Shown: piece after piece, positions 1 through 37,889 of the stretch | Numbering within the stretch: the first letter of the stretch is position 1 | Layout of the letters: each line of letters starts with the position of its first letter | Assembly (NCBI GenBank): GCA_012522415.1 | Contig: JAAYKM010000020.1 | Span: forward strand, 1 to 37,889 | DNA from: Deltaproteobacteria bacterium | Lineage (GTDB): Bacteria > Desulfobacterota > Syntrophia > Syntrophales > JAAYKM01 | Direction: 5' to 3' | Length of the DNA: 37,889 nucleotides | Notes under the pieces: generated by a model | What the model was told of the DNA's origin: nothing | What the model saw: only the letters and a program-made list of their open reading frames with translations | Database searches by the model: none | Program-made: the position numbers and the translations under genes

Positions 1-80
1 AAAAATTCTCAGTCCGCCTGTGACACACGGGCGCGAGCCGTGCCGCCCGAATCCACTGGTCGGAGAATCTTGGCATCTGG

Positions 81-938
81 ATGGTTTGTGAAAAGGGAGA
101 CGACCGATTCTTCCATGCCTTTGGCTCAGGGAAACCCAAACCGGGAGGTCTCCTCGCCGCATCCTGTGAAATCAATTTTCCCACCGGCGGCATTGACCGA
201 CGCACGGGAGGCGCCTTTGCCCGGGATCACCGGGGCCAGGTTTTTGTTGTCCACCGGGGCCGGATCGGCGGAGGACGTAAAGGTATTGGAAAATCTCTTT
301 TCGATACCCATTACCGGGGCGTCTGGGCAATGATGGATGATGGAGGCCAGGAAACCGTCGTCGCCGTCATCGGGCTCCTCAAATCGGACCGCTTCCCGCG
401 TCACCTCGCCCATTTCGTTTACAAGGTCGAACGTATCAAAAATGAGACAAATGCCCCTTCATCCCAAACCACACTGCTTTTCCCGGACGTATCGTTTCGT
501 GAAGAATGGACGGGACGCCGACAAGCGGATTTCTTTCGGGACATGGCGGGCATGTGCGATCAAGGTGTGATTGTCAAGGATCTCTGCAGGGAATTGAAAA
601 CGGGCGGGTTCCGAGTCGGCAACGACCCCTTCCGAGACCTGTTTCTGGTGGATGATCAGGGACGTATCCGGGTGATCTTTCATGTTTTAACGGATGTCTC
701 CCCTTCCAGCCTTCAGGAAGGGGTCACCCAACTGCTGCTCCAGAGCCTGAACATTTCGCGGAAAACCCTGCTCGGACTGGCCGTTCCCCGCTTACCGGAA
801 GCGGATGCGTGGAATCGCTTTTCCAAATTGAATGTCGATCTGTTCCCCTATACTTGGGAAAATGATCGGGCATCGTTCCCGGATCTGCTGAACCGTCTGC
901 CGAGTGTATGCATGAAAACAAACGCGAACCCTGTATAA
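81..938 (+). CDS. Hypothetical protein, start uncertain
   Basis: I do not recognise this 285-residue protein with certainty. The reading frame is coding-like throughout, with conserved-looking blocks around residues 48-64 (rich in Gly, Arg and Lys: HRGRIGGGRKGIGKS) and an FFRDM...VKDLCRELK block in the middle. The fold may be a DNA-binding or nuclease-associated domain, but this is only an impression. There is no signal peptide or membrane segment. The start is doubtful. The frame is open back to position 24, just after a TGA at 21-23, and the residues encoded before ATG 81 (RIHWSENLGIW) look like protein. The only SD-like GGAG (62-65) lies 15 nt from ATG 81. The gene may therefore be 5'-truncated, frameshifted, or start at an unrecognised codon. 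It ends 113 nt before the next gene, which has its own promoter. Confidence 0.6.
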   Translation: MVCEKGDDRFFHAFGSGKPKPGGLLAASCEINFPTGGIDRRTGGAFARDHRGQVFVVHRGRIGGGRKGIGKSLFDTHYRGVWAMMDDGGQETVVAVIGLLKSDRFPRHLAHFVYKVERIKNETNAPSSQTTLLFPDVSFREEWTGRRQADFFRDMAGMCDQGVIVKDLCRELKTGGFRVGNDPFRDLFLVDDQGRIRVIFHVLTDVSPSSLQEGVTQLLLQSLNISRKTLLGLAVPRLPEADAWNRFSKLNVDLFPYTWENDRASFPDLLNRLPSVCMKTNANPV

Positions 939-986
939 AATGAACCCGAAACACGGTAACCATACCGGTCACAATACAGATTCTAC

Positions 987-1016
987 TTGATAGGATGAGT
1001 CTTTCCCCCTTATGAT
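987..1016 (+). promoter_or_regulatory. Sigma70-like promoter for the NAD-salvage operon
   Basis: TTGATA (987-992) and TATGAT (1011-1016) are separated by 18 nt. Each matches the consensus hexamer at five of six positions. Transcription would start near 1023, about 29 nt before the pncA ATG, leaving room for the AAGGAAA ribosome-binding site at 1040-1046. Confidence 0.5.
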
Positions 1017-1051
1017 AGGGCCATGGAATTGCTCGTTTCAAGGAAACACAC

Positions 1052-1651
1052 ATGAAAAAACGCTATCGTCTTCAGAACGGCGATGCCCTCGTCGTGGTAG
1101 ATGTGCAGAACTGCTTTCTGCCCGGGGGATCACTCGGTATCGCTGGCAGTGACCGGATCATCGCGCAGGTGAACCGGATGATTCGCCTTTTCAATGAACG
1201 GAATCTGCCGGTCGCCTTCTCGCGGGACTGGCATCCGCCCGACCACAGTTCCTTTGAACAACAGGGTGGTCCCTGGCCCGCTCACGGCATTGCCGGAACG
1301 GCTGACGCGGATTTTCCGCCGGAGTTGTCGAAACCGGGCGCGGTCATGGTCTTTTCCAAGGCAACCCACAGAGAACATGAAGAATACTCGGCTTTCCAGG
1401 CGAAAAACGATGAGGGGCTGTCCCTTCGGGTCTGGCTGGAACAAATGAACACAACGCGGGTCTGGGTATGCGGTCTGGCGACGGATTACTGTGTTCTGAA
1501 TACGGTACGGGACCTGCGCCGGGCAGGTCATGCCGTCATCGTCCTGACCGACGCCGTGTATGCCGTCCACGCAAACGGCGCTGAACAAGCGTTGACCGAT
1601 ATGGCTGCCCGAGGTGCCGAAATGGTAGAAACCGACCAGGTTGAGGGGTGA
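1052..1651 (+). CDS. pncA: Nicotinamidase (isochorismatase family)
   Basis: Cytoplasmic hydrolase that deamidates nicotinamide to nicotinate for NAD salvage. At 199 residues it has normal length. The full catalytic set of the family is visible: Asp17 in VVVDVQNCF, Lys103 in FSKATH, and nucleophile Cys147 in GLATDYCV. The metal ligands are Asp59 and His61 in DWHPPDH and His78 in GGPWPAHG. The ATG at 1052 is preceded by AAGGAAA with 5-nt spacing. The stop codon lies 1 nt before the pncB ATG, so the two are translationally coupled and form one pathway unit: nicotinamide to nicotinate to nicotinate mononucleotide. The gene is likely transcribed from the promoter at 987-1016. Isochorismatases share the fold, but the metal-binding DWHPxxH and the context favour nicotinamidase. 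Confidence 0.93.
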   Translation: MKKRYRLQNGDALVVVDVQNCFLPGGSLGIAGSDRIIAQVNRMIRLFNERNLPVAFSRDWHPPDHSSFEQQGGPWPAHGIAGTADADFPPELSKPGAVMVFSKATHREHEEYSAFQAKNDEGLSLRVWLEQMNTTRVWVCGLATDYCVLNTVRDLRRAGHAVIVLTDAVYAVHANGAEQALTDMAARGAEMVETDQVEG

Positions 1652-1652
1652 C

Positions 1653-2990
1653 ATGGACATCCTGACGAGCCCGCTTTTAACCGATCTTTACCAACTGACC
1701 ATGCTTCAGGGTTACGTTGAGGAAGAATTATTCGATGAGGCCGTCTTTGAATTTTACGTCAGACAAATGCCGAAAAACCGTTCCTTTTTGGTGGCGGCAG
1801 GGCTGGAATCCTGTCTTGCCTTTCTGGAGAACATGGCCTTTTCGGACGAGGAGATTCTTTACCTGGAAAGGACAAAACGTTTTTCTTCCGCCCTCCTCGA
1901 TTACCTGAAAACACTCCGTTTCCAAGGAGATGTGCATGCCCTGCCGGAAGGCACCATTTTTTTCCCCAAGGAACCCTTGATCCGTGTTACGGCACCCCTA
2001 CCGGTAGCGCAGCTGGTCGAAACGCGCCTGATCAATTTTCTGCACTTTGAAACATTGATCGCCTCAAAAGCCGCCCGTTGCGTGATCGCCGCCCGGGGAC
2101 GCGCATCACTGGTCGATTTTGGCCTGCGCCGGGCTCATGGCGCTGAAGCGGGTCTCCTTGCGGCTCGTGCAAGCTGCCTGGCCGGCTTTATCGGCACGGC
2201 GACGGTTCCGGCCGACCTGAGTTACGGCATTCCCCTTTTCGGTACCATGGCTCATTCTTATGTCGAAGTCCATGCCGACGAAGAGACGGCTTTTTTCAAT
2301 TTTGCCCTGGCCAATCCGGCCAATGTAACCCTGCTGATCGACACATACGATACCCTGAAGGGGGCCCGAATCGCGGCCAAGGTGGCAGCAAAGCTGGCGG
2401 AACGGCATATTCGTGTCCAGGCGGTCCGGCTTGACAGCGGCGATTTGCTGTCATTATCCAAGGCGGTCCGGGTCATCCTGGATAGTTCCGGTTTTCCCGA
2501 TATTCATATTTTTGCAAGTGGGAACCTGGATGAGTTCGCCGTAGCGGATCTGCTCGCCCAGGGTGCCCCGATAGACGGCTTCGGTATCGGTACAAGACTC
2601 GACACATCCGACGACGTTCCCTACCTAGAATGCGCTTACAAACTGATGGAATACGCCGGGGTGCCCCGCTTGAAGAAATCCAGCGGTAAAATCACATACC
2701 CGGGACGCAAGCAGGTTTACCGAACAATGCGGAACAACCGGATGTCAGGGGATATTATCGCTCTGGAGGACGAATCTCCCGTCGGCGTACCTCTTATCAT
2801 GAAGGTCATGGACAAGGGGAAAAGACTCCGGAATCGGCAGAGCCTCCCGGAACTGGCGAGCTACACGGCCAAACAGCGGGCGGGTCTGCCTCCGACACTT
2901 TGTCAGCTGACCGGAACGGGCTTTTATCCGGTCAGGATATCTGATGCCCTGATACGCCTCAAGGAGGAAACGGAGCGGCGCTTGGTATAA
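1653..2990 (+). CDS. pncB: Nicotinate phosphoribosyltransferase
   Basis: Converts nicotinate plus PRPP to nicotinate mononucleotide with ATP (Preiss-Handler pathway). The protein has 445 residues from ATG 1653. An upstream in-frame TTG at 1641 is less likely, because GAGGGG at 1643-1648 serves as ribosome-binding site for the ATG. Family landmarks in order are LTDLYQLTML near the N-terminus, the EFYVRQMP strand, DFGLRRAHG, GTMAHS with the histidine that is phosphorylated in this family, RLDSGDL, FASGNLDE, and GFGIGTRLDTS with the phosphate-binding loop. It begins 1 nt after the pncA stop and completes the salvage pair. The length and the LTDLYQ start fit the deltaproteobacterial/Gram-positive branch rather than the roughly 400-residue E. 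coli type. Confidence 0.94.
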   Translation: MDILTSPLLTDLYQLTMLQGYVEEELFDEAVFEFYVRQMPKNRSFLVAAGLESCLAFLENMAFSDEEILYLERTKRFSSALLDYLKTLRFQGDVHALPEGTIFFPKEPLIRVTAPLPVAQLVETRLINFLHFETLIASKAARCVIAARGRASLVDFGLRRAHGAEAGLLAARASCLAGFIGTATVPADLSYGIPLFGTMAHSYVEVHADEETAFFNFALANPANVTLLIDTYDTLKGARIAAKVAAKLAERHIRVQAVRLDSGDLLSLSKAVRVILDSSGFPDIHIFASGNLDEFAVADLLAQGAPIDGFGIGTRLDTSDDVPYLECAYKLMEYAGVPRLKKSSGKITYPGRKQVYRTMRNNRMSGDIIALEDESPVGVPLIMKVMDKGKRLRNRQSLPELASYTAKQRAGLPPTLCQLTGTGFYPVRISDALIRLKEETERRLV

Positions 2991-3018
2991 AAAGACGGGA
3001 CCATTCCATCCCCTTTTT
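2990..3018 (+). terminator. Weak intrinsic terminator after pncB
   Basis: GGGA and TCCC form a short stem around an 8-nt loop. The stem is flanked by AAAAG before it and CTTTTT after it, which can extend the pairing through a bulge. It sits directly at the pncB stop and ends in a T tract. The stem is short, so termination may be partial. Confidence 0.4.
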
Positions 3019-3209
3019 AGTGACCATCCAGGCATCCCTTATCAGGCAATCGGATAAAAATGGTGGATATTTTTGGTTTTTTTTGTTACCCAAAGGCACC
3101 GGCCGTTTCGTCAAGCGGACGACCCGCCCGATAATCTGCTCCATATCGCACTCGGAACGACGAAGGAACCGGAGAGATCCCTCGAATACAATATCAGCAA
3201 GGAGTCATC

Positions 3210-4058
3210 ATGTTTCAGGAAAGACAGAATGCCCGGTTCGGCGGTGCAGCAAAATATATACTCGACGATGAACTGGCCCAGATTGTAAACATTTCCATGG
3301 CCCTCGAAATGCCCCTGCTTTTGAAGGGTGAACCCGGCACAGGCAAAACCATGCTGGCTCACGCCATTGCGGAAAGCCTGAAAATGCCCCTTCTTATCCT
3401 CAACGTGAAATCAAGCATGAAACTGCTGGAGGCTCTCTATCAGTACGATACGCTGACCCGGTTGAACGACAGCCGGTTCGGTGATTCCAAGCGGGACGTG
3501 AGTCATATCGAGGCCTACATCAAGATGGGGAAAATCGGCCAGGCCTTCACGGCTGATACAAAAACCGTCCTTTTGATCGACGAAATCGACAAAGCCGATA
3601 CGGACTTTCAGGATGATATGCTGGACGTTCTCGATCAGATGCAGTTCGATATCATCGAAATCGATAAGACGATCCGGGCTAAACACCGCCCTGTAATCGT
3701 CATCACATCAAACGCCAAGAAGGACCTGTCGGATCCATTCCTGGGACGATGCAATTTTCATCACATCGCTTTTCCGGACGCCGACATGATGCGCCGTATT
3801 CTGGCGGTTCATTTCCCAGACCAGAGCACGGCAGTCCTGAATGCCTGCATTGAATCCTTCTACCGTTTACGTGATATCCGGGGGCTGGAAAAAAAACCGG
3901 CGACCCGGGAGCTGATCAACTGGATCCGGGCCCTCAAGACCGACCCCGACTTCAAACCAAAATCCCTGGCTAAGGGGCTCCCCTATCTGGGCGTCTTGTT
4001 TAAAAAAAGCGGTGATCTAAACGTTGTCTCCCAGGCATTGAATCGGATGCGTTTCTAG
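3210..4058 (+). CDS. MoxR-family AAA+ ATPase
   Basis: An AAA+ ATPase of the MoxR type, which family knowledge links to chaperone-like maturation of metalloenzymes or large complexes together with a VWA partner. The Walker A motif GEPGTGKT is at residues 40-47 and Walker B LLIDEID at 121-127. A sensor-like ITSNAKKDL follows, then GRCNFHHIAFPD and an arginine-containing lid (RGLEKKPATRELINW). The 282 residues are a complete family length. ATG 3210 has a good AAGGAG ribosome-binding site. It ends 10 nt before the VWA gene at 4069, so the two are surely co-transcribed. In CO-dehydrogenase clusters this pair is CoxD/CoxE, but no dehydrogenase gene is present here, so the client is unknown. Confidence 0.9.
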   Translation: MFQERQNARFGGAAKYILDDELAQIVNISMALEMPLLLKGEPGTGKTMLAHAIAESLKMPLLILNVKSSMKLLEALYQYDTLTRLNDSRFGDSKRDVSHIEAYIKMGKIGQAFTADTKTVLLIDEIDKADTDFQDDMLDVLDQMQFDIIEIDKTIRAKHRPVIVITSNAKKDLSDPFLGRCNFHHIAFPDADMMRRILAVHFPDQSTAVLNACIESFYRLRDIRGLEKKPATRELINWIRALKTDPDFKPKSLAKGLPYLGVLFKKSGDLNVVSQALNRMRF

Positions 4059-4068
4059 GAGATCGCCT

Positions 4069-5262
4069 GTGTTCATCCAGTTTTTCTATACGCTTCGGGA
4101 GAAAGGCATCCCCATTACTCCGACGTCATTTTTGCGCCTGCAGAGGGCCATGCGTCTGGGCCTTATAACCTCTATTGAAGACTTCTATACCGCAGCCCGC
4201 GCTATTCTCATTAAAAGTGAACGCTACTTCGATCTATACGACCAGATCTTCGCCCACCACTTCAGGGGGGTGCCGTTGATTGATCCCGAGGAAGTTGAAC
4301 TGGAGGAGGTGGCCCGGGCACTCCTGGAGGAATGGCTGAAAAACCCGGGAGACATTGCCGCGGCCCTGGGAATCGAAGAAAACAGACTGAAGAAAATGTC
4401 ACCGGAAGCACTTCTCCAGTACTTCATGGACCGTCTGAAGGACCAAACGGAAGAACATCATGGAGGCAACAGGTGGATCGGCACCGGGGGTACCTCGCCG
4501 GTGGGACACTCGGGTTATCACCCCGGCGGTATGCGGGTGGGTGGCGTTTCCCGGAACAAATCCGCCATCAAGGTGGCCATGGAACGGCGCTTCCGGGACT
4601 ATTCCCTAAGCGGACCCATTACGGAGGCCCAGATGGGGGAGGCTCTGAAGCGTCTCCGGCGCATGGTGCCTCACGGACCCAAGGATGTGGTCAATGTGGA
4701 GAAGACGATCTACGAAACCATGCGAAACGCCGGAGAAGTGGAAATTGTCTTTGACCGGCGTCTCACGGACCGTCTGAAAATTATCCTCATGATCGATAAC
4801 GGCGGCTGGTCCATGGAACCTTACGTTGATATCGTTCAAACCCTGTTCAACTACGCCCGCTCCCAATTCAAGGATTTGAAGATTTACTATTTTCACAACT
4901 CGATCTACACCTATGTCTGGGGGGACCCGTATCGGCGGTATAAACCGGAACCGATCGACGAATTTATCCGTAAGGACCCGGAAACACGGCTGATTATCGT
5001 CGGAGACGCCAGCATGGCCCCATCCGAGCTCATGCACAAAAATGGCGCCATCTATTTCGATCAACGAGAAACGATACCCAGTATCGACCGCTTGAGGTTC
5101 TTGACGTCCGTCTTCCGCCACGCTGTTTGGCTCAATCCGCAGGCGGAGGAGGAATGGCATTACACCTGGACGATCGGAATCATCGAACAGATCTTTCCCA
5201 TGTATGAATTAAGCCTCGATGGTCTGGACAAAGCCGTCCAGCATCTTATGTCCCGCCACTAG
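4069..5262 (+). CDS. VWA-domain, CoxE-like protein
   Basis: A 397-residue partner of the upstream MoxR ATPase. The start is GTG, with AGGAG a few nucleotides upstream. The N-terminal half (1-130) is helical and charged. Residues 132-160 are a glycine-rich linker typical of this family. A von Willebrand A fold occupies about 235-390. Its MIDAS motif reads DNGGWS (243-248), one residue longer than the canonical DxSxS/DxGxS. A VGDASM segment (311-316) supplies the later metal-loop aspartate. No signal peptide or membrane span is visible, so it should be cytoplasmic. Family knowledge predicts that it and the ATPase form a client-remodelling pair. Which substrate they act on cannot be told from the neighbours. 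Confidence 0.85.
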   Translation: MFIQFFYTLREKGIPITPTSFLRLQRAMRLGLITSIEDFYTAARAILIKSERYFDLYDQIFAHHFRGVPLIDPEEVELEEVARALLEEWLKNPGDIAAALGIEENRLKKMSPEALLQYFMDRLKDQTEEHHGGNRWIGTGGTSPVGHSGYHPGGMRVGGVSRNKSAIKVAMERRFRDYSLSGPITEAQMGEALKRLRRMVPHGPKDVVNVEKTIYETMRNAGEVEIVFDRRLTDRLKIILMIDNGGWSMEPYVDIVQTLFNYARSQFKDLKIYYFHNSIYTYVWGDPYRRYKPEPIDEFIRKDPETRLIIVGDASMAPSELMHKNGAIYFDQRETIPSIDRLRFLTSVFRHAVWLNPQAEEEWHYTWTIGIIEQIFPMYELSLDGLDKAVQHLMSRH

Positions 5263-5322
5263 ACAGCTCGTATGGATTTTTACCGGGTATATTTATGTAG
5301 GGGGAGAGGCTGGATAAAAAGA

Positions 5323-5350
5323 GAAAGGGCTCTCGGCAAGCCCGCTCTTT
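5323..5350. terminator. Hairpin between the VWA and protease genes
   Basis: GGGCT (5327-5331) pairs with AGCCC (5339-5343), with additional GAAA/CTTT pairing outside. On the plus strand no clear T run follows; on the minus strand CTTTCTCTTTTT follows. It is the only notable structure in the 240-nt gap 5263-5502, apart from a GGGGTACCCC palindrome near 5435. It may separate the MoxR/VWA unit from the next gene. Confidence 0.3.
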
Positions 5351-5502
5351 CCCCTGATACGTGCATCGGAATCGTTTGGGTCGGGAATTCTCAGAATCGG
5401 CAGTCCCCTCCCGGACATCACCCTGGTTGCCCCGTGGGGTACCCCTGAAAGTGCTTATTTTCCGCTCTTTTCCTTTTCTGGGTCCACGGCAAGGTCATAA
5501 GC

Positions 5503-6552
5503 ATGTATGGTATCCTAAAATTTGATGACATATTCCCCGAAAAACAAACGGCCCGCAAATGGTGCTTCACCTCTTTGACCGTGGCGCGTCATCATTGTCG
5601 AATGCCTCCAGGTGTTTACGGGATTTGCCGGATCGTTTGTTTTGTACTGTTCCTCCTGGTGGAAGGCATCCTTTGCGCCGATGCCCGGGGAGAAACCTTT
5701 ATGGACCGGCACACGGATCACTTCATCCTGACATTCACGGATCAGGACAAAAAAATCGCTGAGAACCTGATCGGAGTGATTGAAGGAATACGGGCGGATA
5801 TCATTGGCAGCACGGGTAAAGATTTCACGGATAAAACAAACATCATCATTGCACCAACCATAGAATCATTTAGCAAACTGCAACCGACGGAAGCCAAAAT
5901 ACCCCTGTGGGCAGTGGGCGTTGCCTACCCGGAGCGCAATCTGATCATCCTGCGCTCCCCTTTCTCCGTCCGGGCCGGACACCCCGACATGATTAAAACA
6001 TTCGCTCATGAATTCAGCCACATCGCTTTGGGACAAGCCCTTCCGGGGAAGACAATTCCCCTGTGGTTGACGGAGGGTCTCGCCATGTACCACGCCAGGG
6101 AATGGAGCTTCTCCCGGACAGCGATTCTCACTCGAAACGTTCTCACGGGAACCCTGATCCCTTTGCGGCAATTGACATCCGGCTTTCCTTTTGAAAAAGA
6201 CGCTGCGCAACTGGCTTACGCGGAAAGTTTCATGTTCATCTCCTTCCTGATCAATCGTATGGGGCGGGAGGCTTTTCATCACTTCATTCTGGATTACAGC
6301 CGTCACGGAGACAGTGAAGGCGCCCTCCGCCGGGCGACAGGGCTCTCCCTGGCGGATCTCGAGGACCAATGGTTTGCGTACCTGAAAATGCGCGTGTCCT
6401 GGTTGCCTATCGTAACGAGTGCAACGACCCTATGGTTTGCCGCTTCGATCATTTTTATCGTGGGATATGTTAGAAAACGGATTCAGGGCGTGCAAACCCT
6501 GCGGAGATGGGAAGAAGAGGAGCTTCTGGACACCCCAATTATGAAAAAGTGA
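5503..6552 (+). CDS. Membrane-anchored gluzincin, peptidase MA-like
   Basis: A 349-residue zinc metallopeptidase-like protein. The zincin motif HEFSH is at residues 169-173 and the third ligand Glu191 lies in WLTEGLA, the gluzincin arrangement seen in the peptidase-MA-like family. A hydrophobic stretch at about 42-58, followed by ADARGET, looks like a signal peptide. A second hydrophobic segment (302-322) followed by KRIQ is a C-terminal membrane anchor, so the catalytic domain should face the periplasm. The annotated ATG 5503 has AAGG 9 nt upstream. However, the signal peptide would fit an internal ATG at 5602 better, so the first 33 residues are doubtful. The substrate is unknown. The gene ends 9 nt before ychF, so it is probably co-transcribed with it. 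Confidence 0.75.
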   Translation: MYGILKFDDIFPEKQTARKWCFTSLTVARHHCRMPPGVYGICRIVCFVLFLLVEGILCADARGETFMDRHTDHFILTFTDQDKKIAENLIGVIEGIRADIIGSTGKDFTDKTNIIIAPTIESFSKLQPTEAKIPLWAVGVAYPERNLIILRSPFSVRAGHPDMIKTFAHEFSHIALGQALPGKTIPLWLTEGLAMYHAREWSFSRTAILTRNVLTGTLIPLRQLTSGFPFEKDAAQLAYAESFMFISFLINRMGREAFHHFILDYSRHGDSEGALRRATGLSLADLEDQWFAYLKMRVSWLPIVTSATTLWFAASIIFIVGYVRKRIQGVQTLRRWEEEELLDTPIMKK

Positions 6553-6561
6553 GATCTGATC

Positions 6562-7656
6562 ATGGGATTCAAATGCGGCATTATCGGTCTGCCCAACGTT
6601 GGGAAATCAACTATTTTTAATGCGCTGACTGCGGCCGGTGCGGAGGTGGCCAACTACCCTTTCTGCACTATTGCCCCCAATATCGGCATGGCCCTTGTTC
6701 CGGATCCGCGACTTACGGCTATCGCAACGTTGGTCAAGCCGGAAAAAATCACGCCAACAGCCATGGAATTTGTGGATATCGCAGGCCTTGTCAAGGGCGC
6801 AAGCCGCGGGGAAGGACTCGGAAACCAATTTCTCGGGCACATCCGTGAGGTGGATGCGATTGTGCACATCATACGCTGTTTCAACAACCCCAATGTGGTC
6901 CATGTCGACGGCACTATAGACCCCCTGAGGGATCTTGACATCGTCCAGTTGGAATTGATTCTTGCCGATATGGAAACCATAGAAAAACAGATCGAAAAAT
7001 CGGAGAAACTTGCAAAAACGGGCGACAAGGATAAGCAAAAATCCCTCGAAATATACCGGCAAATCCGGGAAGGATTGGGGAAGGGTGTTCCCGCCCGCGC
7101 ACTTCCGGGTCATGAAGATTATGATGAATATCTTAAGGGTTTGCACCTTCTCACAGGCAAAAAGATGCTGATTGTCGCCAATGTCAGCGAGGAAATCCTT
7201 AGGAAGGGCGGGGAGATGTTCCAGAGGCTGAAACGAAAGGCGGCCGAGGAAGGAAATCCTGTCATTTCCATCTGCGGCGACCTGGAGGCGGAAATCGCCG
7301 AACTGCCTCCTGAGGAACAGCCCGAGTTCCTGAAGAACATGGGCCTCACGGAATCGGGCTTGGCCAAACTCATCCACGCGGGTTATGACTTGTTGGACCT
7401 GATCACCTTTTACACAACCGTTGGCACGGAACTGAGGGCCTGGACCATTTCACGGGGCACAAAAGCCCCGCAGGCAGCCGGAAAAATTCATACCGATATG
7501 GAACGGGGATTCATTCGAGCGGAAATCGTGCATTACAACGATTTCATCCAATTTGGCGGTATGCAGGGTGCTAAAGAGAGCGGCCGGGTTCATGTGGAGG
7601 GCAGGGACTACACAATCCTGGATGGAGACATCGTCCATTTTCGTTTTCACATCTGA
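6562..7656 (+). CDS. ychF: Ribosome-associated ATPase YchF
   Basis: An Obg-family P-loop NTPase that binds ribosomes and prefers ATP over GTP. The 364 residues match the usual length of about 363. G1 is GLPNVGKST (9-17), followed by the NYPFCTI switch region. The DIAGLVKGASRGEGLG block carries the G3 motif. The G4 position reads NVSEE instead of NKxD, which is the hallmark explaining the loss of guanine specificity in YchF. A coiled-coil hairpin lies in the middle (about 130-175), and a C-terminal TGS domain contains FYTTVGTELRAWT and ends GDIVHFRF. The ribosome-binding site before ATG 6562 is weak (GAGAT). Nothing unusual otherwise. Confidence 0.96.
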   Translation: MGFKCGIIGLPNVGKSTIFNALTAAGAEVANYPFCTIAPNIGMALVPDPRLTAIATLVKPEKITPTAMEFVDIAGLVKGASRGEGLGNQFLGHIREVDAIVHIIRCFNNPNVVHVDGTIDPLRDLDIVQLELILADMETIEKQIEKSEKLAKTGDKDKQKSLEIYRQIREGLGKGVPARALPGHEDYDEYLKGLHLLTGKKMLIVANVSEEILRKGGEMFQRLKRKAAEEGNPVISICGDLEAEIAELPPEEQPEFLKNMGLTESGLAKLIHAGYDLLDLITFYTTVGTELRAWTISRGTKAPQAAGKIHTDMERGFIRAEIVHYNDFIQFGGMQGAKESGRVHVEGRDYTILDGDIVHFRFHI

Positions 7657-7753
7657 TGATGCGGTGATAGAGCGGGCCACAGGGCATAAAGAGGGCAGAC
7701 AATTTAATCGGGACCCAGTCGTCAAAACCCTTGAATTCGTACATGTGTTCACC

Positions 7754-7949
7754 TCACCACTTTCCCGTTAGATAGTTGAACGCAATATGGCGGATCTCCT
7801 CCCAGTCCTCGTCCTGGACCATCAGGAAGGGACGGGCCGGTATGTCCGATCCGGGATGCTTCACCACACGCACCGGATGCGCCGCGCCGGGCCAGCTCCG
7901 CCAAAGCGTCACGGACTGCCCTGTCCTGTATGTCAACCTTGATCCGCAT
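7754..7949 (-). pseudogene. Mu gpG-like virion morphogenesis remnant
   Basis: The minus strand encodes MRIKVDIQDRAVRDALAEL from ATG 7949. This resembles the N-terminus of phage virion-morphogenesis (Mu gpG-like) proteins. A shifted frame then encodes HPGSDIPARPFLMVQDEDWE and ends FNYLTGKW at the stop at 7754. That segment is the typical C-terminus of the same family, whose members carry an HPG..IPARPFL block. The roughly 100 residues that normally lie between are absent, and the two pieces are in different frames (junction near the codons for RRGA). The gene therefore has an internal deletion plus a frameshift and is dead. It lies just downstream of a gpF-like fragment, the order found in Mu-type head modules. 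Confidence 0.6.
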
Positions 7950-8063
7950 AATTTTCTTGATTTTTCCGTCTGTTATAGTAAACTGGCGTTCAATCCACCG
8001 GGGCGGGCCTGGGTTCCTGATGTCCCGGTGCGGAACGCTACGGTTTCCAGGAGCCGGATGGCT

Positions 8064-8396
8064 CTATCTTCCATACAAAAGAAGCCCCTTTCTCTGGTCT
8101 GCAAAATAGCTTACCTTGTCTCCCCGGAAAAACGTGTACCCCACGAACGTTCCTCCCTGATATTCACCGGCCAGCATGACATGGCGTTTCTTTTCATCCT
8201 GAAAAAACCGGATAAACCGCTTTCTCATGACGATTCTGCCCGTTTTGTCTCCCTTCATGGGCATGAGCCATATTTCAAACGGGGCTTCGAGGACCTGCCT
8301 GATCAGCGGGAAGTAGGCCTCCCGTCCGTCCAGCCGAATGTGATCGAAGAGATAGCCCGACAGAACGATCCGTCCCCCGTCAGGCGTTGCCAGCGA
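8064..8396 (-). pseudogene. Mu gpF-like head protein fragment, PBECR-like C-terminus
   Basis: About 110 codons on the minus strand, ending at a stop at 8064, encode a C-terminal domain. It contains REAYFPLIRQVLEAPFEIWL, then RIVMRKRFIRFF, GGTFVGYTFF and QRKGLLLYGR at the end. From memory of phage families this matches the barnase/EndoU/colicin/RelE-like (PBECR) domain that ends many Mu-like minor head (gpF/SPP1 gp7-type) proteins. No start codon or upstream domain is present. Coding similarity stops near 8396, where an inverted repeat begins. The frame stays open to 8540, but those extra residues fall in the hairpin region and do not look like protein. This is a truncated relic. A standalone toxin-like gene is possible but less likely. 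Confidence 0.55.
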
Positions 8397-8403
8397 AAAG
8401 AGG

Positions 8404-8592
8404 AAGGTGGATGGCAAAAGGGGGGAACCAAAAGACCATCCACCTTTATGTGGACTGAAAGGGTTTTGGGGTTGCTCCCTTTCAGGTTGCTCCCAAGTGA
8501 AGGGGGGGTGGTGGGCGGAAAGGAGAGTTAAACCGCCCACCTGCTATATTCGCTCAAGCATCTTCATGCCGGGGATAAGGAGGCTTTCCCGG
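8404..8592. repeat. Cluster of four consecutive hairpins
   Basis: Four inverted repeats follow one another. The first is 11 bp, AAGGTGGATGG (8404-8414) with CCATCCACCTT (8436-8446). The second is 9 bp, CTGAAAGGG (8455-8463) with CCCTTTCAG (8477-8485). The third is 9 bp, GGTGGGCGG (8510-8518) with CCGCCCACC (8533-8541). The fourth is CCGGGGA (8569-8575) with TTCCCGG (8586-8592), counting one G.U pair. The first three arms are perfect. A direct repeat GGTTGCTCCC also occurs twice at about 8470-8494. The cluster begins exactly where the phage-derived reading frame ends. It may be a recombination scar, a composite of REP-like units, or a structured RNA. Confidence 0.6.
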
Positions 8593-8963
8593 TTTCTACA
8601 TGCCTTCTACGCTAATGCGACAAAAGATTATCCAACTTCACTTGATCTTTCCCTATTGATTAAGCAATATGAGTGCCAACCCGAAGAAGTTCCTCGAATA
8701 TTATTGTGGGTCCCCGGAGGGATAACAAATATATAAAAATGATATCAATAGGTTATGGACTATTTATCCCCGACACATTCCTTGAGTTCAGACTGAATCG
8801 TTCGCTTTGGAACCAAGCCAGTGCGCGTCGCCCGCAACAGAATAGTGCGATCTGCGAACACAAAAAGACGCCTCTTGGTATAGGATGCGGTATTAAGGAG
8901 GGCAATGGGAAGCGTGCGCATAACGCACTGCGTGCGTTTTAAGCACGCCTCGAAAGAGGGCGA
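8593..8963. other. Gene-free stretch
   Basis: No reading frame here looks like protein. A short AT-rich segment lies near 8725-8745. The last 60 nt contain overlapping GCGTGC/GCACGC arms (about 8911-8947) that could form a hairpin downstream of the regulator gene ending at 8964. No convincing T tract follows on the minus strand. Confidence 0.5.
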
Positions 8964-11096
8964 TCAGTTTCCTGCTTTTTGAAGACGCTTCTGTTCGCGG
9001 ATCAATTTATATCGGGAAATCCCCAGCAGTTTGGCCGCTTGGGTCTGGTTTCCGCGTGTTTTACTCAAGGCGCAAGAAATAATTTTTTCTTTGATGTCGT
9101 TGGTGATTTTTTCCGTCACCGCATTATAATCCGACACCTCAGTTTCATCGGGAGAAAACCAATCAATCTGGGATAACGGGGCAAAGAGATCTCTGCTCTT
9201 GCTCTGATCCGCACTGGCCCGCAATTCAGAAGGCAGATTCCCGGGCGTAATGACGGAATTCGGATTCTGCAGGATCATGACCCGTTCCATCAGATTTTTC
9301 AGCTCCCGGACATTACCAGGCCAGGCATAGGAAAGCAACACGGTCTCGGCATCCTTGTTGAATCCCCGAACCCGTTTTTGAAATTTCTTGTTGAACTCAT
9401 CGACATAGAACCGGGCCAACAAAAGGATATCCTCTCCTCGCTCACGCAGTGGCGGTATGCGAATCGGGACAACGCTGATACGATAGTACAGGTCCTCCCG
9501 GAAAGTCCCTTCAGAAACCATTTGCGTCAAATCCCTGTTTGTCGAGAAAAGGAAGCGGATATCGATAGGAATATTATCCGTCCCGCCAAGCCTTCGAATA
9601 TAACCATCTTCAAGCATGCGTAAAAACTTGGCCTGCAGGTGGATACTCATCTCGCCGATTTCGTCGAGCAACAAAGTTCCGCCACTGGCCACTTCCAACA
9701 ATCCGGCTTTTCTTTTTTTCGCATCGGTAAAGGCCCCCGCCTCATATCCGAACAACTCACTCTCCAGCAGCGTCCCCGGAATGGCCGCACAATTGATATC
9801 GATGAAGCGTTTGTCACTGCGTTTGCTCTGTTTGTGAAGTGCCCGTGCAATCAATTCCTTACCTGTACCGCTTGCGCCCTGGATCAGAACGCTTGTATCG
9901 TGACCTGCTATTTCTTCTATAATGTAAAAAACTTGTAGCATTTTTTCCGACTGCCCAATCATGTTATGAAAGCCGAGGAGCATATTTTCTCTCTCTTTCA
10001 GAATTTCCACTTCTGTTTCAAGGGACTGGGCTTTCAGGGACAGCATGGCGTGCATGATGGCGTTATCGTAAGACGTCGCCGCATCCTGTGTGAGTATATC
10101 CAACATCTGAATCTGGCCTGGAGAACAGGCGCCGCTTTTTTGAGCCAGATAGAGAACACCCCGGAATTTATCTTTGACGCCGAACGGCACGGCAATTTCG
10201 GATGTAAAACCCGGGAATATCGGCTCACGATTCAGGGAGGATTTTTCCTGCGTGATGATAGTGTTAGCGTCCAGAGCTGATTTAATGATGCTTTTTTCCA
10301 CCTGCGATGCATAGGTCTTGCTCTCGTCGATGATGATATCCTCACCAAAAGTAACAAGCCCGCGGTCCTTCTCCAGTTCCAGGCAATAGACCATTGCCTT
10401 TTCACAACGGGTGATGTGCAGGCCGCTCCGGGTTAAAATATTCAGGATGTTGTTATCCAGTGAATGTCGGGCATTCATCTCCGAAACAGCGTGTTGCAGA
10501 ATCATAAGCTGCCGGATTTTCTCGGCATTGGCCTCAAAAAGTCGCGCATTATGGATAATGATGCCCATCTGGTTGGCAAAGGTCAGAAACAGGTTGATTT
10601 CTTCCGGATAGAATTTGGTTGTCTCCTGACAGGAGGCAGCCATGGTACCGATAATTTCATCGCCGATTTTGAGCGGCGCGCAGATCATTGACCCCTTGCT
10701 GTAGACTTTCGCCAGCATGCGGTCCGTTTCGGTGATACGATCATCCGAGGTGGCATCCTCAATTGCCATGGCTTCACCCGTCGTCGCTACCTTTGCCGCC
10801 ACGCAATCGTGCTTTCTGACGTCAATGGCCACCGAGAAGGCCCGCTCAGCCTCTTCCGGACTGTAATTTTTCACGACCTGCGTTTCAAGGTATTGCCTGG
10901 ATTCATCGAACAGACGGATTATACCGATACGGAACCCCAGGGTATCCACCACCTCATCCAGGATTTTCTTCAGAATATCGTTCAGACTTCTCGATTCCGT
11001 TACAAAGGTGTTGATTCGGAAAATGCTCTGGAGGAGCTTATCCTTGTCCAGCATGGGAACGATTGTCACGGTATCCTGTCGTCTTTTGTCTTCCAC
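8964..11096 (-). CDS. Sigma54-dependent regulator, GAF-GAF-AAA+-Fis
   Basis: A 710-residue bacterial enhancer-binding protein. Two GAF sensor domains lie at about 25-185 and 200-345, joined by helical linkers. The AAA+ domain (375-610) has Walker A GASGTGKE (407-414), Walker B GGTLLLDEIGE (472-482) and an arginine-finger region FREDLYYRI (532-540). The sigma54-contact loop reads GAFTDA (454-459) rather than GAFTGA. A Fis-type helix-turn-helix ends the protein (TQAAKLLGISRYKL, 685-698). The GTG start at 11096 has GGAG 8 nt upstream; an internal ATG at 11054 is possible. There is no receiver domain, so it probably senses a small ligand through GAF. It lies 42 nt downstream of the EF-G gene in the same direction. 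Its targets are unknown. Confidence 0.9.
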   Translation of the reverse strand: MEDKRRQDTVTIVPMLDKDKLLQSIFRINTFVTESRSLNDILKKILDEVVDTLGFRIGIIRLFDESRQYLETQVVKNYSPEEAERAFSVAIDVRKHDCVAAKVATTGEAMAIEDATSDDRITETDRMLAKVYSKGSMICAPLKIGDEIIGTMAASCQETTKFYPEEINLFLTFANQMGIIIHNARLFEANAEKIRQLMILQHAVSEMNARHSLDNNILNILTRSGLHITRCEKAMVYCLELEKDRGLVTFGEDIIIDESKTYASQVEKSIIKSALDANTIITQEKSSLNREPIFPGFTSEIAVPFGVKDKFRGVLYLAQKSGACSPGQIQMLDILTQDAATSYDNAIMHAMLSLKAQSLETEVEILKERENMLLGFHNMIGQSEKMLQVFYIIEEIAGHDTSVLIQGASGTGKELIARALHKQSKRSDKRFIDINCAAIPGTLLESELFGYEAGAFTDAKKRKAGLLEVASGGTLLLDEIGEMSIHLQAKFLRMLEDGYIRRLGGTDNIPIDIRFLFSTNRDLTQMVSEGTFREDLYYRISVVPIRIPPLRERGEDILLLARFYVDEFNKKFQKRVRGFNKDAETVLLSYAWPGNVRELKNLMERVMILQNPNSVITPGNLPSELRASADQSKSRDLFAPLSQIDWFSPDETEVSDYNAVTEKITNDIKEKIISCALSKTRGNQTQAAKLLGISRYKLIREQKRLQKAGN

Positions 11097-11138
11097 CGGA
11101 TTGTCTCCACGAGCTTGCTCAACATGTCTTGTTCATCA

Positions 11139-13172
11139 TCAGCCCCTGTCGAAAGTCAAAAATTGCATCGAAAATACCGCCCGTCCCTGAGTGGCGGACC
11201 GTAAATCCGTCGAATATCCAAAGAGAGATTTCAGGGGCACACGACAACGGATCTCGCTAAGGTGACCTTTCTGGGCGATGGATTGCACCTCCCCGTGACG
11301 GGCGTTGATATCGCCGATCACATCACCCATAAATTCCGCCGGGGTCACAACATCCACCGCCATGATGGGCTCGAGCAACACGGAATCCGCCTGGACACAG
11401 CCATCCTTAAAAGCTGTAGCCGCCGCGATTTTGTAAGCCATCGGCGTTGACTCACCTTCCCGCACCGATCCGCCGATCACCTCCACCAGGACATCGACAA
11501 CGGGATAGCCCCCGAGAATGCCGCTGGAGGCAGACTCGCGGATCCCGGCTTCAATCATCTCGCGATACTCATCAGGCAAAGCCAACCGATCAACCTTCCA
11601 GACGATCTCAATCCCATGGCCCCGCTCCAATGGTTCCAGACGGAAGCGTACATGACCAAAATGCTTCTTATCCCCCAGTTCTCGATCGAACCGTCCTTCC
11701 ACCTCTATTGTTTTCCGGATTGTTTCGCGATAAACCACCCGAGGCCGTCCAATATTAACATGGGCGTTGAACTCACGGGTCAATCGGTCGAGAAAAATCT
11801 TCAGATGCAACTCCCCCATACCGGAGACGATTGTCTGGGCTGTATCATCATCGTACTTTACCCGCAGAGTCGGATCTTCCTCCAACAGTTTTGTCAATGC
11901 GACGGATAATTTTTCCTGATCCGCCGGGGTCTTGGCTTCAATTGCCTGACTGATAACCGGTTCATGGAAGTCAATTTTTTCCAGGATGATCGGATGGCCC
12001 TCGTCACACAGGGTGTCTCCCGTAGTGGTCTCTTTCAATCCCATTACCGCGATGATATCCCCTGCCACGGCTTGATCGATGCGTTCCCGCTTGTTCGCGT
12101 GCATCTTCAGAATACGGGAAAGCTTTTCTTTTTTCTTCCTGGTCGCATTATAGACCTCCTCCGTAACCCGAAGAACGCCGGCATAAACGCGAATAAAAGT
12201 CAGTCTACGCCCCTCGTCCATCATCACTTTGAAAGCCAGGGCGGCCAGGGGTTCTTTTTCGCTACTGGCCCGTTTTTCCTCCTCGCCCGTCGCAGGGTGA
12301 TGGCCCTTAACCGGGGGCACATCTTCCGGCGAAGGCAGGTAAAGAACCACCGCGTCAAGAACAGGCTGAATGCCTTTGTTGCGAAGGGCCGTACCGCAGA
12401 GAACCGGTACGATTTTCAGGGTCAGGGTCCCCTTACGGATCGCCTCGACAATTTCCACCTCCTTGATCTCCGATCCTTCAAGGTACCGGTCCGCAATATC
12501 GTCGTCGACCTCCGCCAAGGCTTCGATCATTGACTCCCGATAGCGTTCCACTTCATCTCTCATCGCTTCCGGCACATCCGATACATCATAGGAAGCGCCC
12601 AGGTCCCGGTCGCTCCAGCGCAGGACTTTTCTTTCGATGAGATCGACAATGCCTTCGAACCGATCTTCCGTTCCCAGGGGGATTTGAACGGGCAGAGGAA
12701 CGGAATGAAACCGCTCCCGCATCATGTCAACGACTCCCCAGTAGTCTGCCCCTATGCGGTCCATTTTATTGATGAAGGCCACTTTGGGTACATCGTATTT
12801 ATCTGCCTGGTGCCAGACTGTTTCCGACTGTGGTTCGACACCACCGACGGCACAAAATACCACCACAGCGCCATCCAGAACACGGAGGCTCCGCTCGACC
12901 TCCATGGTAAAATCGACATGTCCCGGTGTATCAATCAGATGAATCTCGTGCTGATTCCAGCCGCAACTGGTCACGGCTGACATGATCGTTATACCTCGCT
13001 CCTGCTCCTGAGGCATCCAGTCCATGATCGCCTCGCCGTCATGAACCTCACCCATTTTATGAGATTTACCCGTATAGTAGAGGATTCTTTCCGTTACGGT
13101 GGTTTTACCGGCGTCAATGTGAGCAATAATGCCAATATTGCGGATTTTGGCGAGTCTTGATTTGGGAGCCAT
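11139..13172 (-). CDS. Elongation factor G paralogue (EF-G2-like)
   Basis: A 677-residue translational GTPase with the EF-G architecture. G1 is AHIDAGKTT (17-25). ERGITI gives switch [10 protein letters not shown]3, NKMDR G4 and CGTALRNKG the G5 region. Domain II follows, then domains III-V with GMGELHLKI and the C-terminal [10 protein letters not shown] segment. It is somewhat shorter than the usual 690-704 residues, and no rpsL, rpsG or tuf genes flank it. The housekeeping fusA normally sits in the str operon, so this is probably a second, specialised EF-G (translocation or recycling variant). The start is ATG 13172 with AGGAA close upstream. It lies 27 nt after the GerMN gene. Confidence 0.9.
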
Positions 13173-13199
13173 GGTTCCTGTATCTTCCTGGAGCAGCGT

Positions 13200-13826
13200 T
13201 TAGATATTTCTGGCCCCTTCAACAATTAAATCCCTGTCCGGGGAAAAGACCTCCTCGGTGCTGACATGCCCTTTAATCGAGACAATCGGCTTGTCCTCCA
13301 CGAAAATCCTGACACCCCGAATGGTTTGAATATTCCGGACCAAAGTATTGGTTAAGGAATAAATCGTGGCAACCTCACTGGTTGTTCCTCCGGGGTGATT
13401 CCGGATCAAGTCCTCGCTGAAGTTAACCTGCGCAATCGCATCGTGTCCGATCTTTATCCCTTTCAGGGTCGTCTTGTCGGGAAAGGTGCTGATATGCCCG
13501 AGCTTGCTGCCGTCGATAAGGGCCCTTACAAGCCTTACGGCCTGGGCATTGACGTCCGTTTCTTTTACAATGAAGCGTTTTTCCGGAACGAAAAAGAGTT
13601 CATTTCTATCAGAAAAATAGAGAACCATCTCCAGCTTTTCCTTCTTGGCCGGCGACCCATTCGTTCCGCTCACGGGGGGATAAACCATATTGAAAATGGA
13701 AACAAAGAAGAAAACAAGAAACCCGAAAAAGGCGATGCCTATAGTATACAAAATCGCCATACGCTTGCCTTTTTTCATCTTTTTGATTCTTGTTTCCGTG
13801 TATCTGCGTTCTTTTTTCGTCCCCAT
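13200..13826 (-). CDS. GerMN-domain membrane-anchored protein
   Basis: A basic N-terminus (TRIKKMKKGKR) is followed by one hydrophobic segment (AILYTIGIAFFGFLVFFF), so the protein is anchored in the inner membrane with the rest outside. The remaining 150 residues form a GerMN-type domain: strand LEMVLYFSDRNELFFVPEKR, then LVRALIDGS, VNFSEDL and the TSEVATIYSLTNTLV helix. These are characteristic of the family named after spore-germination GerM but common in non-sporeformers. I prefer ATG 13826 (AAGG upstream) over the in-frame TTG at 13838. It precedes the EF-G paralogue by 27 nt. The function in Gram-negative bacteria is not known; cell-envelope binding is a guess from the family. Confidence 0.8.
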   Translation of the reverse strand: MGTKKERRYTETRIKKMKKGKRMAILYTIGIAFFGFLVFFFVSIFNMVYPPVSGTNGSPAKKEKLEMVLYFSDRNELFFVPEKRFIVKETDVNAQAVRLVRALIDGSKLGHISTFPDKTTLKGIKIGHDAIAQVNFSEDLIRNHPGGTTSEVATIYSLTNTLVRNIQTIRGVRIFVEDKPIVSIKGHVSTEEVFSPDRDLIVEGARNI

Positions 13827-14036
13827 TGCACCTTGCAACCCTTCCTGTGGATCAGACTCGTAAGCTAGGGTATTTTATCCGGACTGTCAAGCCAAGAAGC
13901 AAAAACCACAGATTTCATTTGCCTTCAGGACAACGCCCGAGACCATCTACAGTCACCCCGCCTCATCAGGCGGCATCGCAATTCAGGGCTCCAGGGCTGG
14001 TCTCATTTGCCAATCATGCAGGCGGTTGTCGATCCC

Positions 14037-15005
14037 CTAATCTCTCATACCATCGAGACGTCGCAAACCGGAATGCCGTGCGGCGTCCACGGCAAGCCCG
14101 AATTCTTTCCGGGATATTCGCCGGGCAATCAAGGGATCCGTCATTGCCTTGCCGGCCGGGTGGTACTGGGCCATGATGTTCACATAGGTACGGGGGGATA
14201 TCTCCTCCGCCAGAAAACGCATAATATCCCCTGTCCCGGCCATTCCACCCGGCATGACCAGATGCCGGACAAGGAGTCCCCTCCGCGCTATCCCATCCTG
14301 GTCAATCACAAGATCACCCACCTGACGGTGCATCTCCCGGATGGCCGCGCAGACCCTTTCCCGATAATCCGTGACATGGCAGAACCGTTCCGCCCACCGG
14401 TTATCCCAGAATTTGAAATCGGGCATATAAAGATCGATAACGCCATCCAGCATGCGAAGCGTTTCCACCTCGTCATAGCCGCCCGAATTATAGACCAGAG
14501 GAATGTTCAGGCCTTGTTCAACAGCCGGAATCAGCGCCTCCAGTATCTGGGGCACCATGTGGGTCGGACTGACCAGGTTGACGTTGTGGCAACCACGTCT
14601 TTGAAGCGACATCATCATGTCGGCGAGTTCGTGTTTATCCACGGGATCACCTTCCATCAGATGGCTGACTTCGTAATTTTGACAAAAAATGCACAAAAGA
14701 TTGCAGGAACTGAAAAAGATTGTCCCGGAACCGCCGGTCCCAACCAGGGGAGATTCTTCCCCGAAATGGCTGTGAAAACTGGAAACCCGGGCTTGTCTGC
14801 CGACGCGACAGACACCCACATCCTCCGATAGACGGTTTGCGCCACAATGGCGGGGACACAGGCGGCAGGCGGAAAGTACTTCCAAAGCCCGCAAGGTCCG
14901 TGTTTCCAATACCTTTGCCTGGTAGAGGTTCACGTATGAGGGAACAAATTCACCCATGTCATTGCCCGGGATTCCAGGACCCGTACCTTGGTCCCTTGCA
15001 TCCAA
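14037..15005 (-). CDS. PflX-like radical SAM protein
   Basis: A member of the radical SAM superfamily with the [4Fe-4S] motif CNLLCIFC (CxxxCxxC). It is preceded by an N-terminal cysteine cluster, CRLCPRHCGANR, and GVCRVG. This layout is that of the uncharacterised PflX group related to pyruvate-formate-lyase activase. The 322 residues are complete. Two starts are possible. TTG 15005 has a good AAGGAAA ribosome-binding site. ATG 14957 (MGEFVPSYVNLYQ) matches the usual N-terminus better but lacks a site. The role of the family is unknown; activation of a glycyl-radical enzyme or modification of a protein is only inferred. A 198-210-nt gap on either side suggests its own transcript, and a GT2 gene diverges from it. 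Confidence 0.85.
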   Translation of the reverse strand: MDARDQGTGPGIPGNDMGEFVPSYVNLYQAKVLETRTLRALEVLSACRLCPRHCGANRLSEDVGVCRVGRQARVSSFHSHFGEESPLVGTGGSGTIFFSSCNLLCIFCQNYEVSHLMEGDPVDKHELADMMMSLQRRGCHNVNLVSPTHMVPQILEALIPAVEQGLNIPLVYNSGGYDEVETLRMLDGVIDLYMPDFKFWDNRWAERFCHVTDYRERVCAAIREMHRQVGDLVIDQDGIARRGLLVRHLVMPGGMAGTGDIMRFLAEEISPRTYVNIMAQYHPAGKAMTDPLIARRISRKEFGLAVDAARHSGLRRLDGMRD

Positions 15006-15213
15006 AAGTGTTTCCTTTTCCGGTTTATGCGATTCCCCCTATCATAAAGCCCGTTCGCTTCTATCATGGAAGGAAATCAAGCGTTACGGCGAAGTCGAGC
15101 TTTTTTGCCCGAGAACGCCACATCACTTATCATTGACAAGCATGCTATTATACACACAACCTTGTGAGGTGTTACCATATGGTGGATTCGTCCATGTCGA
15201 CAAGAGAGACCAC

Positions 15214-16077
15214 ATGAAAATCTCGATCATTGTCCCTTTCTACCGGGCGGGGAAATACATAGAGGATTGCATCCAGGCACTTCTCACCCAGGATTTTCCT
15301 TCCGATCTTTACGAAATCATTATGGTCAACAATAATTCGCCGGACCAATCCGCCGAGATCGTCAAACGTTATCCCCGTATTCGACTTCTATCACAAAGCA
15401 GGCAGGGTTCCTACGCGGCACGGAACCTCGGTATCGCGGAAGCGACGGGGGACATTATCGCCTTCACTGACTCGGATTGCGTACCGGCCGTTGACTGGCT
15501 GCGGAACATCTCCAAAGCCATGCTCCAACCTCATGTGGGCATTGTTCTGGGAATCCGCGAATTTCCGGTCCACTCCACGTCCTTGACTCTCTTGTCCTGT
15601 TACGTTCGTGTAAAAGACGCCTACATGCTTTCCAGCCATGACAAGGATCTTTTCTTCGGGTATACCAACAACATGGCCGTCAAGAAGCCCCTGTTGGAAG
15701 AATTGGGCCCTTTCATGGAACTGTCTCGCGGGGCGGACACGATTTTCGTACGACAAGCAGTCGATGCCTATGGTTGCAACCTGATTCATTACACCCCCGA
15801 TGTGCGTGTCCGGCACATGGAAATGACCGGGGTGTTCAGATTTTACCAAAAAACATTCACCTATGGGTGGAGCAACAGACACAATCAACGTTACGTGTCG
15901 TTTCGTCCTTTGACCTATACGGAAAAATTTCATATTTTCATCAAAACCGTCAAGAGGCACCAGTTTACCATTCTGCAGTCTGTTTACCTTCTCTTTCTTC
16001 TCCTCATCGGCGATTTTTGTCAAAAATTTGGAAGAGGGCGGGCGGTCCTGAGCCCCAACTCCCCTGTCCCCGGATAG
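15214..16077 (+). CDS. GT2 family glycosyltransferase
   Basis: A GT-A fold glycosyltransferase of 287 residues that transfers a sugar from a nucleotide donor. It opens with KISIIVPFYRAGKYIEDC. It has the nucleotide-binding MVNNNSPDQS, the metal-binding TDSDC (DxD equivalent at 86-88) and a GADTIFVRQA acceptor-side segment. A hydrophobic stretch (about 252-268) near the C-terminus may associate with the membrane. The start ATG 15214 is chosen because the protein begins exactly at the first beta strand. The frame is open further upstream, but those codons do not look like protein. A GAGAG site lies 8 nt upstream. It heads the arabinosyl-donor gene set and could act on the same glycan. Confidence 0.9.
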   Translation: MKISIIVPFYRAGKYIEDCIQALLTQDFPSDLYEIIMVNNNSPDQSAEIVKRYPRIRLLSQSRQGSYAARNLGIAEATGDIIAFTDSDCVPAVDWLRNISKAMLQPHVGIVLGIREFPVHSTSLTLLSCYVRVKDAYMLSSHDKDLFFGYTNNMAVKKPLLEELGPFMELSRGADTIFVRQAVDAYGCNLIHYTPDVRVRHMEMTGVFRFYQKTFTYGWSNRHNQRYVSFRPLTYTEKFHIFIKTVKRHQFTILQSVYLLFLLLIGDFCQKFGRGRAVLSPNSPVPG

Positions 16078-16080
16078 AGA

Positions 16081-16261
16081 AAATATTGGCGGGAATATTT
16101 CCTTATGAAGGGAGTTGAAGGCTCACCCATCCCCGGCCCCTTCCATGCGCCTCGAAATACTTCAGGAATCATTGTCACCAAGACTCAAATATGTTATGCC
16201 CCAGCAGAAGAAACATGTGCCCACTTTTTCAGGTGTTGCAGGGTAACCATAAATGTGCCCA
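16081..16261. other. Intergenic inverted and direct repeats
   Basis: In the 191-nt gap after the GT2 gene, AAATATT (16081-16087) and AATATTT (16094-16100) form a perfect 7-bp inverted repeat, 4 nt after the stop codon. Further on, ATGTGCCCA occurs twice as a direct repeat (16215-16223 and 16253-16261). The second copy ends just before the UbiA start. They could be operator half-sites or the remains of an insertion-sequence end. No promoter with good spacing was found. Confidence 0.35.
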
Positions 16262-16268
16262 AAATTAA

Positions 16269-17153
16269 ATGATCGGGACGAGAGGAATGAAACATTTCAT
16301 TGTATTATTACGTCCTCACGAGTACATTAAAAATCTCTTCATCTTTCTCCCCCTTTTTTTCGCGTTTCAAATCACCGATTCGGTGCTTCTGGTCAAGGCC
16401 GCCATCGCTTTTGTCGCGTTTTCTCTTACGGCCAGTGGGAATTATATCCTGAATGATTATTGCGACATTGAGGAAGACCGCCGTCACCCCCAGAAAAGGA
16501 GTCGCCCCCTGGCATCCGGTACCGTGGAGAAAAGCAGTGCCCTGGCAACCATGTTTTTGCTGTTCATTCTGGGAGTGGGCTTGATGTCCGCATGTTCCCG
16601 GCACGCGGCCGGCATTCTCGTCATTTATGCTTTACTGAATGTCTTCTACAGTTTTTATCTTCGACGTATCGCCATTCTGGACATCACGGTCATCGCCATG
16701 GGATTTGTCCTTCGCCTTTGGGTGGGTGGCGCGGCAACGGATATTCCCCTGTCCATGTGGATCATTGTCTTGACGTTTCTCCTCGCCCTCTTTCTGGCCT
16801 TGGCCAAACGCCGTGACGATGTTCTGTTCTACCTGAACACGGGGCAAAAAACCCGGAAAGTTATCGACGGATACAACATCCGCTTCCTTGACGGTTCCAT
16901 GACCATTATGGCCTCAGTCGTCATCATGTCCTATATTCTTTACACGACCTCTCCCTACGCAATCGAAAAAATGCACAGTGAACATCTGTACTTAACGGTT
17001 ATCTTCGTTATCATTGGCGTTCTCCGGTACCTTCAAATTTCCCTTGTCGAACATAACAGCGGATCTCCAACCCAAATCGCCATGAAAGATCGCTTCATTC
17101 AGATTACGATTCTGGGCTGGATTTCCCTTTTCACATGGATCATGTACCGATGA
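16269..17153 (+). CDS. UbiA-type polyprenyl-phosphate phosphoribosyltransferase
   Basis: An integral membrane prenyltransferase of 294 residues with about nine helices. The first aspartate motif is NYILNDYCDIEEDRRHP (58-74, with Asp63, Asp66 and Asp70). The second region, YSFYLRRIAILD, corresponds to the YSxxLK...D signature. Its closest functional match by sequence style and context is mycobacterial Rv3806c, which transfers phosphoribose from PRPP to decaprenyl phosphate. Context is decisive: DprE1-like and DprE2-like genes follow with a 4-nt ATGA overlap and direct adjacency. The start is uncertain. ATG 16269 lacks a ribosome-binding site. ATG 16287 (MKHFIVLLRPHEYIKN) fits the family N-terminus but has AGAGG only 1 nt away. 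Confidence 0.85.
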   Translation: MIGTRGMKHFIVLLRPHEYIKNLFIFLPLFFAFQITDSVLLVKAAIAFVAFSLTASGNYILNDYCDIEEDRRHPQKRSRPLASGTVEKSSALATMFLLFILGVGLMSACSRHAAGILVIYALLNVFYSFYLRRIAILDITVIAMGFVLRLWVGGAATDIPLSMWIIVLTFLLALFLALAKRRDDVLFYLNTGQKTRKVIDGYNIRFLDGSMTIMASVVIMSYILYTTSPYAIEKMHSEHLYLTVIFVIIGVLRYLQISLVEHNSGSPTQIAMKDRFIQITILGWISLFTWIMYR

Positions 17154-18472
17154 ATCGGTTTCGCAAAACGGATGCCCCTTACCGCAGTTGGGGAAACTAT
17201 CCCAACTGCCCAAGTACGGCGCATCAATTTTTACATTCCGCAGAATTGCGTGCCATTTTGGACAAACATGCAAACCTTATCCCTTACGGAAACGGCAGAA
17301 GCTACGGTGACAGCGCGCTTGGACCCAATCTAATCGATTTCAGGCGGTATAATTATTTTTTGGACTTTGACGAAAACAACGCGATTCTGCACTGTCAGGC
17401 CGGTGTGCTTCTCTCGGACATCCTGGACGTTTTCGTGCCCCGCGGCTGGTTCCTTCCGGTAACGCCCGGCACAAAATTCATCACCGTAGGCGGCGCCATT
17501 GCCAGCGACGTCCATGGTAAAAACCACCATGTCGCCGGGTCATTCAGTGACCATATTCTTGATTTTGAACTGATGCTGCCAAACGGGGCCATCGTGACCT
17601 GCTCGCCCCTCGCCCATACGGATCTTTTCCGGGCAACCTGCGGCGGCATGGGATTGACCGGCCTGATCCTCACCGCCAGGATCAAAATGAGCGCCATCTC
17701 ATCCTCGACGATCGCGCAAGTCACCATCAAGACCCAAAATCTGGCAGACACTTTCAATGCTTTTGAGCAATACGGGGACGCACCATATTCCGTGGCCTGG
17801 ATCGACTGTCTGGCCACGGGGGATAATCTAGGCAGATGCCTGATGATGACAGGTGAACATGCCACGGATAATGCTCTCGCATACGAGGGCAGAACCGGTT
17901 TTTCCGTACCCTGTCATTTCCCCGGCTTCACCCTAAACAACTGGACCGTGAAGGCATTCAACGCCTTATATTACGCCAAAGCGCGCCGGAAAATTTCACG
18001 CCGCTCGGTTCCGTTAGAACAATTTTTTTATCCCCTGGACGCCATTGCACAATGGAACCGCATCTACGGGAAAAACGGTTTTACCCAGTACCAATTCGTT
18101 CTACCTCTGGGGGAGAGTTTGCGAGGACTGGAACGAATTCTCACCCGTATCGCCGTCTCCGGCAAAGGCTCCTTCCTCGCGGTGCTGAAACGATTTGGTC
18201 CAGGAAACGCAAATTGGCTTTCCTTTCCCATGGAAGGGTACACCCTGGCCCTCGACTTCAAGATGGAACCGGACCTCTTCGGATTTCTGGACGCACTCGA
18301 CCGCGTCGTCCTCGATCATGGCGGGCGCTTCTATCTGACCAAGGACTGTCGTGTTCCCCGTGGTCATTTTGAGCCGGGATACCCGAACCTCCGGAAATTC
18401 CGGGAATTGAGACAAAGATACAATATGGTCGGTAAGTTCAATTCGCTGCAATCGGAAAGGCTGGCACTGTAA
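17150..18472 (+). CDS. dprE1: DprE1-like FAD oxidoreductase (polyprenylphosphoryl-ribose oxidase)
   Basis: A 440-residue FAD-linked oxidase of the vanillyl-alcohol-oxidase type. FAD-binding segments are PYGNGRSYGDSAL (46-58) and VGGAIASDVHGKNHH (113-127). A GGMGLTGLI segment closes the FAD domain, and the C-terminal cap domain contains LTKDCR. In the mycobacterial pathway DprE1 oxidises decaprenylphosphoryl-ribose at C2 to the keto intermediate. I start it at ATG 17150, where ATGA overlaps the UbiA stop; an upstream in-frame ATG (17135) would overlap more. The stop is followed immediately by the dprE2 ATG. The name rests on the trio UbiA-DprE1-DprE2. Other sugar-linked FAD oxidases share the fold. 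Confidence 0.85.
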   Translation: MNRFRKTDAPYRSWGNYPNCPSTAHQFLHSAELRAILDKHANLIPYGNGRSYGDSALGPNLIDFRRYNYFLDFDENNAILHCQAGVLLSDILDVFVPRGWFLPVTPGTKFITVGGAIASDVHGKNHHVAGSFSDHILDFELMLPNGAIVTCSPLAHTDLFRATCGGMGLTGLILTARIKMSAISSSTIAQVTIKTQNLADTFNAFEQYGDAPYSVAWIDCLATGDNLGRCLMMTGEHATDNALAYEGRTGFSVPCHFPGFTLNNWTVKAFNALYYAKARRKISRRSVPLEQFFYPLDAIAQWNRIYGKNGFTQYQFVLPLGESLRGLERILTRIAVSGKGSFLAVLKRFGPGNANWLSFPMEGYTLALDFKMEPDLFGFLDALDRVVLDHGGRFYLTKDCRVPRGHFEPGYPNLRKFRELRQRYNMVGKFNSLQSERLAL

Positions 18473-19204
18473 ATGAATCCCGTCCTGATTATCGGCGCGA
18501 AAAGTGATATTGCACAGGCAATAGGACGCGTATATGCCCAAAACGGCTATGATCTCTATCTTGCCGCCCGGCATGCTGATGAATTGACATCTTTTGCACG
18601 GGATCTGCGTATTCGCTATCGGCGGGATATCCGCTGCTTCGACCTGGATGTGCTGGACTGTCCGTCCCATTCGGGATTCTACGAGACCCTTCCGGAAAAA
18701 CCCGCCGGCGTTGTCTGCGCCGTCGGTTATCTGGGCGACCAAAAGCGGGCCCAGTACGATTTTGCTGAATCCCAGCGGATCATTCACACCAACTTCACCG
18801 GCCTTGTCAGTCTGCTCGACATCATCGCCAATGATTTTGAAACACGGAGACAGGGTTTCATCGTCGCCATCAGCTCGGTGGCCGGTGACCGCGGCCGCAA
18901 GAGCAACTATTGTTACGGGTCCGCCAAGGCCGGTTTATCAACTTACCTCTCCGGGCTACGCAACCGTCTCCATGACGCGGGAGTCCATGTATTGACGGTG
19001 AAACCGGGCTATGTGCATACCAAAATGACCCGGGGAATGGCACTTCCGTCATCATTAACCGCCACTCCGGAGAAGGTGGCCCGGGACATCTTTCAGGCGC
19101 AACAAAGGGGCCGGGACATTCTCTATACGAAATCGCTCTGGCGATGGATCATGATGGTGATTCGTTTGATTCCCGAATGGAAATTCAAGAGGCTGAGTAT
19201 ATGA
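18473..19204 (+). CDS. dprE2: DprE2-like short-chain dehydrogenase
   Basis: An SDR of 243 residues. The nucleotide-binding motif is GAKSDI near the N-terminus (8-13), the catalytic serine is in AISSVAG (132-138), and the YxxxK pair is Tyr148/Lys152 in YGSAK. GAKSDI in place of the usual GxxxGIG is characteristic of the DprE2 branch. DprE2 reduces the 2-keto intermediate with NAD(P)H to give polyprenylphosphoryl-D-arabinose, completing epimerisation with DprE1. The ATG abuts the dprE1 stop with no gap. The C-terminal 30 residues (LWRWIMMVIRLIP) are hydrophobic and could touch the membrane, which suits a lipid-linked substrate. The length is close to that of the mycobacterial protein (about 254). 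Confidence 0.87.
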   Translation: MNPVLIIGAKSDIAQAIGRVYAQNGYDLYLAARHADELTSFARDLRIRYRRDIRCFDLDVLDCPSHSGFYETLPEKPAGVVCAVGYLGDQKRAQYDFAESQRIIHTNFTGLVSLLDIIANDFETRRQGFIVAISSVAGDRGRKSNYCYGSAKAGLSTYLSGLRNRLHDAGVHVLTVKPGYVHTKMTRGMALPSSLTATPEKVARDIFQAQQRGRDILYTKSLWRWIMMVIRLIPEWKFKRLSI

Positions 19205-19312
19205 CTGAAAGAGAGGCATTCAGGTTTCATCATAATAAATGATATGGGAAATCGTCTGGTCGCTTAAAATCGCATACTCGCTGTACCGTCCAAAAGGAGT
19301 GATGCTATACCC

Positions 19313-20530
19313 GTGAGAAAAAAGGACAAGAAACAGATATCAATTATCCCGCCAAGACACGCTGTACCCGAGAGTGATCAACTGACAACACCTGCAAAAG
19401 TTGTCACCGTAGCAGTGTTGACGGGGGTGTTTGCTTATACGATTTATGATTATTTGTCCGAGGTGTCCAGGGGGGGTAATCCTTGGTGTCTGAGTGACTG
19501 GTTAGTCAATTATTCATCAGGATTCGCCTTGAGAGGCGCCTGCGGAGAATTTGCTCTCTTCCTCAGCAAAAACATGAATTTGGATTTACTATGGACTGTG
19601 GCGACCATCCAATCCATCCTCCTGCTTCTTGTCTATTTCTTGATTCTATTGATTTTTTGCAGTTTTAAGCGTTCTTCCGTTGAATTGATGATCCTTTTTT
19701 CCCCGGTTTTGCTCTTATTCCCGCTTTACGATCCCTTGACAGGCCTGCGGAAGGAAATCCTCGTCTATATTCCTTTCCTTTTATACATTTGGAGCCTGCT
19801 AAAAGGAAAACTTTCATCCTATATCGTCATGCTTGTTCCGGCAATGTACGCCTTTGCCCTGTTTTCCCATGAACTGGCTGTTTTTGTGCTGCCTTTTTTT
19901 CTCCTCCTGACGTTTCTGTTTTTTCATCTACAGATTATAGAAGAACGGCGGATGTATCTTTTGATGGCTTTTTTTGTTATCCCAACTGTAGTTACCCTGG
20001 TCTGCATGTTCGTTTTCATGGGACGCGACACAACCGATATGTGTAACCAACTGATATCAAATGGTATAAATCCATCATACTGCACGAAAGGAAGCCTCTT
20101 GGCTTTTGATCATTACGCCCATGGACCACGGAGCGTGGTCAATCATATTTTCGAACGGTTTTACCTGTTTACCTATGGAGCGGCCTTCGTTTTAGCCCTT
20201 CTGCCTTTTTTCTTCATGCAGAACGTGAATATTCCGAAAAAATATTTCGTCGCCTTTCCAATCGGGGCTTTCTTGTTTATGCTGCCTTTGTACATTTTTG
20301 CCATTGATTGGGGGAGATGGGTCCATATTTACATTTTCTTTCTTTCGACACTGGTCTTTGCCTTAGCGCCCCTGGGTTATTTGAAACCGCGAATGAAAGT
20401 ACCCGTGATTCTTATCGTGGCATACGCTATGCTGTGGAGCATGCATCATTGTTGCTTTGGCGGGCTGGGAATCGGCGCCGGTTATCTCGTTAACAATCTT
20501 CTCTACGATATTGTAAAATATTCGATTTAA
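19313..20530 (+). CDS. Polytopic membrane protein, candidate GT-C-like transferase
   Basis: A 405-residue protein with about ten hydrophobic helices. The first is VVTVAVLTGVFAYTIYDYL. After it comes a loop reading GGNPWCLSDWLVNYSSGFALRG, the only strongly polar conserved-looking segment. Membrane proteins of unknown function in surface-glycan clusters often have such a W-x-x-DW..NY..GF..RG loop. In GT-C enzymes the catalytic acidic residue lies in the first outer loop, so I infer a possible polyprenyl-phosphate-sugar-dependent transferase, but there is no proof. The start is GTG 19313. AGGAG at 19295-19299 is 13 nt away, and a 4-codon ORF (ATG 19302 to TGA) overlaps the GTG as GTGA. It lies 108 nt after dprE2. 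Confidence 0.75.
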   Translation: MRKKDKKQISIIPPRHAVPESDQLTTPAKVVTVAVLTGVFAYTIYDYLSEVSRGGNPWCLSDWLVNYSSGFALRGACGEFALFLSKNMNLDLLWTVATIQSILLLLVYFLILLIFCSFKRSSVELMILFSPVLLLFPLYDPLTGLRKEILVYIPFLLYIWSLLKGKLSSYIVMLVPAMYAFALFSHELAVFVLPFFLLLTFLFFHLQIIEERRMYLLMAFFVIPTVVTLVCMFVFMGRDTTDMCNQLISNGINPSYCTKGSLLAFDHYAHGPRSVVNHIFERFYLFTYGAAFVLALLPFFFMQNVNIPKKYFVAFPIGAFLFMLPLYIFAIDWGRWVHIYIFFLSTLVFALAPLGYLKPRMKVPVILIVAYAMLWSMHHCCFGGLGIGAGYLVNNLLYDIVKYSI

Positions 20531-20559
20531 AATGATAAATCGCTTTTGAGGTCCTGCTG

Positions 20560-21549
20560 TTGCATACAAATGAATCCGGATCAGAAAACACGCGAAAAAG
20601 TGTTTCCATCATTGTTCCCGCCTGGAATGCGGAAGCGACTTTGCGTCAAGTCCTGGAGCCGCTCCTGCCCTTGCCGGACAACTGGGATATTGTGGTTGTC
20701 GATGATCATTCTACCGATGAAACCGTCGCTATCGCGCAATCCCTGGGTGTCAGAGTTGTGCCCTCCAACTGGCACCGAAGCAGCCTTAAGGCCCGAAATA
20801 CGGGGGTCGCTTTGTCCCGCGGAAATATTCTGGTCTTTATCGACGCCGATATCGTCACCTGTATCGACGACTTACGGCGAGGGATCGAACGCCTCCCGGA
20901 GGATGAAAATGCCTGTCTCTTCGGTGTCTATGACCGCGGGGACCACCTGGGTAACACCGTCAGTCGCTACAAGAATTTCTGGATACGGCACAGCACACTC
21001 GCATCTCCCCCACCTTTGCGGTGGCTGAACAGCAGCCTGATCATCATCCCCAGAACACTGCTCAACAAATCAGGGGGCTTTTTAGGAAATTTTTTATGCA
21101 GCCACGGCGGCGAAGATCTTGATCTCGGCCGTCGGATCGCTGAAATCGGTGGAACGATCCTTCTGGACAGACACCTCGAAATCACCCACCTGAAGCATTT
21201 CACCCTCCGTCGTTTGTGGATAAACGACCTGCAACGCGCCCGAGGCTGGCTGCGTCATTCCCTAGCCATCAAAGGCTGGGCGTCCGTCATCCGCAGCCCC
21301 TCCCTGGCAAATGTCAGCCCGGACTTCAGCTGGGCTGTCGTGGCAACGACCTCGGCGGTTCCAACAGCCGTACTATCGATCTGTTGGCCTCCCTTTGCCA
21401 TACTGTCATCCGCATCACTTCTAGGGGGGGTTTTGCTCAATTTCTCCTTCCTGAGGGAGGCTTTCATGGAAAAAATACGCGGCCGATACCTCTTTATTCC
21501 CCTTTTGTGGCTCGATCAACTGGCCTGCGGATTAGGCATCTGCCTTTAG
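20560..21549 (+). CDS. GT2 family glycosyltransferase with C-terminal membrane segments
   Basis: A 329-residue GT-A glycosyltransferase. The N-terminal strand is VSIIVPAWNAEATL, the nucleotide-binding VVVDDHSTDET, the metal-binding motif IDADIV, and a GGEDLDLGRR segment supplies the probable catalytic base. After residue 255 there are two or three hydrophobic segments (AVVATTSAVPTAVLSICW and following), which suggests membrane attachment and perhaps a polyprenyl-phosphate acceptor. The start is TTG 20560 with GAGG 8 nt upstream; no ATG fits. It is 29 nt downstream of the polytopic protein and the last gene of the arabinose-donor module. The second half could make it a dolichol-phosphate-mannose-synthase-like enzyme or a transferase for the glycan itself. 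Confidence 0.88.
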   Translation: MHTNESGSENTRKSVSIIVPAWNAEATLRQVLEPLLPLPDNWDIVVVDDHSTDETVAIAQSLGVRVVPSNWHRSSLKARNTGVALSRGNILVFIDADIVTCIDDLRRGIERLPEDENACLFGVYDRGDHLGNTVSRYKNFWIRHSTLASPPPLRWLNSSLIIIPRTLLNKSGGFLGNFLCSHGGEDLDLGRRIAEIGGTILLDRHLEITHLKHFTLRRLWINDLQRARGWLRHSLAIKGWASVIRSPSLANVSPDFSWAVVATTSAVPTAVLSICWPPFAILSSASLLGGVLLNFSFLREAFMEKIRGRYLFIPLLWLDQLACGLGICL

Positions 21550-21908
21550 ATCATCTCCCGGATCCCATGGAGAAAAACCCGATTGGCTGACTGTCCGGTA
21601 CGGGACGAAGACTGAAACACCCCTTGCTCACGTGTTCACGCAGTTTTAGCGTATGTTTGAAAACCAGATCATGGGAGCGCCGATGGGATTGATGGGGAAA
21701 AGCGCCAGCATGCAGACGGGGGATAAAGCCCCGATACTTTAATGGAAGCAACGGGAAACAGCAGAAAAACGCTTGACTCCACGAGCCATCGAACGGCGCA
21801 TGATCTATGCGACAGAATAGAGAAAAAACGGGAAACGCACGCGGGAAGGAGATGCGCCGCAGGAGAGACTGCTTTCCGTCATGATGAGGGGAAGTTCCTT
21901 GATTTTCA
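21550..21908. other. Gene-free stretch with one hairpin
   Basis: No convincing reading frame. CGGGG (21717-21721) pairs with CCCCG (21729-21733) around a 7-nt loop and is followed by ATACTTTAA. This could be a weak terminator for the glycan module. Nothing else was recognised. Confidence 0.4.
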
Positions 21909-21936
21909 TTGCCATTCCCCGCAAATTTGTTATATT
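21909..21936 (+). promoter_or_regulatory. Sigma70-like promoter before the GH13 gene
   Basis: TTGCCA (21909-21914) and TATATT (21931-21936) are 16 nt apart. Transcription would start near 21943, just upstream of the GGAG at 21951-21954 discussed for the GH13 gene. Confidence 0.35.
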
Positions 21937-22018
21937 TTGGGAAAATTGATGGAGTCGCACCATAGAAATCTCGGATAAATTCCTTCCTTTCGCAATTCCC
22001 AAACTGAAATCCCGGAAC

Positions 22019-23686
22019 ATGAGAATCGGGAGAGAGGGGTTTCTGCGTCGTTCCTTTTCCGTCGTGCCCGAGGATTTTTGCCGCCTCTATCAGAATGATG
22101 AACTCCGGCTGAACATCGAATTTCTGGAAGAGGCGGCAGGGGCCAGGGTGTTCCTGCACACCAATATCGATTGCCCGAAAAACAAATGGCGGGAAATCGA
22201 ATTTTCAAGAGGAATGGATGGTTACCATCTCTCCTGTCCGGTCAGGCAATGCGGCAACTATCAATTCAAGCTTAAATATTCTCTGGCTAATGGGAAAACC
22301 TGGTACTGGGACCGGGCCCCCTTCAGCCGCGTCATTGTCGATCCGGAGTACATCAAGGATATCAGAATGTATACCCTGATCCCATCCGTTTCCGGAACGA
22401 TCAGGGACTGGATCGCCCTTCTTCCCGGGATTGCCGACTTGGGTTTCAATACCCTTCATCTCCTCCCCCTGACGAGTCGCGACAATACGGAAAGCCCCTA
22501 TGCCGCCTGTGATCTCTTTTCCATCGACCGTGCCTACACAGGTAATGAACAGGATTCGGCTTTTTCCCTGTTTGGGACGTTTACGGAAAAAGCACGGGAA
22601 ATCGGCATACGTCTCTGTTTTGACCTGGTCCTGAACCACATAGGGACCGGCAGCAAAATGGTGCGGATGTGCCCGGAATGGATCGTGCCGGACAAAACGG
22701 AAAAGGATGGTTTCAAGCGGTCCGGGTGCTGGCACATGAATGCCTGGCTTAAGTGGGAGGATCTGGTAAAAATTTATTACGATCACCCCCATCCCGACAT
22801 CCGCAATGATATCTGGGACTATATGAAAAAGTATGCCCTTTTCTGGTCATACTTCGCAGATTTAACAGGTGGCATGGTCCGCCTGGACAACCTCCATTCC
22901 AGTCATGAGGGATTTATCACGGAATTACTGGAAGCATTGCGTCAGACTTACCCGAATCTGGCGGTCACCGCGGAATTTTTTACCGATTCCAACACGATTC
23001 TCAAAAAAGCGGCACAATGGCAAATCAACCTTTTTCTGGCCAACCAGTGGGAATACCCCTACGCGGAGAACCTGAGAAACTATATCGCTTACATTCATGA
23101 CATCGGAACTAAGGTCCGTTTTTACCTTCCTATCACCACCCACGACACGGGTGCGCCGGCCCAGCTTTTCGGGAAGGCGGAAGCGGCTGTCCCCCGTTAT
23201 GCCGTAACCGCCCTGATGGGAACAGGCCAAACAGGAATTGTTCAGGGGACCGAGCACGGATATCCTGAAAAGATCAACTTCATGGGCCGCAGGGCGCCAT
23301 GCCGGTTTTCAACAAATGCCTGGATTGCCGAAAGGATCGGGGCCATCAACCGTCTCCTCCGCTCATCCCCTATCTTCCATGAAGCAGGGAATCTCGACTG
23401 GATTGACAACAGACATGGGGCCGTGCTGGGCGCCCTGCGCCGGCCGAACAGACGCGGTGATCGCGGATTTTTAATCTTTGCCAATCTGGATATTCGGAAT
23501 CCGTACTACTTTTTCATCCATCTTTCGACTTTGATCCCGGGCAGGCCCTTCCTGCGCATGGAAGACTGCATCGACGGCACAGGCTTCGAAACCAAATCGG
23601 ACCATATGCAGATTCACGTTGGCCCCTGTGATATCCGGGTTTTCGCCGTCGGGAAACCAGATACAATCCCCGACCATTCAGATTGA
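22019..23686 (+). CDS. GH13 (alpha-amylase family) glycosidase or transglycosylase
   Basis: A 555-residue protein with a beta-rich N-terminal domain (about 1-110, resembling a carbohydrate-binding or debranching-enzyme N-domain) and a (beta/alpha)8 barrel. All four GH13 regions are visible: DLVLNH (202-207), GMVRLD with nucleophile Asp290, TAEFF with acid/base Glu319, and THDTG with His375-Asp376. It should act on alpha-glucans; the exact activity (amylase, glucanotransferase, debranching) cannot be set. There is no signal peptide, so it is cytoplasmic. ATG 22019 has no ribosome-binding site. The frame continues upstream through 19 protein-like codons to ATA 21962, which has GGAG 7 nt before it, so the true start may be non-canonical. 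It is converging with the kinase gene at 23783. Confidence 0.87.
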   Translation: MRIGREGFLRRSFSVVPEDFCRLYQNDELRLNIEFLEEAAGARVFLHTNIDCPKNKWREIEFSRGMDGYHLSCPVRQCGNYQFKLKYSLANGKTWYWDRAPFSRVIVDPEYIKDIRMYTLIPSVSGTIRDWIALLPGIADLGFNTLHLLPLTSRDNTESPYAACDLFSIDRAYTGNEQDSAFSLFGTFTEKAREIGIRLCFDLVLNHIGTGSKMVRMCPEWIVPDKTEKDGFKRSGCWHMNAWLKWEDLVKIYYDHPHPDIRNDIWDYMKKYALFWSYFADLTGGMVRLDNLHSSHEGFITELLEALRQTYPNLAVTAEFFTDSNTILKKAAQWQINLFLANQWEYPYAENLRNYIAYIHDIGTKVRFYLPITTHDTGAPAQLFGKAEAAVPRYAVTALMGTGQTGIVQGTEHGYPEKINFMGRRAPCRFSTNAWIAERIGAINRLLRSSPIFHEAGNLDWIDNRHGAVLGALRRPNRRGDRGFLIFANLDIRNPYYFFIHLSTLIPGRPFLRMEDCIDGTGFETKSDHMQIHVGPCDIRVFAVGKPDTIPDHSD

Positions 23687-23700
23687 GCAGACGCCTCTGC
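23687..23700. terminator. Short hairpin between convergent genes
   Basis: GCAGA-CGCC-TCTGC forms a 5-bp stem with a 4-nt loop directly after the GH13 stop codon. There is no T run. It sits in the 96-nt gap between convergent genes and may act as a weak terminator or RNA 3' end. Confidence 0.25.
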
Positions 23701-23782
23701 AAACGTATGCAACCTCAATGGCATACTCTGGAACCTTTGAATACGAGAGGCTTCCGGATAAATTCATGTTGCCATGACGGAT

Positions 23783-24667
23783 TTATTGAAGGGGTGCGGC
23801 GTTTTTCCGGGCGATGATTTTTTCCGTATGCCGACCGATACGTTTTGCCTTGCGAATCACCCACTTCAAGGCAAAACGATCCCACAAACTTTTAACGGGG
23901 CGATCATGATACCGTTCAAAAAGAAACCGTCTGTCCGTTTCGGTGAAGACGGGATCCGGCAGCGTATAGAAGGTTTCAGCCATCGTTTTAATGAACCATC
24001 TGCCCTTCATCCATTTTCTCCGGTCCACCCGCTGAAAATCAAGGAGAGCGAGCCGAAAAGGGTCCTCTTCCTCCCCCGGGCCAACCATCAGGTGGTCGGC
24101 GTTGAAATCCAGATGATTCAATCCCGCGTCGTGCATGACTCTCATCAGATCGGCGATGGCCCTTAATATCAAGTTTTTATCGGCCTGTCCTCCATTGCCT
24201 TCGAATCGCTCGGGGTGACACTGAATTAACCTCTCCAATGACACGAAAGGCTCCATACTTTCCGTGATGAGGAAGGATTCATAACATAGAGGCGAAATCC
24301 TGCGTTCCCCGGCGGCGACCGGTGCCGCAGTCGCAATACCCGCTCCCCTGAAATCGCAAATATTTTGAAATTCCGTCATGCCCGACGAGGCGTTGCGGAA
24401 CAGCAATAGCCCTTTGATTCCACTCCAAATCGGCGGTCGTTCCGCTTTATGGCGCTTGAGGAAAAAAACTCGAGATTCATTGCCCGAAGAGAGCTCGATA
24501 CGGCATATGCGGCGCTCCCTGATTTCTTTGACGGTCTCTCCGCCCTGGAATCCATAGACACGATCGAAATCACTGAGTCCCACAGCCTCAAGCAAAGACC
24601 GGTACTCCCGGTTTACGATCATTCCTGGAAGCGTGTCGACGACAATGCCACGGTTATTGACGTTCAC
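23783..24667 (-). CDS. Kdo/WaaP-type lipopolysaccharide kinase
   Basis: A 294-residue small-molecule kinase of the protein-kinase-like fold used in LPS core phosphorylation (WaaP/InaA/KdkA type). The ATP-binding lysine is in FFLKRHK (Lys71). The catalytic loop is MHDAGLNHLDFNADHL with Asp187, and the metal-binding aspartate is Asp210 in LLDFQR. The basic C-terminus (RKAKRIGRHTEK) suits membrane association. The start is GTG 24667, overlapping the end of the GT4 gene by 14 nt, with GGAG upstream. It is the last gene of a four-gene minus-strand operon that holds a second kinase of the same fold, so two core positions may be phosphorylated. Confidence 0.85.
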   Translation of the reverse strand: MNVNNRGIVVDTLPGMIVNREYRSLLEAVGLSDFDRVYGFQGGETVKEIRERRICRIELSSGNESRVFFLKRHKAERPPIWSGIKGLLLFRNASSGMTEFQNICDFRGAGIATAAPVAAGERRISPLCYESFLITESMEPFVSLERLIQCHPERFEGNGGQADKNLILRAIADLMRVMHDAGLNHLDFNADHLMVGPGEEEDPFRLALLDFQRVDRRKWMKGRWFIKTMAETFYTLPDPVFTETDRRFLFERYHDRPVKSLWDRFALKWVIRKAKRIGRHTEKIIARKNAAPLQ

Positions 24668-25793
24668 GGTCTTTCAACTCCCGGATACGTTCATATAAAG
24701 CGAAGAGTTGGTCCATATGGCGGTCAATCGTAAATTCGGCGGCTTTTCTGGCCGCTTCCCCGCTCATGATGGCATGATTCTCCGGATTCGTTGATTCTTT
24801 TATCCTTGCGGCCAGTTCCTCGCTTTCCCCTGTCCGCAGAACATAGCCGTTCAGACCGTGGTCAATTATTTCGCTGGCCCCGGCCGTTCGAGACACAATG
24901 ACGGGAACCCCGCAGGCCATGGCTTCCAGGCAGACATTGCCGAAGGTATCACCATGACTCGGAAACAGAAATATATCGGCTGCCGCATATAATCTTTCCG
25001 GGTATTCATAATGTCCGATGAATCGAACTTGGCCGCCTATGTGGTGCTGATTCGCAAAATGTCTGTACGGGTCTGTCAGATCTGTTCCTGCAACGACAAG
25101 CACGAAAGATCGGTCCTTTATGCGTGTCAATGCCTCCAGGAGCAAAGGCAGGCCTTTCAGTTTATAATTGTTGCCCATGAATAAAATGACCTTCTCGCCG
25201 GGTTTGATGGCAAGTTCTTTACGCATTTCCCCCTTAAATGAATCCGCCAGAAACGGATTGAACCTGGTTGTGTCGACACTGTTGTAAATGACAACAATCT
25301 TTTCCTCCGGAACCCGGTAGTGAGTCATGATTTGCTCCTTGACCAGGTTGGAGATTGCCAGGATTAATTTTGCCCCTCCCTTATGAAAAATCCTTCGATC
25401 AAGCAACGATAAGGCTTGTCGTCGTGGCCCGGCCGCCTTCAATGAGCGAATGATACGGTTCGGATATTTCGTTTCCATTTGAATCGGATTGATGCTGTCC
25501 GAGGTTCGATAAATGTCCTGAGACCAGATGCGTTCCATACTTTGGACCACATCCAGTTTCACTGTGGAACAACGATGTGACGCCATGATGGCGAAGGAAA
25601 TATTCTTGGCGGGGGATGCAAAAGGGATCATCGGCACAGGGTGCACGGTAACGCCTGCCCGGTGTTCACCGCGGTAACAAAACACATGAACTTCATGATC
25701 TCTTTTTGCCAGTTCTTCAGCCAGCATCATGGTATCGCGTTCAAGCCCTCCTTTGGAGGACAGAAAATATTTACAGACCAACCCGATTTTCAT
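24654..25793 (-). CDS. GT4 glycosyltransferase, LPS-core type
   Basis: A GT-B glycosyltransferase of 379 residues, similar in style to WaaG/RfaG. The N-terminal KIGLVCKYFLSSKGGLERD is the acceptor-side glycine loop. The C-terminal domain has VILFMGNNYKLKG (donor-binding strand) and the E-x7-E motif in GNVCLEAMACGVPVIVS with GASEII. The sugar donor cannot be set. ATG 25793 overlaps the upstream kinase stop as ATGA, so translation is coupled. The kinase-GT4-kinase order resembles the waaP/waaG grouping of LPS core operons. No signal peptide; it acts at the cytoplasmic face of the inner membrane. Confidence 0.92.
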   Translation of the reverse strand: MKIGLVCKYFLSSKGGLERDTMMLAEELAKRDHEVHVFCYRGEHRAGVTVHPVPMIPFASPAKNISFAIMASHRCSTVKLDVVQSMERIWSQDIYRTSDSINPIQMETKYPNRIIRSLKAAGPRRQALSLLDRRIFHKGGAKLILAISNLVKEQIMTHYRVPEEKIVVIYNSVDTTRFNPFLADSFKGEMRKELAIKPGEKVILFMGNNYKLKGLPLLLEALTRIKDRSFVLVVAGTDLTDPYRHFANQHHIGGQVRFIGHYEYPERLYAAADIFLFPSHGDTFGNVCLEAMACGVPVIVSRTAGASEIIDHGLNGYVLRTGESEELAARIKESTNPENHAIMSGEAARKAAEFTIDRHMDQLFALYERIRELKDRERQ

Positions 25794-26584
25794 ACATCCA
25801 TCCCCATCGATTGGCTGGTGTCATCCGGACGATCCCGAGACGGCTGTTTTTTTATAACGCTGCGCCATGTTGAAACAAATAAATCAACCCTGTCGGCTCC
25901 CTGATTGCAATCGCGCTCCAAGTCGCGCACGAAATGACCCAAATCCCGCTCCGCCCTTTTATAAGAAAATTTCAAGAACCTCCTGGCGCAATCCAGATCA
26001 ACGAATCTGATTTTGGGAGTGATTGCTTGGCTGTTAAAAAGAATATTGTCCCAGTTTGTATCACCGTGAATGTATCCTCGTTTGTGGATCTGAGCCAGCG
26101 CTGTCGCCGTATGGCGTACGAGAACATCCTGTTCTTCACGGCCAATCGTGTTCCAAAGATCCGTCAAGGTTCTGTGGTCCGAAAGAAATTCGGTGACCAG
26201 GTAAGCCGGCCCGAGAAGACGATATCTGCGTTCTTCAAAAAGAATGAGGGGACGCGCGACGGGCAAGCCAAAACGTAAAAGACGATGGGATAAAGACCAT
26301 ACACGACGGGCACGGGAGCGACGGAAAGCGTTTTTTAAACGGTACCACCACCCTGGGCAACTATAGCGTTTAAGAAAATAATCATGGCCGGACAAGCGTG
26401 TGTGAAAAGCTTCGCAACCGCTCCCCTGACCGAACAGAACATTTGCCTCTCCGAAAACCGCCTCCGGATTTGGGAGCATCCGTCCAAGAAGGGGGGAAAC
26501 TTTCCGGCTGTTGACATACCAGATTTTGAAATGGCCTTTTCTGATAAAATGAACAGCGTTATGTGAAGAATTTTGAACCGGCAT
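25790..26584 (-). CDS. Lipopolysaccharide kinase (Kdo kinase/WaaP family)
   Basis: A 264-residue kinase-fold protein. The ATP-binding lysine is in YFLKRY (Lys72), then the WYRLKNAFRRSRARRVW basic helix typical of LPS-core kinases. LVTEFL marks the hinge. The catalytic loop YIHGDTNWDNILF has Asp175 and Asn180, and FVDLDCARR has Asp196 and Asp198. It should phosphorylate a heptose or Kdo of the inner core. It is only distantly similar to the second kinase at 23783-24667, so the two are not a recent duplication. ATG 26584 has only a weak GGGG site. It follows the pyruvyl-transferase-like gene by 10 nt. Confidence 0.87.
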   Translation of the reverse strand: MPVQNSSHNAVHFIRKGHFKIWYVNSRKVSPLLGRMLPNPEAVFGEANVLFGQGSGCEAFHTRLSGHDYFLKRYSCPGWWYRLKNAFRRSRARRVWSLSHRLLRFGLPVARPLILFEERRYRLLGPAYLVTEFLSDHRTLTDLWNTIGREEQDVLVRHTATALAQIHKRGYIHGDTNWDNILFNSQAITPKIRFVDLDCARRFLKFSYKRAERDLGHFVRDLERDCNQGADRVDLFVSTWRSVIKKQPSRDRPDDTSQSMGMDV

Positions 26585-26594
26585 GTCCGCCCCG

Positions 26595-27380
26595 TTATCT
26601 CTTAAAGGGAAAGGATCGATATAAAGATTTTTTAATCTCTTCGATCCCGGGCCTGCTGACCGATTCCGCGAGATTCATAATGTCTTTTTCAGTTGTGGTT
26701 TCAAGCGGCACAAAAGGCATGACCTCCTTTTGGCTGTAAATGCTGAAATAATCATGAAACTTGAAATCATTACCCCAGACCTTATTGGAGAGCTTCATCC
26801 AGAGAGAGGGAACGCCATACGCGTCCGCTATGATCAAACCATGCAGACTGGAAGAAACAACCATCTCACACGCAGCGACATGGCGTATAACCTGCAAAGG
26901 AGGTTGGGAAACGTCGATTATCGTAAAGGAAGGATATCGGTTGCAGAGTTTTTCAAGCACAGGATCACCTTGATCGACATAGTGGGGAATGAGACCAACC
27001 GAATATTTTTTCCGGCGTCCCGTATTATCCGGAAGAAGCATCGGGCAAAGGAGCCCGGGATCGCCCAAAATCATGATCCTCTGGTTCGATATGGCGGCGG
27101 CCGTCTTCCGTCCCCGCAATGCGTGAATACGATGAGGGGAACGGAACACGCCGATGTCGCCGATTAAACCGGTTCCCCAAATATCGATTTTTCGGTTCCA
27201 GAAATAATTCTTCGCTTTTGCCAGGATGCTGCCCAAAGCCATTAAATCACAATCGTTCGGCCTGGCGTGAACCACCTGGCATCCCGAGATTGCCTCCACG
27301 AGCAAAGGGGATAGCCAATCACCGAAGTTCTTTCTGCCATTCTGCAGGCTGGTCGACCAATATAGTTTTATACGGTTCAT
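26595..27380 (-). CDS. Polysaccharide pyruvyl transferase family protein
   Basis: A 261-residue protein with the family's landmarks: NFGDWLSPLL near the N-terminus, DLMALGSIL, IWGTGLIG, LRGRKT, ILGDPGLL, VGLIPHYVD and CEMVVSSSLHGLIIADAYGVP. Members add a pyruvate ketal to a sugar using phosphoenolpyruvate, or have related transferase roles. The fold is GT-B-like and cytoplasmic. I prefer ATG 27380, preceded by GGGTG; an in-frame GTG lies at 27386. It is the first gene of the minus-strand LPS-like operon, so core or capsule sugars are the likely substrate. The 400-nt region upstream is shared with a divergent gene. Confidence 0.85.
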   Translation of the reverse strand: MNRIKLYWSTSLQNGRKNFGDWLSPLLVEAISGCQVVHARPNDCDLMALGSILAKAKNYFWNRKIDIWGTGLIGDIGVFRSPHRIHALRGRKTAAAISNQRIMILGDPGLLCPMLLPDNTGRRKKYSVGLIPHYVDQGDPVLEKLCNRYPSFTIIDVSQPPLQVIRHVAACEMVVSSSLHGLIIADAYGVPSLWMKLSNKVWGNDFKFHDYFSIYSQKEVMPFVPLETTTEKDIMNLAESVSRPGIEEIKKSLYRSFPFKR

Positions 27381-27386
27381 GTTCAC

Positions 27387-27666
27387 CCAGAGGATCAGCC
27401 GGACAATTTGAGTATCAGAAGTGCTGCCAACAGAACGATCCGCTTACATCAGACGATACGTTTCCTCAATTAAATTTTTGTCGGCTTGGATGATTGTAGA
27501 GTCATCATAGCGAAACAAATGCGTACTGAAAAGGTTTTTATGGGTTCAGGAAGGAAACATTCAGATTTTACATCCAAATCCATCAACATATATTTATTAT
27601 GCGCCGTTATCCTAATGCCACCGACAGTCTTTAGAACGATGAATCGGAATGTTTTCAACAATGAAG
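27387..27666. other. Upstream region of divergent genes, no gene seen
   Basis: This is most of the 400-nt space between the two divergent starts. It is AT-richer than its surroundings, with stretches such as ATATATTTATTAT near 27590. No reading frame here looks convincing. A minus-strand frame around 27620-27680 has a faint protein-like look (NFIVENIPIH) but breaks at several stops, and I cannot assign it. Promoters for both directions are expected. Confidence 0.4.
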
Positions 27667-27695
27667 TTGACACGACCGGCAAACCACCCTATGTT
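27667..27695 (+). promoter_or_regulatory. Sigma70-like promoter for the PP-loop gene
   Basis: A perfect -35 hexamer TTGACA (27667-27672) is followed after exactly 17 nt by TATGTT (27690-27695). Transcription would start near 27702 and leave a leader of about 80 nt before ATG 27781. Confidence 0.5.
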
Positions 27696-27780
27696 TCCCG
27701 ATAAAACACGTTGCTTGACGATGGGTTCACCTTGGGAAACGATCTCGATATCCACACACTAAAACACAGGGCGGGTTTTT

Positions 27781-29022
27781 ATGGAACTTGTTACCGTAGA
27801 AAAAGAGATTATTGGCAACATGGTGCGGCTTACAGGCCTTGTAAGGTCCCGTGAAGGCGAAAAAGACGTTTTCTTCGAGTACCCTGAGCAGTTTGCTCCT
27901 ATGGTTATTGAAAGCGCCGACCCCTTCGTGGCCGCATTGTTGTTACCCGCCATGACCAACAGCGAAACCCTGGAGATCCTTCCGCCGGTTTCACAAAGGC
28001 TTTGGGGAAACTTGCCGCGTATTCAGGAAATTTTCAATTGCTGGTACCCGGAGACATTGAAAAAAATTCAGATACGAGCCGATCGGTTCCATGAAACCAG
28101 AGCGGAGGGAAACGGCGTTGGGTCATTTTTTTCCCTTGGCGTTGATTCTTTCCATACCCTGCTCTGTCATGAGGAGGACGTTCCCGGACGGGAACGCATT
28201 TCGCACCTGATCTACATGATGGGTTTCGAAGTACCCTTGAGTGAATTCACGGATGGGCGGGAACGTTCCGTGATGGACCATGTTCATGAAGCAGCCCGAA
28301 TATGGAATAAAGAAGCCATTTGCGGCAGGACCAATATACGGGATTGTTTCCCCTTGAATTGGTCCCGTCAATATCACGGTTCCGCACTGGTGGCAACCGC
28401 CCTATCCTTGGGGGGTGGCCTGCACAAGGCTCTCATTCCCTCCAGTGCAACCTGGTCGAATCTGATGCCTTGGGGAAGCCACCCGGTTATTGACCCTCTT
28501 TGGTCCAGCGAGAATATGGAAATCATTCATGACGGCGCAAATGCGGATCGGGTAACCAAAATCATGGACACGATCGCATTGTACCCCGAAGCACTGCGCT
28601 TACTTCGTGTTTGTGTCAACAAACGCGGGGGGAGCGGCAATTGCGGTTTTTGTGTAAAATGTATAAGAACCATGACAGCGCTCGAAATGGCCGGAGTTTT
28701 GCGGTCATGCGGATCATTTCCTCCAAAGCTGCCCCGGGATTTCTGGCGGCGCATGGAATTAAAGGCATTTTCTCTCGACGCCACTCTGCGGATTGCCCGG
28801 AAGAAAAACGCACCTGTTTGGATAATCGATGGTCTGGAACGTGCTTTAGCGCTGGGTAGAATTAATGAATTGAGAAAAGCGCGTGGATACAGGAGATTTT
28901 CAACGGATCTTTTCCGCTACGCCCTCGAAAAAACCGCCGGCAGGTTGTTTTTACTTCCAAACGAAATACGCCGAAGGCGAATCAGACCACGGAAACCAAC
29001 AGTCAAACCCGTCGCCGAATGA
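27781..29022 (+). CDS. QueC-like PP-loop protein of unknown function
   Basis: A 413-residue protein that I cannot name. A central PP-loop-like motif FFSLGVDSFHTLL (116-128) corresponds to SGGxDS of the adenine-nucleotide alpha-hydrolase fold, but the first glycine is leucine. A C-terminal cysteine cluster has Cys278, Cys288, Cys291 and Cys294. That is close to the zinc site of QueC (7-cyano-7-deazaguanine synthase). The N-terminal 110 residues are a separate domain, and the basic tail is RRRRIRPRKP. It lacks signal or membrane segments. It diverges from the LPS-like operon, and no queuosine genes are nearby, so a role in making an amidated or adenylated glycan precursor is an inference. AGGG lies 9-12 nt before the ATG. 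Confidence 0.8.
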   Translation: MELVTVEKEIIGNMVRLTGLVRSREGEKDVFFEYPEQFAPMVIESADPFVAALLLPAMTNSETLEILPPVSQRLWGNLPRIQEIFNCWYPETLKKIQIRADRFHETRAEGNGVGSFFSLGVDSFHTLLCHEEDVPGRERISHLIYMMGFEVPLSEFTDGRERSVMDHVHEAARIWNKEAICGRTNIRDCFPLNWSRQYHGSALVATALSLGGGLHKALIPSSATWSNLMPWGSHPVIDPLWSSENMEIIHDGANADRVTKIMDTIALYPEALRLLRVCVNKRGGSGNCGFCVKCIRTMTALEMAGVLRSCGSFPPKLPRDFWRRMELKAFSLDATLRIARKKNAPVWIIDGLERALALGRINELRKARGYRRFSTDLFRYALEKTAGRLFLLPNEIRRRRIRPRKPTVKPVAE

Positions 29023-29089
29023 TGCCCGTTTAAAATGCCGAGGACATGTGCTTTTTTCATTCGTGAATAGGCCTGGCAAGGTATTCTCA

Positions 29090-29141
29090 ATGAACCGTCT
29101 CCCTTTTCACCATCGGCTTGATTTTTGTTCCGGGACAGGTG
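29090..29141 (+). pseudogene. Decayed copy of the 5' end of the 32560 gene
   Basis: The 44 nt at 29098-29141 match 32570-32613, the start of the membrane/spermidine-synthase-like gene, at 38 positions. The preceding ATGAAC (29090-29095) matches its start codon region. Two nucleotides are missing between these blocks, so the frame is broken. If restored it would read SLFTIGLIFVPGQV against SLFIVGLISILGQV. Similarity fades after about 60 nt. It lies just upstream of the restriction-modification gene, so related 5' ends bracket that gene. Confidence 0.6.
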
Positions 29142-29271
29142 CCACTCCTTTTCGCTGTTCCTGCTTCTGCGGCGGAGTGCCGTCCTTAAGCTGTGGAAAG
29201 CCCCTCGATCGCATGGAGAGACATACAGGGTTATTCAAATATCGACAAATGTCCAAGAAAGCGGCTCAAAC

Positions 29272-32200
29272 ATGAACGCACCTGATCGAGTCAAGCAACT
29301 GGTCGAAATCTTTGATAACAATCTGGAAGAATACAAAAGAGGTTCCTACAACGAGACCCAGACGCGCCGTGAGTTCATCGACCCGTTTTTCGAGGAATTG
29401 GGCTGGGATATTACCAACAAGCAGGGTTACGCCGAAGCCTACAAGGATGTCATTCACGAAGATGCCGTCAAAGTCGGTGGCGTGACCAAGGCCCCGGACT
29501 ACTGCTTTCGGATCGGCGGCGCCCGCAAGTTTTTTCTGGAAGCAAAAAAACCCTCCGTCAATATCCAGGAAGAGACCAACCCGGCCTATCAGTTGCGCCG
29601 CTATGGCTGGAGCGCCAAACTCCCCCTCAGTATTCTGACGGACTTCGAAGATTTCGCCGTTTATGACTGCCGGTTTAAACCCCTGAAAACCGACAAGGTT
29701 TCCCACTCCCGTATCCTGATCTTGCGATACACGGATTACATCGACCGCTGGGAGGAAATCGCCGGTATCTTTTCCCGGGAAGCCATCCTGAAGGGTTCCT
29801 TTGACAAATATGTCGAGTCCAAAAAAATCAAAAAAGGCACAACCGAAGTCGATGCCGCATTTCTGCAGGAAATCGAACAGTGGCGGGAACTCCTGGCCCG
29901 CAACATCGCCCTGCGCAATCCTTCCCTGACCCAGCGTGAATTGAATTATGCGGTTCAGCAAACCATCGACCGCATCGTGTTTCTGCGTATTTGCGAGGAT
30001 CGGGGAATCGAAACCTACGGCGGCCTGATGGCGCTGCGCAATGGCGAACATGTCTATCAACGTCTGTTCCAGCTTTTTAACAAGGCGGACGACAAGTACA
30101 ATTCCGGCCTGTTTCACTTCAAGAAAGAAAAAGACCGGGAGACTTTCGACAACCTGACGCCGAATCTGCAAATCGACGATAAACCGCTGAAGGAGATTTT
30201 CAAGAACCTCTATTATCCCGAAAGTCCTTACGAATTCTCCGTCCTGCCGGCCGATATACTCGGACAGGTCTACGAGAAATTCCTCGGCAAGGTCATTCGC
30301 CTGACTTCCGGGCATCAGGCCAAAATCGAGGAAAAACCGGAGGTGCGGAAGGCGGGCGGCGTTTATTACACACCGGCCTATATTGTCGATTACATTGTCA
30401 AAAACACCGTGGGCAAGCTGGTCGAAGGGAAGAAACCCGGCCCCAGGGGCGGTGTGAGTCACCTGAAAATATTGGATCCGGCCTGCGGTTCGGGTTCCTT
30501 TCTCATCGGCGCCTATCAGTTTCTTCTGGACTGGCACCGGGACGCCTATATCAATGACGGACCGGAGAACTGGGATAAAGGCAAAACACCCCGCATTTAC
30601 CTTTCGCCGAAAGGGGAATGGCGCTTGACCACCGACGAACGCAAACGCATCCTGCTGAACAACATCTACGGCGTGGACATCGATCATCAGGCGGTGGAGG
30701 TGACGAAGCTCTCCCTGCTGCTCAAGGTTCTGGAAGGCGAGGACGAACAGAGCATCGGCAAGCAGATGCGCCTGTTCCATGAACGGGTGCTGCCGGACCT
30801 GTCGAAAAACATCAAATGCGGTAATTCCCTGATCGGTCCTGATTTCTACGATCACCAACAGTTAAATCTTTTTGTCGAAGAGGAAATCTTCCGGATCAAT
30901 GCCTTCGACTGGAACACCGAATTCGCGGAGATTATGAAGAACGGCGGATTTGACGCCGTGATCGGGAACCCGCCGTATGTAAGAATCCAGGGTTTGAAAG
31001 AATGGGCGCCAACCGAAGTCGAATTCTACAAACAGCGTTACAAATCTGCCGGTAAGGGGAATTATGATATTTACGTTGTCTTTGTGGAGCGGGCGTTACA
31101 ATTACTGAACAAGCAGGGCAAAATGGGTTACATTTTGCCGCATAAATTCTTCCAAGCCCAATACGGCGAGCCCTTACGCAATTTGATTGCCGGCGGTAAG
31201 CACCTGGCTGGGATCGTCCACTTTGGTGACCAGCAGGTTTTTAATGGTGCGACGACATACACTTGCTTAATGTTTCTGAGCAAATCCAGCAAAGACCGGT
31301 TTATTTATACCGATGTTCTCGATCTGGATTACTGGAGAAGAAAAGGTTCGATCAGTGAGGTCGAAATCTTGGCCGAAATGGCAAAATCCAACATGTGGAC
31401 CTTTTCAGTAGGACAGGGTGCGACGCTCTTTGAATGGTTAAGCAAGATGCCAGTTTCCTTGAAAGATTTAGCGGACCGGATAGCTCAAGGTATCCGCACA
31501 AGTGCCAATGAAGTTTATGTTCTTGAATTAGTTTCGGAAGATGAAAATATGCTTCAAGCAAAGTCAAAAAAGTTGGATCGAGTTGTGCCATTAGAAATAA
31601 ATTTGGTTTCGCCGTTTTTAAAAGGGCGAGAAATAAAACCGTATCAAATTTTGCCATCTGGCCAAGCTGTGATCATCCCCTATCGAGTCAAAGCTGGACG
31701 CACAGAACTAATAAGTGAGGATGAACTTGAACTAAGCTTTCCCTATGTTTACGCATATCTTAACGAAAACAGGACATACCTTGAGAAACGCGAGCACTGC
31801 AGAATGAAGGGGCCTCTTTGGTACGGCTATATTTATCCGAAGAATATCGAGGTCATGACTTCACCCAAAATTCTTGTTCCTGATATTGCAAATCATGCGT
31901 CCTTTGCTCTGGATGAAAGTGGCAGATACAGTTTTACTAGTGGGTATGGAATCACTTTGAAAGAATCTATTCCTGAAAATCTCAAGTACATTTTGGGACT
32001 TTTAAATAGCAAAGTGTTGGACTTTTTTCTCAAACGGGTGAGTACGACTTTGCGTGGAGGTTTTTTCCGCTACTTCACACAGTTCATCGAACAACTTCCC
32101 ATCCGCACCATCAACTTCGCCGATCCCGCCGATGTCGCCCTGCATGACCAGATGGTCAGCCTGGTCGAGCAAATGCTGGAATTGAACAAAAAACTACCAG

Positions 32201-32343
32201 AATCCAAGGTGCCCCAGACCACAGAAGTGCTGAAAAGGCAGATCGACGCGACGGACCGGCAGATCGATCAACTCGTGTATCGTCTGTATGATTTGACGGA
32301 GGAAGAGATAAAAATCGTCGAATCGGAAGCTGGAAGTGTATAG
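29272..32343 (+). CDS. Type IIG restriction-modification enzyme
   Basis: A single-chain restriction endonuclease plus adenine-N6 methyltransferase of 1023 residues. The N-terminal nuclease has a PD-(D/E)xK core: PDYCF (Asp76), then FFLEAKKP (Glu90, Lys92). A helical connector follows (about 180-330). The methyltransferase has motif I DPACGSGSF (402-410), the IYGVDIDHQAVE acidic loop, and catalytic motif IV NPPY (566-569). The C-terminal third is a target-recognition domain with GIRTSANEVYVL and SGYGITL segments, and a coiled-coil-like end. ATG 29272 is chosen because the nuclease domain begins there; upstream codons do not look like protein. No clear ribosome-binding site is seen. Positions 31500-32050 are visibly AT-richer than the rest. 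No separate methylase or specificity gene is nearby. Confidence 0.93.
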   Translation: MNAPDRVKQLVEIFDNNLEEYKRGSYNETQTRREFIDPFFEELGWDITNKQGYAEAYKDVIHEDAVKVGGVTKAPDYCFRIGGARKFFLEAKKPSVNIQEETNPAYQLRRYGWSAKLPLSILTDFEDFAVYDCRFKPLKTDKVSHSRILILRYTDYIDRWEEIAGIFSREAILKGSFDKYVESKKIKKGTTEVDAAFLQEIEQWRELLARNIALRNPSLTQRELNYAVQQTIDRIVFLRICEDRGIETYGGLMALRNGEHVYQRLFQLFNKADDKYNSGLFHFKKEKDRETFDNLTPNLQIDDKPLKEIFKNLYYPESPYEFSVLPADILGQVYEKFLGKVIRLTSGHQAKIEEKPEVRKAGGVYYTPAYIVDYIVKNTVGKLVEGKKPGPRGGVSHLKILDPACGSGSFLIGAYQFLLDWHRDAYINDGPENWDKGKTPRIYLSPKGEWRLTTDERKRILLNNIYGVDIDHQAVEVTKLSLLLKVLEGEDEQSIGKQMRLFHERVLPDLSKNIKCGNSLIGPDFYDHQQLNLFVEEEIFRINAFDWNTEFAEIMKNGGFDAVIGNPPYVRIQGLKEWAPTEVEFYKQRYKSAGKGNYDIYVVFVERALQLLNKQGKMGYILPHKFFQAQYGEPLRNLIAGGKHLAGIVHFGDQQVFNGATTYTCLMFLSKSSKDRFIYTDVLDLDYWRRKGSISEVEILAEMAKSNMWTFSVGQGATLFEWLSKMPVSLKDLADRIAQGIRTSANEVYVLELVSEDENMLQAKSKKLDRVVPLEINLVSPFLKGREIKPYQILPSGQAVIIPYRVKAGRTELISEDELELSFPYVYAYLNENRTYLEKREHCRMKGPLWYGYIYPKNIEVMTSPKILVPDIANHASFALDESGRYSFTSGYGITLKESIPENLKYILGLLNSKVLDFFLKRVSTTLRGGFFRYFTQFIEQLPIRTINFADPADVALHDQMVSLVEQMLELNKKLPESKVPQTTEVLKRQIDATDRQIDQLVYRLYDLTEEEIKIVESEAGSV

Positions 32344-32353
32344 ACTTGTTAAA

Positions 32354-32386
32354 GATTTCTCCCTGCGGTCGAAATGACAAAGAGAA
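32354..32386. repeat. Dispersed repeat, left copy
   Basis: These 33 nt begin GATTTCTCCCTGCGGTCGAA. They recur with about three or four changes at 34887-34919, so the two copies flank the 32560-34701 gene in direct orientation. The motif TCGAAATGACA inside is also the arm of the palindrome at 34796-34868. Confidence 0.6.
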
Positions 32387-32494
32387 GGTCGAAAGGACAA
32401 AGGGAGGATTGAGAATAGGGAAGGTTGAAATGATAAAGGGAGGACGGGGAATAGAGAAGATTGAAGTGATAAAGGAAGGATTGAGAATGACGAC
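32367..32494. repeat. 36-bp imperfect tandem repeat, about 3.5 copies
   Basis: Three full 36-nt units start at 32387, 32423 and 32459, each of the form GG(T)TGAAATGATAAAGG... followed by AGGATTGAGAATAGGGAA. A truncated unit of 20 nt precedes them at 32367. Units differ at several positions, so the array is old or drifting. It lies between the restriction-modification gene and the next gene. It is not a CRISPR, because the repeats are contiguous and have no spacers. Confidence 0.8.
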
Positions 32495-32559
32495 GGGATG
32501 GTCGAGGGGGCCTTGCCGGTGATGGAGCATAAAACACCTTTCCTTATAGGGTTTTCGCC

Positions 32560-34701
32560 ATGAACACCCTCTCCCTTTTCATCGTCGGCTTGATTTCGAT
32601 TCTGGGACAGGTGGTGCTGCTCCGGGAGTTGAACGTCGCCCTGTACGGCGTCGAGCTTTTCTACATCCTGGCCCTGGGGGTCTGGCTTCTCTGGAGCGCC
32701 GCCGGGACCTGGATCGGCTCGCGGACCAACGTCGCCGCTGCCTGGACCATGCCCGCCCTGTTTCTCCTGTGGGCGGTTTTTTTGCTTCTGGACGTCTTCT
32801 TCATCCGTGGCAGCCGGGTCCTGTTCGCCGGCGTGCCGGGGGCCTATCTCCCCTTCTACCAACAGTTCGGGATTGTCATGCTGGCCGTATCGCTGCCGGG
32901 GATACTGCTGGGGTGGCTTTTCTATGAATGTGCACGATCCCATTGCCAAAACGGCAGGACACTGGCGTCCGCCTACGCCATCGAGTGCATGGGCGGGGTG
33001 GTCGGGGGACTTCTGGCGACGGGATTTCTCCTCTGGGGCATCCCGAACCTGACCATCGCCGTCCTCTGCAGCGTGGCGGCCCTGCTGGGTGTCGTTTTTC
33101 CTTTGAAAAAGCCGGATCATCCGTTCCGGACGGTTGCTTTGATTCTATCCATCCTGCTGATTTCCCTCCTGTTGCGGGTGGACATCTTTGACCGGCATGC
33201 AACCGCCTGGAACCACCCCGATCTCCTGGCCAGCCGCGATTCGGCCTACGGCCGGGTCACCGTGACGGGTCTCGCCGGTCAGGTGGCGGTTTATGAGAAC
33301 GACACCCTGGCCTTCGAGATGGAAGGCACCTCCGCCGAGGCGTTCGTCCATCCGGCCATGCTCCAGCATCCCCGGCCGGGATCGGTGCTCCTGTTGGGCG
33401 GCGTCATGGAAGGTCTGATCGGCGAAGTGCAGAAGCATCACCCCCGTCAGGTTACAGCGGTGGAGTTGAATCCCGTCCTGGTGAATACCGTTCGATCCTA
33501 TCTACCCGCTGTCATTAAAGAATCCCTGAAGGCGCAAAACGTCTCCCTTGCCTATGCCGACCCCCGACAATATCTGAAACAGCCCGACTCTTACGACCTG
33601 ATCCTCGTTGGCATGCCCGAGCCGGATACGGGACAGACCAACCGTTTCTACACGGAGGATTTTTTTCGCCTCTGCGCCTCGTGCCTGAATCCTCATGGTG
33701 TGCTGGCTCTCCGTCTGCGGTCGGCAGAAAACTTCTGGACGCCTGTTTTGCGGGAACGGATGCGGAGCGTCCACGCCGCCCTGAAACAGGTTTTCCCCCA
33801 GGTTATCTTTCTTCCGGGGGCAACCAATGTCATCCTGGCCTCGGCCGCGGCTCTGCCGGCGTCACCGGAAATCCTCGTCGATCGCTGGCAAAAACGGAAT
33901 GTGTCCGCTCGGCTCGTGTCGCCGCAGTATCTCCGTTATCTGTACACGAACAACCGCTTTGGCGAAATCAACGGCGACCTGCAGCAAGCAGGGGTCACCC
34001 CGAACACGGATGTGCGGCCCCTGTGCTACCGCTACACCCTCCTGATGTGGCTGTCGAAGTTCTTCCCGGCCCTGGGAGGCCTCGACATCTCCATTTCCGG
34101 TCGCGCTTTGCTTACCGCTTCCGGGTTGGCATTGCTGGGGCTGGCTTTGGTTTCCGGTTTTGCCCGCAGGCGGGAGAAACTCCGACGGGGTGTCCTCGTT
34201 TTCACGGCGGCTTTTGTCGGCATGGTGCAGGAAACGATGCTCATTCTCTACTATCAGGTCAAGGCAGGGGTGCTGTACCGAGACCTGGGACTGCTCCTTA
34301 CGGCCTTCATGGCCGGCCTGGCGGCGGGTTCCCTCGTGGTTAATTGGGGGATGAAGCGGGCGGGCGGCTGGAAAGGTTGGGGGCCGGCGATTCTGGCGGG
34401 ATTTTTGTTGTTAACCGCGGGGATTGCCGTTTTGATCTGGGGACGTGTACCCTTGGGTCTTTCGGGAACGGTGCTGCTGCTTTTTGCCTCGGGATTTTTC
34501 GTGGCCGCCGCGTTCGCCTTTGCCAGTCTTCACCGTGTGGAGGATCAGCAGCAGGTCATTGCGCCCCTGTACGGAGCGGACCTGTTCGGCGGGTGCCTGG
34601 CGTCGCTTCTGGCCGGGTTGGTCCTGGTGCCGCTGCTGGGCCTCGATGTGTCGGCCTGGCTCATGCTCGGTCCGGTCCTGCTTGCTTTTTGGATGGTTTA
34701 G
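32560..34701 (+). CDS. Polytopic membrane protein with spermidine-synthase-like domain
   Basis: A 713-residue protein. Residues 1-205 hold about six membrane helices (ISILGQVVLLRELNV is the first). A soluble Rossmann domain at about 215-440 resembles spermidine synthase: SAYGRVTVT and the GQVAVYEND strand, then VLLLGGVMEGLIGEV (SAM-site glycine loop), VTAVELNPVLV (acidic residue), YADPRQYL and YDLILVGMPEPDT. A further six or so helices end the protein. Family members are often annotated as fused MFS/spermidine synthase, but whether they make polyamines is unproven. The aminopropyl-site residues look altered here (MPEPDT instead of DSTDP). ATG 32560 lacks a clear ribosome-binding site. The gene is bracketed by dispersed repeats. 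Confidence 0.82.
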   Translation: MNTLSLFIVGLISILGQVVLLRELNVALYGVELFYILALGVWLLWSAAGTWIGSRTNVAAAWTMPALFLLWAVFLLLDVFFIRGSRVLFAGVPGAYLPFYQQFGIVMLAVSLPGILLGWLFYECARSHCQNGRTLASAYAIECMGGVVGGLLATGFLLWGIPNLTIAVLCSVAALLGVVFPLKKPDHPFRTVALILSILLISLLLRVDIFDRHATAWNHPDLLASRDSAYGRVTVTGLAGQVAVYENDTLAFEMEGTSAEAFVHPAMLQHPRPGSVLLLGGVMEGLIGEVQKHHPRQVTAVELNPVLVNTVRSYLPAVIKESLKAQNVSLAYADPRQYLKQPDSYDLILVGMPEPDTGQTNRFYTEDFFRLCASCLNPHGVLALRLRSAENFWTPVLRERMRSVHAALKQVFPQVIFLPGATNVILASAAALPASPEILVDRWQKRNVSARLVSPQYLRYLYTNNRFGEINGDLQQAGVTPNTDVRPLCYRYTLLMWLSKFFPALGGLDISISGRALLTASGLALLGLALVSGFARRREKLRRGVLVFTAAFVGMVQETMLILYYQVKAGVLYRDLGLLLTAFMAGLAAGSLVVNWGMKRAGGWKGWGPAILAGFLLLTAGIAVLIWGRVPLGLSGTVLLLFASGFFVAAAFAFASLHRVEDQQQVIAPLYGADLFGGCLASLLAGLVLVPLLGLDVSAWLMLGPVLLAFWMV

Positions 34702-34727
34702 GATTCCCCCCCCTGCTCATTTTGTTA

Positions 34728-34797
34728 TCATTTCGAGGAGCAGCTTCCATGATTTCAAGGAACACCTTCCCTGTCATCTCGAGGAACACCCTCCATG
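34728..34797. repeat. Short 22-24-bp tandem repeats
   Basis: Motifs of the form TCATTTCGAGGA(A/G)CA...TTCC start at 34728, 34750, 34774 and 34798, at spacings of 22, 24 and 24 nt. The last runs into the palindrome beginning at 34796. Confidence 0.6.
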
Positions 34798-34868
34798 TCA
34801 TTTCGAGAAGCGAAGCGACGAGAAATCTTAGAGCAAACAAAGACTTCTCACGTTCGTTCGAAATGACA
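34796..34868. repeat. 73-bp nested palindrome (REP/MITE-like)
   Basis: The outer arms TGTCATTTCGA (34796-34806) and TCGAAATGACA (34858-34868) are perfect 11-bp inverted repeats. The inner arms GAGAAATCTT (34820-34829) and AAGACTTCTC (34840-34849) pair at nine of ten positions. The whole unit can form a long cruciform. The pattern (TCATTTCGAG...AAGCGAAGCGACGAGAAATCT) is of the dispersed repeat type seen in many bacterial genomes, usually non-coding. Confidence 0.75.
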
Positions 34869-34886
34869 GGGAAGAAAGAAAAGCAC

Positions 34887-34919
34887 GATTTCTCCCTGCC
34901 GTCGACATGAAAAGAAAGA
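34887..34919. repeat. Dispersed repeat, right copy
   Basis: It begins GATTTCTCCCTGCCGTCGAC and matches 32354-32386 in the same orientation with three or four differences. Together the copies bracket the 32560 gene. Confidence 0.6.
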
Positions 34920-34989
34920 ATCGCAATGACGGGATATGGTCAGATGCCAAGGGATGGCCGAAAACAGGGGATGCAGAAAAGTTAAAACC

Positions 34990-35017
34990 AAAGGCAGAGT
35001 CCATGGACTCTGCCTTT
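34990..35017 (-). terminator. Strong palindromic terminator of the selenoprotein gene
   Basis: AAAGGCAGAGT (34990-35000) and ACTCTGCCTTT (35007-35017) are perfect 11-bp arms around CCATGG, itself self-complementary. It lies about 50 nt beyond the minus-strand gene ending at 35070. On that strand it is followed by GGTTTTAACTTTTC, a T-rich tail, so it suits termination of that gene. Confidence 0.65.
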
Positions 35018-35069
35018 ACCGGGCATAATGTGTCAAAAGCGACTTTAAAACCTGCTTAGGTTTATCCGC

Positions 35070-35636
35070 TTACTTCAAAAAACTGTACGGGTTCGCCCGC
35101 ATGGCCCACTGGCTTTCGGGGAATTCGGCGGACAACCGGTCGTGGATGCCGATCAGGTCGGCCGCATTCTTCGTCGCGAGGTAATCCGAAACACCCTTCA
35201 TATAGACCGCCTCCGGTGTCTGGAAGCTCTTCGGGAATTCCGCGAGGATGCGGCCAAAGTATGCAGCCGCTTTTACGCGGTCCGATTTATTGAAATAGGC
35301 CTTCCCCATACCCAAAAGCAGGGAGGGGATCAGTTCCTGGGGCCAGAAAAAACCCAGGGTGCGGTTGTGTTCCACGCCTTTTGCATCCAGGATCAGCAGG
35401 GACGGCGTCCACTTGATGCGGTATTCGACGGCCAGTTCGTGGTCGACGGAGGAAATACGGAGGGGGATAAGATTTGTGTTGACGAACTCGCTGACTGCAT
35501 GATCTGGGTACGCGACCGCGTCCATCCTTTTGCAGCCGATTCAGTTGGGGTTGAAGAAATCGACAAAGACCAGCCTGTCCTCTGTTTTGGCCTTTTCCAG
35601 CCCGTCCTCGAATGACGTAATCCAATTGATCGACAT
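35070..35636 (-). CDS. Thioredoxin-fold protein, probable UxxC selenoprotein
   Basis: From ATG 35636 (AAAGGAGG upstream at ideal spacing) the frame reads MSINWITSFEDGLEKAK, then LVFVDFFNPN, an in-frame TGA at 35543-35541, then IGCKRMDAVAYPD, and continues to a TAA/TGA-type stop at 35070. Counting the TGA as residue 32, the protein has 188 residues. The TGA falls at the first position of the thioredoxin CxxC motif (U32-I-G-C35), and from memory homologues have CIGCKxMD there. After it come WTPSLLILD with the cis-proline and a helical TPR-like tail (SLLLGMGKAYFNK to the end). A SECIS-like hairpin follows the TGA. It is likely a cytoplasmic redox protein. The alternative is a nonsense-mutated pseudogene, or a shorter product starting at ATG 35525 without the active site. 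Confidence 0.75.
35501..35526 (-). promoter_or_regulatory. SECIS-like hairpin after the in-frame TGA
   Basis: On the minus strand ACGC pairs with GCGU around a GGUC tetraloop whose first base is 23 nt past the UGA. GG/CC and GAU/AUC extend the stem through small bulges. Bacterial SECIS elements are hairpins directly downstream of UGA with G and U in the apical loop, and E. coli fdhF has AGGUCU there. The fit in place and loop is good; the stem is imperfect. Confidence 0.5.
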
Positions 35637-35715
35637 GGTGCGTCCTCCTTTCTGGTGGGGTGGTTTCTTTGAATTCCCGAGCGATTGTCCTTTCACGGCA
35701 ATGAAAACATGATAA

Positions 35716-35743
35716 AATTTAATCGCTATAAGATAAATGTCAA
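35716..35743 (-). promoter_or_regulatory. Sigma70-like promoter of the selenoprotein gene
   Basis: On the minus strand a perfect TTGACA (35743-35738) is followed after 16 nt by TAAATT (35721-35716). Transcription would start near 35709, about 73 nt before ATG 35636. Confidence 0.5.
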
Positions 35744-35828
35744 CTGCTTGAAACCGAGATTAAGGAATTTCATCACGACGGCAAGGAAAAAGCAGCGAAC
35801 CGCGCGAATCGGCGAGGGTGGTCTTTTG

Positions 35829-35857
35829 TTGACTTCAGCCTGTTCGCAGAATATAAG
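35829..35857 (+). promoter_or_regulatory. Sigma70-like promoter of the helicase gene
   Basis: TTGACT (35829-35834) and TATAAG (35852-35857) are spaced by exactly 17 nt and each matches consensus at five of six positions. Transcription would start near 35864, leaving a leader of about 48 nt with AGGAG before ATG 35912. Confidence 0.6.
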
Positions 35858-35911
35858 AAACATGGCATTCCGGTAACTTATTCATGAATAAAACTGACCA
35901 GGAGATTCCCC

Positions 35912-37474
35912 ATGCAGACCCGGACGATGACGAGGATTGAATTCAATGCCGAGTTCCAACGGGCCCTGGATCTCATGGAGACCACAAGGTCGCATCTGTT
36001 CATCCCCGGGCGGGCGGGAACCGGAAAATCGACCCTCCTCAATTACTTCCACGGGCATACGAAAAAGCGTGTCGCGATCCTTGCGCCAACGGGGGTGGCT
36101 GCGGTGAATGTCGGAGGCCAGACGATCCACTCCTTCTGCGGCTTCAAACCGGACGTGACGCTTCAGTCCATCCGGCGCAAACGCAAAAAAGACGGGAACA
36201 GCATCTACAAGAAATTCGACACGATCGTCATCGATGAGGTATCCATGGTCCGGGCGGACCTCCTGGACTGCGTGGACCGCTTCCTCCGCCTGAACGGCCC
36301 AACCGATAAGGAACCCTTTGGGGGCATCCAGATGGTCTTCATCGGTGATCTCTACCAGTTACCGCCGGTTTTGGGGAACAAAGAAAAGGACATGTTTCGC
36401 CTGTGCTACCGGACGCCCTACTTCTTCAGCGCCGCCGTTTTCGGCGAACTGGAACTGGTCTTTGTGGAACTGGAGAAGGTTTATCGTCAGCAGGACGATG
36501 CATTCATCCGGATCCTAAACGCCGTCCGCAACCGAAGTGTGACCGACGAGGACCTGAAAATTCTGAACAGCAGAGTCGATCCGCACTTTGCCTCCTCGCC
36601 GGAGGATTTCTATATCTGCCTGACAAGCACCAACGACCTGGCGGATCGGATCAACGAAGAGCATCTGGAGCAACTGCCGGGGAAGCTCCGGACCGTGCGG
36701 GGCTATATCGACGGGAACTTCGGCCGGGAGTACCTGCCCACGGCGGAGGAACTGCACTTCAAGATCGGGGCCCAGATCATGCTCCTAAACAACGATACCT
36801 TCGGACGCTGGATCAACGGGACCATCGGCCGGATCACGGGGATGACCAGGGACGAAGAGGGAGAAGAACTCATCTGCGCCGAGCTGGAAGGCGGCGAGGA
36901 GGTGGAAATCGCCCCCAACACCTGGCAGATCTTCCGGTTCGTGGTCAAGGACGATCAGCTCGCTTCGGAAACCATCGGCTCCTTCACCCAGTATCCCTTC
37001 CGGCTGGCCTTTGCCGTGACGATCCACAAGAGCCAGGGGAAAACCTTCGACCGGGTTATCATCGACGCCGGCCGGGGGACCTTCGCGCCGGGGCAGATGT
37101 ACGTCGCCCTCTCACGCTGCACGGCTCTCGAAGGGATCGTCTTGCGCAAACCCATTCAGAAGCGGCACATCATGGTGGACTGGCAGGTGATGAAATTTCT
37201 CACGGATTGCCAGTATCGCATCGCGGAGAAAAAACTCTCCCGGGAGGACAAGAAGGCAATGCTTGACCGGGCCATTCGTGAGGAACGGGATATCGATATC
37301 GTCTATCTCAAGGCGAAGGATGAAAAATCGAAGCGGACGATTCTCCCCCTTCAGGTGAGCGATATGGAATACAGCGGACACCCCTTCCTCGGCCTGGAGG
37401 CTTATTGTCGGGTGCGCGGGGGAAAACGGGTGTTCAACGTGGACCGGATTCTGGATATCTGCGAGCTTTTTTAA
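35912..37474 (+). CDS. Pif1-like SF1 DNA helicase with C-terminal WYL-like domain
   Basis: A 520-residue helicase of the Pif1/RecD-like SF1B group. Walker A is GRAGTGKST (33-41), then APTGVAAVNVGGQTIHS (motif Ia), Walker B IVIDEVSM (105-112) and GDLYQLPPV (motif III, 145-153). Later come TIHKSQGKTFDRVIID (motif V) and YVALSRCT (motif VI). After about residue 455 there is an extra domain, LPLQVSDMEYSGHPFLGLEA, then YCRVRGGKRVFNVDRI, which resembles a WYL domain (ligand- or nucleic-acid-sensing). The likely role is unwinding of G-quadruplex or R-loop structures in repair, with the WYL part as a sensor. ATG 35912 has AGGAG 7 nt upstream. It is divergent from the selenoprotein gene and monocistronic, followed by dispersed repeats. 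Confidence 0.9.
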   Translation: MQTRTMTRIEFNAEFQRALDLMETTRSHLFIPGRAGTGKSTLLNYFHGHTKKRVAILAPTGVAAVNVGGQTIHSFCGFKPDVTLQSIRRKRKKDGNSIYKKFDTIVIDEVSMVRADLLDCVDRFLRLNGPTDKEPFGGIQMVFIGDLYQLPPVLGNKEKDMFRLCYRTPYFFSAAVFGELELVFVELEKVYRQQDDAFIRILNAVRNRSVTDEDLKILNSRVDPHFASSPEDFYICLTSTNDLADRINEEHLEQLPGKLRTVRGYIDGNFGREYLPTAEELHFKIGAQIMLLNNDTFGRWINGTIGRITGMTRDEEGEELICAELEGGEEVEIAPNTWQIFRFVVKDDQLASETIGSFTQYPFRLAFAVTIHKSQGKTFDRVIIDAGRGTFAPGQMYVALSRCTALEGIVLRKPIQKRHIMVDWQVMKFLTDCQYRIAEKKLSREDKKAMLDRAIREERDIDIVYLKAKDEKSKRTILPLQVSDMEYSGHPFLGLEAYCRVRGGKRVFNVDRILDICELF

Positions 37475-37499
37475 AGATCCTGCAAATCCTGTATTGTTA

Positions 37500-37580
37500 C
37501 CCCGGACTTGATCCGAGGTCCGGTTCCTACACGCGGCGCTCTGCAAATGGATGCCGGGTAGAAGAGACCGTGTCATAGTG
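37500..37580. repeat. Dispersed palindromic repeat after the helicase
   Basis: CCGGAC (37502-37507) and GTCCGG (37518-37523) form an inverted repeat within CCCCGGACTTGATCCGAGGT. A later part reads TGGATGCCGGGT. This resembles a widespread class of dispersed intergenic repeats built on CCCGGACTTGATCC/GGATGCCGGGTC. The hairpin is close after the helicase stop and may also serve as its terminator. Confidence 0.55.
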
Positions 37581-37597
37581 CGCAATTTAGATTCGAG

Positions 37598-37680
37598 GTC
37601 ATTCTGAGTGAAACGAAGAATCTAATAATAACGTAATGTTAAAACACAGGAATTCTTCGCCCGGCGGCTCAGACATAATG
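37598..37680. repeat. Dispersed palindrome next to the IS110 element
   Basis: GTCATTCTGAGTGAAACGAA at the left, with TCTGAG (37603-37608) and CGAAGAAT (37614-37621), pairs with ATTCTTCG (37652-37659) and CTCAGA (37668-37673). It is an imperfect palindrome of about 80 bp with an AT-rich centre, of the REP-like type. The IS110 transposase gene starts 79 nt after it. Confidence 0.7.
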
Positions 37681-37758
37681 TTTAAAAAAGGCGGCAAGCT
37701 CTCAATTTGGATGGTATCTTTTGTTTTCCATAACAAAAACATTCAAAGGAGGCTTGCC

Positions 37759-37889
37759 ATGAGCATTGTAAACAAACTCGATTTTACCGGTCAACACATT
37801 TATGTAGGACTCGACGTCCATAAGAAGAGTTGGAATGTGAGCATCCGCAGCGCGCATTTGGAACATAAGACGTATAGCCAGCCTCCCGA
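37759..37889 (+). CDS. IS110-family transposase, N-terminal part (cut by window end)
   Basis: ATG 37759 has a strong AAAGGAGG site (37745-37752). The 43 visible codons read MSIVNKLDFTGQHIYVGLDV, then HKKSWNVSIRSAHLEHK. YVGLDVHKKSW is the N-terminal signature of the IS110/IS1111 DEDD transposases, with the first catalytic aspartate in GLDVHK. The rest lies outside the window. Upstream, TTTTGTT (37719-37725) and AACAAAA (37732-37738) form a 7-bp hairpin inside the element's left non-coding end. IS110 elements have such non-coding ends that encode a guide (bridge) RNA in some members. The exact left boundary is not determinable, but it lies after 37680. Confidence 0.88.
   Translation, partial: MSIVNKLDFTGQHIYVGLDVHKKSWNVSIRSAHLEHKTYSQPP

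Follow-up and report, generated by a model that had tools for sequence, protein, structure and literature searches.

Does a TGA codon inside an otherwise open gene end translation, or is it read as selenocysteine (Sec), and what kind of protein would then result? The locus lies on the minus strand of a stretch of 37,889 nucleotides from a deltaproteobacterial contig, referred to here as the window. We conclude with high confidence that the gene encodes a genuine UGA-recoded selenoprotein, a predicted soluble thiol-disulfide oxidoreductase of the thioredoxin fold with a Sec-Ile-Gly-Cys site and a short C-terminal TPR-like module. At the level of sequence comparison, this reading is carried by the conserved UGA, the Cys orthologues, the Sec machinery of the genome, the fold prediction and a hairpin found across the family. 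The coordinates of all features are collected in Table 1.

Table 1. Features of the selenoprotein locus (positions in the window)
Feature	Positions	Strand	Remarks
Selenoprotein CDS, 188 residues, UGA read as Sec	35070..35636	-	ATG 35636 to TAA 35070; full length kept in 115 Sec homologues
UGA codon for Sec32, first residue of the UIGC redox motif	35541..35543	-	TGA in 115 of 151 distinct homologues, Cys in 32
Shine-Dalgarno AGGAGG	35644..35649	-	7 nt upstream of ATG 35636
Promoter-like TTGACA-16-TAAATT	35716..35743	-	no better than chance
Intrinsic terminator hairpin, 13 bp	34989..35018	-	3' of the selenoprotein gene
SECIS-type apical hairpin, register B (ACGC-GGUC-GCGU, outer UGG/CCA)	35506..35524	-	loop 35514-35517, starts 23 nt after UGA
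Thioredoxin-fold domain, residues 1-105, Sec32-I-G-Cys35, Pro78	35322..35636	-	Pfam, AlphaFold2 and DsbD-gamma match
C-terminal TPR-like helical module, residues 106-188	35073..35321	-	TPR_6/YfiO and BamD/YbgF matches

The gene and its reading frame

A preliminary description of this DNA had presented a gene interrupted by TGA alone, with a perfect Shine-Dalgarno sequence, a promoter on the minus strand and a strong terminator. The TGA is indeed the sole stop inside the frame, and the translation around it reads FFNPN-U-IGCKRMDAVAYP. The Shine-Dalgarno sequence and the terminator were found as described, whereas the promoter is not supported: the -35/-10-like site matches 10 of 12 bases, yet 0.6 such sites are expected in shuffled sequences, so that the match is not significant. 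Coding quality, also claimed to be continuous across the TGA, proved to be so, with GC at the third codon position of 0.74 on either side and dN/dS values against the nearest relative of 0.20 upstream and 0.12 downstream of the UGA. By dN/dS, both sides are under purifying selection. Rfam gave zero matches within the window.

That the TGA is a nonsense mutation, a sequencing error or the scar of a pseudogene in an ordinary CxxC gene is barely conceivable, for the genome is a draft of 158 contigs and this single TGA is the only defect, but we rejected the idea because the same TGA recurs in 115 distinct homologues of many genera, none with another internal stop, and because selection is purifying on either side of it.

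It is also very improbable that translation really ends at the TGA and that a shorter protein is made from Met38 (ATG 35525). As the preliminary description anticipated for automated calling, an ORF listing under genetic code table 11 yields only a 151-residue frame from this ATG. However, a Shine-Dalgarno-like motif of at least four bases precedes an in-frame start located 5' of the Sec codon in 115 of 115 Sec homologues, and is absent before Met38 in 109 of them. Residues 1-31 are conserved (dN/dS 0.20), and a product starting at Met38 would miss the first strand of the fold together with its active site, in agreement with the earlier claim that the short form loses the active site. The internal start was rejected on the Shine-Dalgarno pattern and the conserved residues 1-31.

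A separate observation concerns the region past the stop codon. A terminator-like hairpin (TCGCCCTGTGCAGTCCCCGCCTTAACTGCACAGGGCGAG followed by a T-run) is strongly conserved in the homologous loci L007-L014, within about 100 nt of the stop. Its CCCCGCC loop is constant, and the changes in the two arms of L009 match each other. In genomes that have the exact pattern, it is present as a single copy and only 3' of this gene; this hairpin has no Rfam match.

Conservation of the UGA and its cysteine counterparts

A search of 100 related genomes gave eight more homologues of 36-86% identity, each with exactly one stop, a TGA. In a scan of one genome per species, 66 relatives were found with TGA at this codon in 66 of 66; most are from Desulfobacterota, and a few are from MAGs that bear the labels Nitrospirae, Acidobacteria, Nitrospinota and Brocadia and may be mis-binned. 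Further homologues came from whole-genome profile searches of the phylum and of the order of Trichlorobacter. Although the patterns of the species scan included a Cys-form motif, Cys forms surfaced only in the whole-genome searches, and the species scan alone would therefore overstate how exclusive Sec is in the family.

After removal of duplicates, 151 distinct homologues remained, in which the active-site codon is TGA (115), Cys (32) or neither (4). Since the TGA is conserved in 115 distinct sequences, its occurrence by chance is ruled out. In all of these it is followed by xGC, giving UIGC in 104, and no second internal stop is present (0 of 115); Pro78, where the cis-proline of thioredoxins normally lies, is kept in 115 of 115. 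The preliminary description had held that the TGA replaces the first cysteine of the active site (NPN-U-IGCK), and the alignment bears this out, with relatives carrying Cys or, mostly, TGA at this codon.

The Geobacterales Cys orthologues number 20 (19 CIGC and one CIAC), of which 19 are from one genus. When the active-site column is masked, a quick tree places them in a single clade (SH-aLRT 100) within the Sec sequences, and this tree requires at least six state changes against about 33 with shuffled labels. A single Sec-to-Cys replacement in Geobacterales is thus well supported by the phylogeny. The Sec machinery did not have to be lost for this replacement, because selA is present in all eight Cys-form Geobacterales genomes checked, and these orthologues constitute a natural Sec/Cys comparison through which the reason for keeping selenium here becomes directly testable. 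The three genomes checked that lack selA carry non-Sec forms, CVGC or CxGS.

Several variants deserve mention in their own right. Two sequences inside the Sec clade, L011 and L012, have lost the redox motif (LTDS and VTDS) and kept the remainder including the TPR part, which suggests a role independent of the active site. Two full-length paralogues in which CFLS and CYFC stand where the Sec form has UIGC (L021 and L023) lie on contig C27 of the window's own genome, at about 3.8-4.3 kb and 16.1-16.7 kb, so that this genome keeps both Sec and non-Sec versions. The homologue searches also returned, as weaker matches, short thioredoxin-like genes of a single domain whose in-frame TGA falls in a different UxxC motif: L148 and L149 with GUPHC, of which L154-L156 are Cys forms, and L150-L153 with DWUxxCKKM and apparent signal peptides.

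Selenocysteine machinery and the SECIS-type hairpin

The machinery that the preliminary description had proposed to look for is present in the window's own genome: selA scores 494 bits, with an N-terminal piece lying at a different contig end, selB scores 347 bits over its full length and selD 380 bits, and the tRNA-Sec carries the anticodon UCA. The selA gene is split between the end of contig C27 and the start of C102, where the translations abut; it is an assembly break and not a broken gene. The selD gene (L033, C29:18225-19151) has an in-frame TGA in the motif GAGUACKIGPG and is itself a selenoprotein candidate.

A published bSECIS model describes a stem of at least 4 bp, an apical loop of 3-9 nt with G in its first two positions at 16-37 nt from the UGA, and a minimum free energy of -7.5 kcal/mol or lower (PMC13188914). 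Among 40 non-redundant members, a hairpin of this geometry at 23-24 nt spacing was found in 38, and one with an energy at or under -7.5 kcal/mol in 34. The mean hairpin energy of the Sec members is -9.5 kcal/mol against -5.1 kcal/mol in synonymous shuffles (p 4e-10, a value that ignores relatedness), whereas the hairpin of the Cys orthologues does not differ from its shuffles (-8.2 against -8.7 kcal/mol, p 0.38, n=8). The window gene's own hairpin has the right geometry but is weak, at -7.0 kcal/mol, and is beaten by most shuffles.

Two registers of the hairpin were distinguished among 111 unique sequences: A (GGAUGC.xGUxAC.GUAUCC) in 86 and B (ACGC.GGUC.GCGU), that of the window, in 22, with neither in three. 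RNAalifold on the first eight sequences gave no convincing consensus because the two registers were mixed, and scoring each sequence against the bSECIS model and synonymous shuffles worked better. Position 28 is G in 111 of 111 sequences, although a conserved Val codon begins at this base, and pair-keeping double changes in the hairpin are few. Where residues are unchanged, 60% of the comparisons between Sec members show identical codons within codons 33-47, against 39% elsewhere; the contrast is smaller in Cys members (74% against 61%). Judged from codon usage, there is synonymous constraint downstream of the UGA in Sec members.

Taken as a mechanism, SelA, SelD and tRNA-Sec would produce Sec-tRNA, and SelB would deliver it to the ribosome at the UGA (35543-35541), guided by the hairpin just downstream. 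In the finished protein, the attack on a substrate disulfide or an oxidised thiol would fall to Sec32, with Cys35 resolving the intermediate in the manner of UxxC thioredoxins. Contact with substrate or partner proteins, or their selection, is the probable task of the TPR-like part.

Predicted structure and relation to known systems

The preliminary description of a UxxC thioredoxin-fold selenoprotein is supported by Pfam and by the predicted structure. Three Pfam families exceed their cut-offs in the window protein, PF13098 (32.4 bits against a cut-off of 27), PF13899 and PF03190, and PF13098 is matched by all 35 members scanned. TPR_6 and YfiO stay under their cut-offs in the window protein and reach E<=0.001 in 27 and 14 of the 35 members, respectively. 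In the AlphaFold2 model (mean pLDDT 96.4; input of 35 window and locus sequences), residues 1-105 adopt a thioredoxin fold in which Sec32 opens the active-site helix, immediately before residues 33-42, and Pro78 takes the usual cis-proline position. The helical tail matches the TPRs of BamD and YbgF. Two refinements are made to the earlier reading: the last 80 or so residues form a TPR-like helical module, and the family has very probably been reported before.

The protein is most likely a cytoplasmic thiol-disulfide reductase, where both the reductase direction and the location are inferred; by eye, no obvious signal peptide was seen in the window protein, which is why it is placed in the cytoplasm. 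There are no conserved gene neighbours across 69 loci, so that the context points to no pathway.

As to its identity, genomes G036, which we take to be Syntrophus aciditrophicus, and G530, presumably Geobacter uraniireducens, both carry a family member with TGA. Of the 11 PF13098 places in G036, the family gene alone contains an internal TGA. None of the genomes searched was recognised as that of Geobacter metallireducens. A 2006 survey reported a 'thiol:disulfide interchange protein' selenoprotein, one each in S. aciditrophicus, G. metallireducens and G. uraniireducens (Zhang et al.; PMC1794560), and a 2026 review assigns the family of that name to PF13098 with a UxxC motif (PMC13188914). Because the domain and the motif are the same, the organisms presumably so, and the TGA is unique among the PF13098 places of G036, our family is very probably the published one (reference sequence WP_011366075.1), a match made by these features. 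The UIGC motif is printed in none of the relevant papers searched. Compared with the three sequences of the survey, 115 distinct Sec members are described here; the present analysis adds the size of the family, the TPR part, the conservation of the SECIS element and the one Sec-to-Cys replacement.

The family is still poorly annotated. In NCBIfam release 20 the window protein reaches the cut-off of no model, and the best matches of the 35 members scanned are DsbD, TsoB, thioredoxin and TPR models, with no model of their own. Pipelines therefore probably start these genes at an internal Met, and annotation probably truncates them in more than 100 genomes with loss of the active site.

The best solved-structure matches of the thioredoxin domain are DsbD-gamma and DsbH. 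DsbD-gamma gives the best superposition (Z 13.9, 105 residues, rmsd 1.9 A, 22% identity); unlike DsbD, however, the window protein is without a membrane domain or an obvious signal peptide, has Sec for the first Cys and bears a TPR-like tail. The full-length DsbD model, comprising gamma and membrane domains, is matched in its gamma part only, at 32 bits against a cut-off of 330. Similarly, the C-terminal DsbD-like part of TsoB (NF045694, rhodanese/DsbD fusion-like) is matched by 35 of 35 members scanned (E<=0.001), whereas the window protein, without a rhodanese or membrane part, scores 31.6 bits against the curated cut-off of 805.

The order of domains, thioredoxin and then TPR, is that of YbbN/CnoX, and these proteins (3qdn and 3qou) are the top Foldseek matches. 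It is conceivable, if rather unlikely, that the protein is a chaperedoxin like CnoX and holds unfolding proteins with its TPR part, their thiols being kept reduced by the Sec site. Caulobacter CnoX combines an active CxxC with constitutive TPR chaperone activity (PMC8129009), and stand-alone genes outside any conserved operon would suit a general role. On the other hand, the whole-length superposition on YbbN/CnoX is poor (rmsd about 11 A, TM 0.43), identity is 9-11%, and the thioredoxin domain, with its active Sec motif, is nearer to DsbD-gamma and DsbH. The TPR part is also much shorter, with about six helices after the thioredoxin core in the model against ten in the TPR of CnoX. A thiol-disulfide reductase with a short TPR-like module thus remains our preferred reading. 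We only tentatively entertain the broader proposal of a selenium-dependent, chaperedoxin-like family, mainly of Desulfobacterota, in which an active UxxC would be joined to a client-binding TPR in an architecture unlike that of functionally studied selenoproteins, and in which Sec would be ancestral and exchanged for Cys in Geobacterales with the machinery kept.
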